Shown piece after piece: positions 1 through 64,000 of a stretch of DNA of 64,000 nucleotides. This stretch comes from Qipengyuania qiaonensis (GTDB lineage Bacteria; Pseudomonadota; Alphaproteobacteria; Sphingomonadales; Sphingomonadaceae): NCBI RefSeq assembly GCF_019711515.1, contig NZ_JAIGNO010000001.1:496001-560000 (forward strand), read 5' to 3'. Made by a program: the position numbers and the translations under genes. The notes beneath the pieces are model-generated. The model was not told the DNA's origin, did no database searches, and saw only the letters and a list, made by a program, of their open reading frames with translations. Every line of letters starts with the position of its first letter. Position 1 is the first letter of the stretch.

Positions 1-56
1 CGCTCGGCCTCGTCGCCGGGGCGGGTTTCATGCTCTACAAGCGCCTTCGACCCTGA
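1..56 (+). CDS. 3' end of a membrane protein gene (partial)
   Basis: An open frame enters from the left edge and stops at TGA 54-56, directly before the nrdR start. The visible tail reads LGLVAGAGFMLYKRLRP: a hydrophobic Gly/Ala stretch followed by Lys/Arg residues, like the end of a transmembrane helix with a positively charged cytoplasmic tail. Too little is present to name the protein. The zero-base spacing suggests it is co-transcribed with nrdR. Confidence 0.5.
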   Translation, partial: LGLVAGAGFMLYKRLRP

Positions 57-527
57 ATGCGCTGTCCGTTCTGCGCGCATGACGACACCCAGGTAAAGGA
101 TAGTCGTCCGACCGAGGATTCGACCTCGATCCGCCGCCGCCGCCAGTGTTCGAGTTGCGGCGCACGCTTCACGACATTCGAACGTGTTCAACTGCGCGAG
201 GTCACGGTGGTCAAGAGCGGGAACCGCCGCCAGCCTTTCGATCGGGGCAAGCTGGAGCAGTCCATTGCGCTTGCCTGTCGCAAGCGCGACGTACCTCATG
301 AAAGAATCGATCAGCTCGTCTCGGGCATTCAGCGGCAGGTCGAAATCGCCGGCGAGGCGGAAGTGTCGTCGCAGCGTATCGGCGAAATGGTTATGGATGG
401 GCTTAAGGGCCTCGACAGCGTCGCCTATATTCGGTTCGCCAGCGTCTACCGCGATTTCAGCGAAGCGCGCGACTTCGAGGAGTTCGCCAGCACGGTGCAG
501 GAAGCGGCCGCCAATGAACGAGGGTGA
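57..527 (+). CDS. nrdR: Transcriptional repressor NrdR
   Basis: Zinc-finger/ATP-cone repressor of ribonucleotide reductase genes. It senses ATP/dATP through the cone and binds NrdR boxes near nrd promoters. The 156-aa length is typical. The N-terminal zinc ribbon has paired cysteines at C3/C6 and C31/C34 (CPFC and CSSC), and residues about 48-138 form the ATP-cone ([20 protein letters not shown] region). The start follows the preceding stop with no gap, and the 3' end overlaps the downstream methyltransferase gene by 14 bp, so the two are likely translationally coupled. I see no NrdR box in the window. Confidence 0.96.
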
Positions 528-1242
528 GACCCGCAAGCCCATCATTGTTCTCGTCCGCCCGCAACTAGGCGAGAATATCGGCAAGGCGGCACGCGCCATG
601 CTCAATTTCGGGCTCACCGAGATGCGACTGGTCGAACCGCGCGACGGTTGGCCGAATCCGTCCGCCGGACCGGCGGCATCGGGCGCCGATATCGTGCTGA
701 ACCGCGCGCAGGTCTATGCTTCTACTGCCGACGCGGTAGCCGATTGCGCACATGTCTACGCGACGACGGTGCGCAAGCGCGGAGTGACGAAACCCGTGGT
801 AACGCCGGCAGAGGCGAGCAGCGAAATCGCCGCTGCCCAAGGCCGGAGTGCGATCCTGTTCGGCCCGGAACGTTCGGGCCTGGAAACCGAGGATGTCGCC
901 CTCGCCCGCGCTATCCTGACGGTGCCGATCAATCCGGAATTCGGTTCGCTCAATCTCGCGCAGGCGGTGATATTGTGCGCCTATGAATGTTCGAAGCATG
1001 AGGGGTTGGTGCAGCCGACGCAGGAAGATCTGCTACCGCCCGCCCCTCAGGAAGAACTCGACGGTCTGATCGCACATCTCGAGAGCATGCTCGAACCGAA
1101 GGGCTATTTCCGACCGGAGGCTCGGGCAGAGGCCACCCGCCGCACCCTGCGCGGGGTGCTGACCAAACCGGCGTGGAACCATCTCGAAGTGCGCACACTG
1201 CGCGGCGTGCTATCCTCGCTCCAACGCGAGCCCAGGCTCTAG
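514..1242 (+). CDS. trmJ: SPOUT-family tRNA/rRNA methyltransferase (TrmJ-like)
   Basis: Predicted SAM-dependent 2'-O-ribose methyltransferase of the TrmH/SpoU superfamily. Its closest layout is TrmJ, which modifies tRNA position 32. The 242 residues contain the N-terminal [16 protein letters not shown] motif, the central FGPERSGL motif and the C-terminal knot motif [12 protein letters not shown], all diagnostic of the trefoil-knot fold. A longer open frame begins at 184, but that part lies inside nrdR in another frame. Homology begins at [16 protein letters not shown], so ATG 514 is chosen. This start lies in the last codons of nrdR. TrmJ versus another SpoU substrate cannot be settled from sequence alone. 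Confidence 0.88.
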
Positions 1243-1252
1243 GACCTAGGCC

Positions 1253-1564
1253 CTAGGCCCTGATCCGGTCCCATTCGACCAGTTCATAGGCTATCGACGT
1301 CTCGACCAGCTCGTTCCAGATCTGCCCGATCCCGTCGACCGGAAGATCGCGGCGCTGGGCATCGGCGCAGGCGTTTTCGACAACCTCGGCCTTGCGAGCC
1401 TCGTCGCGCACAACGTCACGGTCGGTCTTGATACGTGCAGCCGCTCGCATGTAGCCGAAGCGGCGGTCGAGCAGCTCCATCAACTCGCGATCTGTCGTAT
1501 CCACCCCGATCCGCACTTCGGCCATAGTGGTGCAGTCCTCGGGAAGTTTGAAAGCGTCACTCAT
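1253..1564 (-). CDS. Chorismate mutase (AroQ class)
   Basis: Small all-helical chorismate mutase of 103 aa, converting chorismate to prephenate for Phe/Tyr synthesis. Visible AroQ features are the helix-1 pattern [18 protein letters not shown] (Arg plus hydrophobic heptads), AARIKTDR (the conserved Lys of the active site) and a C-terminal helix ending in a W-N-E-L segment and a Tyr/Glu-rich tail. There is no fused prephenate dehydratase or DAHP synthase domain, so it is a monofunctional enzyme. It is convergent with the methyltransferase gene, with about 10 bp between the stops. Confidence 0.88.
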
Positions 1565-1584
1565 GGAGCAGCGCCCTGCCCCGC

Positions 1585-1612
1585 TTGAACGCTCTTGTCG
1601 AGCGACTATCTT
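1585..1612 (+). promoter_or_regulatory. Candidate sigma-70 promoter of rpsD
   Basis: TTGAAC (1585-1590) and TATCTT (1607-1612) are separated by 16 bp in the 206-bp gap between chorismate mutase and rpsD. A second weaker -35-like TTGACG lies at 1618. Either would give a 5' leader of about 125-150 nt. I see no convincing conserved ribosomal-protein autoregulatory fold in that leader, but I could not fold it computationally. Confidence 0.4.
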
Positions 1613-1770
1613 ACCGCTTGACGCGCTGCACGATATTGCTAGGAGCGCGCCTTCGCGAATTGGCTCCGCACCCCGGTGAAGCGGTAGCCGCGTCGGTCGA
1701 AAGATTGGCGGTGCGATGCCGGGTTAGATGGCTGCCATCGGGGCAGTCCAGCAAATTGAAGGAAATGCAT

Positions 1771-2385
1771 ATGACGAAGCGCACCAGCGCCAAGTACAAG
1801 CTCGACCGCCGGATGGGTGAAAACATCTGGGGTCGCCCGAACAGCCCCGTCAACAAGCGTTCCTACGGCCCAGGTCAGCATGGCCAGCGCCGCAAGGGCA
1901 AGATGAGCGACTTCGGTCTGCAGCTCCGAGCCAAGCAGAAGCTCAAGGGCTACTATGGCGACGTCACCGAGAAGCAGTTCAAGCGCACCTACAAGGAAGC
2001 GTCGGCGATGAAGGGCGACACCGGTCAGAACCTGATCGGCTTGCTCGAACAGCGCCTCGACATGGTCGTCTACCGCGCCAAGTTCGCGCCGACCATCTTC
2101 GCCGCCCGCCAGATCGTGAGCCACGGCCACATCTACCTGAATGGCGTGAAGACCAACATCGCTTCGGCCCGCGTCAAGGTCGGCGACGTTATCAGCCTCG
2201 GCAAGAAGGCGCAGGAAATGGCGCTCGTTATCGAAGCACAGAGCCTGCCCGAGCGTGACATTCCCGACTATGTCAGCCCGGACGGCAACGACAAGGTGAC
2301 ATTCGCCCGCGTGCCGAAACTCGACGAAGTGCCTTATCCGGTGACGATGGAACCGAACCTGGTGGTCGAGTTCTACTCGCGCTAA
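1771..2385 (+). CDS. rpsD: 30S ribosomal protein S4
   Basis: Primary 16S rRNA-binding protein that nucleates assembly of the 30S body and sits at the mRNA entry channel. At 204 aa it matches the alphaproteobacterial family. It begins [20 protein letters not shown], has the [10 protein letters not shown] motif near residue 30, and carries the S4 RNA-binding domain at about 95-155 ([11 protein letters not shown] ... [12 protein letters not shown]). The open frame extends upstream to 1585, but AAGGAA at 1759-1764 sits 6 bases before ATG 1771, which fixes the start. An in-frame ATG at 1765 is too close to the ribosome site. It is monocistronic, followed by a terminator. Confidence 0.98.
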
Positions 2386-2410
2386 ACCGAAGCAGTATCG
2401 ACAGAATCAA

Positions 2411-2437
2411 GGGCGGTCCGTACGGGCCGCCCTTTTT
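2411..2437 (+). terminator. Rho-independent terminator of rpsD
   Basis: GGGCGGTCC and GGGCCGCCC flank a GTAC loop (8 of 9 pairs standard, one mismatch), followed immediately by TTTTT. It lies 25 bases after the rpsD stop. Confidence 0.85.
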
Positions 2438-2506
2438 GCATCAATTCATCTTATTTTCAGTGTTTTAGGGGGAACAGGCATCAAGATCGGTGGTTCGGTC
2501 TTCACC

Positions 2507-2677
2507 ATGACCCAATACCGCTTCATCACTCCCAATCGTCGAGGTAAATGGTACGACAACCTCGGCGATGCCCAAGCTCGCGCCAATATCATCGGTGCAG
2601 GTTTTCTGGATGCTGCGGGAACCTTCGTTTCATACCGCGGCACCGTTTTGCACATGCGTGAAAAGAAGCCGGCCTGA
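2507..2677 (+). CDS. Small conserved-looking hypothetical protein, 56 aa
   Basis: The frame reads MTQYRFITPNRRGKWYDNL at its start and ends with MREKKPA. It is basic, with Gly/Ala in the middle and several aromatics, and has no membrane segment or cysteines. Codon use is like the neighbours, which is why I think it is real. The open frame continues upstream of the ATG without a stop. A good Shine-Dalgarno-like GGGGGA (2468-2473) lies too far from ATG 2507 but well spaced for an ATC at 2480, so the true start may be non-canonical. It is convergent with the M50-like gene, with 1 bp between stops. No function can be assigned. Confidence 0.55.
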   Translation: MTQYRFITPNRRGKWYDNLGDAQARANIIGAGFLDAAGTFVSYRGTVLHMREKKPA

Positions 2678-2678
2678 T

Positions 2679-3440
2679 TCAGTAACGACTGGCGATCTTC
2701 AGCGATTTCCAGACCATCGCGAAAATCGTGAAAGTGATCAAACCGCCCCAGAACCAGTACGGCAGAAACAACGCGTCGGCGATGCGACCGGTATCCGATA
2801 TTGCCACTCGCCCATCGACACTTCCGCCCGGACTGAACAGATATCCGAGATCCTGATAAACACTGACTGCGCCCTGCACGCCAAGAAATTCGACCGCGAT
2901 CCGCTGCCACTTCTCGTTCCCACGCAACGCGATATAAAACGATGCAGCCGCAAAAATCGGGAGCACGACCCATCCCGCGACCGACCGGACCCAGATTAGC
3001 GTCGAAAGCACAAGTGCGGCGCCGAGCCCCAGCAACACGATGCGAGTGGCACGGCGCGATCGCGATGCGATGATCATCAGGCAGCCGGCGATACTGGGGC
3101 CCAGTAGTCCCGCCGCTGCGACGGTCGCCTGACCGATAGCCCAGAGATTGCCGGAATATTCCGCGAAGCCCGAACCGTTTGCGAAGATAACGAGCCGTTC
3201 GAACTCGGCACCGAGCGCTGCCGCGGTCAGCCCGTGCGCCATTTCGTGAAACCATGTCGCCAGCAAGGTGAACGGCATCAGCACCAGCGTGCCGATCGCA
3301 GTCTGCCAAGCGATAATCGTCAACACGGCAAAAGCCACGATATAGCTTTGTTCGCGCTGGATCATCGGTTGCACTTCGTCCTGCGCGTAGGGTATGCCCC
3401 ATTTCGCGGGCACGATGGGCTGGCCGGCATTTTCCTTCAT
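2679..3440 (-). CDS. M50-family (M50B-like) membrane metallopeptidase
   Basis: Polytopic membrane protein of 253 aa with about six hydrophobic helices. The HEMAH zinc motif lies in the second helix (after LLATWF), the HExxH signature of intramembrane site-2-protease-like peptidases. A possible third ligand lies in YQDLGYLFS near residue 196, as in the M50B group. The protein lacks the PDZ domain of RseP. The substrate is unknown. The gene is followed on the same strand by no close partner; tgt ends 25 bp upstream of its start. Confidence 0.75.
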   Translation of the reverse strand: MKENAGQPIVPAKWGIPYAQDEVQPMIQREQSYIVAFAVLTIIAWQTAIGTLVLMPFTLLATWFHEMAHGLTAAALGAEFERLVIFANGSGFAEYSGNLWAIGQATVAAAGLLGPSIAGCLMIIASRSRRATRIVLLGLGAALVLSTLIWVRSVAGWVVLPIFAAASFYIALRGNEKWQRIAVEFLGVQGAVSVYQDLGYLFSPGGSVDGRVAISDTGRIADALFLPYWFWGGLITFTIFAMVWKSLKIASRY

Positions 3441-3465
3441 TTCCCAAGACTATAACAGCCTCGGC

Positions 3466-5546
<2,081 letters not shown>

Positions 5547-5609
5547 ACTCAGTACACTATCGAGGACACTGCCCGGTCGCCACCCTGGATCGACCGAATG
5601 CCTTCGTAT

Positions 5610-6374
5610 TCAGGCGCGTAGTCTCCAACCTGTCCTGAAGATATAGGCGATCACCGCCACGCATATGGCGAGGAAGCCCAGCGTGATGGCGAAGCTTATC
5701 CAGATGTTGACATCGCTAGATCCATAGAACGTCCAGCGTAGTCCGCTCACCAGATAGACTATCGGATTGGCCAGGGCGATGGTGTCCCAAGGTTTGGGCA
5801 GCATATCGATCGAATAGAATGTGCCGCCCAAAAAGGTCAGCGGGGTGAGAAACAGCAAGGGTATAATGCCGAGTTTCTCGAAATTGTCGGCCCAGATGCC
5901 GAGGATGAACCCGAACAGGCTGAAGGCCGCCGCGACCAGCATGATGTAGAACACCGCCAGCAATGGATGGGCGATCGAATAATCCACGAACAATCGTGCC
6001 GTCACGAGAATGATCGTGGCAAGGATCAGGCTTTTGGTCATTGCGGCGCCTACGAAGCCAATCAGCGTTTCGGCAACTCCGACAGGTGCGCTCAGCAGTT
6101 CGTAGATCGTGCCGGTGAACCGCGGCATGTATATCCCGAAGCTCGAATTGCTGGTTGTCTCGCCCAGCAGCGTCAGCATGAGCAGCCCTGGAATGATGAA
6201 AGCGCCGTAATCGACACCGCCCAGGTCGGGCATGCGTCCGCCGATCGCTGCGCCGAACACGATGAAATAAAGCGATGTCGTCAATACGGGCGCAAGCACG
6301 GATTGGAATGCGGTACGCAAAAAGCGCATCAGTTCGCGTGTGTAGATTGCCCAGGTTGAGCGCCAGGAGATCAT
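5610..6374 (-). CDS. ABC-2 type transporter permease
   Basis: Membrane subunit of an ABC exporter, 254 aa with six predicted helices. The ABC-2 signature region includes the stretch around LLSAPVGVAETLIGFVGAA and a late PLTFLGGTFYSIDMLP segment, typical of the YadH/NodJ/DrrB group. Its start overlaps the ATPase gene by 4 bp (ATGA), so the two form one transporter. The YadH/YadG pair is the closest architecture. The substrate cannot be read from the sequence. Confidence 0.9.
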   Translation of the reverse strand: MISWRSTWAIYTRELMRFLRTAFQSVLAPVLTTSLYFIVFGAAIGGRMPDLGGVDYGAFIIPGLLMLTLLGETTSNSSFGIYMPRFTGTIYELLSAPVGVAETLIGFVGAAMTKSLILATIILVTARLFVDYSIAHPLLAVFYIMLVAAAFSLFGFILGIWADNFEKLGIIPLLFLTPLTFLGGTFYSIDMLPKPWDTIALANPIVYLVSGLRWTFYGSSDVNIWISFAITLGFLAICVAVIAYIFRTGWRLRA

Positions 6375-7312
6375 GCCGCGACCTCCTCGTCACCAAGCAG
6401 GGAGACGAATATGTCTTCCAAACTGCTCTCACGAGTATCGATGCCCGTATAGTCGATACCGGCCCTGATCAGGGCTTTTGTAAGCTCCGCGACTTCGGCC
6501 TTACCCTTGCCCGTACCATCGCCACCGCGATAACAGATTGACCGGCCGCCCTGCTCCAGTTCGACCGGGAAGCGGGCAATTTCCGGCGGCAGCACCGGCA
6601 AGGGCTCGGCCAACCAAATATGTGCCTCGGTCCGTCCGAGCCGTGCCATCATGGCGTCCTTCTCGTCGACCATCAGAAGCTTTCCGCGGTTGATGATGCC
6701 GACACGGTCGGCCATCATTTCCGCTTCTTCGATGTAGTGCGTCGTCAGGATGATGGTAACTCCCCTGCTCCGCATCTCATCGATGATCGCCCACATGCCT
6801 TTGCGCAATTCGACATCGACGCCAGCGGTCGGCTCGTCCAGGAAAAGCAGGTCCGGTTCGTGCGCGAGCGCCTTGGCGATCAGGACACGGCGCTTCATCC
6901 CGCCCGACAGAGCCATAATCCGTTCGTCGCGTTTTTCCCACAGGCTCAGACTTCGCAGGATCTCCTCGATCCGCTTCTTGTCGGGCGCCAGCCCGAAAAG
7001 TCCGCGCGAATAGCTAACAGCGCGGTGCACGGGCTCGAACATATCGGTGCTCAGTTCCTGTGGTACGAGGCCAATGCGGCTGCGTGCCTTGCGCCAGTCA
7101 TTCTGAAGATCATGACCGAAAGCCCGGATCGTACCGGAGCTGGCGCGCACAAGCCCGCACACCGCGCCGATCAACGTCGTCTTGCCCGCGCCGTTCGGGC
7201 CGAGCAGGGCGAAAATTTCACCCTTGCGTATAGCCAGATCGACATTGTCGAGCGCTTTCAGCCCGCCGGGATAGACCTTGGACAGGCCGGATAACTCTAG
7301 AATCGAATCCAC
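6371..7312 (-). CDS. ABC transporter ATP-binding protein (YadG/DrrA-like)
   Basis: ATPase partner of the ABC-2 permease, 313 aa. The Walker A motif is GPNGAGKTT near residue 37, the Q-loop is VPQELS, the signature is LSGGMKRR, Walker B is LLFLDEPTAG and the switch His is in TTHYIEEAE. A C-terminal tail of about 80 residues is present, as in DrrA/YadG proteins. The start is GTG at 7312. It lies 6 bp after the carotenoid oxygenase stop, so all three genes may share the promoter before the oxygenase gene. Confidence 0.93.
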   Translation of the reverse strand: MDSILELSGLSKVYPGGLKALDNVDLAIRKGEIFALLGPNGAGKTTLIGAVCGLVRASSGTIRAFGHDLQNDWRKARSRIGLVPQELSTDMFEPVHRAVSYSRGLFGLAPDKKRIEEILRSLSLWEKRDERIMALSGGMKRRVLIAKALAHEPDLLFLDEPTAGVDVELRKGMWAIIDEMRSRGVTIILTTHYIEEAEMMADRVGIINRGKLLMVDEKDAMMARLGRTEAHIWLAEPLPVLPPEIARFPVELEQGGRSICYRGGDGTGKGKAEVAELTKALIRAGIDYTGIDTRESSLEDIFVSLLGDEEVAA

Positions 7313-7318
7313 GAACGC

Positions 7319-8749
7319 TTAGCTAGCGGCGATCCAGTTGCCATGGAAGCCCGGAGGAATGAGGTGCGGGATTTGGATCGATGCAACCGGCTCTAGGCTA
7401 ATCGCATCGAGAATTTCCAGCGCACTGGTGCGCAAGTTGCGGTCGATGACGTATCCCATCACCCAGCCATCGCCTTCCGGCGCATCGGCAGTCCGCGGTA
7501 CGAACACGAATTCGCCCGGAATGCGCCCCTCGCCGAAATCGTGTTGAATGCGCTCACCGGTAGCAAGGTCCTGACGATAAAGCGGCATTGGGGCGACGAA
7601 TTCGAGATCCCCGTCCTCGGGCAGTCCCATCGCCCAGAGATAGCGGTAGTCTTTGGTGAAATAGCGCTCGTCGGGTCGCGGGAATTCCTGTCCGGCGGAG
7701 TCGATCGTAGCGCGCCGGACAGTCCCGCCTTTTCCGTCGACAGTCCAACGCTCGAGCCCAAGCGCTCTGCCATAGGGGCCAGGCATCTCGCCATCGAAAA
7801 TGGTCTCGTAGGCGCATAGGTCGATGATCACCTCGCCAGCTTCGTTCTCGAAGCTGTTGCCGACATGGAAGACATAGCAAGGCTCGACCTCGTGCCAGAC
7901 CACCTCCCGCAGGCTATCCGCGCGCGACAGAAGGCCGACTCGCGCCGTGTGACTGCGGTTCCAACGATATGGGAATTTATGTCCCGCGATCAGCGCCTGC
8001 ATCGAGAACGTCACCGGCAGATCGAGGATGACGACATAGTTCTCGGTCAGCGCGCAATCGTGGATCGATGGGCCGTTTCGAACCGCGATCTCGGTTTCCC
8101 GCAGCACTTTACCCGTTCGATCCATGGCGACATGACGGATCTTGTCGTGCAAGGCACCATCGTAGCAGATAGCGTGAAACTCACCATTGGCTGGGCATTG
8201 GTGCGGATGCGCGGTGAATGAACCGGTCAGGCCGCCGCCGAAATCGGAATAGGCAATGCTGTCGAGATTGCCGTCGAGTTCCACCGGGAAGCTGCTCGCC
8301 TCGACCAAAGCCATGATCTTCCCGCCGATGCCGAGGACATTGGTATTGACCGTATCGCCATGACCGCGACGGGGCCCTTCGACCGCGTCGGGGCCACCCT
8401 TCGCTGCAAGATCGCGCGAGCGGATGAAACGGTTGCGATACCATTCCGCCTTGCCGTATTTTAGCCGCACGCCATGGACCATCCCATCGCCGACGAACCA
8501 GTGATGGCCCTTGCTTCCTTCGCCAAACGGATTGGGGCCGATGCGGACGTAACGGCCATCGAGTTCGGCGGGGATGGAGCCCATTACGTCAAGGTTGTCG
8601 AGCGTGAACTCCTCTGTAAGCGGCGTATGCACGCCCCCGAGAAAAGGATTCTTCCCGGCATCGGGCAAGCGATAGCGGTTGATGTTGGCTACCGCCTGAA
8701 TTGCCGGAGTTACCGCCTTGCGAATGGTTTTCTCGATGACGCTTGCCAT
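7319..8749 (-). CDS. Carotenoid oxygenase family protein (lignostilbene/apocarotenoid cleavage)
   Basis: Non-heme Fe(II) dioxygenase of 476 aa with a seven-bladed propeller fold, cleaving C=C bonds of carotenoids or stilbenes. The four expected iron-binding histidines can be seen in FTAHPHQ, GPSIHDCAL, YVFHVGNSFE and the C-terminal PPGFHGNW. Propeller signature DGRYVRIGPNPF lies near residue 62. Erythrobacters make abundant carotenoids, so an apocarotenoid substrate is plausible, but the lignostilbene dioxygenase group has the same motifs. It is transcribed divergently from the TetR regulator and precedes the ABC exporter genes. Confidence 0.92.
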   Translation of the reverse strand: MASVIEKTIRKAVTPAIQAVANINRYRLPDAGKNPFLGGVHTPLTEEFTLDNLDVMGSIPAELDGRYVRIGPNPFGEGSKGHHWFVGDGMVHGVRLKYGKAEWYRNRFIRSRDLAAKGGPDAVEGPRRGHGDTVNTNVLGIGGKIMALVEASSFPVELDGNLDSIAYSDFGGGLTGSFTAHPHQCPANGEFHAICYDGALHDKIRHVAMDRTGKVLRETEIAVRNGPSIHDCALTENYVVILDLPVTFSMQALIAGHKFPYRWNRSHTARVGLLSRADSLREVVWHEVEPCYVFHVGNSFENEAGEVIIDLCAYETIFDGEMPGPYGRALGLERWTVDGKGGTVRRATIDSAGQEFPRPDERYFTKDYRYLWAMGLPEDGDLEFVAPMPLYRQDLATGERIQHDFGEGRIPGEFVFVPRTADAPEGDGWVMGYVIDRNLRTSALEILDAISLEPVASIQIPHLIPPGFHGNWIAAS

Positions 8750-8770
8750 GAACGACTCGCCAAAGCTAAA

Positions 8771-8811
8771 GTGAACAACGTAAACATAGAGATTATGGTA
8801 ACAGTGTCAAC
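8771..8811. promoter_or_regulatory. Control region of the carotenoid oxygenase and TetR genes
   Basis: On the minus strand TTGACA (complement of 8805-8810) and TATGTT (complement of 8783-8788) are 16 bp apart and would drive the oxygenase from about 8776. Four similar half-sites, GTGAAC (8771), GTAAAC (8780), GTAAC (8798) and GTCAAC (8806), lie on or between these elements as two pairs spaced about 9 bp. They are candidate operator half-sites for the adjacent TetR protein. The promoter fit is seen; the operator role is inferred. Confidence 0.4.
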
Positions 8812-9391
8812 ATCCTCCCCGGCATATCATCACGGCAACTTGCGCGATGCCCTTCTTTCCTCCGGCATGAATGCGCTCGAGGGACCGGATGGCAAGGCAC
8901 CTTCCTTGCGCGAGTTGGCCCGCGATGTGGGGGTTTCTCCTACCGCCGTCTATCGCCATTTTCCGGACAAGCAGGCGCTCGACAAAGCGCTGGCTCGCGA
9001 AGGGTTGAAGCTGCTCGGAAGCGAACAATCCGCAGCCGCGAAAAAAGCAGGCGGTGGAGCAGCGGGCTTTGCCGAGACGGGCAGAACCTATGTTCGGTTC
9101 GCCCTCGCCCATCCCGCTCTGTTCCGGCTGATGTTCACGCAGGGTCGCCCGATCGAAGACAGCGATGTGCCGGACGAAGCGCGCGCCCTGCTCATCGCCA
9201 ACACCCGGGCGCTCGCCGGCAATCCCGAACGCGCTGAGACGCTGGCGCTGCAGGCATGGTCGATAGCCCACGGCATAGCCATGCTCATGCTCGATGGCCG
9301 GATACCCGCCGACGATTCCCTCATCGAACGGATGCTCGATACCGACAACCTGTTTCCCGATCAGGGAAGCAGTAGCGAGGAATCCCCGTAG
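8795..9391 (+). CDS. TetR/AcrR family transcriptional regulator
   Basis: One-component repressor of 198 aa. The N-terminal helix-turn-helix spans about residues 12-55, with [25 protein letters not shown] as core (given here by its beginning at SLRELARD and end at [10 protein letters not shown]). The C-terminal part ([23 protein letters not shown]) matches the WHG-type ligand domain. The open frame extends to 8474, but ATG 8795 gives the normal domain start. It is divergent from the carotenoid oxygenase and probably controls it and itself. Its 3' end overlaps queA on the other strand by 31 bp. Confidence 0.9.
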
Positions 9392-10389
9392 CTATAGAAC
9401 CGGTAATCGTTCGAAATGGCATGTTCGTAGGCGGTCAGCATGCGCTCACGCCCCATCAGCGCGCTCACCAGCATCATCAGTGTCGATTTGGGTAGATGGA
9501 AGTTGGTCATGAGCCCGTCCACGGCTCGGAACCGATATCCGGGGGTGATAAAGATGTCTGTATCGCCGGAGAATTCTCGCACGACTCCGTCCATTCCCGT
9601 CGCACTTTCCAGCAGACGAAGACTGGTGGTGCCGACCGCGATCAATCGTCCCCCTGCCATCTTGGCGGCATTCAGACGCGCGGCCACTTCCGGTTCGATA
9701 CGGCCCCATTCGGAATGCATGGCATGGTCGTCGGTGTCCTCCGCCTTGACCGGCAGAAAGGTACCGGCACCTACGTGCAGCGTGAGCAACTCGCGCCTGA
9801 TTCCTGCCGCGTCGAGCGCCTCGATCAGATCGGGCGTAAAATGCAGGGCGGCGGTCGGTGCGGCGACGGCGCCATCCCTCGCCGCGAACATGGTCTGGTA
9901 GTCTTGGCGGTCACGCTCGTCCGTTGCACGTTTGCCGGCAATATAGGGCGGCAGCGGCATCCGCCCCGCTCGTTCGAGCAACAGCTCGACGGGCTCTTCA
10001 CCTTCGAACGCCAGGACGAAACTTCCATCCGGCAATCGCTGTTCGGCGAAGGCAGTGACTCCGCCCCCGAATTCCGCGACATCGCCAGCACGCAATCTTT
10101 TGGCATTACGCACGAAAGCCTGCCAGCGCCGGAGATCGATGCGTTTGTGCAGGGTGGCGCCAATTTTCGCATCGCCTCTGCGCCCCTCGAGCTGGGCAGG
10201 GATGACCCGCGTATCGTTGAACACCAGCACGTCGCCTGCGCGCAGCAATTGTGGCAGATCGCGCACGCCCCGATCCTCGAACGGCTTGTTGCCACGAACC
10301 ACGAGCATGCGTGCAGCGTCGCGCGGCTGTGCCGGCCGCAAAGCAATCCGCTCGGGCGGCAGTTCGAAATCGAAAAGGTCGACCTTCAT
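9361..10389 (-). CDS. queA: S-adenosylmethionine:tRNA ribosyltransferase-isomerase
   Basis: Transfers and isomerises the ribosyl moiety of SAM onto preQ1-tRNA, giving epoxyqueuosine. At 342 aa it is full length. Family hallmarks are the N-terminal [37 protein letters not shown] and the C-terminal [24 protein letters not shown] region. The ATG start lies 37 bp after the stop of the upstream cyclophilin gene. Together with tgt it shows the queuosine pathway is active in this organism. Confidence 0.97.
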
Positions 10390-10426
10390 CGCGCCGCCCC
10401 TAATGCGGGCGCGGCATGATGGGAAG

Positions 10427-11200
10427 TCAGTTGCCGATCGGCGCGTTCAGATCGTCGATCGAAATGGATTCTTCCTGGATCTGCGGCGCAGGCATTGCCG
10501 GCACCGGCTTGTTGTCGGCGGCGATCGAGGCCTGCAGAACACGTGTGGGATTTGCGGGCGGTTCGCCACGCTGGATCGCATCGACCGCTGTCATGTTGGA
10601 GATAACGCGACCGAAATTGGTATAATTGCTGTCGAGGTTAAGCCGCGGATAGAAGACGATGAAGAATTGGCTATTGGCGCTGTCTTCACTGGCCGCGCGG
10701 GCCATGGAAACCGTGCCGCGCACATGGGGCATGCGGTTGAATTCCTCGGCTACGTCGGGAAGTTGCGAACCGCCTGTGCCGGTTCCTGTGGGATCTCCCG
10801 TCTGGGCCATGAACCCATCGATCACGCGGTGAAAGATCACTCCATCGTAAAAACCCTGACGAGTCAGTGTCTTGACGCGTTCCACATGGTTGGGCGCCCA
10901 ATCGGGCTTCAGGCGGATTGCCACCCGCTCACCGGTCGAAAGATCCAGCAGAAGAATGTTTTCGAGATCTTCGTTGACGTTGAAATTGACCGGCGAGAAC
11001 ACACGAGTGTCGGCAGCATCTTCAGTATCGGCATCATCGTCAGTAGATGTCGACTGTCCGGCAGGGGCATTCTGCCCCGTTGAGATATCTTGTTCGGTTT
11101 GTTCGGTCGCGACCGGCTCTTCTTGCGCGTGAGCGACAAAAGGCGTGACGGCAAGCGTCAGCGCGGCAGCAATGGCAAGCGAAGTCTTGAGCATCGTCAT
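10427..11200 (-). CDS. Exported cyclophilin-type peptidylprolyl isomerase
   Basis: Periplasmic cis-trans prolyl isomerase, 257 aa. A signal peptide runs to VAHAQ (about residue 26), followed by a low-complexity acidic/Thr/Ser linker to about 65, then the cyclophilin fold with [28 protein letters not shown] split over its core (catalytic Arg in FHRV) and [21 protein letters not shown]. The C-terminal 30 residues are an unstructured tail. It is upstream of queA on the same strand. Confidence 0.93.
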
Positions 11201-11277
11201 TCCGTGGCAATGTCCTGAATGATGGGCCGTCTAGCGGGAGGCGTCTGTCGGTTCAATGAATAGGTTCGTCGCGCAGA

Positions 11278-11787
11278 TCAGTCGCCGCGCTTGCCCATTT
11301 TCTGGACTCGTTCCTCCACGTCGGCACGCACCGCTGGAGTTACGAACTTCTCGATCGGACCGCCATAAAGGGCAATTTCCTTCACCAACCGGCTGGCTAT
11401 CGGCTGGAGTTCGACATCGGCCATCAGAAAGACGGTTTCTATCCGATCGTTGAGCTGCCTGTTCATGCCGGTGAGCTGGTATTCATACTCGAAGTCCGTC
11501 ACTCCGCGGATACCCCGGATCACGATGTCGGCTTTCATGTGCTCGGCAAAATTCATCAGGAGCGAGTTGAAGCCAACCACGCGAATGCTCTTGCTGGCCA
11601 ATCCCGCAACTTCGCGTTCGACCATGGAGATGCGTTCGCCGTCATCGAACATCGGCGACTTCGCAATATTGGTCGTTACGCCGATGATCAATTCGTCGAC
11701 CAACTTGGCACCGCGCTCGATTATATCCATATGGCCGAGCGTGATGGGATCGAACGTCCCGGGGTAAATGCCGACGCGTTTTGCCAT
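11278..11787 (-). CDS. coaD: Phosphopantetheine adenylyltransferase
   Basis: Penultimate enzyme of coenzyme A synthesis, joining 4'-phosphopantetheine and ATP. The 169 aa contain the nucleotidyltransferase motif YPGTFDPITLGHMD (T/HxGH-like), the RGIRGVTDFEYEYQLTGMN helix region and the ISSR-like C-terminal loop (LQPIASRLVKEIA). ATG 11787 is chosen over a TTG one codon earlier. It overlaps the ispA stop by one base (TGATG), so the two are translationally coupled. Confidence 0.96.
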   Translation of the reverse strand: MAKRVGIYPGTFDPITLGHMDIIERGAKLVDELIIGVTTNIAKSPMFDDGERISMVEREVAGLASKSIRVVGFNSLLMNFAEHMKADIVIRGIRGVTDFEYEYQLTGMNRQLNDRIETVFLMADVELQPIASRLVKEIALYGGPIEKFVTPAVRADVEERVQKMGKRGD

Positions 11788-12695
11788 CAATGATCTCTTT
11801 TCACGATGAAATTGGCAAGTTCCACCAGCAACCGTGCATCCTCGCCATGGCCGGAAAGATGCCGTCCGGCCTGTTCCACCAGCATGGTTGCTTGTGCCCG
11901 TGCCTGATCGGCCCCCATCAATGTCACAAAGGTCTGCTTGCCCTGCCCGTCGTCCTTGCGCAGCGCCTTGCCCGCTTTCTCCTCGTCGCCTTCCACATCC
12001 AGCAGATCATCGGCAATCTGGAACGCCAGGCCGATGTCTCGGGCATAGGCGCGCAAATGCGTGCGTCCTTCCGGGGGCACCCGTCCGAGCACCAAACCCA
12101 TCTCGACACTCGCGGCGAGCAATGCACCGGTCTTGAGCTGCTGCAGCCGCGTAATCTGTCGCAGGTCGTAATCCTCCTGCTCCGAGACGATATCCATCAT
12201 CTGGCCACCAGCCATGCCATCATGGCCGCTGGCTCGTGCCAAGGTCGCCACCAATTCGGCGCGCACGAAAGGATCCGTACTGGTGTCCGGCTGTGTCAGG
12301 ATATCGAAAGCGAGAGCGTGTAGGCTATCGCCTGCGAGGACCGCAGTCGCTTCGTCGAACGCCTTGTGCACGGTGGGTTTGCCATGACGCAGGTCGTCGT
12401 CGTCCATGCAAGGAAGATCGTCATGGATGAGCGAATAAGCGTGGATCGCCTCGACCGCACATCCCGCGTTGATCGCCGCGTTCCGATTTACTCCGAACAG
12501 CTCCGAAGTCGCGACAAGGAGTAACGGACGTATGCGCTTGCCAGCACCGATCGCCGCGTAGCGCATCGCTTCGACCAGTCTCGCCCGGGTGTCGTCCGGT
12601 ACCGGAAGAAAAGCATCGAAGGCGCTGTCCACCTCATCCTGGATTCGCTCGAAAGCTTCACCCAGCAGATCGGGCATGGCCGTCATAAAGGTCAC
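11787..12695 (-). CDS. ispA: Polyprenyl synthetase, farnesyl/geranylgeranyl diphosphate synthase
   Basis: Condenses IPP with allylic diphosphates for carotenoid, quinone and hopanoid precursors. The 302 aa contain both Asp-rich motifs: DDLPCMDDDD (first, near residue 92) and QIADDLLD (second, near 231), plus the GKRIRP IPP-binding motif. It lies between xseB and coaD, and xseB-ispA is the usual adjacency for IspA in proteobacteria. The start is GTG 12695, overlapping the xseB stop by 4 bp; ATG 12686 is an alternative. Product chain length is not certain. Confidence 0.93.
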   Translation of the reverse strand: MTFMTAMPDLLGEAFERIQDEVDSAFDAFLPVPDDTRARLVEAMRYAAIGAGKRIRPLLLVATSELFGVNRNAAINAGCAVEAIHAYSLIHDDLPCMDDDDLRHGKPTVHKAFDEATAVLAGDSLHALAFDILTQPDTSTDPFVRAELVATLARASGHDGMAGGQMMDIVSEQEDYDLRQITRLQQLKTGALLAASVEMGLVLGRVPPEGRTHLRAYARDIGLAFQIADDLLDVEGDEEKAGKALRKDDGQGKQTFVTLMGADQARAQATMLVEQAGRHLSGHGEDARLLVELANFIVKRDH

Positions 12696-12949
12696 GCTAC
12701 GCTACCGGGATCGAAAGGCTCGGTCCCGGCGGGCTTTCCATCGGGACCGGCAACGATCTTCTCGATCCGCGCCTGGGCCGCGTCAAGCCGCGACTGACAT
12801 GCCTTGCGCAGGTGTTCGCCGCGTTCATAGAGATCGATGCTCTCGTCCAAGGGGACTTCTCCACTCTCGAGCCGACGCACCACGCTTTCGAGTTCGCGTA
12901 GCGCCTGCTCGAAACTCAACTCCGAAATCTGTGATTGTTCCTCTGTCAT
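12692..12949 (-). CDS. xseB: Exodeoxyribonuclease VII small subunit
   Basis: Small helical subunit that binds XseA in the exonuclease VII complex. 85 aa with the family core SFEQALRELESVVRRLESGE and SIDLYERGEHLRKACQSRL. The open frame runs further upstream to 13096, but those residues do not match the family and overlap the divergent DUF2177 gene, so ATG 12949 (MTEEQSQIS) is used. It is the first gene of xseB-ispA-coaD. Confidence 0.95.
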   Translation of the reverse strand: MTEEQSQISELSFEQALRELESVVRRLESGEVPLDESIDLYERGEHLRKACQSRLDAAQARIEKIVAGPDGKPAGTEPFDPGSVA

Positions 12950-13013
12950 TGAGGGCAAGCATTGACGGGTGGTCTGCGCGCGGTCAAGTAAGCCCAAAAG
13001 ACGGGGAGCCAAT

Positions 13014-13409
13014 ATGACGTGGATTGTCGCCGCAGTCGCAGCCGCTTTGGTGTTTGGCGCCTTGGATGCCGTCTGGCTCAATTGGGCAGGCCCCAACTTC
13101 TACCGCCCTCAACTCGGCAACCTGCTGGCGGACAGCTTTAGTATGGCTCCCGCGCTAGTGTTCTATGCTGCCTATGTAGGCGCGATCGTATGGTTTGCGG
13201 TTCGACCGGGTTTGGCGAACGGGATCGAAGCGGCCATACTCAACGGCGCACTGCTCGGCGCAATCTGCTATGCGACCTACGATCTTACGAACCAGGCCAC
13301 AATGCGTACCTGGCCGACGATCGTGACCGTCATCGACATTTGCTGGGGTACATTTGCCACTGCGGGCGCCGCCGGCGCCGCAACATTCGCTGCAAGAAAG
13401 TTCGGCTGA
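13014..13409 (+). CDS. DUF2177 family membrane protein
   Basis: 131-aa membrane protein with four hydrophobic helices. The N-terminal helix carries LDAVWLNWAG and the third contains GAICYATYDLTNQATMRTW, the characteristic conserved Tyr-Asp-Leu-Thr-Asn stretch of DUF2177. No biochemical role is known. ATG 13014 is preceded by GGGGAG (13003-13008), which decides the start over the in-frame GTG/ATG at 12969. It is followed within 5 bp by another membrane protein gene. Confidence 0.82.
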   Translation: MTWIVAAVAAALVFGALDAVWLNWAGPNFYRPQLGNLLADSFSMAPALVFYAAYVGAIVWFAVRPGLANGIEAAILNGALLGAICYATYDLTNQATMRTWPTIVTVIDICWGTFATAGAAGAATFAARKFG

Positions 13410-13413
13410 GCCG

Positions 13414-14094
13414 ATGTTCATCGGTCACTTTGCGCCCGCCTTCATTGCACGCGGGCTAACCGAAGAAGCTCCCAAGCTGGGTACCTTGTTCGTAGCGGCG
13501 CAGCTGGTGGACTGGGGATTTTTTACGCTCGCCCTGATCGGCGTCGAAAAGCTGCGACTGGTTCCCGGCATCACCGCGATGAACCCGCTCGATCTCTATC
13601 ACATGCCCTACACCCATAGTCTTTTGGGCACCGGGGCATGGGCGCTTGGCTTTGCCATGGTGATCTGGTTCGTGTCGCGTAATTTCGTCGCGGCGACTTG
13701 GGGTGCAATCGTCGTCATGAGCCATTGGCTTCTCGATCTTCTGGTCCATCGTCCGGACCTGACGATTGCCGGCGGCGAACACAAGCTCGGGTTCGGTCTC
13801 TGGGACTCGCCCCCTATCGCGATGCCGGTCGAGATCGGCCTGATCCTCGCGGCCTATCTGTTCTACATCAGTCGCACCAAGGGGCCACTCATCCCGCCGC
13901 TGATCCTGCTTGCCACCATGCTGCTGTTTCAGGCAATCAACTGGTTCGGTCCAAAACCCCAGGAAGCCGGTGTCGCCATGTTCGCCACGGCGCTGCTGTC
14001 CTTCGCAATACTGACCGCGCTGGCCTATTGGGTCCAGGCGACAAGGTGGCATAAAAACCAAGTGGGACTGGCAGTCCCGAGCGTGCGGCGCTAA
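13414..14094 (+). CDS. Conserved integral membrane protein, about seven helices
   Basis: 226 aa starting [15 protein letters not shown], with about seven hydrophobic segments. Conserved-looking polar residues lie in helices or loops: GHF near the start, [11 protein letters not shown], and [14 protein letters not shown], giving several His/Asp residues that could bind a metal. This resembles membrane-bound metal-dependent hydrolase-like (YdjM-like) proteins, but I cannot assign it firmly. It lies 5 bp after DUF2177 and is likely co-transcribed with it. purL follows after 10 bp. Confidence 0.7.
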
Positions 14095-14104
14095 GCGCGC
14101 GCGC

Positions 14105-16351
14105 ATGGCAACAGTCGAATCCGCGATCACACCCCAAGTCGTCGAGCAGCACGGGCTAAGCCCCGAGGAGTACGAGCGCGTCCTGAATGCGCTGGGCCGC
14201 GAGCCCAATCTGGTAGAGCTGGGCATTTTCTCGGTCATGTGGAGCGAGCATTGCTCCTACAAATCAAGCCGTTTGCATCTCAAGAAGCTGCCGACCGAAG
14301 CACCCTGGGTAATCTGCGGCCCGGGCGAGAATGCGGGCGTGATCGATATCGGGGACGGACAAGCCGCCATCTTCAAGATGGAGAGCCACAACCACCCCAG
14401 CTACATCGAACCCTATCAGGGCGCGGCGACCGGCGTCGGGGGGATCCTGCGCGACGTCTTCACCATGGGCGCACGACCCGTCGCCAATGCCAATGCCTTG
14501 CGCTTCGGACGGCCCGACCATCCGAAGATGAAGCACCTCGTCCAAGGCGTGGTCGCGGGGATTGGCGGCTACGGCAACTGCGTTGGCGTTCCCACAGTGT
14601 GCGGCGAAACCAATTTCCACCCTGCCTATGACGGCAATATCCTCGTGAACGCGATGACGGTCGGCGTCGCCGATGCCGACAAGATCTTCTATTCGGCGGC
14701 GACCGGCGTCGGCAATCCGATCGTCTATGTCGGCTCCAAGACCGGGCGCGACGGCATTCACGGGGCGACCATGGCCTCCGCCGATTTCGAGGAGGACGCC
14801 GACGCCAAGCGTCCCACCGTGCAGGTGGGCGATCCGTTCACCGAAAAGCTGCTGATCGAAGCTTGCCTCGAACTCATGGCGACCGACGCCATCGTCGCGA
14901 TCCAGGATATGGGCGCGGCGGGGCTTACCTCGTCCAGCGTCGAGATGGCGACCAACGGCAAGGCCGGCATCCGCCTCGAGATGGACAAGGTGCCATGCCG
15001 CGAAACCGGCATGACGCCTTACGAAATGATGCTGAGCGAAAGTCAGGAGCGCATGCTCATGGTGCTGAAGCCCGGCAAGGAAGCCATGGCGGAAGCCATC
15101 TTCAAAAAGTGGGAACTCGATTTCGCGGTCATCGGCGAAGTCACCGACACACGGCATATGGTGCTCGAATTCGGCGGCGAGGTCGTGTGCGACATCCCGC
15201 TGGGCCCGCTCGCCGCCGACGCGCCCGAATACGACCGCCCCTACATCTCCAAGGACGAATACACCGCCTGGGCCGGCATCAAGCCGATGGCAGAGCGACC
15301 CGATACCGACGACGTCGGCGGCGACCTTATCAAGCTGCTCGCATCGCCCAACCTCTCGTCGCGCAAATGGATATCGGAGCAGTATGACAGCCAGGTCGGC
15401 GCGGACACGCTCCAGACCGGGGGCGATGCCGGCGTTGTCAGGGTTCACGGCACGAAGAAGGCGCTGGCAATCAGCACCGATTGCACGCCGCGCTACGTCT
15501 TTGCCGACCCATATGAAGGCGGCAAGCAGGCCATCGCCGAGGCCTATCGCAACCTCTGCGCAGTCGGCGCGCGACCGCTCGCGGTCACCAACTGCCTCAA
15601 TTTCGGCAACCCGCAGCGGCCCGAGATCATGAGCCAGTTCGTCCACGCGCTGGAAGGTATGGGCAATGCCTGCCGCGTGCTCGATTTCCCGATCGTGAGC
15701 GGCAATGTCAGCCTCTACAACGAAAGCAAGGCGACGGGTGGCGGCAGCGCCATCCTGCCCACCCCGGCCATCGGCGGCGTCGGCCTGATCGACGATTACG
15801 ATCGCATGATGACCATGCCCTTCAAGGCCGAAGGAGAGGCGATCTACCTCATCCGCGCCGAACACTGGGCCACGCCCGATCCGGAACGTTCGCATCTGGG
15901 CAAATCGCTGTGGCTCAGCGAAATCCACGGCCGCGACGAAGGTCGCACGCCGCCGACCGATCTCACCGTCGAGAAGAACGCCGGCAAAATCGTCCTCCAG
16001 CTGATCGCCGACGGGCTGGTGAGTGCGGTGCACGATGTGTCGGACGGCGGCCTCGCCGTGGCGCTCGCCGAAATGGCGATGGCCGGAGATATGGGCGCCG
16101 ATGTGGAATGGCATCGCGATTACACCCAGGCGCAGTGGTGGTTCGGCGAAGATCAGGGGCGCTACGTTGTCACCGTCCCCGACCCGCAAGCCCTGAACGA
16201 GGCGCTCGCCAAGGGTACCGAGAACGAGGATACCGCCTCGATCGGCTTCCGCCGCATCGGCAGGACCGGCAGCGAGACGCTGTTCGGCAAGACCATCGTC
16301 GAGCTGAAGGCCGCGCATGCCGGCTTCTTCCGCAACTGGATGGAAAAATGA
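14105..16351 (+). CDS. purL: Phosphoribosylformylglycinamidine synthase subunit PurL
   Basis: Fourth step of purine synthesis: ATP-dependent amidation of FGAR using ammonia delivered by PurQ. At 748 aa it is the small (PurL/PurQ/PurS) type, without the glutaminase domain. The AIR-synthase-like repeats include [17 protein letters not shown] near residue 90 and [22 protein letters not shown] near 455, shown here by their ends SHNHPS and DCTPRY, plus [15 protein letters not shown] near 640. purS and purQ are not in this window. It overlaps the downstream DUF72 gene by 4 bp. Confidence 0.98.
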
Positions 16352-17085
16352 CCGTTCGCGCCGGTATCGGCGGGTGGACTTACGCGCCGTGGCGCGGCGC
16401 TTTCTATCCCCACGGCCTGGCACAGAAACGGGAGCTGGAATACGCGGTCCAGCATCTCACCGCGATCGAGATCAACGCCACTTTCTACGGGCGGCAAAAA
16501 CCCGAAAGCTGGCGCAAATGGGCGGAAGCGGCGCCCGATGGTTTCCAGTTCAGCCTCAAGGCCTCGCGCTATTCGACCGCGCGCAAACTGCTCGCCGAGG
16601 GCAAGGAGTCGATCGAGGCCTTCCTTGGTCAGGGCTTTACCGAACTGGGCGCCAAACTCGGCCCGATCCTGTGGCAATTCGCCGCCGCCAAACGCTTCGA
16701 ACCCGACGATTTCGCCCGCTTTCTCGATCTCATTCCCGATGCACAGGATGGCGTACCGCTGCGCCATGCGCTCGAACCGCGCCATGACAGCTTCGCCGAT
16801 CCGGCTTTTTTCGAGCTGGCGCGTGCACGCAACATGGCGATCGTCTTCGCCGACAGCGACGATTATCCGCGCATCGAAGAGCAGACCGCCGATTTCGCCT
16901 ATGCCCGCCTGCAGCGCACGATCGAGACGGTGGATACCGGCTACGACGCATCCGCGCTGGACAGTTGGGCGGACAAGGCCCGCGATTGGGCCAAGGGCGA
17001 CCGCGATGCCTATGTCTTCTTCATCGCGGGGGCCAAGGTCCGCAATCCTGCGGCTGCGCAGGCGCTCATCGAACGGCTGCCCTGA
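16348..17085 (+). CDS. DUF72 family protein
   Basis: 245-aa TIM-barrel-like protein of the DUF72/YecE family; the biochemical role is unresolved. Family marks are the N-terminal [37 protein letters not shown] and the mid-protein LGPILWQFA and ALEPRHDSF. Start ATG 16348 overlaps the purL stop (ATGA). The frame is open far upstream but that is antisense-free purL coding in another frame. It ends in TGATG with the next gene, indicating coupling. Confidence 0.9.
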
Positions 17086-17492
17086 TGGCCGCCGGCTATT
17101 CGGGAACGCCGCTGGCCAAAAAGCTCAGTCTGCGCGACGGTCAGCGAGTCTGGTTCGATGCCATGCCGGAAAGCGTGCAGGACGAGATCGGCGAATATGC
17201 CCTCGATCTGATCTTCGTGGCAGGTCCCGAAGAACGCCCCGATGCCGCGCATATTTTCGTGACGGACCGGGCCGCACTGGAAACCACGCTGGCGCAGCTG
17301 CGTCGGCATATGGCGCACGACGGGCATGTCTGGGTCAGTTGGCCCAAGAAAGCATCCGGGATCCCGACCGATGTAACCGAAGACACGATCCGCGAAATCT
17401 GCCTGCCGATGGGGCTGGTCGATACCAAGGTTTGTGCTATCGACGAGACATGGTCGGGCCTCAAACTCGTGATCCGCAAGGAATTGCGCTGA
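17085..17492 (+). CDS. DUF3052 family protein
   Basis: 135-aa soluble protein starting [19 protein letters not shown], the typical beginning of DUF3052 proteins, with WVSWPKKASGIPTDVTED near residue 88 and ETWSGLKLVIRK at the end, both recurrent in the family. The mechanism is unknown. It begins on the last base of the DUF72 stop codon. ATG 17085 is preferred over an upstream frame extension that lies within DUF72. Confidence 0.85.
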   Translation: MAAGYSGTPLAKKLSLRDGQRVWFDAMPESVQDEIGEYALDLIFVAGPEERPDAAHIFVTDRAALETTLAQLRRHMAHDGHVWVSWPKKASGIPTDVTEDTIREICLPMGLVDTKVCAIDETWSGLKLVIRKELR

Positions 17493-17495
17493 CCG

Positions 17496-18167
17496 ATGCG
17501 TAGCCATGACGCCGTTCCCTATACCCTCCCTGAAATGTCGGATGAGGAACGGGTCGCGCGGGCCACAGCCTTTCGGGACCGGCTGAAGGAACGGCGTACC
17601 TGCCGCTACTTTTCCGACGATCCCGTACCGCGCGAAGTGATCGAGGCAGCAATCGAAGCGGCTGGGACGGCGCCGAACGGTGCAAACCACCAACCCTGGC
17701 ACTTCGCCGTGGTGTCCTCTCCCGAAAGGAAGCAGGAGATCCGCGGCGCCGCCGAAGCGGAAGAACGCAATTTCTATGCCGGCAAGGCAAGCGAAGAATG
17801 GCTCCAAGCCCTCGCGCCGCTCGGCACCGACGAAGACAAACCGTTCCTCGAAACCGCGCCGTGGCTCATCGTGGTGTTCGCTCAACGCAAGGGCGGGATC
17901 GAGGAAGACGGCAAGACGCAGAACTATTACGTGAACGAAAGTGTCGGGATTGCCTGCGGAATGCTGATCGCGACGCTACACGAGGCAGGATTGGCGACCT
18001 TGACGCACACCCCCTCGCCCATGCGATTTCTGCGCGAACTATGCGGTCGGCCGGATTGGGAGAAACCCTTGATGGTCGTCGTTGTCGGGCACCCTGCCAA
18101 AGGCGCGACAGTCCCCGTTCATGCTCTTAACAAGAAGCCGCTGGCGCAGATCGCCAGCTGGCTGTGA
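17496..18167 (+). CDS. Nitroreductase-family flavoprotein resembling iodotyrosine deiodinase
   Basis: FMN-dependent oxidoreductase of 223 aa. The sequence follows vertebrate iodotyrosine deiodinase (IYD), as I recall it, without gaps across the active-site lid: [27 protein letters not shown], a long acidic helix, LETAP, then [17 protein letters not shown] and [10 protein letters not shown]. The IYD substrate-binding triad is kept: E90, Y94 and K115 align with mammalian E157, Y161 and K182. The expected role is reductive dehalogenation of halotyrosines or related phenols. It lies 3 bp after DUF3052 in a likely purL-DUF72-DUF3052 operon. Confidence 0.85.
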
Positions 18168-18169
18168 CC

Positions 18170-19021
18170 TCAGGCGGCTGCCGCCACCTTCGTCATTCCT
18201 TGTTGCCGGGCTAGCAAGTCGTAAGGGTCGACGCCTTCTTCGCGCCAGATTCGATGGCATTCGTGGTACCAGTGTGGCTCGGGAATGTTCAGCTCCACGC
18301 GTGCCTGCCTCAGATCCTTTATCAGCAGCTCGCGGATCGAAAGACCGACTAGCGGCGGGCACGCCCGGCCGATGCGATGGGCCTGCCGCACGGCCTTCAT
18401 GATGGGCGCTTCGCTCTTCACCATCTTCTTCAGATGGACCGATCCTGCATAGCCCAGCAGCAAATGGCCCTGACTGGGGCTCTGGCCATGCGTAAACAGC
18501 AGCACACATTGCTCGCCCAGCGCGTCACGGCCATAGCCGGTCAACACATGCATCAGATCATGTGTGTCGCGCTGGCGGGAACCGAACCACTGGACGAGAT
18601 CGTCATAGACCGGACGGCCCACCTTCTCGAATTCCTCGACCAGACCGGCAGCGGAAAGCCCCTCCTGCTCCATGAAATCGCAATAGGCGTGGGCGACCGA
18701 ACCCCTCGGCATTTTGCGCAAGGCATCGTGATCGTCGAGGATTGGCGGAAGAAACGGCTCGCTCGTGCGCAACGCCTCGCCATGCTGGCTGAGCGTTAGC
18801 GCGCGCACACGCGGAATGAACTGGCTGGAAGGCAATGCATTGTAAATCTTGAAAACTTCCGCCGTGTTCTCCTTGTCCTTCAGCAGCTCGTGAAAATGTC
18901 GGAGCGCAGCGAGGGGGCGATAACGCGTCTTGGGCCTATGCGGATGACGCAGCGGCGTCCCGTCACGGGCGGTTTCCAGATCGACGGAGGCGAAAGCACC
19001 GTTTGTCGTGGTATTCATCAT
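18170..19021 (-). CDS. coq4: Ubiquinone biosynthesis protein Coq4 family
   Basis: Coq4-like protein, an organiser/enzyme of the late ubiquinone pathway. 283 aa from ATG 19021, with the core TRYRPLAALRHFHELLKDKENT (given by its ends), WFGSRQRDTHDLMHVLTGYGRD (the HDLxHVLTGYGRD zinc-like motif) and a C-terminal WYHECHRIW. The motif has His, Asp and His residues suited to a metal. An in-frame ATG at 19075 (301 aa) would sit 2 bp after the serB stop and cannot be excluded. The end is 2 bp from the convergent deiodinase-like gene. Confidence 0.9.
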   Translation of the reverse strand: MMNTTTNGAFASVDLETARDGTPLRHPHRPKTRYRPLAALRHFHELLKDKENTAEVFKIYNALPSSQFIPRVRALTLSQHGEALRTSEPFLPPILDDHDALRKMPRGSVAHAYCDFMEQEGLSAAGLVEEFEKVGRPVYDDLVQWFGSRQRDTHDLMHVLTGYGRDALGEQCVLLFTHGQSPSQGHLLLGYAGSVHLKKMVKSEAPIMKAVRQAHRIGRACPPLVGLSIRELLIKDLRQARVELNIPEPHWYHECHRIWREEGVDPYDLLARQQGMTKVAAAA

Positions 19022-19077
19022 AACTGCCCGATCCCTAACAGAAACGAACGGTCTCGCATTGGAAATGCGCGCCATAC

Positions 19078-19974
19078 CTAGACGGCCGAGACATCCTCCA
19101 CCCATTCGCTTTCGGGAATTCCGAAGAGCTTCAGGATCGCGGTGAGATCGACGCTGTTTATCCGCCCGTTCGCGGCATCGCGCGCTTTCGGTTTGGCACG
19201 ATAGGCGAAGCCGTAATCGGCAGCCTGGATCATCGGCACGTCGTTCGCGCCGTCGCCGGTCGCGAGCACGCGCGCGCCATCGCCCAAATTGTCGCGTTCT
19301 TCCTCCAGCGTCGTGAGTTTGGTCGACGCATCGCTGACCGGTCCTACAAGCGACCCGGTGAGAATACCGTCGGCAACACCGAGCCGGTTGCCGACGACGC
19401 GTTCGAACCCCAGCAGATCTGCGATCGGATCGGCAAAATGATGGAAACCGCCAGTTACCAGCGCCGTGCGGCAGCCCTTGCTCCGTAGCGTCGCGACAAG
19501 CGTCCGCGCACCGGCGACCGGACTGATTCTTTCCGCGAGGCAACGATCGATCGCGTCTTCCGCCAGACCTTGGAGCAGCCCTACTCGCTCCTTGAGCGCC
19601 GTCCCGAAATCAAGCTCTCCAAGCATGGCGCGTTCGGTTATCGCAGCAACCTCGTCTTTGATACCGGCGAAATCCGCCAGCTCGTCGATGCATTCCTGGC
19701 CGATCATGGTCGAATCCATGTCCGACACAAACAGACGCGGGACTTCGATTTCGTGGTCCGCGACGAGCAGATCGCATTCTCCGAAATGTTCGACGAGGAT
19801 GCCGGTGAGCTCCCTGGAGTTCCCATGCGGCAGCGAGAGCTGGAGGACGTCACCGCAGAAGTCGAGCATGCTGGCCGCGGCTACCGGCATGTCCGCATCG
19901 GTGCAGGACTCGAGCGCCGCACCGAGCCGTGTTTCCACGTCGTCCATGTCTGCTATCAGCCGGGCAATGAGCAC
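19078..19974 (-). CDS. serB: Phosphoserine phosphatase
   Basis: Last step of serine synthesis, HAD superfamily. From the chosen start it has 298 aa. The phosphoaspartate motif is [15 protein letters not shown] (motif I), motif II is VTGGF, and [16 protein letters not shown] is motif III/IV. An N-terminal ACT-like segment precedes it. The start is uncertain: GTG 19974 has GGGAG 8 bases upstream and gives VLIARLIAD, while ATG 20010 lacks a ribosome site. Either start overlaps divergent miaA. A short gap and shared strand link it to coq4. Confidence 0.93.
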
Positions 19975-20920
19975 CAACACGTCTCCCGATTTGAAACCGG
20001 TCGCGCTCATTGCAGGGCCGACCGCCAGCGGCAAGAGCGATCTCGCGGTGGAACTTGCGCAGCGCCTCGCTCGCGCGGGACGGCGCGGCGTGGTTGTCAA
20101 TGCCGACAGCCAGCAGGTCTATAGGGACCTGCGCGTGCTCTCGGCGCGGCCGACAGAGCAGGACATGGGCGGGATCGAACACCGGCTCTTCGGGACATGG
20201 GATGGTGCCCAGCCCTGCTCGGCTGCCGACTGGGCCGCAGTGGCCAAGTCCGCGATCGCCAAGGTTCATGCGGATGGCAACATACCGATACTGTGCGGTG
20301 GCACAGGCCTCTACATGCGGACCTTGCTGGACGGCATATCGCCAATTCCCTCGATCGATCCTGAGGTGCGGGAAACCGTTCGCGGGCTCGCGACCGAAAA
20401 GTTGCGCGAAAGGCTCGTCGACGAAGACCCAGAAGCCGCCCGACGTCTCGGGCCTCGCGATACGCAGCGCATGGCCCGGGCGCTCGAGGTCGTGCGTTCG
20501 ACCGGGCATCCGATGGTTTATTGGCAAGACCGGCAAACGGGCGGAATCGCGAAAGAGATCGCACTTCATCCCTTGGTTGTCCTGCCCGACCGGGACTGGC
20601 TGTACGCGCGATGCGATGCGAGGTTCGAACGGATGCTCGATCTCGGCGCTCTCGAAGAGGTCGAATCCCTGCTCCGGCGGGACCTCGATCCGGCGCTCCC
20701 CGTCATGCGTGCGATAGGCGTGCCCGAGATCGCCGGCCTGCTCAAAGGAGACCTATTGCGCGCTGAAGCTATCGCCGCTGGCCAGACCGCCACGCGCCAG
20801 TATGCCAAGCGCCAATACACGTGGTTCCGCAACCAACCGCCGGTAAACTGGCCGCGTGAAAATAACAAAACTATCGCTGAATATGATTATTTTGTTTCTT
20901 TGTTTCACGAAATCGGTTGA
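19967..20920 (+). CDS. miaA: tRNA dimethylallyltransferase
   Basis: Adds the isopentenyl group to A37 of UNN-decoding tRNAs. 317 aa with P-loop GPTASGKS at residues 17-24, [11 protein letters not shown], and GGTGLYMR. The C-terminal [12 protein letters not shown] motif is present. The last 20 codons (from about 20858) are strikingly A/T-rich compared with the rest of the gene. They also hold the ilvB promoter, which probably explains the bias. ATG 19967 overlaps the 5' end of divergent serB. Confidence 0.95.
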
Positions 20921-20945
20921 CCGTGAAATTAGACGCATCTATCTG
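20917..20945 (+). promoter_or_regulatory. Candidate sigma-70 promoter of ilvB
   Basis: TTGACC (20917-20922) and TATCTG (20940-20945) have a 17-bp spacer. The -35 overlaps the miaA stop codon (TGA 20918-20920). Transcription would begin near 20952, immediately before the hairpin at 20954-20988. Confidence 0.5.
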
Positions 20946-20953
20946 GAGCGTAG

Positions 20954-20988
20954 TCGGCCCGGCGCTTCAGACCCCAGCGTCGGGCCGA
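20954..20988 (+). promoter_or_regulatory. Strong hairpin in the ilvB 5' leader
   Basis: Arms TCGGCCCGGCGCT (20954-20966) and AGCGTCGGGCCGA (20976-20988) pair at 12 of 13 positions around a 9-base loop. The bases after it are TTTGTGTC, not a clean U-run, so a simple terminator is doubtful. It may end miaA transcripts, protect the ilvB 5' end or act in attenuation. Confidence 0.55.
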
Positions 20989-21028
20989 TTTGTGTCTGTC
21001 GAACACCGGAAACGGGTCGGAGGATAAA

Positions 21029-22780
21029 GTGAGTACTGAGCGCAGCGGCGCCGCCATCCTGATCAAATGCCTCAAGCGCCAGGGCGTCGAGTTCGTCTTC
21101 GGCTACCCCGGTGGAGCGGTGCTCCCCATCTATGACGAGCTTTTTGCCGATCGGGAAATTCGCCACATTCTCGTGCGTCACGAGGCCGGTGCCGCGCATG
21201 CCGCGGAAGGCTATGCGCGCTCCACCGGCAAGCCCGGCGTGGTGCTCGTCACCAGCGGCCCTGGCGCGACCAATGCGGTCACAGGCATCGCCGATGCCTT
21301 TATGGATTCGATTCCGCTGGTCGTAATCACCGGACAGGTTCCCACCGCCCTGATCGGCACAGATGCCTTTCAGGAAGCCGATACGGTCGGCCTTACCCGC
21401 CATTGCACCAAGCACAATTACCTCGTCAAAGATCCCGAGAGGCTGGGTGCGACGATCCGGGAAGCCTTTCGCATCGCCACAACCGGCCGCCCCGGCCCGG
21501 TCGTCATCGACATTCCGAAGGATGTGCAAATAGCTCTGGCGAAGTGGGACGATCAGGACGACAGCCCCCTGCCCTCGCACCGCTACCAGCCCTGCGTGAT
21601 CGGCGCGGCGGACGAGATCGCCGAGGCTGTCGACATGCTCGCCAAGGCGGAAAGGCCGGTGTTCTACACTGGCGGCGGCGTCATCAATGCCGGGCCGCGC
21701 GCCGCGGAATTGTTGCGCAAGCTGCAGGATACGACCGGCGCGCCCGTCACCAGTACGCTCATGGGCTTAGGCGCGTTTCCTGCCGATCATCCCGACTGGC
21801 TGGGCATGCTCGGCATGCACGGCACCTATGAAGCCAATATGGCGATGAATCGGGCCGACCTCATCGTCGCCATCGGCGCGCGCTTCGACGACCGCGTGAC
21901 CGGCCGCCTCGACGCGTTCGCGCCCGAAGCAAAGAAGATCCACATCGACATCGACCGCGCAAGCATCAACAAGATCGTCCCGGTCGATCTCGGTATTGTC
22001 GGCGATTGCGCGCATGTACTAGATCAACTTGTCGAGGGCTGGGGCCAGCGGAAAGCGCAGGATCTTTCCGAATGGAAAGCCCGCATCCTCGGCTGGAAAG
22101 CGCGCGACTGCCTCTCCTATCCGGAACGTTCAGGCGGCTTGATCATGCCCCAGAAGAGCGTTGAGCGCCTTTTCGCCCTGACGAAAGACCGCGATCCGAT
22201 CATCACCACCGAAGTCGGCCAGCACCAGATGTGGGCGGCGCAGTATTTCGGCTTCATGGGGCCGAACAAGTGGCTGACCAGCGGCGGTCTCGGGACGATG
22301 GGTTACGGCCTGCCTGCCGCAATCGGCGCCCAGTTGGGCAATCCCGACAGCCTCGTCATAGATATCGCGGGCGAAGCGAGCATCCAGATGAATATTCAGG
22401 AACTTGGCACGGCAAGCCAGTATCGCCTGCCGGTCAAGGTCTTCATCCTCAATAATGAGTATATGGGCATGGTCCGGCAGTGGCAGCAACTGACCTATGA
22501 AAGCCGCTACTCGAACAGCTACTCGGACAGTCTGCCCGATTTCGTGAAGCTTGCCGAAGCCTATGGCTGGAAGGGCATCCGGATCGAGGATGAAAGCCAG
22601 CTGGATGTCGGCATCGATGACATGCTCGCCCATGACGGACCGGTGATGGTGGATTGCCGGGTCGCCAAGGAAGCCAACTGTTTTCCGATGATTCCCAGCG
22701 GCGCAGCGCACACCGAGATGCTGCTCTATGGTGATGAAGTGGGCGGCACGATGGACGACGAAGCCAAGGCTCTGGTCTGA
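21029..22780 (+). CDS. ilvB: Acetolactate synthase large (catalytic) subunit
   Basis: ThDP-dependent first common step of Val/Leu/Ile synthesis; the cytosolic holoenzyme forms with IlvN. 583 aa with the catalytic Glu in [15 protein letters not shown] near residue 50, GYPGGAVLP at the N-terminus, and the ThDP motif from IDIAGEAS to NNEYMGMV. The start is GTG 21029 with GGAGG at 21019-21023 five bases upstream, not an upstream ATG. The family-typical GDG motif reads AGE here ([11 protein letters not shown]), a common variant position. It is the first gene of an ilvB-orf-ilvN-orf-ilvC cluster. Confidence 0.97.
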
Positions 22781-23079
22781 TGGGTATGCAGCAGAAAATT
22801 CCATCGCACTTCGCGGATCGCGCGGAGCGTCGCGTGTGGTTCAACCGTCCCGATGCCGAGCGGGTGCTCGACTGGATCGAAGATAGCGGTCAGCGCTTTC
22901 TCGGTATGGAAGTGGCGCAGAAACAGGGCGACGACGCCTGGATCCTGTTGCCCGACACACTCGACCTCGGCCGCCAGACCGACAATTTCGAAGCCATCCG
23001 CCGCGGCCGTGATTTTTTGCGCGAGTACGACGGCAAAGGGCGTATGTTCGAGCCAGTATGGCAGGATCGCGAGCAGTGA
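22780..23079 (+). CDS. Small conserved-looking protein between ilvB and ilvN, 99 aa
   Basis: 99-aa soluble protein starting [24 protein letters not shown], beginning on the last base of the ilvB stop (TGATG) and ending at 23079 over the ilvN start. It is acidic/basic mixed with Trp residues (VWFNRP, DAWILLP, FEPVW) and no obvious catalytic motif or signal peptide. Its insertion inside the subunit pair with start/stop overlaps at both ends implies a shared mRNA and coupled translation. I do not recognise a family. ATG 22786 is a possible alternative start. Confidence 0.75.
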   Translation: MGMQQKIPSHFADRAERRVWFNRPDAERVLDWIEDSGQRFLGMEVAQKQGDDAWILLPDTLDLGRQTDNFEAIRRGRDFLREYDGKGRMFEPVWQDREQ

Positions 23080-23588
23080 AGATCGCCCAGCAGACCGCAG
23101 AGCGGCACGTCCTCAACGTCATCGTCGACAACGAACCGGGCATCCTCGCCAAGATCACCGGTATGTTCACGGCGCGCGGCTACAACATCGACAGTCTGAC
23201 CGTCGCCGATATTTCAGAAGATCACGCGATCAGCCGCATCACCATCGTGACCAACGGTCCCGAACCGGTGATCGATCAGATCCGTGCGCAGCTTGAACGG
23301 CTGGTTCCGGTGCACAAGGTGATCGACCTGACCGAAGAAGGAGCGCATGTCGAGCGTGAGCTGGCGCTGGTAAAGGTCGGCGGCAAGGGTGACAACCGGG
23401 TCGAGGCGTTGCGTATCGCGGAGCTTTTTCGCGCCAACGTGGTCGACACGACGACCAGTAGCTTCGTCTTCGAACTCACCGGCTCGCCGGACAAGATCAA
23501 CAGCTTCATTGCCCTTATGCGCGAACTTGGCCTTGTGGAGGTCGGACGCTCGGGGATCGTGGGAATGATGCGCGGTACTGGGGACTGA
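23076..23588 (+). CDS. ilvN: Acetolactate synthase small (regulatory) subunit
   Basis: Regulatory subunit of acetohydroxyacid synthase; the ACT domain binds valine and activates IlvB. 170 aa, with ACT core RHVLNVIVDNEPGILAKI (residues about 9-26), GYNIDSLTVA and a C-terminal domain through MRELGLVEVGRSG. The start GTG 23076 overlaps the upstream stop by 4 bp (GTGA). ATG 23058 would extend it by six residues and is the alternative. Confidence 0.96.
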   Translation: MKIAQQTAERHVLNVIVDNEPGILAKITGMFTARGYNIDSLTVADISEDHAISRITIVTNGPEPVIDQIRAQLERLVPVHKVIDLTEEGAHVERELALVKVGGKGDNRVEALRIAELFRANVVDTTTSSFVFELTGSPDKINSFIALMRELGLVEVGRSGIVGMMRGTGD

Positions 23589-23592
23589 GACC

Positions 23593-25079
<1,487 letters not shown>

Positions 25080-25109
25080 GCTAGGGTCGCGCTCATGGAG
25101 GGAAACACC

Positions 25110-25718
25110 ATGAGCGCCCCCGGAACCCTGCCTTTTGCCTGCCAATGTGGCACCGTGACCGGCGCAGTTCTCAAGGCAGGTCCGTCCGAAGGCGACAGGG
25201 TAGTTTGCCACTGCGCCGATTGCCGCGATCTTGTCCGTCACCTGCGTCAGGAAGAGCGCGTACTGGACGATCTTGGCGGCACCGACCTCTACCAGTCGCG
25301 CTGTGCCCGGGTGGAGCTGCATACGGGCCGGGACCAACTGGCGAGCCTGCACATGACTTCAGGCAAGACTTTGCGTTGGTACGCAAGCTGCTGCAATTCG
25401 CCACTGTTCAACACCTATGCCAATGGCAAAGTGCCCTACGTAACCACCATCCTCGCCAACACCGACGGAGCGCAGCGTGAGGCACTGCTGGGATCGCCCA
25501 TTGGCCATGTCTTTCCCGAGCAGGCGACCGGCGATGCCAGTGCGCTTACGCCCATGCCCTTCAACCGGTTGATGCGGCGTTTTTTCTGGCGAATGATCAA
25601 GGATTTGCTCGCGGGCGACCATCGCCGCAGTGCTCTGTTCGATCCGAAGACACTGGAACCCGTCGTTTCGCCCCGCCGCCTGACCGAGCTCGAGCAGAAG
25701 GCGCTTGGCCGCGCATGA
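25110..25718 (+). CDS. Cys-rich DUF6151/GFA-like putative zinc protein
   Basis: 202 aa. Cysteine pattern C-x-C (FACQCGTVTG), VVCHCADCRDLV and ASCCN in order resembles glutathione-dependent formaldehyde-activating (GFA/CENP-V-like) folds that bind zinc; DUF6151 proteins have this layout. A basic C-terminal half has no further motif. ATG 25110 is used because GGAGGG lies 7 bases upstream; ATG 25095 has no such site. It overlaps the following oxidase gene by 4 bp (ATGA). The function is not established. Confidence 0.7.
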   Translation: MSAPGTLPFACQCGTVTGAVLKAGPSEGDRVVCHCADCRDLVRHLRQEERVLDDLGGTDLYQSRCARVELHTGRDQLASLHMTSGKTLRWYASCCNSPLFNTYANGKVPYVTTILANTDGAQREALLGSPIGHVFPEQATGDASALTPMPFNRLMRRFFWRMIKDLLAGDHRRSALFDPKTLEPVVSPRRLTELEQKALGRA

Positions 25719-26863
25719 AGCTCGCCGACTGTCACAATATCGACGATTTCAGGACGCTGGCGAAACGGCGCCTGCCCTGGCCGGTGTTCGACTATATCGA
25801 CGGAGCGGCTGACGACGAGATCACCAAGGCGCGAAATACCAGTGCCTTCGACGAGGTCGACCTTGTGCCCGACGTGCTGGCGGGCGTTGGCAGCATCGAC
25901 ACCTCCTGCACGATTATGGGCCGCACGAGCGCCCTGCCCTTGATGCTCAGCCCTACGGCCCTCCAACGCGCCTTCCATCGCGATGGCGAGCGCGCAGTGG
26001 CACAGGCGGCGGAAAAGTTCGGCGTGTGGTTCGGCATCTCCAGCCTCGCAACGCATTCCATCGAGGAAATCGCCGCGTTGACTGGCGGACCGAAGCTGTT
26101 CCAGCTTTACGTCCACAAGGATGAGGGCCTCAACGCATCGTTGATCCAGCGCTGTCGGGAAGCGAAGTTCGATGCGCTCGCGCTGACAGTCGACACTATC
26201 GTATCGGGCAAACGCGAGCGCTGTCTGCGCTCGGGCTTCACTACTCCACCGCGCTTTACCGCCAGGGCCTTGTGGAGCTACGCGACGCGTCCGCGGTGGA
26301 CGCTGGACTACGTCTTCGGGCCGAAGTTCCGTCTCCCCAATCTCGACAGGCATGTGCAGGAAGGCACCGGTAAAGCTGTAAGCATCCAGGACTATTTCAA
26401 CACCATGCTCGATACGAAAATGGACTGGGGCACGGCCGAACGCATCCGTCAGGATTGGGGAGGCACTTTCGCCCTGAAGGGCGTGATGAGCGCTGCCGAC
26501 GCTCGCCGCGCTGTCGAGATCGGGGCCGATGCCATCTGGATTTCGAACCACGGCGGCAGGCAGCTCGATGGCAGTCGTGCTCCGTTCGATCAATTGCGCG
26601 AGATCTTCGATGCGGTTGGTGGCGAGATCGAAATCATCCTCGACGGTGGCGTTCGGCGCGGCACGCATGCCCTCAAGAGCCTGGCAGGCGGAGCAACCGC
26701 CGCTTCGGGCGGAAGGCTCTATCTCTATGCGCTTGCTGCGGCAGGTCAGGCCGGTGTCGAAAGGGCGATCGGCATTCTCAAGGAAGAGATCGAGCGCGGG
26801 ATGCGCCTCATGGGCGTAACCTCGGTCGCCCAACTCACACCCGAGCGCCTGCGCTGGCGCTGA
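25715..26863 (+). CDS. FMN-dependent alpha-hydroxy-acid oxidase/dehydrogenase
   Basis: TIM-barrel flavoenzyme of 382 aa in the L-lactate dehydrogenase/glycolate oxidase family. Visible landmarks are RLPWPVFDYIDGAADDE near residue 17, ALPLMLSPTALQRAFH, the FQLYVHKD strand, LTVDT, and the catalytic-His motif SNHGGRQLD near 284, followed by ILDGGVRRGTHALK. It could act on lactate, glycolate or mandelate-type acids, and the sequence does not decide which. It starts on the stop of the Cys-rich protein gene and may share its transcript. Confidence 0.93.
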   Translation: MKLADCHNIDDFRTLAKRRLPWPVFDYIDGAADDEITKARNTSAFDEVDLVPDVLAGVGSIDTSCTIMGRTSALPLMLSPTALQRAFHRDGERAVAQAAEKFGVWFGISSLATHSIEEIAALTGGPKLFQLYVHKDEGLNASLIQRCREAKFDALALTVDTIVSGKRERCLRSGFTTPPRFTARALWSYATRPRWTLDYVFGPKFRLPNLDRHVQEGTGKAVSIQDYFNTMLDTKMDWGTAERIRQDWGGTFALKGVMSAADARRAVEIGADAIWISNHGGRQLDGSRAPFDQLREIFDAVGGEIEIILDGGVRRGTHALKSLAGGATAASGGRLYLYALAAAGQAGVERAIGILKEEIERGMRLMGVTSVAQLTPERLRWR

Positions 26864-26934
26864 GCTTGTTCGAAGTTACTGCGAGGAGCGGCAGGCGATG
26901 CGGCAACGGCACTCGTAACGACAGGTGGGAGAGA

Positions 26935-28062
26935 TCAAACCACTTTAGCAAAACAAGCACGCAACTCTCTCACGAACAGATCCGGTTGCTCCCACGCTGC
27001 AAAGTGGCCGCCCTTCTCCAGCTCGTTCCAGTAGACAAGATTGGTCAGAGTCCGTTCGACCCAAGCGCGCGGCGCTGGTAGTATTTCTTTAGGAAATGCG
27101 CTGGCACCCGACGGAATATCCACCGTTCCAGCGCCGAACTTGGCGAAGCTCTCCCAGTAAAGCCGCGCCGCTGACGCACCCGTTGCCGGTAGCCAATAAA
27201 GCATGATGTCGTCGAGCACTTGATCCATCGACAAAGCATCCCAGGGCGATCCGTCATTGTCGGTCCAGTAATAGATCTTCTCGAGGATCCACGCTGCCAG
27301 CGCGACCGGAGAATCGACCAGCGCATAGCCGATTGTCTGCGGCCGTGTGCTCTGCTCCTTCGAATAGCCCGAGTCCCATTCCCTATAAAAGCCCAGTGCC
27401 TGCATCGCCTTCAGCACTTTGGGATCCTTGCTCGCCATGTCTTGCGGCCCCGGCTGTCCGATGGGCATATTGAGGTGGATGGCTTTACACCCTTTCGGCG
27501 CAAGCTGGCCGATGGCGGTGGTCACTGCTGCGCCCCAATCGCCACCCTGAGCGACCCAGTGATCATAGCCAAGCCGCTGCATTAATTCGACCCATGCACG
27601 CGCAATGCGCTCAATCCCCCAGCCCGTCGAGGATGGCTTTTGTGAAAAGCCGTAGCCGGGCAGCGACGGCGCGACCACGTGGAACGCCATGGCGTCAGGA
27701 TCGGATGGCTCGACCAATTCGTCGATGACGCCAAGGAATTCGATCACCGAGCCCGGCCAACCGTGGGTTATAACCAGCGGCATCGCATCCTCTCGCGAGG
27801 ATCGCTTGTGGAGGAAGTGGATCGAAAGACCATCGATATCCGTGGTGAACTGGCCGATATCATTGAGCCGCGCCTCACAGCGCCGCCAGTCGTATTCGAT
27901 ACGCCAGTAGGCGACGAGTTCCTTGAGTGCAGCGAGCTTGGTGCCCTGCGACCAGTCCGCGACCGGTTCCTCCTCCGGCCAGCGAATCCGGTCGAGTCGA
28001 TCGGCCAATGCCACCAGTGCGTCCTCCGGAATATTGAGCGTGAAAGACCTGATCGGGTTCAT
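26935..28062 (-). CDS. Epoxide hydrolase family protein (EHN alpha/beta hydrolase)
   Basis: Microsomal-type epoxide hydrolase of 375 aa. An N-terminal EHN domain covers about residues 1-90 and is followed by the alpha/beta-hydrolase fold with HGWPGS at 100-105 (oxyanion region), nucleophile Asp175 in QGGDWGA and a late His in GGHFAAWE. Tyr residues in RIEYDWR and a lid sequence fit the family. Substrate is unknown; the close paralogues act on bulky or xenobiotic epoxides. It overlaps the thioesterase gene by 4 bp, so they probably share a transcript. Confidence 0.92.
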   Translation of the reverse strand: MNPIRSFTLNIPEDALVALADRLDRIRWPEEEPVADWSQGTKLAALKELVAYWRIEYDWRRCEARLNDIGQFTTDIDGLSIHFLHKRSSREDAMPLVITHGWPGSVIEFLGVIDELVEPSDPDAMAFHVVAPSLPGYGFSQKPSSTGWGIERIARAWVELMQRLGYDHWVAQGGDWGAAVTTAIGQLAPKGCKAIHLNMPIGQPGPQDMASKDPKVLKAMQALGFYREWDSGYSKEQSTRPQTIGYALVDSPVALAAWILEKIYYWTDNDGSPWDALSMDQVLDDIMLYWLPATGASAARLYWESFAKFGAGTVDIPSGASAFPKEILPAPRAWVERTLTNLVYWNELEKGGHFAAWEQPDLFVRELRACFAKVV

Positions 28063-28529
28063 GCCGTCTTACTTCCGGTCGCCTGCTTCGACGCCTCGAT
28101 TGCGCGTACCATATCGGCCAGCCGGATCGTGCTGGTAGCCTTGGCCAGCACCGTACCGTTTGCGTCCTTGAGGTGGCCTTCATAAAACCTCGTCCGCTTG
28201 CCGTGCCGTTCGAGCCAGGCTTCTGCAATCTCCAGGCCGGGTCGCGTCGGGGCGAAAAAGCTGACCTTCAGTTCCAAGGTCATGGGCACAATGCCGGGTC
28301 CGTTTTTGGCCATGGCTGCGTGCGTCATGGCAGCATCGATCCATCCGCTGATGAAGCCGCCCTGCACCACGCCACGCGAGTGGCATTGTTCGCGCTTGGC
28401 CTCATAATCGAGGCGGGCGCCACCTTCGGCATCGGTCGAAACGATCCGCACCAGCCCATCGTCTCGTACAACGAATGTCCGTCTGTCATACCATCTCCCA
28501 AACGTAAGATTATGTCTTGCGATGCCCAA
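28059..28529 (-). CDS. PaaI-type hotdog thioesterase
   Basis: 156-aa hotdog-fold acyl-CoA thioesterase-like protein. The catalytic region is VVQGGFISGWIDAAMTHAA (Gly-rich helix with Asp), then MTLELKVSFFAPTRPG, typical of PaaI/YbgC relatives. The start is TTG 28529 (no ATG available in the N-terminal region, and alternative starts shorten the fold). It precedes the epoxide hydrolase in the same transcript. Exact acyl-CoA substrate is unknown. Confidence 0.85.
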   Translation of the reverse strand: MGIARHNLTFGRWYDRRTFVVRDDGLVRIVSTDAEGGARLDYEAKREQCHSRGVVQGGFISGWIDAAMTHAAMAKNGPGIVPMTLELKVSFFAPTRPGLEIAEAWLERHGKRTRFYEGHLKDANGTVLAKATSTIRLADMVRAIEASKQATGSKTA

Positions 28530-28570
28530 GCTTCTTTTGCTTTACAACCTCGCCAAGGCGCAGCATAGGA

Positions 28571-28630
28571 ATGACTATGCGTACCGCATTCGGTCTGATT
28601 ATCCTTCGACTTACACGCCCTTGGGCGTGA
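28571..28630 (+). CDS. Candidate leuA leader peptide, 19 codons
   Basis: Short ORF starting at ATG 28571, or 28577 with AGGA six bases upstream; it stops at TGA 28628. The product MTMRTAFGLIILRLTRPWA has the Leu-Ile-Ile-Leu-Arg-Leu run expected of a branched-chain amino-acid attenuation leader. Leu codons are at 28595, 28604 and 28610. It lies 84 bp before leuA, overlapping competing RNA hairpins. The role is inferred from position and composition. Confidence 0.55.
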   Translation: MTMRTAFGLIILRLTRPWA

Positions 28631-28670
28631 TAGCTGGCGTGCTTGCCCGGGCGCGCTGAGCGCCCAAGGG
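28614..28670 (+). promoter_or_regulatory. Competing hairpins after the leuA leader ORF
   Basis: CACGCCC (28614-28620) and GGGCGTG (28623-28629) form a local stem. CCCTTGGGCG (28618-28627) can instead pair with CGCCCAAGGG (28661-28670) for ten base pairs. GGGCGC (28649-28654) and GCGCCC (28660-28665) form a third stem. These helices are mutually exclusive in part. There is no U-tract after the last stem, so this is not a standard terminator; Rho-dependent or other attenuation is possible. Confidence 0.5.
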
Positions 28671-28713
28671 ACCGATCACCGCTCCAGACCTTCGCAGCCC
28701 CCGAGTTACGCCG

Positions 28714-30396
28714 ATGTCCATGCTCCGCAACCCGAGCACGAAATATTCGCCCTTTCCGCAAGTGCCTCTTGTCGACCGGCAGTGGCCGAGCCGCACGATC
28801 ACGGCGCCACCCCGTTGGTTGTCGACCGATTTGCGCGATGGCAACCAGGCCATTGTAGACCCGATGGACGCGCACAAGAAGCGGCGCTTTTTCGACCTGC
28901 TCATCGAAGTCGGCGTGAAGGAGATCGAAGTCGGCTTTCCCAGCGCCGCCGCGACGGAGTTCGATTTCATCTCGGATCTCGTCCAGTCGGGCCGAGTACC
29001 CGAAGACGTGCTCGTACAGGTGCTTACCCAGAGCCGCGAAGACCTGATCCGGACCAGCTTCGCTAGCCTGGCGGGCGCGCGGGCGGCCATCGTACACCTG
29101 TACAATGCCGTAAGTCCCGCTTGGCGAGAGGTCGTATTCGGCATGACCAAGGACCAGGTCCGCGAAATCGCAGTAAACGGCGCCAAAATTATGCGCGACG
29201 AGGCCGGAAAGCAGCCGGATACCGACTGGCACTTCCAATATAGCCCGGAAACCTTCTCGACCGCCGAACTCGATTACAGCCTCGAGGTCTGCGAGGCGGT
29301 GATGAATGTCCTCGCCCCCACCCCAGATCACCCCATCATTCTCAACCTGCCCGCGACGGTCGAGGCGGCGACACCCAATATCTACGCCGATCAGGTCGAA
29401 TACTTCATCCGCAACCTGCACAATCGCGATAGCGCGGTGATCAGCCTGCACACGCATAACGATCGCGGTACCGGCGTCGCCGCGGCTGAACTGGCGCTGA
29501 TGGCAGGCGCCGACCGTGTCGAGGGCTGCCTGTTTGGAAATGGAGAACGCACCGGCAATTGCTGTCTCGTTACAATAGCGCTTAATATGTACACTCAAGG
29601 CATTGATCCAGCTCTTGATTTTTCCGATATCGACCGAGTTATCGAAACCGTCGAGTACTGCAACGCGCTACCGGTGCATCAGCGTCATCCCTATGGGGGC
29701 GAACTGGTCTACACGGCATTTTCCGGCAGCCATCAGGATGCGATCAAGAAAGGGTTCGCTGCGCTGGAAACGCAAAACGATCCGCATTGGCGCGTGCCCT
29801 ATCTGCCGATCGATCCGGCGGATCTGGGTCGCAGTTACGAAGCGGTCATCCGCGTCAATTCGCAATCCGGCAAGGGCGGTTTTGCCTGGGTGCTCGAACA
29901 GGACAGGGGTCTCAAACTGCCCAAAAGGATGCAGGCCGACTTCAGCCCGCATGTCCAGCGGATGGCCGACAAGCTAGGCCGCGAACTGAACGCTGCGGAT
30001 ATCTGGGATGCATTCAAAACCGCCTATCACGTTCACACGGAGGACAAGCACTTCCAGCTCGTGGATTACGAGGAACGACGCGCCAGCGATGGAACGCGCC
30101 TTTTTACCGGCACGATCGCGGTTGAAGGCCAGGAGCAGACCGTATCTGGGCGGGGCAACGGCCTTATCTCATCCGTGTTGACGACGGTGGAAGATGCGTT
30201 CGGCCTAAGTCTGGAAGTGGTCGATTACACCGAGCACGCACTTACTTCCGGACGTGACAGTCGAGCCGCCGCCTATCTGGAATGCCGCACGGCGGACGGA
30301 AAAGTAATCTGGGGTTGCGGCATAGACGAGGACGTTGCGACGGCAAGCGTAAGGGCGGTGTTGAGCGCCGCAAATTCGGGCATCGGCCCTGCCTAG
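28714..30396 (+). CDS. leuA: 2-isopropylmalate synthase (long form)
   Basis: First committed step of leucine synthesis: acetyl-CoA plus 2-ketoisovalerate. 560 aa, the LeuA2-type found in alphaproteobacteria and actinobacteria, starting MSMLRNPSTKYSPFPQV. Catalytic region: RDGNQAIVDPMDAHKKRRFF (RDGNQ motif near residue 48), HNDRGTGVAAAELALM and GCLFGNGERTGN. The C-terminal LeuA dimer/allosteric domain spans about 430-560. ATG 28720 is an alternative start. Preceded by the leader ORF and hairpins; ends overlapping the convergent GGDEF gene by 4 bp. Confidence 0.97.
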   Translation: MSMLRNPSTKYSPFPQVPLVDRQWPSRTITAPPRWLSTDLRDGNQAIVDPMDAHKKRRFFDLLIEVGVKEIEVGFPSAAATEFDFISDLVQSGRVPEDVLVQVLTQSREDLIRTSFASLAGARAAIVHLYNAVSPAWREVVFGMTKDQVREIAVNGAKIMRDEAGKQPDTDWHFQYSPETFSTAELDYSLEVCEAVMNVLAPTPDHPIILNLPATVEAATPNIYADQVEYFIRNLHNRDSAVISLHTHNDRGTGVAAAELALMAGADRVEGCLFGNGERTGNCCLVTIALNMYTQGIDPALDFSDIDRVIETVEYCNALPVHQRHPYGGELVYTAFSGSHQDAIKKGFAALETQNDPHWRVPYLPIDPADLGRSYEAVIRVNSQSGKGGFAWVLEQDRGLKLPKRMQADFSPHVQRMADKLGRELNAADIWDAFKTAYHVHTEDKHFQLVDYEERRASDGTRLFTGTIAVEGQEQTVSGRGNGLISSVLTTVEDAFGLSLEVVDYTEHALTSGRDSRAAAYLECRTADGKVIWGCGIDEDVATASVRAVLSAANSGIGPA

Positions 30397-32237
30397 CGCA
30401 CGGCGATAAGAGTAGAACTCGAACGATCGCGCACGGACGACCCTGCAAAGTGGCGCATGTGCTGTGCATGGCGGATACAATTGCGACCGGCTGCCTTCGC
30501 CGAATAAAGGGGTCCGTCAGCAGCCTGCATCGCCATCGAGGAACTACAACGTTCTGAAATTTGAGCTATTCCTATGCTCATGGTGATGTTGAAATGGCCA
30601 CCGTCATTGTCCGTCATGGCGGACCGCAGGATCGCGAGCCGGAGACGCTCGCAGATGATCGACAGGGTCTCGAGAGCTGACCCGCACGCAATCAAGCCGA
30701 ACTCTTCTCCGCCCAGTCGCGCGAAGAAGCAATCGTCGGTGGTGTTTTCGCGCATGATCTGTGCGACCTGCTTCAATACCTTGTCACCCACGGCATGGCC
30801 GTAGGAGTCGTTGACACGTTTGAAATGATCCAGGTCGATCAGCGCGAAGCCGAAAGGCTGCTCGTCGGCAAACTCGAGTTGGGCTTCCGGCACGTCGAGG
30901 AATGCTCGCCGGTTCGGCAAGCCCGTCAGCACGTCGGTCCGGGCTTCCCATGATATCTGAATTTCGTTGAGTTTGCGCTCGGTCACGTCACGAATGGTAA
31001 CAACGAAAGTGGAAGCTTGCTTCTTGGACGCATCTACCGCCCGCAACTTGGCCTTCAGCCATCGGGTCTGCCCACTCCGTTCCACGGAACGTTCGATGAT
31101 TTCCGTGTGCCCCCGATAATGCGCAGCGGAAACGAGAGCGCTGGCAACAATCTCCTTGTCAAACTCGCTGAAAAAAGCCGCAAGAGGCAGACCTTCGACG
31201 ATTTCGAGACCGCTAAGGCGGGTCGACGCCGGTGATGCGAAACGGATCGTCCCTTCGCGATCCAGATGCAACAATGCGTCGTCGGAATGGTCTGCGATCA
31301 ACCGTTGCATGGCCTCGCGATCAACGAGTTCTTCCATGAAGCGCTGTCGCTGTTTCAGAGCAACGGCCAGCGGGAAAGATATCAGCAGCAGGACGCTAAG
31401 ATAAAATTGCAGGAACAGGGCCTTCTGCCACAGTGCAAGGTGGAGTTGCGCGAAAACGCCGACGTCCATTGCCAGCGAAACGGCAGCACACACCGTTATG
31501 TTGAGCACGGTCACCGACGCGCCGAAGCGACCGAAGCAAAAACTCGCAAGAACCAGTGGTACGATGGGCAAGAAAAGTGTTGGGACAGTGGATTGCAGGA
31601 ATGCGACGGCTGAGATGGTGAGAGTCAGGAGGACAATGCCGAAGAAAGGCAGAAGCCGCCCAGGCCCTCGGATCGGCTCGGGGATCGGCTGCCGGTAAGA
31701 GGCGAGCAGCAGAGCCAGCGGCAGAACCAGAAGCGTGCCCAGGCCGTGACCGACTCCCCATGAGAAGGCGTGTTCCAGCCAGTTGCCGCCAACGACCTGC
31801 ATAACCACGAGGCTGCCGGGTATCGCAGCGGCAAAGGGCCCGGCCAGGCCGGCGAGGAAGCCAAGCCAGACTATTCCTTGTTCGCTGTCGACGTAATCGC
31901 GTTCCGGCCGGAAACGAACCAGCAGCCACGCTATAAACCAGGCTTCGAAGATATTGATTGTGGCGAGCGGGAAAGCCCATTCGGGCCCGAGACCGAATAC
32001 ACTTGTTGCCAACGTACTCAAGCCGACGAGAAGCACTGCTGTGCCCAGATGCCGCGACTGTGGAACCGAAAGAAACAGGGCTGCAGCGATCGCCGTTCCT
32101 GGCCAAACCAACGCCAATCCACCGGCAAAGCGGGTCCAGAAAATCGTGAAGCACGTAACGCCGAAAAACAATGTCCCGTACACGAAGATCCGTGTCGCTG
32201 GATGCATCTTCTGTTGTGCGGCTGCCATGGCATCCAT
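30393..32237 (-). CDS. MASE1-PAS-GGDEF diguanylate cyclase
   Basis: Membrane sensor protein of 614 aa. Residues about 15-300 form an eight-helix MASE1 domain, about 310-425 a PAS domain (DHSDDALLHLDREGTIRF, VTIRDVTERK), and 430-600 a GGDEF domain with GGEEF at 509-513 and the metal-binding DLDHFKRVNDSYGHAVGD. The RxxD inhibitory site usually found just upstream of the signature is absent (the aligned position reads T-D-D-C). It should make c-di-GMP in response to an unknown signal. It is convergent with leuA. Confidence 0.93.
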   Translation of the reverse strand: MDAMAAAQQKMHPATRIFVYGTLFFGVTCFTIFWTRFAGGLALVWPGTAIAAALFLSVPQSRHLGTAVLLVGLSTLATSVFGLGPEWAFPLATINIFEAWFIAWLLVRFRPERDYVDSEQGIVWLGFLAGLAGPFAAAIPGSLVVMQVVGGNWLEHAFSWGVGHGLGTLLVLPLALLLASYRQPIPEPIRGPGRLLPFFGIVLLTLTISAVAFLQSTVPTLFLPIVPLVLASFCFGRFGASVTVLNITVCAAVSLAMDVGVFAQLHLALWQKALFLQFYLSVLLLISFPLAVALKQRQRFMEELVDREAMQRLIADHSDDALLHLDREGTIRFASPASTRLSGLEIVEGLPLAAFFSEFDKEIVASALVSAAHYRGHTEIIERSVERSGQTRWLKAKLRAVDASKKQASTFVVTIRDVTERKLNEIQISWEARTDVLTGLPNRRAFLDVPEAQLEFADEQPFGFALIDLDHFKRVNDSYGHAVGDKVLKQVAQIMRENTTDDCFFARLGGEEFGLIACGSALETLSIICERLRLAILRSAMTDNDGGHFNITMSIGIAQISERCSSSMAMQAADGPLYSAKAAGRNCIRHAQHMRHFAGSSVRDRSSSTLIAVR

Positions 32238-32328
32238 CTAGCCGGTCAGTGTTAACCTCGCGACGGAAGCCAGCTCCGCAAAATCCCGTAGATCGGGCCA
32301 ATGCGCCGAAGAGTTCGAACACTGCCCG

Positions 32329-32514
32329 ATGACGGCCGATGACCTTCAGCTGTTAAAGGAATTGGTCAAATGGACGCGGTTCGATCTTTTCTCGACGAGC
32401 GAGTTGCAGGACATTTTCAAACGGAGCGCGGCACCTTCAATTTTGCTTGTCAGCAACGCGTCGCATGTGTTCCATCGGGCCTGCGTGAGCATAACGACGC
32501 GCAAACAGGCTTAG
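32329..32514 (+). CDS. Possible small ORF, 61 aa, within the 304-bp gap
   Basis: The gap 32238-32541 holds one open frame beginning MTADDLQLLKELVKWTRFDL and ending SITTRKQA. The first 35 residues look like an amphipathic helix-rich soluble protein; the rest is less convincing. There is no clear ribosome site before ATG 32329. I see no other feature in this gap besides the ribosome site (GGGAGAGGA at 32523-32531) of the next gene. Expression is doubtful. Confidence 0.3.
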   Translation: MTADDLQLLKELVKWTRFDLFSTSELQDIFKRSAAPSILLVSNASHVFHRACVSITTRKQA

Positions 32515-32541
32515 GCCAAAACGGGAGAGGATACGCAGTCG

Positions 32542-33591
32542 ATGACCGAGAATATACTGGAGCCCGATCTGCCGATCATCGATCCACACCACCATTTGTG
32601 GGACCTAAGGCCGCTGATCCCCGCTTTTCCCGAACCGCGGCACGACTTCATTGAAGCAATTGCAGGGGCCGCCTATTACACGTTCGACGAACTGTACTCC
32701 GACATTCAAAGCGGCCACAAGGTAGTCGGTACCGTCTACATGGAATGCGGCGCATTTTACGATGCCAGTCGGGACGAAGCGATGAAACCGGTGGGCGAAG
32801 TCGAGTTCGTCAACGGGGTCGCAGCTCAGGGCGCAAGCGGGCTTTACGGAAATTACCGCCCCTGTGCCGCCATTGTCGGTCATGCAGACCTGACTTTAGG
32901 CGATGCGGTCAAACCGGTTGTCGAAGCACTGATTACCGCGGGCAATGGCCGTTTCAAGGGCATTCGCCACGCCGCAGCCTGGGATGCCGATCCCGCAGTC
33001 CTCGGCCCGCCATTCCACGCGCCGCAGGGACTTTACGGAGCCGATGCATTCCGCACGGGTTTTGCCGCCTATACAGAATATGGCCTGACCTTCGATGCAT
33101 GGATCCTGGAACCGCAGCTCGATGACGTGATCGAATTAGCTCGAGCCTTCCCGGACCAGCAGATCGTGCTCGACCATTGCGGAACACCACTCAATATCGC
33201 CAGCTATCGTGGCAAGCTACACGAACGTTTCGACATTTGGCGCCGATCGATCCACGCGCTCGCAGAATGCCCCAATGTCGTGGTAAAGCTCGGCGGCCTT
33301 GCGATGGCTTTCTGCGGTTTGCCCGAAGACGGCCCCGCCAAAGGTCACGGGTCGGAACATCTTGCAAGCCTATGGCGTCCGTATGTCGAGACATGCATCG
33401 AGGCGTTCGGAGCGAACAGGGCCATGTTCGAATCGAATTATCCCGTAGATCGTTGGGGCGCGAGCTATCCGGTGCTGTGGAATGCTTTCAAGCGCCTCGC
33501 AAAAGACGCCAGTGACGAAGAGAAGAACGCGCTCTTCGCCGGCACGGCGGCGCGCATTTACGATATCGAGCACGTACTGCCTGTTGCTTGA
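32542..33591 (+). CDS. Amidohydrolase family (fuconolactonase-like) metal hydrolase
   Basis: TIM-barrel amidohydrolase-2 type protein of 349 aa. N-terminal metal motif DPHHHLWDLRPL near residue 15, strands with YMECGAFYD, GFAAYTEYGLTFDAWI, then VLDHCGTPL (metal His and Asp) and the terminal ESNYPVDRWG motif. Members hydrolyse lactones or aromatic acids. The set of residues fits the L-fuconolactonase/PF04909 group, substrate not known. A ribosome site GGGAGAGGA lies 11 bases upstream. Confidence 0.88.
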   Translation: MTENILEPDLPIIDPHHHLWDLRPLIPAFPEPRHDFIEAIAGAAYYTFDELYSDIQSGHKVVGTVYMECGAFYDASRDEAMKPVGEVEFVNGVAAQGASGLYGNYRPCAAIVGHADLTLGDAVKPVVEALITAGNGRFKGIRHAAAWDADPAVLGPPFHAPQGLYGADAFRTGFAAYTEYGLTFDAWILEPQLDDVIELARAFPDQQIVLDHCGTPLNIASYRGKLHERFDIWRRSIHALAECPNVVVKLGGLAMAFCGLPEDGPAKGHGSEHLASLWRPYVETCIEAFGANRAMFESNYPVDRWGASYPVLWNAFKRLAKDASDEEKNALFAGTAARIYDIEHVLPVA

Positions 33592-33672
33592 CGTTTACGT
33601 AACGTCACCCTCGACAAGCGCATGAAGGGGCCATACCCGTCGCCGATCACACGAGAGAGGAGCCCTCCTGCC

Positions 33673-34641
33673 ATGACCCTGCCCGCCCCCTTCGACAAGC
33701 TGCGTCTGCCGGTCATCGGCTCGCCGCTATTCATCGTCTCGGGCCCCGAATTGGTCATCGCGCAGTGCAAGGCAGGAATCGTCGGCGCTTTCCCGGCTCT
33801 CAACGCCCGCCCCCAAAGCCAGGTCGACGAATGGCTTCACCAGATCACGGAAGAACTTGCGGCGCATAATCGCCAGCATCCCGACCGGCCGGCGGCGCCC
33901 TATGCAGTCAACCAGATCGTCCACAAGTCGAATGATCGGCTCGACGCCGATATGGCGACTTGCGCCAAATGGCAGGTGCCGATGGTCATAACCTCGCTGG
34001 GCGCGCGCGAGGAAGTGTTCAACGCCGTCACAAACTGGGGCGGGATCACCATGCACGACGTGATCAATGACCGGTTCGCGCGCAAGGCGATCGAAAAGGG
34101 GGCTACCGGGCTCATCCCCGTGGCCGCGGGTGCCGGGGGGCATGCGGGCGTTCTCAGCCCCTTCGCGCTGATGCAGGAAATCCGCGAGTGGTTTGATGGC
34201 CTGATCGCCCTTTCGGGATCGATTGCGCACGGTCGCTCGATCCTTGGCGCCCAGGCGCTGGGGGCCGATTTCGCTTACATAGGTTCGCCCTGGATCGCGG
34301 CGACGGAAGCCAATGCCGACGAACGCTACAAACAAGCTATCGTCGAAGGCCGCGCCGATGGTATCGTCTATACCAATCTGTTTACGGGGGTTCACGGCAA
34401 CTATTTGCGTTCCAGCATCGAAGGGGCGGGTCTCGATCCGGACAACCTACCTGTCAGCGATCCGAGCAAGATGAACTTCGGTAGTGGCGGCAATACCAAA
34501 GCCAAGGCCTGGAAGGACATCTGGGGCTCGGGACAGGGCATCGGTACAGTGACGAAGAGCGCACCGGTCGAAGAAACCGTATCTCGCCTCGAACGAGAGT
34601 ATGTCGCGGCAAAGGAGGCGTTGAACAGGCTGGTTGCCTAG
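33673..34641 (+). CDS. Nitronate monooxygenase
   Basis: FMN-dependent 2-nitropropane dioxygenase family enzyme, 322 aa, detoxifying alkyl nitronates such as 3-nitropropionate. Landmarks: LPVIGSPLFIVSGPELVIAQCKAG at the start (seen as its ends), GAGGHAGVLSPFALMQEIR with the conserved Gly and His, IALSGSIAHGRSILGAQALGAD and GNTKAKAWKDIWGSGQGIG. Start ATG 33673 has GGAG at 33659-33662. Ends over the convergent unknown gene by 4 bp. Confidence 0.92.
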   Translation: MTLPAPFDKLRLPVIGSPLFIVSGPELVIAQCKAGIVGAFPALNARPQSQVDEWLHQITEELAAHNRQHPDRPAAPYAVNQIVHKSNDRLDADMATCAKWQVPMVITSLGAREEVFNAVTNWGGITMHDVINDRFARKAIEKGATGLIPVAAGAGGHAGVLSPFALMQEIREWFDGLIALSGSIAHGRSILGAQALGADFAYIGSPWIAATEANADERYKQAIVEGRADGIVYTNLFTGVHGNYLRSSIEGAGLDPDNLPVSDPSKMNFGSGGNTKAKAWKDIWGSGQGIGTVTKSAPVEETVSRLEREYVAAKEALNRLVA

Positions 34642-35465
34642 CTAGCCCGCGCGTATCGCACCCTTGTCATTCGGTTGGCATGATCGGGCTCGAGCTGGAC
34701 GATAGTCGCGTCGTCGAGCGAGAACTCCCTGGCGGATTCCGGCATTCCAAACCCTACCAGTTCGTGCGCGACGCTGGCCGCGACATCTGTTGCTTCACGA
34801 TCCGCGCCGCACAGGTCCGCGTCGATCGTGAATTCACTGCCGACAAAGAACGCCAGGCCGTTGCTGCGGATGCTCCCATCGGCGGAGCGACGCAGCGCAA
34901 ACAGACCCGGCGCGGGAAACTGCCCGCCTCGAAGCCAGACATCGACCGCCTCCACAAAAGTAGGCGGTGAGACGGCCGAGCGTGCAGGCGTCCAGCAGAT
35001 TGCGCGCACACTTGCGAACTTCGCTGCAAGTTTCGCCGCAAGGCCCAGCATGGTCCGGACGACCGGCAGCGTGTTCGCTCCTTCCGCAACATGCGGGCTG
35101 GGAAAAAGACCGACGGCTTCGCAGTCGATCAGATCGTCGGGAGCCCGCTCGACAAAGTGCTCGATAGCCGGTGGGACAATCCAAGGACCCGGGAGCAAGC
35201 CAAGAAGATCGAATGCCAGACCATCGATGAGTATCTCCAACGATCCCTCGGAAGGGAAGGCCAGAGATGCTGAATCAGAAACATGCGACGAAGCGGCGGG
35301 CACAGGATCGTGTCTGACAACGGCCCGAGGAATATCGGACAATGCGGCCAGCACCGCCTTGCGACCGGGCCTGCCGCCCTGTTCGAACATCAGCAAAAGA
35401 CCGGGCAATTCCGATCTACCCGGATCGCCCGTAAACACTTGATCGGTCAACGAATCTGCCCCCAA
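34638..35465 (-). CDS. Unrecognised 275-aa protein
   Basis: Soluble, Leu/Ala-rich protein beginning (TTG start) GADSLTDQVFTGDPGRSELPGLLLMF. It has no signal peptide, membrane helix or obvious catalytic motif. Features include two hydrophobic runs (LEILIDGLAFDLLGLLPGPWIVPP and LPVVRTMLGLAAKLAAKFASVRAICW, listed by ends) and a conserved-looking late segment ATDVAASVAHELVGFGMPESARE. Codon use is like neighbouring genes. The start is uncertain; GTG or ATG starts 9-25 codons later are possible. I do not recognise a family. Confidence 0.65.
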   Translation of the reverse strand: MGADSLTDQVFTGDPGRSELPGLLLMFEQGGRPGRKAVLAALSDIPRAVVRHDPVPAASSHVSDSASLAFPSEGSLEILIDGLAFDLLGLLPGPWIVPPAIEHFVERAPDDLIDCEAVGLFPSPHVAEGANTLPVVRTMLGLAAKLAAKFASVRAICWTPARSAVSPPTFVEAVDVWLRGGQFPAPGLFALRRSADGSIRSNGLAFFVGSEFTIDADLCGADREATDVAASVAHELVGFGMPESAREFSLDDATIVQLEPDHANRMTRVRYARAS

Positions 35466-35538
35466 CTGATCGCTTGCGGGTCATGGCGGCAATCGGGCGA
35501 TCCGTCGAGCCTCGATGCGCATCGAGCAGGAAAAAACG

Positions 35539-36024
35539 CTAGAAGATGCCTTGCCGGATACCTTCGGCCAGCGCCGCGCCAAGTTCCGAAGCCCGATCGA
35601 GTTCGCGAGCGCCGACGGTTTTCGGGGCCAGGATATCCTCGCGCTCCTGCGCGTCGGTTTTGACGATCCACGGATCGCTAACGCGCTTCAATCTCCATCC
35701 AGTGGCGATGCGATCGATCTGCCGCTGGGCGCCCTCGCCATCCGAACCGGCGGCGATGATCGTGGCAAATGAGCGCCCTTCGATCCGGCCGAGTACGGGG
35801 TAATAGCAGCGGTCGAACATCTCCTTCATCTCCCCGCTCATGCTCGCCAGATTTTCGGGGCAGCAGAACAGATAGCCGCTGGCCATCAACAGATCGTCCG
35901 GCACGACATCGCTCGCGCGCATGAGAACCCCGCCCTCGCCCGCGCCGTCCGCGGCCGCCTGCGCCAGCTGTTCGCTCGTGCCGGTACGGCTGTGCCAGAT
36001 GATCAGCAGCGACGGTTTTGCCAT
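35539..36024 (-). CDS. Flavodoxin-like NAD(P)H oxidoreductase
   Basis: 161-aa flavodoxin-fold protein. The FMN-phosphate loop IWHSRTGTSEQLAQ near residue 10 and FCCPENLASMSGEMKEMFDRCY near 54 are the diagnostic loops of the flavodoxin/WrbA-like family. Substrate is unknown. The open frame runs 84 codons further upstream into recJ antisense territory, but homology starts at MAKPSLLIIWHS, so ATG 36024 is used. It is divergent from recJ with 78 bp between starts. Confidence 0.85.
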   Translation of the reverse strand: MAKPSLLIIWHSRTGTSEQLAQAAADGAGEGGVLMRASDVVPDDLLMASGYLFCCPENLASMSGEMKEMFDRCYYPVLGRIEGRSFATIIAAGSDGEGAQRQIDRIATGWRLKRVSDPWIVKTDAQEREDILAPKTVGARELDRASELGAALAEGIRQGIF

Positions 36025-36102
36025 GCCGCACAATCGCCAGCGCCTGTCGATTGTCAATGTGCGCACCTTTCGTTGCGGGACGCGAAAGACTATTGCCGAT
36101 CC

Positions 36103-37884
36103 ATGGCATCGCACGCCCTTTCCCCCGTCTTCGGTGTTTCCAACTCGCTGACAGGCCGCGCCTGGCACTGGCGCGGCGGCAACATGGAACTGGGGAACAG
36201 GCCCGCGTTGGGTGACGACATCGTTCGCCAGTTGCTGCTGTCGAGAGGCGTCGCGCCGGACGATATCGAGCGCCATCGCACCCCGACACTACGGAATTTC
36301 CTGCCCGACCCATCCCTGTTCCGCGATATGGACACGGCCGCCGACCGGATTGCCCAGGCGGTCATCTCGGGCGAGAAAATCACCATCTACGGCGATTACG
36401 ACGTCGATGGGGCGACCAGTTCCGCCCTGCTGATCCGTCTCCTGCACGATCTCGGGGTCGAGGCGGGTTATTACATCCCCGATCGCCTGCTCGAAGGCTA
36501 CGGCCCATCGGGCGAAGCCCTCGTCAAACTGGGCGAGGAAGGCTCGAGCCTGATCGTGACCGTCGATTGCGGCGCGATGGCGCATGAAGCACTGGGCGCG
36601 GCACACGAAGCGGGCATCGACGTGATCGTGGTAGACCACCACAAATGCGCGGCAGACCTCCCAAAGACGGTGGCGCTGGTCAATCCGAACCGATTGGACG
36701 AACAGGACGAAGCCGCATCGCACGGGCATCTCGCCGCCGTCGGTGTGGCGTTCCTGCTTGCGATAGCGCTTGTAAGGACACTGCGCGAGCGGGACCATTT
36801 CGTCGACCGCAAGGAACCCGACCTGCTGGCGCTGCTCGACGTTGTCGCACTCGGCACCGTGGCCGACGTTGCCGCATTGCACGGACTCAACCGGGCCTTC
36901 GTTGCGCAAGGGCTCAAGGTCATGGCGAGACGCGACAATATCGGCATGTCAGCGCTGATCGATGCCAGTCGCCTTAAGCGGGCTCCGGCATGTTCCGATC
37001 TCGGCTTCGCCTTGGGTCCGCGCATCAATGCGGGCGGTAGAGTCGGGGAATCGACATTGGGGGTGCGCCTGCTGACAACCCACGATGCGGACGAGGCCCG
37101 CGAGATCGCGGCACAGCTTTCCGCACTGAACGATGAGCGCCGCGCCATCGAAGCGGCCGTGCAGGAGGCGGCCGAAGAACAGCTTGCATCGCAACACAAT
37201 CGTGCGGTGCACCTGCTGGCGGGGAAGGACTGGCACCCCGGCGTAATCGGCATCGTGGCTGGCCGCATCAAGGAGAAGACCGGCAAACCTTCGCTGGTCA
37301 TCGCGCTCGATGGTGAAACCGGCAAGGGCTCTGGCCGCTCGATCGCTGGGGTCGATCTTGGTGCCGCGATCATCCGAGCTCGAGACGAAGGTCTGCTGAT
37401 TGCCGGCGGCGGACACGCCATGGCAGCCGGGCTGACCGTCGCCAGCAACAGGATCGACGACCTTGCCGACTGGCTCGACACAACGCTCGAGGGACAAGTC
37501 GCCCGCGCCTCGGCGAGTCGCGAACTCTCACTCGATCTCGCGGTCTCGCCTGGCGGATTGACGCCTGAACTGGTCGACGCGCTCGAAGGTGCCGGGCCGT
37601 TCGGCGTCGGCTGGCCTGGCCCTCGCGTTGCGGTCGGTCCGGTTCGGCTGGTCAAATGCGACATAGTGGGAACCGATCACGTTCGACTGATAGCCGCAGG
37701 AGACGATGGCAAGACCTTCAAGGGAATCGCCTTTCGCGCTGTTGACAGCGAAATGGGGCAAACGCTGCTCCACTCGTCGCGCGGCCGGAAACTCTGGCTC
37801 GCCGGCCGCGTAAAGATCGACGATTGGGGCAGCAGGCCGCAAGCCGAACTCCACCTCGAGGACGCAGCCTGGGCGGATCGGTGA
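36103..37884 (+). CDS. recJ: Single-stranded-DNA exonuclease RecJ
   Basis: 5'-3' ssDNA exonuclease in RecF recombination, mismatch and base-excision repair. 593 aa. DHH motifs: IYGDYDVDGATS near residue 97, VDCGAMAHEAL and VVDHHKCA near 178; DHHA1 domain with GRSIAGVDLGAAI and GGGHAMAAGLT near 430. The start ATG 36103 (MASHALSPVFGVSNSLTGRAW) keeps the family N-terminal motif SLTGRxW; the later ATG 36184 would delete it. Stop at 37884; the tRNA-Glu pair follows. Confidence 0.95.
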   Translation: MASHALSPVFGVSNSLTGRAWHWRGGNMELGNRPALGDDIVRQLLLSRGVAPDDIERHRTPTLRNFLPDPSLFRDMDTAADRIAQAVISGEKITIYGDYDVDGATSSALLIRLLHDLGVEAGYYIPDRLLEGYGPSGEALVKLGEEGSSLIVTVDCGAMAHEALGAAHEAGIDVIVVDHHKCAADLPKTVALVNPNRLDEQDEAASHGHLAAVGVAFLLAIALVRTLRERDHFVDRKEPDLLALLDVVALGTVADVAALHGLNRAFVAQGLKVMARRDNIGMSALIDASRLKRAPACSDLGFALGPRINAGGRVGESTLGVRLLTTHDADEAREIAAQLSALNDERRAIEAAVQEAAEEQLASQHNRAVHLLAGKDWHPGVIGIVAGRIKEKTGKPSLVIALDGETGKGSGRSIAGVDLGAAIIRARDEGLLIAGGGHAMAAGLTVASNRIDDLADWLDTTLEGQVARASASRELSLDLAVSPGGLTPELVDALEGAGPFGVGWPGPRVAVGPVRLVKCDIVGTDHVRLIAAGDDGKTFKGIAFRAVDSEMGQTLLHSSRGRKLWLAGRVKIDDWGSRPQAELHLEDAAWADR

Positions 37885-37903
37885 AAATGCGTGCATTCGA
37901 GGG

Positions 37904-37932
37904 TTGACGGCCCGAGGCCCCGCGCCTAATTG
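37904..37932 (+). promoter_or_regulatory. Candidate promoter of the tRNA-Glu pair
   Basis: TTGACG (37904-37909) and TAATTG (37927-37932) are separated by 17 bp, 34 bp upstream of the first tRNA. A GC-rich discriminator follows the -10, as expected for stringently controlled stable-RNA promoters. A small ACCCGC/GCGGGT hairpin lies in the 5' leader at 37949-37963. Confidence 0.5.
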
Positions 37933-37965
37933 GCCCGCCACGCCACCGACCCGCAATGCGGGTGT

Positions 37966-38040
37966 GGCCCGTTCGTCTAGCGGTTAGGACGCGGCCCTTT
38001 CACGGCTGAAACACGGGTTCGATTCCCGTACGGGTCACCA
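37966..38040 (+). tRNA. tRNA-Glu (anticodon TTC), copy 1
   Basis: 75-nt cloverleaf. Acceptor arm GGCCCGT pairs with ACGGGTC; the anticodon loop CTTTCAC has TTC; the T arm is GGGTTCGATTCCC. The CCA end is encoded. It is identical to the second copy starting 122 bp later. Confidence 0.98.
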
Positions 38041-38087
38041 TGGTGGCGGTATTGCATTGGCAATCCGCACAAAAGCGCCACTGATGT

Positions 38088-38162
38088 GGCCCGTTCGTCT
38101 AGCGGTTAGGACGCGGCCCTTTCACGGCTGAAACACGGGTTCGATTCCCGTACGGGTCACCA
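38088..38162 (+). tRNA. tRNA-Glu (anticodon TTC), copy 2
   Basis: 75-nt tRNA gene identical over its full length to copy 1, with encoded CCA. The 47-bp spacer between the copies shows no promoter of its own, so the pair is likely one transcript processed at both tRNAs. Confidence 0.98.
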
Positions 38163-38227
38163 CTTCCACATATAGAGAAACAAATCGGGTGGCGCGCATA
38201 GCTGCACGTCGCTAAGCGGCGCCCACA

Positions 38228-39415
38228 ATGAGCGAGCGAAGGTTTCCATGGTCGGGATTCGTACTGGCGCTCGTCGCCTGCACGATCCTTGCGGCGCTTG
38301 ACGTGGACCTCATATATGTCGGGTCGGTCCTTATCGTCTGGATCGGATCGTTGTATCTCGTCGCGGCTCGCCCGCCGCAGGCCAAGGTGGCTCCCGCGGG
38401 CCCCGCGTTCACGCGCGACAACATGGCCGACCTCTTCGAACAGTCCGAAACGCCGGTAGTCATCACCGAACGCGATCGGGTCGTGATCGCGAACCTTTCG
38501 GCTCGCACCCTGCTTGGCGGCCATATCGTCGGCCAGGATGTGCGCATGGCATTGCGCCAGCCCGAAGCGGTCCGATTGCTGGAGAGAGATGCCGAAGGCG
38601 GGGCGGTCGTACGGGGCCTGACGCGTCGAACGGATATCTGGAAGATCAATCGCAAAACGCTTCCCGGCGATCTTGCAGTTATCGAATTCGTGAACAAAAC
38701 AGCCGAAGCTGACATCTCCCGCGCGCATACCGATTTCGTGGCCAATGCAAGCCACGAATTGCGCACGCCGCTGGCCTCGATCATCGGCTATGTCGAAACC
38801 CTGCGCGAAGATGTCGAGAATCTCGACCCGCCGATGGCGGACAAGTTTCTCGGCACGATCCAGCGCGAGGCAAGGCGATTGCAAGAACTCGTCAGCGACC
38901 TTATGTCGCTGTCCCGCATCGAAGCCGAAAAGCACGACCTTCCTAGCGATACAGTAGAATTCGCCAGGCTGGCGGAACGCGCCGCCAACGATGCTGCCGG
39001 TGGTGAACGGTCGGACCTGATCGATTTCGAGGCGGCTGACGAATTCGCGGTCCGCGGCGATCAGCAGCAACTCGAACAGCTGGTGCGCAATCTTGTGGAC
39101 AACGGCTTCAAATATGGCGCGCCAGGCCAGCAAGTGACCGTGAGGCTGCATCCAAAGGGAGAAAACAGGGTCCGCCTGACGGTGACCGATCGGGGCGAAG
39201 GCATCGCAGCCGAGCATATCCCGCACCTTACGCGACGCTTTTATCGTACCGATCCCGGCCGGAGCCGGGCGTCGGGCGGAACCGGTCTCGGCCTTGCTAT
39301 CGTGAAGCATATCGTAGAACGTCATCGCGGCCGTCTGGACATCGACAGCACGCTTGGTGAAGGCACGCGCGTTACGGTGACCCTGCCTATCGAGAAGAGC
39401 AGCGAAATCGCTTGA
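38228..39415 (+). CDS. phoR: Phosphate regulon sensor kinase PhoR
   Basis: Membrane-associated histidine kinase of 395 aa, expected to phosphorylate PhoB under phosphate limitation. Two N-terminal hydrophobic segments (10-45) act as membrane anchor, a PAS-like region follows (70-150), then the HisKA dimerisation helix with phospho-His176 in ASHELRTPL, and the HATPase with N box LVRNLVDNGFKYG, G1 DRGEG and G2 GGTGLGLAIV. It is separated from phoB by the porin, pst and phoU genes, all probably one regulon. Confidence 0.94.
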   Translation: MSERRFPWSGFVLALVACTILAALDVDLIYVGSVLIVWIGSLYLVAARPPQAKVAPAGPAFTRDNMADLFEQSETPVVITERDRVVIANLSARTLLGGHIVGQDVRMALRQPEAVRLLERDAEGGAVVRGLTRRTDIWKINRKTLPGDLAVIEFVNKTAEADISRAHTDFVANASHELRTPLASIIGYVETLREDVENLDPPMADKFLGTIQREARRLQELVSDLMSLSRIEAEKHDLPSDTVEFARLAERAANDAAGGERSDLIDFEAADEFAVRGDQQQLEQLVRNLVDNGFKYGAPGQQVTVRLHPKGENRVRLTVTDRGEGIAAEHIPHLTRRFYRTDPGRSRASGGTGLGLAIVKHIVERHRGRLDIDSTLGEGTRVTVTLPIEKSSEIA

Positions 39416-39474
39416 TCTACAATCCGCGCTGGCTCGGTCATCGATGGTAGGGCAGGCAGTATTTTGCACATCGA

Positions 39475-39506
39475 CTGTCACTTTAATGTAATTTATTGGT
39501 CATAAT
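39475..39506 (+). promoter_or_regulatory. Pho-box-like site and -10 before the porin gene
   Basis: Two direct repeats, CTGTCAC (39475-39481) and ATGTAAT (39486-39492), 11 bp apart, match the PhoB box (CTGTCAT repeats) at most positions. A CATAAT element follows at 39501-39506, in the position of a -10. The porin start is 44 bp further. Confidence 0.6.
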
Positions 39507-39549
39507 GCGGTCGCTGATTAGCAATCTCCACGTCAACGGATAAGCTTCG

Positions 39550-40848
39550 ATGGCCCCCGCCCTCCGCATCCCCGCGGCCGCCGCGTTCTGCTGTTTTTCG
39601 ATACATCCTCTATTTGCACAGGAGGCCGATCTTTCGGCGGAAGACCTGTCCGCCTCGCGCACGCAGCCGCTCGCCGCTACTGATGCCGACGGGACAGATA
39701 CAGCCAAAACTGACGCGGCGACTGGCGTAGAAATAGCTGAGTCTGAGCCCGCCCGGGACGATCTGATCCAAGAGGACAGTTGGAGCTTCGAGCCGCGCGG
39801 CCGCCTTATGTTCGATGCGGGCTTCACCGATGTGCCGGATGCGGCAGGTGCGAGCGAAGGCTTCGGCAATGAGCTGCGTCGGGCACGCCTCGGCGCATCC
39901 GGCAACATTCCCGGCGGCTTCGGCTACAAGTTCGAGTTCGATTTTGCCGGCGACGAAGTCCAGGCGACAGACGCCTATCTGACCTACAGCGATGGTCCGC
40001 TGGAGATTATCGTCGGCCAGCACAACAATTTTCAGTCCCTCGAAGAACTGACCAGCAGTCTGGATACGACCTTCATCGAACGAGCCGCTTTCACCGACGC
40101 TTTCGGTTTCGAACGCCGGCTGGGCGCTTCGGCAAGCTATTCAAAGGGAAACTTTCTTCTACAGGCAGGTATTTTCACCGACGATCTTGAAGATATGTCG
40201 AGCAAGAACCGCAGTGCCGATGCCCGCGTGGTATTCATGCCAAAATCGGGCCCTGCCCAACTGCATTTCGGCGCGTCTTTCCACTACACCCATCTCGACG
40301 ATCCAGCCTCCAGCCTGCGGTACCGTCAGCGTCCACTGGTTCATTTCACCGCTGAACGATTTGTCGATACCGGAGACCTGGGTGCCGATAGCGAAAGCGG
40401 TTTCGGACTCGAAGCCGCCGCTATTGCCGGCCGTTTCCACGTCGCCGCGGAAGGTTTTTGGCAATCGGTCGACATAGCTAGCTCGTCCAGCGATCCGGCA
40501 TTTTTTGGCGGGTATTTGGAGGCAGGCCTTTTCCTGACCGACGATACGCGTGGATATGGCGGCGGCAAGTTCGAGCGCACCAAACCGAGCCGCCCGGTTG
40601 GCGATGGAGGTCCGGGGTCGCTTCAGTTCAATATCCGCTACGACCATCTGGACCTCAATGATTCGGGGATCCTCGGCGGCGTGCAGGCCGGCTATCTCGC
40701 GTCGCTGATCTGGAAGCCGACTGGCCATACCGCCCTAATCGTGAATTATGGCCGCCTCCAATACACCGATGCGGTGATCGCGACCGCGACCGGCGATACC
40801 TTCTATGGGGTCGATGCCCTAGGCTTGCGGGCTCAGATCGACTTTTGA
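39550..40848 (+). CDS. OprO/OprP-like phosphate-selective porin
   Basis: Outer-membrane porin, 432 aa, expected to admit phosphate or polyphosphate. A signal peptide ends at PLFAQ (about residue 24), then a Glu/Asp-rich linker (25-85) and a long beta-barrel ending in the terminal aromatic ALGLRAQIDF. Family signatures include FEPRGRLMFDAGF and the strand pair GFGYKFEFDFAGDEVQATDAYLTY. Position between phoR and pstS and a Pho box upstream support phosphate control. Confidence 0.9.
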   Translation: MAPALRIPAAAAFCCFSIHPLFAQEADLSAEDLSASRTQPLAATDADGTDTAKTDAATGVEIAESEPARDDLIQEDSWSFEPRGRLMFDAGFTDVPDAAGASEGFGNELRRARLGASGNIPGGFGYKFEFDFAGDEVQATDAYLTYSDGPLEIIVGQHNNFQSLEELTSSLDTTFIERAAFTDAFGFERRLGASASYSKGNFLLQAGIFTDDLEDMSSKNRSADARVVFMPKSGPAQLHFGASFHYTHLDDPASSLRYRQRPLVHFTAERFVDTGDLGADSESGFGLEAAAIAGRFHVAAEGFWQSVDIASSSSDPAFFGGYLEAGLFLTDDTRGYGGGKFERTKPSRPVGDGGPGSLQFNIRYDHLDLNDSGILGGVQAGYLASLIWKPTGHTALIVNYGRLQYTDAVIATATGDTFYGVDALGLRAQIDF

Positions 40849-40877
40849 TCCGGCCGATAGGCGCACAGGTCAATTTT

Positions 40878-40895
40878 TTGTCGCAACCATGTAAC
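40878..40895 (+). promoter_or_regulatory. Pho-box-like site before pstS
   Basis: TTGTCGC (40878-40884) and ATGTAAC (40889-40895) are direct repeats 11 bp apart, sharing the second half-site ATGTAA with the box before the porin gene. No clear -10 follows; a small GGCGC/GCGCC hairpin lies at 40901-40914, between it and the pstS ribosome site. Confidence 0.5.
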
Positions 40896-40941
40896 ATTGA
40901 GGCGCTTTGGCGCCGCTAGCAATCAATCCAAGGGGCTTTTC

Positions 40942-41988
40942 ATGACCAAGACCAAATCCCTCATCTTCGCAGCGGTTTCGGCCTGTGCTCTTGCTGCCTG
41001 CGGCAGTGCTGGTGGCGATGCTGGTTCGCGCGATTCCATCCGCGCTGTCGGATCCTCGACCGTCTTTCCCTTCGCCAAGGCGGTATCGGAGGCGTTCGTC
41101 CGGTCGAACCCCGATTTCAAATCGCCGATCATTGAATCGACGGGCACTGGCGGCGGATTGAAACTTTTTTGCGCTGGCGTCGGTGCGAACACACCCGACA
41201 TGACCCATGCGTCGCGCCGCATGAAGGCAGCTGAATTCGCGGACTGCCAGGCCAACGGCGTCACCGACATAGTGGAAATACAGGTCGGCCTCGACGGGAT
41301 CGCGTTCGCTTCCGCCAAGGGTGGCATTACCATGAACCTCACCCCCAAACAGGTCTACGAGGCCTTGGCCACTTCGCCCTATGGAGGGGAACAGACCACC
41401 AAGAACTGGTCGGATGTCGATCCTTCGCTCCCGAACCAACCCATTCTCGTATATGGCCCGCCATCCACCTCCGGCACGCGCGACGCTCTCAAGGAACTGG
41501 TGCTGGAGGTCGGCTGCACGACCAATGCTGATATGGAAGCGCTCGAGGAAACCGACGAAGATCGGTATGCCCAGCTTTGTACCGAAGTTCGTTCGGATGG
41601 TGCCTATGTCGATCAGGGCGAGCAGGATAATCTGATCGTGCAGAAGATAGAGGGCAATCCGAATGCTGTAGGTATCTTCGGCTACAGCTATCTCGAAGAG
41701 AATGCCGACAAGGTTCAGGGGCTCAACATGAACGGTGTTGCCCCGACCTATGAAAACATCTCGAGCTTCGAATATCCGGGAGCGCGCCCGCTCTACGTCT
41801 ATGTCAAGAAAGCGCATCTCGACGCGATCCCCGGCCTGAAGCAATATCTGGCCCAGTGGACCACGATGTGGGCCAGGGATGGGGAGCTGGCAAAGATTGG
41901 TCTTGTCGCATCGCCCGACGACGTTATGGCGACCAATCAGAAGGCGGCTACCGAGTTCACAACGCTCGACGGCGCGCAGCTCAAATAA
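40942..41988 (+). CDS. pstS: Phosphate ABC transporter substrate-binding lipoprotein
   Basis: Periplasmic phosphate-binding protein, 348 aa. A lipobox LAAC ends at Cys20, so it is membrane-anchored by lipid. The PBP core begins IRAVGSSTVFPFAKAVSEAF, phosphate loop signature STGTGGGLKLFCAG near residue 68, and PPSTSGTRDALKEL near 175. The start ATG 40942 follows AAGGGG (40930-40935). It feeds phosphate to PstCAB. Confidence 0.96.
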   Translation: MTKTKSLIFAAVSACALAACGSAGGDAGSRDSIRAVGSSTVFPFAKAVSEAFVRSNPDFKSPIIESTGTGGGLKLFCAGVGANTPDMTHASRRMKAAEFADCQANGVTDIVEIQVGLDGIAFASAKGGITMNLTPKQVYEALATSPYGGEQTTKNWSDVDPSLPNQPILVYGPPSTSGTRDALKELVLEVGCTTNADMEALEETDEDRYAQLCTEVRSDGAYVDQGEQDNLIVQKIEGNPNAVGIFGYSYLEENADKVQGLNMNGVAPTYENISSFEYPGARPLYVYVKKAHLDAIPGLKQYLAQWTTMWARDGELAKIGLVASPDDVMATNQKAATEFTTLDGAQLK

Positions 41989-42004
41989 GGTCTGAAAGCA
42001 CACT

Positions 42005-43390
42005 ATGTCGCCAGCTATCCTGCTTCTCCTGGCCCTCGGGCTCGGGCTCGCCGGATGGTTGGCGGCCCGGGCGCGTGCCTGGGCTTTCCGGCGCGCGAGC
42101 CCCGATGGCAGGCTGCCAAGCCTGCCCAACTACCACGCGTGGTATGTCGCGCTGTGGATAGTCCTTCCCGTGCTCGCATTCGTCGCCCTGTGGAGTGCGA
42201 TTGCTCCCGGCCTGGTCAGCCAGTCGGTGCTTGCAAGCCCCGCCGCCGCGGACCTGCCCGCCTTTGGATTCCAGCGGCAGACGATGCTCAACGAAGCGCG
42301 CGCCGTCGCCACCGGCGCGGCACCTGCGGTATTCAACCCCGAGGCCGCCGGTCTGGTCGAGCCCTATCGCGAGGCCTTGTCGCACTACAACCTCATCGGC
42401 ATTGTCGTGACGCTGCTCATCGCCTTCCTGGGCGGTGTATGGGCTTTCCTGCGCCTTAGGCCCGATTTCGCGGCCCGCACCAAGGTAGAGCGGATCGTTA
42501 TGGCGATTCTGCTCGGCGCATCGCTTGTCGCCATCCTAACCACCATCGGCATCCTCGCCAGCCTGGTCTTCGAAACGATCCGCTTCTTCGGGATGGTTTC
42601 GCCTGTGGATTTCCTGTTCGGCACCCACTGGGGTCCAGACCCCATGGCCAGCCCCGAAAACCCCGACAGCAGCCGCTACGGCGCAGTCCCGCTGTTCTGG
42701 GGAACATTGTTCATAGGCGCGATCATAGCGATGATAGTCGCCATCCCTCTCGGATTGATGAGCGCCATCTATCTGACGCAATACGCCAATCCGGCGTTGC
42801 GCAGGTGGATCAAGCCTGCTCTCGAAATTCTCGCTGGCGTGCCGACCGTAGTCTACGGCTATTTCGCCGCGCTTACCATCGCCCCCGCTATTCGCGATGT
42901 CGCGCTCTCGCTAGGCGCCACAAACCCGTCGAGCGAGAGCGCTCTAGCGGCCGGTCTCGTAATGGGTGTGATGATTATTCCTTTCGTGTCATCCATGGCG
43001 GACGACAGCATAGCCGCTGTACCACAGGCTATGCGCGATGGCAGCCTGGCTATGGGGGCGACAACCAGTGAAACGATCCGTCGCGTACTCGTCCCGGCTG
43101 CCCTGCCCGGCATCGTGGCGGGCATCATGCTCGCCGTAAGCCGCGCGATCGGCGAAACGATGATCGTGGTGATGGCCGCCTCCACGGCCGCCAACCTCTC
43201 CGGCAATCCACTCGAGGCGATGACCACGGTAACGGTGCAGATCGTTGCCATGCTGACCGGCGAAGGCAGCTTCGACCACCCCGCCACGCTGAGCGCATTC
43301 GCTCTCGGCTTTGTGCTGTTCATGGTTACGTTGGGGCTAAACTTCATCGCGCTCAGCGTCGTCAAGAGGTACCGAGAAGCTTATGAGTGA
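42005..43390 (+). CDS. pstC: Phosphate ABC transporter permease PstC
   Basis: Inner-membrane permease, 461 aa, longer than the ~320-aa family norm because of an N-terminal extension: one helix, a cytoplasmic/periplasmic loop to about residue 130, then a further helix. The core BPD domain includes LEILAGVPTVVYGYFAALT and the EAA loop AMRDGSLAMGATTSETIRRVLVPAALPG near 348. It overlaps pstA by 8 bp. Confidence 0.93.
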   Translation: MSPAILLLLALGLGLAGWLAARARAWAFRRASPDGRLPSLPNYHAWYVALWIVLPVLAFVALWSAIAPGLVSQSVLASPAAADLPAFGFQRQTMLNEARAVATGAAPAVFNPEAAGLVEPYREALSHYNLIGIVVTLLIAFLGGVWAFLRLRPDFAARTKVERIVMAILLGASLVAILTTIGILASLVFETIRFFGMVSPVDFLFGTHWGPDPMASPENPDSSRYGAVPLFWGTLFIGAIIAMIVAIPLGLMSAIYLTQYANPALRRWIKPALEILAGVPTVVYGYFAALTIAPAIRDVALSLGATNPSSESALAAGLVMGVMIIPFVSSMADDSIAAVPQAMRDGSLAMGATTSETIRRVLVPAALPGIVAGIMLAVSRAIGETMIVVMAASTAANLSGNPLEAMTTVTVQIVAMLTGEGSFDHPATLSAFALGFVLFMVTLGLNFIALSVVKRYREAYE

Positions 43391-44633
43391 GCGTATCGCC
43401 CCAACGCGTACGACTGCCTTCGAGGCAAGGCTTAAGAAGCGCTATGCTGCGGAACGGCGGTTCAAGGCACTCGGTCTGACATCGATCCTTTTTTCGGTCG
43501 CGGTGCTGGTCTTTCTGCTCGGCACGATGACCTTGAACGGTATTGGCGGTTTCCAGCGTGTCGAGCTGGAAGTGCCGATCGATTTCACCCAGGCCGGGAT
43601 CGCCGCCGACCCATCGACCATGCAGCAGCCAGGGGCCACGCAGGCGCTGGAAGCGCAGGGGCTGCGGGATGTGGTCCAGTTTTTTGCCGAAGAGCATCTG
43701 GGCGACGAAGCCGCCTCTCAGTTTGGCAGTCAGGCATGGCGCGATGTGGCTGATGCGATCGCAGCCGATCCGTCAATCCTGCGCGGAGAGGCAAATTTCT
43801 GGCTCCCGGCATCCGCTGGTCTCGCTTCGGGATATCAGGGCGAAGGGTCATCGGAAATGCAGGCCTTGGCGGCGCAGCTGTCCGAGAAAGGTCTGATCGC
43901 CAAGAATTTCGATCCGGGCTTCCTCTCCCGTTCGGACGCGACGGATCCGCAGCAAGTGGGGATCTGGGGCGCGCTTAAGGGCTCGATGTTGACGATGATC
44001 GTCACTCTTCTGCTCGCCTTTCCGATCGGCGTCCTCGCGGCGCTCTACCTCGAGGAATATGCACCCAAGAACCGGTGGACGGATCTGATCGAGCTGTCGA
44101 TCAACAACCTTGCGGCGGTCCCCTCGATCATCTTCGGCCTGCTCGGCCTGGCGGTTTTCCTGACGATGTTCCCGAACTTGCGCTCGGCGCCAGTTATCGG
44201 GGGCATGACGCTGGCTCTCATGACCATGCCAGTCATCGTCATCGCCGGGCGCAATGCGATCAAAGCCGTGCCGCCCAGCATCCGCGACGGCGCCCTGGCA
44301 ATCGGAGCATCGCCCGTGCAGGTGGTGTTCCATCATGTGCTACCACTCGCCCTGCCCGGCATTCTCACGGGAACGATCATCGGTATGGCACGCGCACTTG
44401 GGGAGACCGCGCCGCTGCTGATGATCGGCATGCGCGCCTTCGTTGCGACGCCGCCCGATGGCTTCGCCTCGCCCGCAACGGTGCTCCCAATGCAGATATT
44501 CCTGTGGTCGGACGAAATCGACCGCGGTTTCGTAGAACGCACCAGCGCGGCGATCATCGTGCTATTGTTGTTCCTGCTCGTGATGAACGGGCTCGCCATT
44601 TACCTGCGTAACAAATTCGAGAAAACCTGGTGA
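43383..44633 (+). CDS. pstA: Phosphate ABC transporter permease PstA
   Basis: Second permease, 416 aa, again larger than usual (~290) because of an N-terminal domain of about 150 residues after the first helix, matching the DUF3333 extension of PstA. It is Ala/Asp-rich and probably periplasmic. The core has [17 protein letters not shown] and the EAA loop [27 protein letters not shown] (seen by its ends). Coupled to pstC and overlaps pstB by 4 bp. Confidence 0.93.
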
Positions 44634-45418
44634 CCGTAGTCCACGACAACCTCGAGAAGACCCAAGCCAAGATGAGCGCCAAGAGTGTCTCTGTGTTTTA
44701 CGGAGACAAGAAGGCGATCGATGAGGTCTCGATCGACATACCTACCGAATATGTCACGGCTTTCATCGGCCCGTCCGGCTGCGGCAAATCTACTTTTCTG
44801 CGCACGCTCAATCGGATGAACGACACCATACCGTCCGCTCGGGTCGAGGGTGAGATCGATCTTGACGGGCAGGACATCTATCGGTCCGGCATGGACGTGG
44901 TTCAACTGCGCGCCCGCGTAGGGATGGTGTTCCAGAAACCGAACCCCTTTCCCAAGTCGATCTACGACAACATCGCTTACGGCCCCAAGATTCACGGTCT
45001 TGCCGAAGGCAAGGACGAGCTCGACGCAATCGTCGAAAAGTCTCTCAAACGCGCCGGCTTGTGGGAAGAGGTCAAGGATCGCCTACAGGACAGCGGAACC
45101 GCGCTTTCGGGCGGACAGCAGCAGCGCCTATGCATTGCGCGCGCCATTGCCGTAGACCCTGAAGTCATCCTGATGGACGAACCCTGTTCGGCCCTGGACC
45201 CCATTGCGACGGCAAAAATCGAGGAACTGATTGCCGAGCTCAACGGTCGCTATGCTATCGTGATCGTTACGCATTCCATGCAGCAAGCCGCGCGGGTCAG
45301 CCAACGCACTGCCTTTTTCCACCTAGGAAAGATGGTGGAGTATGGTCGTACTTCTGACATATTTACCAATCCGCACGAACAGCGCACGCAGGATTACATT
45401 ACTGGGCGCTACGGATAA
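44630..45418 (+). CDS. pstB: Phosphate ABC transporter ATPase PstB
   Basis: ATPase driving PstCA, 262 aa. Walker [10 protein letters not shown] near residue 47, Q-loop [11 protein letters not shown], signature LSGGQQQRL near 160, Walker [13 protein letters not shown], switch His in VTHSMQQ. The start is GTG 44630 (GTGA overlap with the pstA stop). Sequence is close to the conserved PstB consensus throughout. Confidence 0.97.
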
Positions 45419-45422
45419 GGTC

Positions 45423-46103
45423 ATGAATCCCATGCAAGAACATACTGTAAAGGCCTTCGACGAAGACATCACCCGCCTCCGGGGCCTCATCGCAGAAATG
45501 GGTGGGCTTGCAGAAGCCGCTGTCGAACGTTCACTCGAAGCCTTGGTTAAGGGCGACGACGACCTTGCCGACCAGGTCATCAAGGGTGACAAGAAGATTG
45601 ACGCGCTGGAGACCGAGATCGACAAGCTCGCCGTACGCATTATTGCCCTGCGCGCGCCTATGGCAGACGACTTGCGCGAAGTTATCGCCGCGCTCAAAAT
45701 TGCCGGCGTGGTCGAACGGATCGGCGACTATTCGAAGAACATCGCCAAGGCGAGCAAGCAGATCGGTGGCAATCGCAAGCAGTTCGAGCCGCTCACGCTA
45801 CTGCCCGCAATGGCTGAGGTAGCCGCCGAAATGGTCCATGATGTACTGACCGCCTATGCCGCGCGCGATGCCGAACTCGCCCGCGAAGTCATCGCGACCG
45901 ACGAAAAGGTAGACGCGTTCTATAATTCCATTTTCCGTAATCTAGTCAGCCATATGGTTGAAAATCCTTCGACCATTTCGAGTGCCGCGCAAATGCTTTT
46001 CATAGCTCGCAACCTGGAGCGGGTTGGCGATCATGCGACTAATGTTGCGGAAATGGTGCATTTTGCGGCAACCGGAAACTATCCTCCCGACGAAGACAGT
46101 TGA
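45423..46103 (+). CDS. phoU: Phosphate transport regulator PhoU
   Basis: Negative modulator linking Pst to PhoR, 226 aa, all-helical with two PhoU repeats: KAFDEDITRLRGLIAEMG ... ERIGDYSKNIAK in the first (metal-binding E/DxxxD motif) and the repeat ending ERVGDHATNVAE in the second. ATG 45423 is used; the frame extends upstream to 45342 within pstB. ATG 45432 is an alternative. Confidence 0.95.
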   Translation: MNPMQEHTVKAFDEDITRLRGLIAEMGGLAEAAVERSLEALVKGDDDLADQVIKGDKKIDALETEIDKLAVRIIALRAPMADDLREVIAALKIAGVVERIGDYSKNIAKASKQIGGNRKQFEPLTLLPAMAEVAAEMVHDVLTAYAARDAELAREVIATDEKVDAFYNSIFRNLVSHMVENPSTISSAAQMLFIARNLERVGDHATNVAEMVHFAATGNYPPDEDS

Positions 46104-46134
46104 CACAAAACTGTAGTGCAGAGGTCATAAAGCC

Positions 46135-46860
46135 GTGCCGACCGAGATAGAGAACTCCCGGAAAGGCCAGGATTTGCACGCCGCCAAACTATTGCTGGTA
46201 GAGGACGATCCGGCCCTCTCCGAGCTGCTCGAGTATCGCTTCAACAACGAAGGCTACCAGGTCCGCACGACCTCGGATGGCGACGAAGCATTATTGCTGG
46301 CCGCTGAGGACGTTCCGGATTTGGTGATTCTCGATTGGATGATCGAAGGCACCAGTGGGATCGAGGTTTGCCGCCGGTTGCGCCGCGACAAGGAAACGGC
46401 TCACGTTCCTATCATCATGCTCACTGCGCGCGAAGCGGAGGATGACCGCGTTCGGGGCCTCGATACTGGTGCCGACGATTACCTGACCAAGCCCTTCTCT
46501 CCTCGCGAACTGTTGGCCCGGGTATCCGCCGTAATGCGCAGGATCCGCCCCGCTCTTGCTGGTGAAAGCATAGAAGTGGGTGACATTACGCTCGATCCGG
46601 TGGCGCATAAGGTTACGCGGCGTGGCCGCACGCTGCAGCTTGGCCCAACCGAATATCGCCTACTGAAGTTTTTCATGGAAAGCCCGGGTCGGGTGTTCAG
46701 TCGGGGCCAATTGCTCGACGGCGTATGGGGCACCGAAAGCGAGATCGAATTGCGCACGGTCGATGTGCATATCCGCCGACTGCGAAAGGCGATCGAAATC
46801 GACGGCGCGAAGGATCCAGTGCGTACAGTGCGGAGCGCGGGTTACTCGCTCGAGGCGTGA
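46135..46860 (+). CDS. phoB: Phosphate regulon response regulator PhoB
   Basis: OmpR-family regulator of 241 aa. Receiver phospho-acceptor is Asp67 (VILDWMIEG), with the conserved Lys in LTKPFSPREL; a winged-helix DNA-binding domain follows from about 145 (LGPTEYRLLKFFMESPGRVFSR). The start is GTG 46135, with GAGG at 46121-46124 upstream. The end of the island; it should bind the Pho boxes before the porin gene and pstS. Confidence 0.95.
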   Translation: MPTEIENSRKGQDLHAAKLLLVEDDPALSELLEYRFNNEGYQVRTTSDGDEALLLAAEDVPDLVILDWMIEGTSGIEVCRRLRRDKETAHVPIIMLTAREAEDDRVRGLDTGADDYLTKPFSPRELLARVSAVMRRIRPALAGESIEVGDITLDPVAHKVTRRGRTLQLGPTEYRLLKFFMESPGRVFSRGQLLDGVWGTESEIELRTVDVHIRRLRKAIEIDGAKDPVRTVRSAGYSLEA

Positions 46861-46922
46861 GCATCGTGTTCAGCACCGAAACAGGCGCAGTCGTTTAGCG
46901 TTCCTCCCATTGGAGAACGCCG

Positions 46923-47894
46923 ATGTTCGCTAAGCCCGTTGCCGCAATCCTCGCCTGCTGCTGTACGGCTGCCATATTCGCATGCATTCCGGCAGTTCAG
47001 GACGACGAAGAGAGTAACGGCGGAGTTGCGTCCGCAGAGGGATATGCGCCATCCAGTGGCACGCCCGTTGCCAGCAGTCGCGAGATCGACGGCAAGTGGG
47101 ACATAGTCAGGTTCGACGGGTATGAGCCGGCGAGGCTGTCGGGCGCGACGCGGGTAGCTTTTGCAGATTTCACCGAACGCGGCGTCGCACTAAAGATCGA
47201 ATGCAACTCTTCTGGCGCTACGGGCACGGTAGTGGATGGAACGTTCAAACCTCAACCAGGTGACCGCATCCAGACCCTCATGGGCTGCGGGCCGGAGCGC
47301 GAGGCGCGCGACGCAGCACTCTTTGGATTCTTCGACAAGTCTCCAAGCGTCAGGCGCCTGCCAGACGGCAAGCTCCTGCTTAGTGCAGAGGGTGAAGAGC
47401 TGGTACTTCAGCGACCCGATCAGCGGCGGCTGGACTTCCTTCCTCTTCCCGGTGATCTTACCGGCGAATGGCGATTGATCGGCGTTACACGCTATCTGGA
47501 AGGCAATGGTTATGCCGGGATCGGCTTGTCGGATGTCCCAGGTCGCATCGTTTTCTCGGATGGGCAGGCGGGCTATACACGCTGCCCGCAGTATGATTTC
47601 GGCTACCGCTACACCGAAGAAGGTAGGCTCCTGAAGATTTCCGGCCCTCCCGCACCGGAGCTGCCGGAAGCCTCCTGCGCCGAACTTTCCGAACCACGAC
47701 CGGGCTCAATCGATATGCCGGTGCAATGGGATGTCATGAGTGTCCTTCATGCCAGTCCGCTGGTCGAATGGGCGGGAGATCGGGAGATCCTCCTCTCCAA
47801 CGATAATATCGGACTCGTTCTTTCGCGCGCGCAATGCGGTTCCCGGGAGCAGTCCGACGATCACTCCAAAACGCGTGAAGTGGATTGCGCCTAG
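46923..47894 (+). CDS. META-domain (HslJ-like) putative lipoprotein
   Basis: 323 aa. The N-terminus has a signal peptide with a possible lipobox IFAC (Cys21). Residues about 55-165 resemble one META domain (GKWDIVRFDGYE, ...IECNSSGATGTVVDG, LMGCGPEREARDAA), and 170-300 a second divergent copy (GEWRLIGVTRYL). META proteins are often linked to stress or motility, but function here is unknown. It lies 62 bp after phoB with its own ribosome site (GGAGA), so it may or may not belong to the pho operon. Confidence 0.75.
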   Translation: MFAKPVAAILACCCTAAIFACIPAVQDDEESNGGVASAEGYAPSSGTPVASSREIDGKWDIVRFDGYEPARLSGATRVAFADFTERGVALKIECNSSGATGTVVDGTFKPQPGDRIQTLMGCGPEREARDAALFGFFDKSPSVRRLPDGKLLLSAEGEELVLQRPDQRRLDFLPLPGDLTGEWRLIGVTRYLEGNGYAGIGLSDVPGRIVFSDGQAGYTRCPQYDFGYRYTEEGRLLKISGPPAPELPEASCAELSEPRPGSIDMPVQWDVMSVLHASPLVEWAGDREILLSNDNIGLVLSRAQCGSREQSDDHSKTREVDCA

Positions 47895-47899
47895 CCGCG

Positions 47900-48625
47900 C
47901 TAGCGACAGACGCCGCGCCAGCGCGGGCTCATGTCGAAATGGAAATGGTCGGCATGCGCTGCATTGTAGTCGGGCGACAGGACCGTGGCGAAACTGCTGC
48001 AGGCGCCATCGCGAACTTCGCGCAGAAAGCTCGCCTTGTCGCCCCCGCCCGTCCAATCGCGTAGAACGCTGATGCGCGTGCCGTCTTCCAGAACGAATCC
48101 AGCGATATCTATGGCATTTGCCGTTGCGTGCTCGCTCCAGGGCCCGGAGTTCCGACCGTAGAGGCGACGGCACGAATAGGCGCCAAGGTGCTCTATTCGC
48201 GACACTTCCGAACGGAACTTTGCTTTGGCTGCTGGCGCCACCACATCGCGCTCCCACAGCAATAGCGCTACGGAAGCAGGGCAGGTGACAGGCGGCGTTC
48301 CGGGTATCAGGGGAAACGAGTTGAGCAGCGTACGATCCTCACGGCGGCATGCTCCATCCCCGGCAGGTTCGAGTGCTTGATACGACACATCGCTGCGGTC
48401 TAGCACTGCCCGACACATCGATATGTCGTTGCGTAGAGCCAGCAGCTTGGCCTCGATCGCCCATCCCGTGGGATCGCGCAGGTCCAGCGGAGCCCATGGG
48501 TCATGTTCTGGATGTTCGGAAAGCCATACGCGCCCTGTCAGCAGGACAGCAGCGCCTATGAGGAAAACCACCAGTCGTCGATCGCCGGAAAATCTTCCGA
48601 TCTGCGTCGAGATGGCAGGCTTCAC
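47900..48625 (-). CDS. Extensin-like C-terminal domain protein
   Basis: 241 aa with one N-terminal membrane helix (about residues 17-35) and a C-terminal extensin-like domain: CRRLYGRNSGPWSEHATANAIDIAGF (given by motif ends) with SEHATANAIDI, and a final HADHFHFD. His and Asp placement resembles the zinc site of M15-like peptidases. Extensin-like proteins may act on cell wall. Start GTG 48625 overlaps the LysE stop by 4 bp, so the two form one transcript. Confidence 0.85.
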   Translation of the reverse strand: MKPAISTQIGRFSGDRRLVVFLIGAAVLLTGRVWLSEHPEHDPWAPLDLRDPTGWAIEAKLLALRNDISMCRAVLDRSDVSYQALEPAGDGACRREDRTLLNSFPLIPGTPPVTCPASVALLLWERDVVAPAAKAKFRSEVSRIEHLGAYSCRRLYGRNSGPWSEHATANAIDIAGFVLEDGTRISVLRDWTGGGDKASFLREVRDGACSSFATVLSPDYNAAHADHFHFDMSPRWRGVCR

Positions 48626-49257
48626 AATCCGTTCTCCAGCAATTCGGCCAGTATGACGACCGAAATCAGCAGAAAAACCGATCCGATGGCACGATCGATC
48701 CAGCGGCGCGATGCGCTATTTTCCATCATCCGCGCGAGCCGCTTTCCAGCCCCAATATAGAGCCCTCCGATAGGCAGATCGAGGAACAGCGCCACGACTG
48801 CAAGAATAACGATCTGAGGACCGACCGGCGACTGCGCGTCGACGAATGGCGGGATGATGGCGATCATGTAGATCAGCGACTTTGGATTCCCTACGGCAAT
48901 GAATATCCCGTCGCGAAAAGCGTGACGCGAGGGTTGGCGCACAGGTTCGAACGTGTCCTCATCGGTATGGAAGGAATGGCGGATTGCCTGAAAACCAAGC
49001 CACGCCAGATAAGCAATCCCTGCAAAGGCCAGTACGCGGAACGCTAGCGGATAGGCGGCGGCAAGCGTGCCGAGGCCAAGACCAGCCAGCACCCACCACA
49101 CGATGTAGCCGATCTGCATTCCCAGTAGAGCAGCCCAGCCCGAGCGTGCACCGCGCCAGATCGTTTGCCCGAGGACGAATAGCATCGATTGGCCCGGCAC
49201 AAGACTGGTCGTAGCGGTCACCAGGGCGAAAGCGATGAGCTTCTCGGCATCGATCAT
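48622..49257 (-). CDS. LysE family amino-acid exporter
   Basis: Six-helix translocator of 211 aa. Helix 1 has TATTSLVPGQSMLFVLGQ (LysE/RhtB motif with PG), then GLGTLAAAYPLAFRVLAFAGIAYLAWLGFQAI, and a cytoplasmic loop ending GNPKSLIYMIAIIPPFVD. Exports an unspecified amino acid or small metabolite. ATG 49257 (MIDAEKL) is chosen; the longer frame lacks family similarity. It precedes the extensin-like gene. Confidence 0.92.
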   Translation of the reverse strand: MIDAEKLIAFALVTATTSLVPGQSMLFVLGQTIWRGARSGWAALLGMQIGYIVWWVLAGLGLGTLAAAYPLAFRVLAFAGIAYLAWLGFQAIRHSFHTDEDTFEPVRQPSRHAFRDGIFIAVGNPKSLIYMIAIIPPFVDAQSPVGPQIVILAVVALFLDLPIGGLYIGAGKRLARMMENSASRRWIDRAIGSVFLLISVVILAELLENGL

Positions 49258-49345
49258 CGACGGGGTGCCTAATCCAGGTAATGGTTCGGGAAAATGATCC
49301 TTGAGTTTGCTTATGGATGCGCGCGCATACTCGCAACAACTGTCA

Positions 49346-50800
49346 TCAGTTCTCCGCCAACTCGTCCAGTCTGCCGCGAACTGCAGCCAGATCGGCAGCG
49401 AATAGCCGCTCCTGTTCCTCGCGAGCCGACCCTTCGAGCCGCAGGAGGTATGAGGGATGCGCGGTGACCCACAGTTCACTGCCGTCCTCGAGTGTCATAG
49501 GTGCGCCGCGAACCTTGGATATGCTCACCGTCTTGCCGAGCATTCCCCGCGCCGCGCTGGCACCCATGGCCAGCACCAGCTTTGGCTTCACGATCGCACG
49601 CTCGCTCTCGATCCACCACCGGCAGATATCGACTTCCTTCGCGCCCGGGTTTTGATGGAGCCGCCGTTTCCCGCGCTGGACAAATTTGAAATGCTTTACT
49701 GCGTTGGTCACGTATGCGGTGCCGCGGTCGATGCCGGCCTTGTGGAGATGCTGGTCGAGCACTTGTCCTGCCGGTCCGACGAACGGGCGACCTTCTCGAT
49801 CCTCCTGGTCGCCCGGCTGCTCACCGACGATCATCAGAGCAGCATTGCGCGGCCCCTCGCCCATCACCGCCTCATTGTCGAGCTGACCGATCGGGCATTT
49901 GCGACAGACATGGATCGCCTTGTCAATTGCCGCCAGTGTCTCCGGACGTTCGGCAAATTCCAGCGCACCTTCCGCGACCATTTTCGCTTCCCGCGACTGC
50001 GCATCGGCCACCAGTGCGGGAATCAGCGATGCTTCCGGCATGTTCTTCCAGTATTTCTTCGGCATTTCCTTCAGCATCGCACCGACTTTCAATCGCGCCG
50101 GGTTGAAGATCGAGGCGTAATATTTGCGCCACAGATCTTCCATCGGATCGCCATCCGGCGCATCCGCACGCTGGGCTGGCGGTCCCTCGGACATCGTCGT
50201 ACCATCCCAATGAAGGCTGCCTCGCGGTGTCAAGATCGACCAGTGCATGTTCGAGAAGCGCCGTACGAAAAAGCCGGCATTTGCGCGCAGGATATGGTGT
50301 TCGGGCTCGAACCAGGCCACGTATCGATCGGTAGTTAGTTGATCAAACACATGCGGGTCGGTCTCGACCAAACGAAACCGGACGAAGGCGTGCATCTTGT
50401 GGCTATCGCGACGGACATTCTTGGCGAGCTCTTCGATCTGACGGACCTCGATGTCGGCCTTGTCTTCGAGCAGGCGGCCATTGCGCTGCAAGCGCCACAG
50501 GAGGTCGTAAAGTACAGAAAATCGATTATGATCAGAGTGTAATATCGCATTCTTTGCAAGTGATAGGAACTGCTTGCTTGCGCGTACGGGCGGCGCATCG
50601 GGGGCCGGGACAGGTAGCGGCACATGCCCGGGAGCGAAGAGATCGCCGATTCCGCCCGGTTCGATCCAGGCGATCCGATCGGGCGGTATCGCGCATTGCA
50701 CCAAAGCCCGTGCCTTGTCGCGCCAGAACTCGAAATCGTCCGGAGCCGGAAGTTCGACGCGATAGGAAGCATCGGAACGAGCAAGCGGTGTTACAATCAT
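49346..50800 (-). CDS. DUF4130-UdgX fusion, uracil-DNA glycosylase-type repair protein
   Basis: 484-aa two-domain protein. The N-terminal ~240 residues form a DUF4130 domain (DFEFWRDKAR...KNAILHSDHNRF...), and residues ~300-484 form a family-4-like UdgX uracil-DNA glycosylase: GEQPGDQED at 326-334, FVGPAGQVLDQHL, YVTNAVKHFKF, and KRRLH at 378-382. The last His (382) corresponds to the residue that forms a covalent link to DNA in UdgX. It starts over the radical-SAM stop (4-bp overlap) and shares the SOS promoter upstream of that gene. Confidence 0.93.
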   Translation of the reverse strand: MIVTPLARSDASYRVELPAPDDFEFWRDKARALVQCAIPPDRIAWIEPGGIGDLFAPGHVPLPVPAPDAPPVRASKQFLSLAKNAILHSDHNRFSVLYDLLWRLQRNGRLLEDKADIEVRQIEELAKNVRRDSHKMHAFVRFRLVETDPHVFDQLTTDRYVAWFEPEHHILRANAGFFVRRFSNMHWSILTPRGSLHWDGTTMSEGPPAQRADAPDGDPMEDLWRKYYASIFNPARLKVGAMLKEMPKKYWKNMPEASLIPALVADAQSREAKMVAEGALEFAERPETLAAIDKAIHVCRKCPIGQLDNEAVMGEGPRNAALMIVGEQPGDQEDREGRPFVGPAGQVLDQHLHKAGIDRGTAYVTNAVKHFKFVQRGKRRLHQNPGAKEVDICRWWIESERAIVKPKLVLAMGASAARGMLGKTVSISKVRGAPMTLEDGSELWVTAHPSYLLRLEGSAREEQERLFAADLAAVRGRLDELAEN

Positions 50801-52041
50801 ACGCCAAACAGCTCCAGCTGCTCGGCCTTGGGGGCCAGGAGACTGCGCAAATCGGCACGATCGGTAAGCGTTACGGGGCGCCAGTCGACCGTGCAGATGA
50901 AAGGCCGTATCTTGACGATCGAGACTGTCAGCCGTGCAATATCGTCGAGCCGCAGCGCCCGATGGCGACGGCTGGTCAGGATATTGCCTACCGCTTTCAC
51001 GCCGAGTCCCGGGACACGTAGCAACTGCTCTTTCGTGCCCCGGTTTACATCGACCGGAAACTGGTCACGAAACTTCAGCGCCCAAGCCAGTTTGGGATCG
51101 ATGTCGAGTGGCAGGTTTCCATCCGCTTCGGTAGCCTCCATCACATCGGTCGGCTTGTAGCCGTAGAAGCGCATAAGCCAGTCGGACTGGTATAGCCGAT
51201 GCTCCCGGATCAGAGGCGGACGTTTGAGCGGCAGCACGGCGCTCGCATCAGGGATAGGGGAAAAAGCGCTGTAATAGACACGACGTAAGTTGAAGGCGGT
51301 GTACAGGCTGCTCGCCTTCCCGACGATATCCGCATCGGTCGCGGCATCGGCACCGACAATCATCTGTGTCGACTGGCCCGCCGGCGCGAAGCGCGGCGCG
51401 TGCCTGAAGCGTTTGCAGGCATCTTTCAACTCTACGATGTCGTTCCTGACCTTCCCCATTGCCCCCTCGATCTGGCGGCCATTCTTGTCGGGAGCGAGGC
51501 GGGTGAGCCCGCTATCGGTCGGCAGTTCGACATTGATCGAAATCCGGTCGGCATAGAGCCCTGCCTGATGAACAATCTCAGGATCTGCCTCGGGAATGGT
51601 CTTGAGATGGATGTATCCGCGGAAATCATGCTCGTCTCGCAGGATACGCGCAACTTCCACGAGCTGCTCCATGGTGTAGCTCGAGTTCTTCACGATACCC
51701 GAGGACAGAAACAGCCCTTCGATGTAATTGCGCCGGTAGAAGGCGAGTGTGAGGTCCACCACCTCCTGCGGCGTGAACCGCGCGCGGACTACGTTCGAAC
51801 TCTTGCGATTAACGCAGTAGTGGCAGTCGAAAACACAATGATTGGTCAATAAAATCTTCAGCAGCGAGATACATCTGCCATCAGGCGCGTAGGCATGGCA
51901 AATGCCCATTCCTTCCGTCGAGCCAATGCCCTTCCCACCCAGCGAATTGCGCTTGGCAGTCCCGGAAGACGCACAGGAAGCATCGTACTTGGCAGCGTCC
52001 GCCAAAATTTCCAGTTTCTGCAAGACAGTTTGCGCAGGCAT
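50797..52041 (-). CDS. Putative DNA modification/repair radical SAM protein
   Basis: 414-aa radical-SAM protein, upstream partner of UdgX. The cluster motif is C69-x3-C73-x2-C76 (CVFDCHYC), which ligates the [4Fe-4S] cluster, unusually preceded by KILLTNH. N-terminal Cys residues (C23, C48, C57) could bind a second cluster. A C-terminal helix-hairpin-helix region (LLRVPGLGVKAVGNIL) suggests DNA binding. Substrate is unknown. ATG 52041 lies within bases of a LexA box and -10 element; the homologous body begins at about residue 7 (LQKLEILADAAKYD). Confidence 0.9.
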   Translation of the reverse strand: MPAQTVLQKLEILADAAKYDASCASSGTAKRNSLGGKGIGSTEGMGICHAYAPDGRCISLLKILLTNHCVFDCHYCVNRKSSNVVRARFTPQEVVDLTLAFYRRNYIEGLFLSSGIVKNSSYTMEQLVEVARILRDEHDFRGYIHLKTIPEADPEIVHQAGLYADRISINVELPTDSGLTRLAPDKNGRQIEGAMGKVRNDIVELKDACKRFRHAPRFAPAGQSTQMIVGADAATDADIVGKASSLYTAFNLRRVYYSAFSPIPDASAVLPLKRPPLIREHRLYQSDWLMRFYGYKPTDVMEATEADGNLPLDIDPKLAWALKFRDQFPVDVNRGTKEQLLRVPGLGVKAVGNILTSRRHRALRLDDIARLTVSIVKIRPFICTVDWRPVTLTDRADLRSLLAPKAEQLELFGV

Positions 52042-52043
52042 TC

Positions 52044-52076
52044 GTTCTTTATATGTTCCAATTGATGCACTGCCAA
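52044..52076 (-). promoter_or_regulatory. LexA (SOS) box within a promoter, upstream of radical SAM/UdgX
   Basis: GTTC-N7-GTTC (52044-52058 on the + strand), the alphaproteobacterial LexA box. On the minus strand the -35 TTGGCA (complement 52071-52076) and -10 TATAAA (complement 52048-52053) are 17 bp apart, and the -10 lies inside the box. The start codon at 52041-52039 is about where transcription would begin, so the mRNA could be leaderless. Confidence 0.7.
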
Positions 52077-52239
52077 TATCGAATGATGTATCGGCAGCTT
52101 ATGACAGAGATGCTCTTCGGAACGCTTGGTAGCCGATCGTGTCCGCTCGGCGCTCCCAGATCTCTCAACAACGCACAGCGCGGGAGCAAAGCACCGGCCA
52201 GACCATTGGTGGTATGTAGCGTATGTGAGGAGCCAATCC

Positions 52240-52725
52240 ATGAAAGAAGCCCAAGGAAACCCTCAGGAACTCAAGAAGAAATTTTGGCAGGCACTGGCTG
52301 ACAGCCCTTATCTTTTCCTGCAATTGAAGGACAACAGTTCGAGCGCAGTGCCCATGAGCCCGCAACTCGACAAGGATGCGAACAGCGCCATCTGGTTCTT
52401 CACTCACACCAAGAGCGATTTTGCCAGGCTTGGTCCGGTGACCGCAACTTTCGAAGGCAAGGGTCACGACATGTTCGCCCGCTTCGACGGAACGCTAGTG
52501 AAAGAGATCAGCCAGGCACGGTTCGATCAATTCTGGAACAATTTCGTCGAGGCATGGTACGATGGCGGCAAGGACGATCCTGACCTACTGTTTCTGCGAA
52601 TGGATCTGGACAGCGCTGAAATATGGGAAAGTGATATCGGCTTGCTCAACACGGCGAAAATGGCGCTCGGTATGACCGTGCATGACGAGGCTGAAAAACA
52701 CCACGTCGATACGGTCGACCTTTAG
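52240..52725 (+). CDS. Pyridoxamine 5'-phosphate oxidase-like general stress protein
   Basis: 161-aa split-barrel flavin-binding protein similar to general stress protein 26-like members. Visible are FLQLKDNSSSAVPMSPQLDKD, IWFFTHTKSDFARLG and the late ARFDGTLVKEI, WNNFVEAWYDGGKDDPDLLFLRMDLDSAEIWES region. GAGGAG (52227-52232) is 7 bases before ATG 52240, which outweighs a longer upstream frame. It is divergent from the SOS operon. The function, perhaps flavin-linked stress protection, is not shown. Confidence 0.85.
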   Translation: MKEAQGNPQELKKKFWQALADSPYLFLQLKDNSSSAVPMSPQLDKDANSAIWFFTHTKSDFARLGPVTATFEGKGHDMFARFDGTLVKEISQARFDQFWNNFVEAWYDGGKDDPDLLFLRMDLDSAEIWESDIGLLNTAKMALGMTVHDEAEKHHVDTVDL

Positions 52726-52739
52726 TCATGTTTCAGTAC

Positions 52740-52771
52740 CAAGGGCCGCTGCCGATAGGAAGCGGCCCTTG
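52740..52771. terminator. Strong hairpin between convergent genes
   Basis: Perfect 11-bp stem CAAGGGCCGCT/AGCGGCCCTTG (52740-52750, 52761-52771) with a 10-base loop, between the stress-protein stop (52725) and the permease stop (52791). Neither side has a U-tract, so bidirectional termination is inferred from position and stem strength only. Confidence 0.55.
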
Positions 52772-52790
52772 TCCGTGGTTGCCATGCCAT

Positions 52791-54365
52791 CTACCTTGGC
52801 GGAGCAATCGGTATCGCCGTCTCTTCTCCCGCGACATCATCGACGACTTCCACAGTTCCGCGGCCCAGATGACTCCGGCTGCGACCGTAGCCGAAATACA
52901 CCAGAAGCCCGAGAGCGGTCCAAAGTGGAAGGACCAGCATCGCATCGATTGGCAAATTCAGGAAGAGGAACAGACAACCCAGGACCGTCGCGGGGCCCAC
53001 AAACCACAACCCCTTGACCCGAAATCGCCGGGGCACATCAGGCCGCCTCCGCCGCAAAACCATGACTGCCACCGCAACCATGAGAAAAGCATAGAGCGTG
53101 CCGGCATTGGCGATGTCGGCCAGTTGCCCGACCGGGAAAAAGGCGGCACCCACGGCGACGACAAAGCCGGTCAACGCCGTCACCACATGAGGCGTGTGCC
53201 AGCGCGGATGCACCTTGCTCAGAAATTCAGGCAACAAGCCGTCGCGGCTCATGACGAAGAAGATACGCGTCTGTGCGAAGAGCAGCACGAGAATCACAGA
53301 AGGCAAGGCGAGAAACGCGGCGATGCCAAGCAGATTTCCGACTCGGGACCACCCAATCTGGCGCAGCACGTGCGCCAGAGCTTCATTCGAGCAGACCAGC
53401 GCGTCGACATGTTCAGGCAATGCGCACTGACGCGCGAGCTCTTCCGATCCTGCCGGGAACGGTATCCCTCCGGGGCCCATGATTGGCTGCCCTCCAATCG
53501 TCCCGATCGCTCCCGCCGCGACGAAGATGTAGAAGATTGTGCAGAACAACAACGAACCCACCAATCCGAACGGAACGTTGCGTTGGGGATCTTTGGTTTC
53601 TTCCGCAGCCGTCGAGACCGCATCGAAGCCAACATAGGCAAAGAAAATTGTCGCCGCTGCCCCGACGGCGCCGACACCAGTGCCGAAGCCACCAAAGACA
53701 CCAGCCGGCAGGAATGGATTGAACTGATTGGCGTCGAAGGCGGGGCTAGAAAGCGTCAGCGCTATGAATGCAGTCAGCGCCGTAACTTTGATCGCTACCA
53801 GCACGGCATTGAATTTGGCACTCTCGCTGGTACCAATCATCAAGAGACCGGTGATCAGGAGAGCGATAATGAAAGCCGGCAAGTTGATTAACCCGCCTTC
53901 GGCCCCGCCAAGCGCCAAGGGCCCGGCAGACAACCATGCAGGCAAGGAAATGCCTAAAGTCTCGTTGAGAATGGTCCCGACGAAATAGCCGGACCAGCCC
54001 ACCGATACTGCACTGGCAGCAATCGCGTATTCAAGAACCAGCGCCCAGCCTACTGTCCATGCCAGAAATTCACCCATGGTGGCGTAGGTGTAGGTATACG
54101 CCGAACCCGAGACGGGTACCGTAGCTGCAATTTCCGCATAGCACAGCGCAGCGACGATGCAGACCGCCCCCGCGATGGCGAATGCGAGCATCAGGCCGGG
54201 TCCCGCTTTCTGCGCACCAGCCGCAGTAAGTACGAAAATCCCTGTACCGATAATGCAGCCAATGCCGAACAACATCAATTGTATGCCGCCAAGCGAACGC
54301 TTGAGCGACTTTTTCTCAGCAACCGCCAGAATTGCATCCAGCGGCTTCACCCTGTCGAAAATCAT
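52791..54365 (-). CDS. APC-family amino-acid permease
   Basis: Amino-acid/polyamine permease of 524 aa with about 12-14 helices. Signature helix 1 is MLFGIGCIIGTGIFVLTAAGA (residues about 29-49, quoted by its ends GIGCIIGTGIF), the family's unwound helix, and YTYATMGEFLAWTVGW follows helix 3. The substrate is probably a cationic or other amino acid, not determinable here. The preceding Na+ symporter gene is on the same strand, 100 bp upstream. Confidence 0.9.
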   Translation of the reverse strand: MIFDRVKPLDAILAVAEKKSLKRSLGGIQLMLFGIGCIIGTGIFVLTAAGAQKAGPGLMLAFAIAGAVCIVAALCYAEIAATVPVSGSAYTYTYATMGEFLAWTVGWALVLEYAIAASAVSVGWSGYFVGTILNETLGISLPAWLSAGPLALGGAEGGLINLPAFIIALLITGLLMIGTSESAKFNAVLVAIKVTALTAFIALTLSSPAFDANQFNPFLPAGVFGGFGTGVGAVGAAATIFFAYVGFDAVSTAAEETKDPQRNVPFGLVGSLLFCTIFYIFVAAGAIGTIGGQPIMGPGGIPFPAGSEELARQCALPEHVDALVCSNEALAHVLRQIGWSRVGNLLGIAAFLALPSVILVLLFAQTRIFFVMSRDGLLPEFLSKVHPRWHTPHVVTALTGFVVAVGAAFFPVGQLADIANAGTLYAFLMVAVAVMVLRRRRPDVPRRFRVKGLWFVGPATVLGCLFLFLNLPIDAMLVLPLWTALGLLVYFGYGRSRSHLGRGTVEVVDDVAGEETAIPIAPPR

Positions 54366-54465
54366 TCGGCCTTCGGCCTCCCCAGGCCCGCCGCAGGACT
54401 ACCCTGCTCCGCCAGCCGGAAGCTTTGCGAATAGTTGCTAATTCGACGCTGGAAAAGCGGAATCC

Positions 54466-55896
54466 TTACTGACCACCCAGAATTGCCGGAAACAAACCAG
54501 TCGCCAGGATGATTGCAACCGCGATAGGGCAGAGCCAGGCGATCAGGAAGCGCCACAGGCTGAACGCAAGTGGCGACAGGCCGGTGGTTGCCCGCAGCAG
54601 GTTTTCGTCAGCCTTCCAGCCGATGAAAATCGATGTCAGCAGAGCACCGACAGGCAGCATCACCTTGCCGGTAAACCCATCGACCGTATCGAGAATATCG
54701 GTTTCGGCGAACAGGCTCCAGAACCCCAACGGGCGGACGTCGGACCATATGTTGTAACCCAGCAGGCACGCAATTCCGACGACGAACGCACCGGTGCCGA
54801 ATATCAGCGCCGATTTTGGTCGGCTCCAGCCGCGCTCACCGATGCCCCATGCGGTCGGGACTTCGAGAAGCGAAATGGAACTGGTCACGGCTGCGACCAG
54901 GATGAGGACGAAGAACAGAAAAGCAAACAGCGCACCTCCCGGCATGGTCTGGAAGGCAAATGGCAGCGTTTGAAAGACCAGTGTCGGCCCGGCGGCAGGA
55001 TCTAGGCCGACCGCAAAAACAATCGGGAAAATCATCAAGCCAGCCAGTAAAGCGACGCACGTATCCGCTACTGCTATGAGGGCTGAAGTTGGTCCCAGAC
55101 CGCTACCCTCCTTGATGTAGGACCCGTAGGTTATCAGCCCTGCAACTCCTAGCGAAAGGGAGAATAGCGCTTGGCCTAGAGCCGAATTCATTACCTGAGG
55201 GGTCAATTTCGACCAATCGGGCGTAAACAGGAAGGCGATGGCGTCACCGATATCGCCTTCTACTGCACCGTAGATCACCAACCCGACCAGTAGGACGAAA
55301 AACATCGGCATGAGATAGGTCGCCGCTTTTTCAATCCCCGAGCTCACGCCGCGCGCCACTATGTAAAGAGTGAGACCCATAAAGACGAGGTGCATTGCCA
55401 GTAGCAAGCCGGGGCTGGCGAACATGTCGCCCAGCCGTTGCTGAATCTGACTCTGACTTTCGCCTGCCAGTGCGCCTCGGAACGGATCGCCGGCCATGAT
55501 AGCCTGCACGAGATCGCCGCCCATTACGCCAGCATAATATAGCACCCAGCCGGCGACGACAGAATAGAACGATACGATCAGGAATGCTGCGAGCGCCCCG
55601 ATAGCGCCGAATATCGACCAGTTCGGTGAAGCCTTTGATTGCGCTGACACGCGACGGATCGATCCCACCGCATCGGTCTGGCCCACTCTTCCGATAAAAA
55701 TTTCGGACAGAACCAACGGCAAACCCAACAGGAAAACACAGGCGATGTAGAAGATTACGAATGCGCCGCCCCCGCTTTCTCCTGCAAGAGTCGGAAAACG
55801 CCAGATATTTCCAAGCCCCACGGCAGCGCCGATTGCGGCCAGAATAAATGCCGAACGCGAGGACCAACCCTCGCCCGTCGAAGTGGTAGCGACCAT
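54466..55896 (-). CDS. Neurotransmitter:sodium symporter (NSS) family transporter
   Basis: 476-aa LeuT-fold Na+-coupled transporter. Helix 1 has FILAAIGAAVGLGNIWRFPTLAGESGGGAFVIFY (the diagnostic GAAVGLGNIWRFP, quoted by part), and late segments SLLEVPTAWGIGERGW and FVVGIACLLGYNIW fit helices 8-9. The substrate is likely an amino acid. It is divergent from panB (129 bp between starts) and upstream of the APC permease. Confidence 0.93.
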   Translation of the reverse strand: MVATTSTGEGWSSRSAFILAAIGAAVGLGNIWRFPTLAGESGGGAFVIFYIACVFLLGLPLVLSEIFIGRVGQTDAVGSIRRVSAQSKASPNWSIFGAIGALAAFLIVSFYSVVAGWVLYYAGVMGGDLVQAIMAGDPFRGALAGESQSQIQQRLGDMFASPGLLLAMHLVFMGLTLYIVARGVSSGIEKAATYLMPMFFVLLVGLVIYGAVEGDIGDAIAFLFTPDWSKLTPQVMNSALGQALFSLSLGVAGLITYGSYIKEGSGLGPTSALIAVADTCVALLAGLMIFPIVFAVGLDPAAGPTLVFQTLPFAFQTMPGGALFAFLFFVLILVAAVTSSISLLEVPTAWGIGERGWSRPKSALIFGTGAFVVGIACLLGYNIWSDVRPLGFWSLFAETDILDTVDGFTGKVMLPVGALLTSIFIGWKADENLLRATTGLSPLAFSLWRFLIAWLCPIAVAIILATGLFPAILGGQ

Positions 55897-56025
55897 TACG
55901 AATTATACCTCCCGGACCGCAGCTTTCTTTAGCCGCGCCTCTCAAACGTGCGTCCTTAGACACGTAAATCCGAGGAATTCCAAGCTTCGCTTTGCCAACG
56001 TTCACACGCTTGCTAGTGAGCGGGC

Positions 56026-56898
56026 ATGTCGACGACGTTTCAGCTCGATACGAGCACCAGCCGAGCCAATCCTACACCGCAGCCGATGAAGCGGCTGACG
56101 GTGCCCAAGATTCGTTCACACAAGGCGGAAGGTCAAACGCGAGAGCCGTTGGTCATGTTGACCGCCTATACGGCGCGTCAAGCGCAGCTGCTCGATGCGC
56201 ATTGCGACATCCTTCTGGTCGGAGATTCGTTGGCGCAAGTCATTTACGGGCTACCAACCACCATTCCCGTGACACTCGACATGATGGCCAACCACGCGGC
56301 CGCCGTAGTCCGGGGCAGCTATCATTCGGTTGTAGTGGTCGACATGCCGTTCGGTTCCTACGAACAATCGCCGCAGCAGGCATTCGAAAGTGCTACTTTC
56401 CTGTTGAAGCAGTCGGGCGCAGCCGCAGTGAAGCTCGAGGGCGGCGAGCAGATGGCCGAAACCGTATCCTTCCTCAATCAGCGCGGCATACCGGTGATGG
56501 GACACGTTGGCCTTACCCCTCAGGCCGTCAACGTGCTCGGCGGCTACGCGGCACGGGGACGCGACGATGCCGAAGCGCAGAAGATCGTAGGCGATGCAAA
56601 GGCGCTCGATGATGCCGGAGCTTTCGCCATCGTGCTGGAAGGCGTGCTCGAACCCATCGCGATCGAGGCAACCAAAGCGGTTTCCTGCCCCACGATCGGT
56701 ATTGGTGCCTCGGCCCAATGCGACGGACAGGTCCTCGTCACCGAAGACATGTTGGGAATGTTCGAACGCGTACCGCGCTTCGTCAAGAAGTACGAAGATA
56801 TTGCGAGCGTCATCGAAAAGACTGTCGCACAATATGCTGAAGAGGTTCGTGCTCGCAGCTTCCCGACTGCGGATCAGACCTACCAGCCCAAGCGCTGA
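56026..56898 (+). CDS. panB: 3-methyl-2-oxobutanoate hydroxymethyltransferase
   Basis: First step of pantoate/coenzyme A synthesis, using 5,10-methylene-THF on ketoisovalerate. 290 aa with LTAYTARQAQLLDAHCDILLVGDSLAQVIYG (seen by motif end DSLAQVIYG), VVVDMPFGSYEQSP, KLEGGEQMAETV and TIGIGASAQCDGQVLV. The N-terminal 20 residues preceding MKRLTVPKIRSHK are an extension; ATG 56089 is an alternative. Ketoisovalerate links it metabolically to the ilv genes. Confidence 0.95.
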   Translation: MSTTFQLDTSTSRANPTPQPMKRLTVPKIRSHKAEGQTREPLVMLTAYTARQAQLLDAHCDILLVGDSLAQVIYGLPTTIPVTLDMMANHAAAVVRGSYHSVVVVDMPFGSYEQSPQQAFESATFLLKQSGAAAVKLEGGEQMAETVSFLNQRGIPVMGHVGLTPQAVNVLGGYAARGRDDAEAQKIVGDAKALDDAGAFAIVLEGVLEPIAIEATKAVSCPTIGIGASAQCDGQVLVTEDMLGMFERVPRFVKKYEDIASVIEKTVAQYAEEVRARSFPTADQTYQPKR

Positions 56899-56916
56899 AT
56901 TCAGGGTCACCCTATC

Positions 56917-57984
56917 ATGGCAACGTTCTGGCGCTTTTACGGCTTTTCGTTCATTTTCACACTGATCTGCCTCGCGCTCGGGGTGTGGTATGGTTGGTCG
57001 AGCACGAACTCGATCCCCGGCACATTATCGCTATTGTGGATCGTCGTGGTCCTGTCGGTGCTGGAGGTGTCGCTGAGCTTCGACAATGCCGTGGTCAATG
57101 CCTCGGTCCTAAAGGAAATGGACGAGGTATGGCAACGACGCTTCCTGACCTGGGGCATTGCCTTTGCAGTGTTCGGGATGCGTATTGTTTTTCCGCTCGC
57201 CGTCGTCGCGATCGCGGCTGGCCTTGGGCCGATCGAAACCGTGAATCTCTCGCTCAACGACCCACGGGAATACGAACGCATCGTTTCGTCCGCTCATGTC
57301 GGCATCGCCGGTTTCGGTGGAGCTTTCCTTGCCATGGTCGGCCTGAAGTTCTTTTTCGACCTCGACAAAGAAATTCACTGGATATCGATAATCGAGAAGA
57401 ATCTGGCTAGGTTTGCCGCCCTACCCGCGGCGGAAATTGCCCTTCTGCTGCTCGTAATGTGGGGCATTTCCACCACGCTCGAACCTGCCGATGCCCTGAC
57501 CTTCCTTGTCGCGGGAATCTTGGGGCTGGTGACCTTTATCGCCGTCGAAGGGGTCAATGCGATACTCGAAATGAAAGAGCAGGCGGCCAAACTCCAGGGC
57601 GCGGTCGTACGCAGCGGGCTCGGCGGCTTCCTCTATCTCAATGTACTCGATGCCAGTTTCAGCTTCGACGGAGTCATCGGAGCGTTCGCGCTGTCAAACA
57701 ACATGATCGTAATTGCACTGGGGCTTTCAATCGGTGCGATGTTCGTTCGGTCGATGACGATCCATCTGGTTCGGCAGGGAACGCTGGCTGCCTATCGTTT
57801 TCTCGAGCACGGCGCTTTCTGGGCAATCATTGTCCTCGGTGCGATCATGCTGATGTCGGCAAAGGTCCACATCCCCGAAACGATTACCGGCTTGATCGGC
57901 GCTATACTGATCGGGCTCAGCTTCTGGTGGTCGGTACGTTATAATCGACGGCATCCCGAAGCGAGTGTTCTGCCAGCCGATTAG
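56917..57984 (+). CDS. DUF475/TerC-family membrane protein
   Basis: 355-aa polytopic membrane protein with about nine helices. The Asp in helix 2 (LEVSLSFDNAVVN) and the paired SFSFDGVIGAFALSNN segment in helix 7 are the TerC-like acidic sites that probably bind a metal ion; a KFFFDLDKEIHW loop follows helix 4. TerC/DUF475 members are linked to Mn2+ or tellurite resistance, and the substrate is not shown here. Its 3' end overlaps the opposing transporter gene by 68 bp. Confidence 0.85.
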   Translation: MATFWRFYGFSFIFTLICLALGVWYGWSSTNSIPGTLSLLWIVVVLSVLEVSLSFDNAVVNASVLKEMDEVWQRRFLTWGIAFAVFGMRIVFPLAVVAIAAGLGPIETVNLSLNDPREYERIVSSAHVGIAGFGGAFLAMVGLKFFFDLDKEIHWISIIEKNLARFAALPAAEIALLLLVMWGISTTLEPADALTFLVAGILGLVTFIAVEGVNAILEMKEQAAKLQGAVVRSGLGGFLYLNVLDASFSFDGVIGAFALSNNMIVIALGLSIGAMFVRSMTIHLVRQGTLAAYRFLEHGAFWAIIVLGAIMLMSAKVHIPETITGLIGAILIGLSFWWSVRYNRRHPEASVLPAD

Positions 57985-58918
57985 CAATCGGGGCTGCAAC
58001 GACCAGCTGGAAAAAGTGATAGAGCAACAGCGCTATCACAATGAATCCCGCCTCGGCCGGAGGAAAAAGGATTGTCGCCAGCGGCGCACCGACCGCCGCA
58101 CTTTTCTGTGCGCCTGCAAAAAGGAACGCGATCCGGTCCGGACGTTCGAGCCTGAGGATACCACCTGCCATCCATGCGCCCAAATTGCCGATAAGGAGAA
58201 ACAGGGTGACCAGCATTCCGATCATGGCCCAGTCCAGCCCATCGATACGCGACCAGATGTCCTGTTCTACCGCGCCCGAGAAAGCGACGTAAATTGCAGC
58301 CGAGATTGCGAAACGATCGACCCAAACGATCTTTGGCTTATGCTTTTCGATCAATGTACCGGCAACGCCTTGCAGCGCCTGCCCCAAGGCGAACGGCAGG
58401 ATCAGCAAAAGAATAATCTTGATCGCTACGTTGGCACCCACCGCACCGCTGCCAATCCCGCCGAGTGCAAGAAAGACCGGGACGGTAACGAAAACACCCA
58501 GGATATTAAGCAGTGCGGCACCGACTACCGACAATGCTACATTCCCCCCTGCCAAAGAAGTGTAGGAGGTCGCCGACTGCACCGTCGAAGGCAAAGTCCC
58601 GAGATACAGGAAACCGATAGCAACCGATGGAGTGAGCCAGCCGCTGCCCAGCGAGGCCAGGGCTAGCCCCGCCAAGGCCATCGCACCGAAAACCCATACA
58701 ACAAGCGGAACAAGAAAGCGCCAGTTGGCAATCCCTGCGATAATTTCACGCCGGGCAATTCTCATTCCGTTGAGCAGAAAGAGGGTGAATATCGCGGTAT
58801 TGGCAACGATCTGGGCAACACTTCGCGCCTCTCCTGTTGCTGGTGCCAATGCGGCGATGGCGATTGCCGCGACGAGCATACGCAGCATCGGATCGACCCA
58901 GATGGTTCGTACTGTCAT
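57917..58918 (-). CDS. Bile-acid:sodium symporter-like (SBF) transporter
   Basis: 333-aa ten-helix membrane protein of the SBF-like family. Landmarks are FLYLGTLPSTVQSATSYTSLAGGNVALSVV (helices 4-5; the Pro-Ser-Thr and Gly-Gly-Asn stretches), and AGAQKSAAVGAPLATILFPP near residue 265. Substrate may be an organic anion rather than bile acid. It runs convergently into the DUF475 gene. Confidence 0.88.
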   Translation of the reverse strand: MTVRTIWVDPMLRMLVAAIAIAALAPATGEARSVAQIVANTAIFTLFLLNGMRIARREIIAGIANWRFLVPLVVWVFGAMALAGLALASLGSGWLTPSVAIGFLYLGTLPSTVQSATSYTSLAGGNVALSVVGAALLNILGVFVTVPVFLALGGIGSGAVGANVAIKIILLLILPFALGQALQGVAGTLIEKHKPKIVWVDRFAISAAIYVAFSGAVEQDIWSRIDGLDWAMIGMLVTLFLLIGNLGAWMAGGILRLERPDRIAFLFAGAQKSAAVGAPLATILFPPAEAGFIVIALLLYHFFQLVVAAPIANRLAEHSLRDAVDYNVPTTRS

Positions 58919-58958
58919 GGATTTTCCCTGCCGCGGTAGCCGGCACGTGTCGAGCGCT

Positions 58959-60719
58959 TCACCCCTGCGTCAACGATTCGAGTTTCGTTTCGAGCTCTTC
59001 GCGGGTTTCAGCTTCGTCTGCAGGCAAAGCCGCTATCAATGCTGAAATCGCCAAGGGGCTCATAGGTTGCAACTCATGCGCAGCCAATGCGAACTGCAGT
59101 GCAGTGTCGGGGTCATCTAGCTGGCGCGCTGCAATGCTGCGTGCTGCCAGCACCCACGGCACCTGACCCATGCCAAGTTCCATCGCGTGGTCAAGCAATA
59201 GCACTGCCTTCGCCCAATCGCCTTTCGCCGCCGCAGCGTCAGCCAGGCGAGCCGCGGCCTCTCCATTCATCGGATCGCCTTGCACGAACGTCTCGAGCAA
59301 TCGTCGCGCGTCTGTGCTGCTATCCTGGGCTCTGACAAGTCGAAGCGTAAGCGGCCATGACCGCCTAATCCGAGCGGACCGTTCATAGGCCGCCCGCGCG
59401 GCGCGTCTATTTCCCTCGGCCAGTTCGGCATCCCCGAGTATGGCGAAAGCATCTGCAGACCCGGGAAAACGCCGCGCGAAACCTCTGGCTCGTCCGACGC
59501 TGGCCGTCGTTTCATCGCGGGCTATTGCGTTGCGCACATAATCGCGTGTTTCCAACCCATCCATTGGACCGGAGCCAGCCAGGACATCGACGGATCGAGC
59601 ACCGGCAAGGACCGACAGATCCGATTGGTCAATAGATGCGAGGTCGAGAAAGACCGCAGCGAGCTCTCGTTCTCCCAGCGTTTCGTAGGATCGACCGACC
59701 AAAGCCCGCAAATAAGCCGAGCCATCACTTCCGGCGGCAGAACCTGCGAAACGACGCACCAGCTCAAGTTCGCCACCGCTGCGGGACAGTGCGTAGGCGA
59801 GCAAATCGCGCACCCGACGATTGTCGGGCTGAACGGCCGACAGCCGGTCTAGTGTCTGTGCTGCGCTGGCGTAGTTCCCTTCCTCCAGGTCGATGATTGC
59901 CGACAGGAGTTGAGCTGCCGGAGAGCTTTTCTGGGGCCCCTCTGAACGCACAAACAGATCACGCGCCAAACGGATATTCCCGCCACGGGCAGCAATGACC
60001 GACTGCAAAAAAAGTCCCTTGGGCGTCGACGCGGCCCTGCCCTCGCCCGCCCTGAGAACTTGAAGTGCCTCTTTTGCCCGCCCCGCGTCACCGAGTGTAG
60101 CGGCATATTCCACCCGCAAAGCCGTGTTGGCTGGTTGGCGCGCAAGTGCTTTGCGGAAAATACGGGCACCAGTTTCCGCACCTTGGGCATCCCGCGCAAG
60201 CTGACCACGGAACAGCCATGCAGCGCCGCTGGTCGGATCGATTTCAAGCGCATGATCGACAGCCTCGATGGCTTCGATCTGCTCGCCGCCGCGATAGCGC
60301 AAATACCCGATATCGACCCATAAAGCAGCGTTTTCAGGATCGATCTGGTAAGAACGATCAAAGGCCCGTGCCGCGCCTCGAAGGTCGCCTTCCATCATTT
60401 CCAGCCGTCCCAGCAGCTGCAAGCGATCCGCCTGCATGTCGTATGGGAACTCTTCCTGCTCGAGCCAGTCTCGCGCGGTTTCCAGGTCTCCATCGATCAG
60501 CGCAGCCTCGGCGAAAAATATCGCCAAGTCGCGCCGGGGCTGTCCCTCTTCGAGCGCCCGGTCGAGATAGAACTTCGCGGAAAACGCGTTCCCGTTGGTC
60601 AGTTCGATCTGCGCCTTCTCGATCGACGACGAACTGGCCTCTGACTGATCACATGCACCAAGCACGAAGCAGGTGATTGTCAGCGCCGCTGCGTTCGTCA
60701 GGTTACGCCTGCAGATCAT
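58959..60719 (-). CDS. prsT: TPR-repeat lipoprotein (PrsT-like)
   Basis: 586-aa outer-envelope lipoprotein. The signal ends in lipobox LGAC with Cys23; the body is tetratricopeptide repeats (for example AARAFDRSYQIDPENAALW, AIEAVDHALEIDPTSGAAW, and a long series after). In XrtA/PEP-CTERM loci a TPR lipoprotein (PrsT) accompanies PrsK and PrsR, usually longer than this one. The start ATG 60719 overlaps prsR by 17 bp, so it is read last in the prsK-prsR-prsT transcript. Naming is by context and repeats. Confidence 0.78.
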   Translation of the reverse strand: MICRRNLTNAAALTITCFVLGACDQSEASSSSIEKAQIELTNGNAFSAKFYLDRALEEGQPRRDLAIFFAEAALIDGDLETARDWLEQEEFPYDMQADRLQLLGRLEMMEGDLRGAARAFDRSYQIDPENAALWVDIGYLRYRGGEQIEAIEAVDHALEIDPTSGAAWLFRGQLARDAQGAETGARIFRKALARQPANTALRVEYAATLGDAGRAKEALQVLRAGEGRAASTPKGLFLQSVIAARGGNIRLARDLFVRSEGPQKSSPAAQLLSAIIDLEEGNYASAAQTLDRLSAVQPDNRRVRDLLAYALSRSGGELELVRRFAGSAAGSDGSAYLRALVGRSYETLGERELAAVFLDLASIDQSDLSVLAGARSVDVLAGSGPMDGLETRDYVRNAIARDETTASVGRARGFARRFPGSADAFAILGDAELAEGNRRAARAAYERSARIRRSWPLTLRLVRAQDSSTDARRLLETFVQGDPMNGEAAARLADAAAAKGDWAKAVLLLDHAMELGMGQVPWVLAARSIAARQLDDPDTALQFALAAHELQPMSPLAISALIAALPADEAETREELETKLESLTQG

Positions 60720-62070
60720 ATTGTTTGAGCAGATCGTACAGTGTCGGACGACTGATGCCGAGCAGCTTGGCTGTATTCGAGATGTTCCCTTCGCTGCGAG
60801 CAAGTGCCTGCCTTATCATGCGCCGGTCAGCCTGCTCTCTCGCAGCCTTGAGGTTCAAGGCGATATCGCCACCGTCCGCTTTGGTCGATGCGAGATCAAG
60901 ATCCTCGGCGGAAACCATCTTCCCATCAGCCATGATGACCGCCCGCTTCACCCGATTTTCAAGCTCACGCACATTCCCGGGCCAGTCCCAACCGTCTATC
61001 GCAGCAAGGGCATCGGGGGTGAAACCTTTCAGACGCGGATTCATCTCGTCGGCAAATCGGGCGAGGAAATGCTTGGCCAAAAGTATCGCATCTCCTGCCC
61101 GCTCGGCCAGCGTTGGCACTTTCACCACGATTTCCGCCAGACGATAGAACAAATCCTCGCGAAATGTGCCTTCCGAAATCATCGATTCGAGGTTCTGGTG
61201 GGTTGCGCAGACGATCCGGGTGTCTACCGGTATCGGCTTGCGTCCGCCGATACGCTCGATCGTACGTTCCTGCAGGAACCGCAGGAGTTTTACTTGCAGC
61301 GACAGCGGAATATCGCCCACCTCGTCGAGAAAAAGCGTTCCCCCATCGGCAAGTTCGATTTTGCCCTCGGTCATCTTGACCGCACCGGTAAAAGCACCCT
61401 TTTCGTGTCCGAACAGTTCGCTTTCGAGCAGGTTTTCAGGGATGGCCGCGCAATTGATCGCAATGAAGGCACCATACCCACGATCGCTGCAATCGTGCAC
61501 CCCCCGAGCAAGCAATTCCTTGCCGGTGCCGCTCGCACCCAGCAGCATCACAGAGACATTGGTCGGGGCTACCCGCTCGATAGTTCTTGCAACCTTCGCC
61601 ATTTCGGGAGCTGCAGTAACCATCGATCCCAGGACCGTTCGATCCTCACCGACTTTCTCGGCGAGGCGGCGGTTTTCGGTTTCGATCTGATGTAGCCGAT
61701 AGGCGCGCTGAACGATCAGTCCGAGCGTGTCGATATCTACGGGTTTCTGATAGAAGTCATAGGCGCCTTGTTCGACAGCTTTTAGCGCACTTTCACGCGC
61801 GCCATGACCCGATGCCACGATCACCTTTGTGTCCGGTTTGATGGCCATGATGGCTTCTAGAACCGCAAAACCCTCGGTCGTCCCGTCGGGATCTGGAGGC
61901 AAGCCGAGGTCTAGTGTGACCACCGCAGGCTCCTCCGATCGCAACGCTGCAAGAGCAGCTTCCCGTGTTCCCGCGATTACTACCTCAAAATCTTCATACG
62001 CCCATTTGAGTTGAGCCTGGAGACCCTCATCGTCTTCGACGATCAGCAGCTTGGGCTTGGATTGCGCCAT
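60703..62070 (-). CDS. prsR: PEP-CTERM-box response regulator PrsR (sigma-54 dependent)
   Basis: NtrC-type regulator of 455 aa: receiver domain with phospho-Asp in VTLDLGLPPDPDG (about residue 54), AAA+ sigma-54 interaction domain with Walker A GASGTGKE and GAFTGA loop (FGHEKGAFTGAVK), Walker B FLDEVGD, and C-terminal Fis-type HTH (GNISNTAKLLGISRPTLYDLLK). PrsR controls EPS/PEP-CTERM genes in exosortase systems. Its start overlaps the prsK stop by one base (TAATG). Confidence 0.93.
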   Translation of the reverse strand: MAQSKPKLLIVEDDEGLQAQLKWAYEDFEVVIAGTREAALAALRSEEPAVVTLDLGLPPDPDGTTEGFAVLEAIMAIKPDTKVIVASGHGARESALKAVEQGAYDFYQKPVDIDTLGLIVQRAYRLHQIETENRRLAEKVGEDRTVLGSMVTAAPEMAKVARTIERVAPTNVSVMLLGASGTGKELLARGVHDCSDRGYGAFIAINCAAIPENLLESELFGHEKGAFTGAVKMTEGKIELADGGTLFLDEVGDIPLSLQVKLLRFLQERTIERIGGRKPIPVDTRIVCATHQNLESMISEGTFREDLFYRLAEIVVKVPTLAERAGDAILLAKHFLARFADEMNPRLKGFTPDALAAIDGWDWPGNVRELENRVKRAVIMADGKMVSAEDLDLASTKADGGDIALNLKAAREQADRRMIRQALARSEGNISNTAKLLGISRPTLYDLLKQYDLQA

Positions 62071-64000
62071 TATACGACCTCGTCTTCCCGAGCTTTCCTG
62101 CCTCGTTCGATGATCCTCGTTGCCGACTCCAATGGCAGCCTGACCACAAATCGGGTTCCCAATCCTTCGCGTGATTCCACATCCAGGCGCCCGCCCATCG
62201 CCCTAACGAGTTCGCGAGCTTCGAAAGCACCTATGCCGAAGCCTCCGGCCTTGGAGGATATGAACGGCTTGTAGAGACTGTTGCGCAGAAATTGCGGCGA
62301 CATGCCGCGACCGTTGTCGATCACCTGCATTATCCCCGATACTCCATCGCTGTAGGCTTCCAAGATCACGGGACTATTCGGTTCGCTGGCGTCGATGGCG
62401 TTCTGGATCAGATGAACCAATGCCTGATCCAGCGCTTCCGGGTTGCCCTCAACCGTCACCGACTCCGACCGCAAGACTGCCACAGGATGCAGCCGACCCA
62501 ACTTCCCGGCCACTTGACGCGCAGCGTCGGCCAGATCGAACCGATGCACCTTCTGAGGCTCCGGCGCACCATACCGTCCGAGGCGGGCGAGCAGAGTATT
62601 GAGCTTTTCCGCGCTGCTTCGCACAGTAACGAGCATGTCTTTCTGAAATTCCGGCTTGTCGGCGTGTCGCTCCGCATTGCGCAGCAATAGCGACATCTGG
62701 CTGGACAGGTTCTTGATGTCATGCATGACAAAAGACATGCGGCGATTGAATTCGTCGAACCTTCCAGCCTCCAGCAGTGCCGCCTGTCCGGCCTGCTCGG
62801 CAAGGTAACTCGCCACCTGACGACCGACGACCGTCAGGAGATCGAAGTCTTCCCAGTCCAGCTCGCGCTCGACCAGTGGGCGTGACAGGACTACCAGTCC
62901 GACGAGGCGGTCGAAATGGAGTAACGGCACCGCCGCCCATGTATTGAGGTTGTCGCGCATCCAATCGGGCACCAGCGCTTGTTCGCCATGATGATCGACG
63001 CCCTCGCGCAGTTCGTCGAACGCAACGATCAACTCGCTGCGTTCGAGAAGTTCGCCCAGTTGGGCTGGTGCGGCTCTCCCGGGAACGACGACCGACGGCC
63101 AACGCCACTTTGCCGCAAGTTCGAGTGTGCCGTCTTCCTCCGGGACCAGCAGAATACCGGCAGGACTGTCGGTAATGTCGGCGAGCGCCTTAACCAACCG
63201 CTCCTGCAACGCGGAGTTGTCGAAGCCGGTGGTGCCGATCGTATGGGTAAACCTGATCCATTCGTTGCGGTAGTCGTACCGGTGCTTGAACAGATGCTTG
63301 ATCGCCGTGACCCGCAGCCAACCTCGTAGATGGTCCGAAGGGAGCCAGATCAACGCCAAGGCTCCCGCTGCGATGACCAACCCGACCTGCGTCATTCGTG
63401 TAAGGTCGCCCGTTAGCATATCGAGCGAACGCGCAAGCGCGAGCATGACGGCGAGATAAGTGCCGATAACCAGCAAGGAGAGAAAGCGAAAAGTAGCCGT
63501 GCGAGATGGTCGGAATTCTAGCCCCGACGATTTGCGATTGAAGCCCATCGCAAATGGCACGGCAAAGATTGCTGCTGCCCAGCCGCGTAGCGCATCGAGT
63601 TCGATCGGAACTGCGGCCGTGATGTAGGCGATGGTAAAATAGTTGAGATCGAAGGCCCATAGCACTGCAAGCGCCGCGACATTCCAGCGCAGGATCTGTC
63701 GCGAGGACACTGCTGCCCCGACATAAAGATTGTGCAGCAATACGAGCGCGCCCACCGCGACCATAACTCGAAACAGCGTTGCGGTTTCGAGTATCGGGGC
63801 GGACAGTTCGGCGGCGCCCGCGTGCTGACGAGCGATAAGCAGCAACGCCAACTGCAAGCCTTCCACGAAGACAAGCGCGAATACTACCGGGCGGACCAGT
63901 CGCAGCGTCTCATCGCGTCCGTCGTTGGCGAACAGCCGAAACAACAGGAACAGCCAGGCAAGATTGCGTGAGATTTCCGCAAGCTCTACGATCGGTTTAC
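62070..64000 (-). CDS. prsK: XrtA/PEP-CTERM system histidine kinase PrsK (5' end outside window)
   Basis: Sensor kinase of the exosortase-A regulatory pair with PrsR; 642 residues are visible and the frame remains open to the right edge, so the N-terminal part is missing. Several N-terminal helices (about the first 220 visible residues) precede a GAF-like region (GAILLVPEEDGTLELAAKWRW region), then the dimerisation segment MSFVMHDIKNLSSQMSLLLRNAERH with His in HDIKNLSSQ, and the ATPase with DNGRGM and GFGIGAFEARELV. The H box reads MHDIKNLSS, the PrsK-type variant. Confidence 0.93.
   Translation of the reverse strand, partial: KPIVELAEISRNLAWLFLLFRLFANDGRDETLRLVRPVVFALVFVEGLQLALLLIARQHAGAAELSAPILETATLFRVMVAVGALVLLHNLYVGAAVSSRQILRWNVAALAVLWAFDLNYFTIAYITAAVPIELDALRGWAAAIFAVPFAMGFNRKSSGLEFRPSRTATFRFLSLLVIGTYLAVMLALARSLDMLTGDLTRMTQVGLVIAAGALALIWLPSDHLRGWLRVTAIKHLFKHRYDYRNEWIRFTHTIGTTGFDNSALQERLVKALADITDSPAGILLVPEEDGTLELAAKWRWPSVVVPGRAAPAQLGELLERSELIVAFDELREGVDHHGEQALVPDWMRDNLNTWAAVPLLHFDRLVGLVVLSRPLVERELDWEDFDLLTVVGRQVASYLAEQAGQAALLEAGRFDEFNRRMSFVMHDIKNLSSQMSLLLRNAERHADKPEFQKDMLVTVRSSAEKLNTLLARLGRYGAPEPQKVHRFDLADAARQVAGKLGRLHPVAVLRSESVTVEGNPEALDQALVHLIQNAIDASEPNSPVILEAYSDGVSGIMQVIDNGRGMSPQFLRNSLYKPFISSKAGGFGIGAFEARELVRAMGGRLDVESREGLGTRFVVRLPLESATRIIERGRKAREDEVV

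Follow-up and report, generated by a model that had tools for sequence, protein, structure and literature searches.

A predicted LexA operator, a -10 element and the start codon of a radical-SAM gene lie almost on top of one another in the window, our term for the whole stretch of 64,000 nt analysed here from Qipengyuania qiaonensis (GCF_019711515.1, contig NZ_JAIGNO010000001.1, positions 496,001-560,000). The locus raises the question of whether the switch that responds to DNA damage also fixes where the mRNA and the protein begin, i.e. whether the operon is read from a leaderless transcript. Judging from the sequence, a damage switch, part of a promoter and the first codon of a repair operon share about 20 bases (Table 1).

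Table 1. Features of the predicted operon and its promoter in the window.
Feature	Position	Strand	Basis
-35 element TTGGCA	52071..52076	-	read from sequence; TTGRC-like columns kept in orthologous promoters
Predicted LexA operator GAACATATAAAGAAC, GAAC-N7-GAAC	52044..52058	-	perfect direct repeat
-10 element TATAAA inside LexA box	52048..52053	-	read from sequence; 17-nt spacer to -35
ATG start codon, its A (52041) being the predicted transcription start	52039..52041	-	read from sequence
Radical-SAM protein TIGR03916, 414 aa	50797..52041	-	569.5 bits against a cut-off of 343.5
DUF4130 + UdgX fusion, 484 aa	49346..50800	-	TIGR03915/DUF4130 and TIGR03914/UdgX matches

The packed site and the genes behind it

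The minus-strand arrangement TTGGCA-N17-TATAAA was reread from the sequence, and every coordinate given for it in the original prediction was right. The placement of the -10 inside a perfect LexA-type box was also borne out: TATAAA forms bases 6-11 of GAACATATAAAGAAC (52058-52044), which on the plus strand reads GTTCTTTATATGTTC, a GTTC-N7-GTTC repeat at 52044-52058. After TATAAA comes GAACGA and then the ATG, with 2 nt (GA) between the end of the box and the start codon on the minus strand. Counting from the -10, the A of this ATG comes seventh, which is the usual position for transcription to start; the claim that translation begins within a few bases of the predicted transcription start can thus be sharpened, as the predicted start is the A of the ATG itself, at 52041. 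An in-frame stop lies 60 nt upstream of the ATG, which is the sole in-frame ATG, GTG or TTG after that stop. A strict consensus promoter scan of 51900-52300 returned 0 promoters, because it requires T as the last base of the -10, where the window has A.

The DUF4130-UdgX gene begins within the end of the radical-SAM gene, the two sharing 4 nt (ATGA). The UdgX part scores 315.5 bits against the TIGR03914 cut-off of 189.95 and aligns with solved UdgX structures, sharing GEQPGD with the best-matching chain and placing KRRLH opposite its KRRIH. The hallmarks of UdgX, as given in the available text of PMC10359453, are an R-loop KRRIH, a motif A GEQPG and a motif B HPS(S/A)(L/V)(L/V)R; motif B here is HPSYLLR, the S/A position being taken by a Y. 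Score, R-loop and motif A, together with a motif B that deviates at this Y, assign the protein to the UdgX family by prediction, and the R-loop His, the residue of the predicted covalent AP-site chemistry, is present. Its neighbour is predicted by score and by a CxxxCxxC motif to be the TIGR03916 radical-SAM partner; C69, C73 and C76 are invariant in 9 sequences, and a comparison of this protein with solved structure chains gave no match at E 0.001.

Conservation of the box and its probable place in the LexA regulon

An exact GTTC-N7-GTTC occurs once in the 64-kb window, against a mean of 1.75 in shuffled sequence, so the single box is not significant alone and its significance rests on conservation before orthologues. 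The 1.75 boxes expected by chance are what speaks for reading the GAAC repeats as a chance match before an operon that is not under LexA. Over the whole genome we find 114 boxes, compared with 75 for the reversed pattern.

TIGR03916 has a match in 38 of 61 genomes (the window's own plus 60 relatives), 37 of them above the cut-off; the family is present in 36 of the 37 genomes of the window's own genus and in 2 of the 24 others, one weakly. We searched for the same box before orthologous pairs, as proposed with the original prediction. In a first set of 30 loci, the window's own included, a perfect GAAC-N7-GAAC stands just before the ATG in 29, the exception (L009) coming from another family. 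A second set, biased to close relatives because only the best 80 of 582 relatives were kept, has a perfect box in 77/80, with one mismatch in L087, L095 and L117. Altogether, a perfect box in either orientation lies upstream at 106 of the 110 orthologous loci, which are not all independent, since three pairs have identical proteins. The box is in the opposite orientation in five loci (L106, L107, L114, L116 and L119) and in the GAAC orientation in the rest. We reject the chance-match reading on the strength of this conservation across orthologues; SOS control of the pair has also been reported (available text of PMC8565304), and we regard an accidental box as extremely improbable.

The spacing of the box is conserved too. 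Among the 105 GAAC-oriented loci the distance from box to ATG is 2 nt in 84, 3 nt in 6, 1 nt in 2 and 4 nt in 1, and the other 12, which include L009 and L117 with one mismatch each, have 7-28 nt. A GAAC-oriented box with at most one mismatch thus stands 1-4 nt before the ATG in 93/110 loci. These 93 close loci comprise 90 distinct promoter sequences, and their hosts include Qipengyuania, Tsuneonella, Pelagerythrobacter, Croceicoccus, Novosphingobium, Sphingomonas, Sphingobium, Stakelama, Sphingorhabdus and Brevundimonas. In a quick tree of the 110 proteins, the window's radical-SAM protein groups among Erythrobacteraceae.

In the genome of the window, perfect boxes precede lexA itself, recA and an imuA-like gene. 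We take COG4277 and COG1573 to be the radical-SAM/UdgX pair of the window. In the available text of PMC8565304, the alphaproteobacterial LexA motif is given as a GTTC-N7-GTTC direct repeat, SOS regulation of a UDG-based repair system is described for Verrucomicrobia and Alphaproteobacteria (with reference to Paes da Rocha 2008 and Erill 2016), and a two-gene COG1573-COG4277 operon is predicted to be regulated likewise in Bacteroidetes. The SOS genes of C. crescentus are described without a radical-SAM/UdgX pair in the available text of PMC1839093. With the box fixed before orthologues, a lexA gene carrying its own box and a pair reported to be SOS-regulated, the predicted LexA control of the radical-SAM/DUF4130-UdgX operon is very probably real. 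SOS control of the pair is already known, because the available text of PMC8565304 reports the UDG-based operon as SOS-regulated. A literature search of titles and abstract openings, with most subscription papers outside its reach, did not find the fused operator/-10/start-codon arrangement. The operator before the window's operon is the same as that of the alphaproteobacterial LexA regulon; unlike the published regulon, as far as its available text goes, operator, -10 and ATG are here fused at fixed spacing across Sphingomonadales and Brevundimonas, an arrangement undescribed there.

The surroundings of the gene are also partly conserved. A match to the window's DUF4130-UdgX protein lies near the radical-SAM gene in 105/110 loci, starting at most 134 nt from its end in 84 and further away in 21. 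Many of those 21 have a gene of about 160 aa between radical-SAM and UdgX; intervening genes of this kind with a similar N-terminus (L066, L071, L077, L084, L085, L086, L090, L091, L101 and L102) occur in Sphingomonas, Stakelama and Novosphingobium relatives, and the only one tested, that of L102, encodes a hemerythrin-domain protein. Upstream of the radical-SAM gene, at least 34 of the 110 loci have an ImuB-like gene on the same strand (at most 1.5 or 3 kb examined), and it ends 44-94 nt upstream in eight of them (L014, L018, L016, L013, L046, L055, L057 and L068); the ImuB-like query from L044 carries IMS domains. The repair pair is thus often found behind SOS mutagenesis genes. Elsewhere in the window's genome, a second radical-SAM gene (L129:1495, C11) has a box GTTCCATATATGTTC that overlaps its first possible start codon.

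Where transcription and translation would begin

A column profile, made from the 90 distinct sequences with the box as anchor, brings out the box itself and a TTGRC-like block at -18..-14. Columns -50..-23 carry at most 0.19 bits each, so no further conserved promoter is seen upstream. Promoters were scored with a sigma-70-type matrix built on E. coli frequencies. The best -10 lies at box position 5 in 79/90 promoters, with a spacer of 17 nt in 63, 16 nt in 9 and 18 nt in 7, and in another register in the remaining 11. The -10 opens with TA in 89/90 and ends with T in just 23/90. With the -10 in this one register in 79/90 promoters, transcription is predicted to begin at the A of the ATG.

The start codon is ATG at each of the 93 close loci. 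In 39 of them there is no alternative in-frame start back to the stop, and in 54 there is a further in-frame start upstream or the sequence ends before a stop. We also considered that the true start codon lies downstream of 52041, behind a short mRNA leader, as might be suggested by the TIGR03916 family match, which begins at residue 7. Against this, invariant residues are found from L10 on in 9 aligned orthologues (aligned from the model match onwards), homologues whose match starts only at residue 8 carry an ATG of their own at the place of the window's ATG, and the ATG is present throughout the close loci; a downstream start is very improbable.

We see no conserved Shine-Dalgarno columns in the profile of the 90 distinct promoters, and on reading the window's TATAAAGAACGA no Shine-Dalgarno sequence was found. 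The two N7 columns where its core would sit carry 0.27 and 0.09 bits. An alternative that retains LexA control would place the transcription start further upstream, with LexA acting as a roadblock at the gene start and an AAGGAAC-like sequence of the box serving as the ribosome site. It is consistent with the SD-like 4-mer found between box start and ATG in 20/90 distinct promoters, and with the existence of one clade that has a real leader, often with an AAAGG-type sequence. Also in its favour, mean anti-SD pairing energy did not separate close from other loci (-2.9 for the 93 close loci vs -3.4 for the 16 others, p 0.36), a comparison that is not discriminating because the 18-nt stretch includes the box. 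However, the columns upstream of the -35 block are not conserved, the -35 and -10 sit at the box in 79/90 promoters, the window's TATAAAGAACGA has no Shine-Dalgarno sequence, and the columns for its core are little conserved, all of which makes a leadered transcript unlikely.

The original prediction of leaderless translation is supported by the 7-nt spacing from -10 to ATG, the fixed 2-nt packing and the lack of conserved SD columns. On this sequence-level evidence the main transcript probably starts without a leader at the A of the ATG, and with good confidence we read the locus as an SOS promoter that merges the LexA operator with the -10 and the start codon and would give a leaderless mRNA. 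In this fused promoter, LexA bound to GAAC-N7-GAAC would cover the -10 and exclude RNA polymerase. RecA-driven self-cleavage of LexA after damage, which frees the operator, is the established SOS mechanism, and after damage it would free the fused site as well. RNA polymerase would then use TTGGCA-17-TATAAA and start at the A of the ATG, and the spacing suggests that the ribosome would read the leaderless mRNA from its 5' end, without a Shine-Dalgarno sequence. The radical-SAM protein would be made first and DUF4130-UdgX would follow through the 4-nt overlapping start, by putative coupling; with such coupling both proteins should increase during the SOS response, like the imuA mutagenesis genes, whose promoters have a box of this kind.

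Leaderless genes occur in Deinococcus, actinobacteria and Caulobacter. Those of D. deserti are cited in the available text of PMC8072749, and one leaderless Caulobacter start appears in that of PMC4287350. Like bacterial leaderless genes, the radical-SAM gene of the window has its -10 about 7 nt before the ATG and would need no Shine-Dalgarno sequence; unlike in the usual ones, its element doubles as the predicted operator of a stress repressor, and conservation before one gene extends to the entire unit. In Deinococcus, an organism rich in leaderless mRNAs, the damage repressor DdrO has its site at repair promoters. The two systems are alike in this placement of a damage-repressor site, whereas repressor and motif are unrelated.

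With slightly less than even confidence, we suggest that Sphingomonadales and Brevundimonas have long kept an operator/-10/first-codon unit of about 20 bp, so that SOS induction yields a leaderless mRNA, and that this may serve fast or SD-independent translation. If so, the repair pair would be translated with minimal delay, or by ribosomes without Shine-Dalgarno selection under damage stress. In the fused arrangement one short conserved sequence would have to satisfy LexA, RNA polymerase and ribosome at once. Promoter type and gene neighbourhood tie a little-understood pair of radical-SAM and DUF4130-UdgX proteins to SOS mutagenesis genes.

Leadered relatives, imuA promoters and other boxes

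One Erythrobacter/Porphyrobacter clade (SH-aLRT 99 in the quick tree of 110 proteins, many of whose deeper forks are weak) has six leadered loci out of eight, the other two being close. The leadered members (L048, L049, L051, L053, L054 and L059) have 13-27 nt from box to ATG, and the leaders of the clade often contain an AAAGG-type sequence. Over the whole tree leader status changes 8 times, vs 11.6 in shuffles, and this clade appears to have gained a leader. It amounts to a natural experiment on leaderless reading, and leadered and leaderless orthologues together offer a test of the role of leaderless translation in the damage response. By eye, some of the clade's leaders could pair GGAAC with GTTCC around an AAAGG-type loop.

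The imuA promoters of the genus provide a contrast. The imuA-like protein of the window's genome, presumably imuA, gave no match in a Pfam search; it has relatives in 35/37 genomes of the genus, and its gene lies on another contig and is diverged, at 33-44% identity to them. In 30/30 imuA loci a perfect box stands near a codon that could open an ORF of 200 aa or more. With the window's own locus excluded, the -10 lies at box position 3 in 29/29, with a spacer of 17 nt in 28 and 16 nt in 1. The ATG comes 17-18 nt past the box in 20/30 loci; in the other ten, some of them ambiguous, the first start found is -8 to 46 nt from the box end. In L155, which is the imuA-like gene of the window's genome, 1 nt separates the box from the ATG; in L156 the gap is 2 nt. 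Like the radical-SAM promoter, then, imuA promoters have a -10 embedded in the LexA box and a 17-nt spacer; unlike it, their -10 is two bp further upstream and, in those 20 loci, the gap from box to ATG is longer. LexA does not force the 2-nt packing, because imuA has its -10 in the box yet 17-18 nt to the ATG. To go by these promoters, the register of the -10 within the box moves together with the -35, and the 2-nt spacing is the radical-SAM gene's own. A preference of LexA could account in part for the ATA with which the N7 opens in radical-SAM and imuA boxes alike. The imuA -35 region GAATTGCGAATC (e.g. L158-L168) also resembles ATTGGCGAATCC, found in many radical-SAM promoters of the genus, which may point to a common promoter ancestry or to a second binding site.

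In the window's genome a box adjoins an ATG 11 times, vs once for the reversed control. The boxes inspected there were chosen by eye among 100 of the 114 listed, taking those with about 4 or more A/T in the N7, the ATG-adjacent ones and that of lexA. A genus-wide class of leaderless SOS genes was considered and dropped, as 16 of 17 ATG-adjacent boxes (in 16 stretches, picked from the relatives' listed matches, mostly with an A/T-rich N7 and with radical-SAM sites excluded) open no ORF of 100 aa. To judge from their reading frames, the other ATG-adjacent boxes of the genus mostly look accidental. The seventeenth, GAACGAAAGGGGAACCATG (L200), has identical letters in 23 of the 25 genomes with matches listed; in the window's genome it falls inside open frames on both strands (L124), and we read it as a coding coincidence. 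Among the 150 matches listed for the genus, the spacing from TATAAT to ATG is 5 nt in 22, 6 nt in 9 and 7 nt in 17, an excess that is weak and not decisive.

Other boxed genes of the window's genome were seen in passing. At L134:2756-6713 (C22), one perfect LexA box precedes an integrase gene and another a Toprim/zinc-finger primase-like gene, and by eye the integrase gene adjoins an apparent tRNA 3' end. G020 and G016 also have two such boxes, spaced by about 3 kb, and the L134 region may be an integrative element wired to the SOS response. Perfect boxes further occur at L141:1586 (C27) and L146:1547 (C28), each upstream of one of two similar S24-peptidase repressor-like genes.
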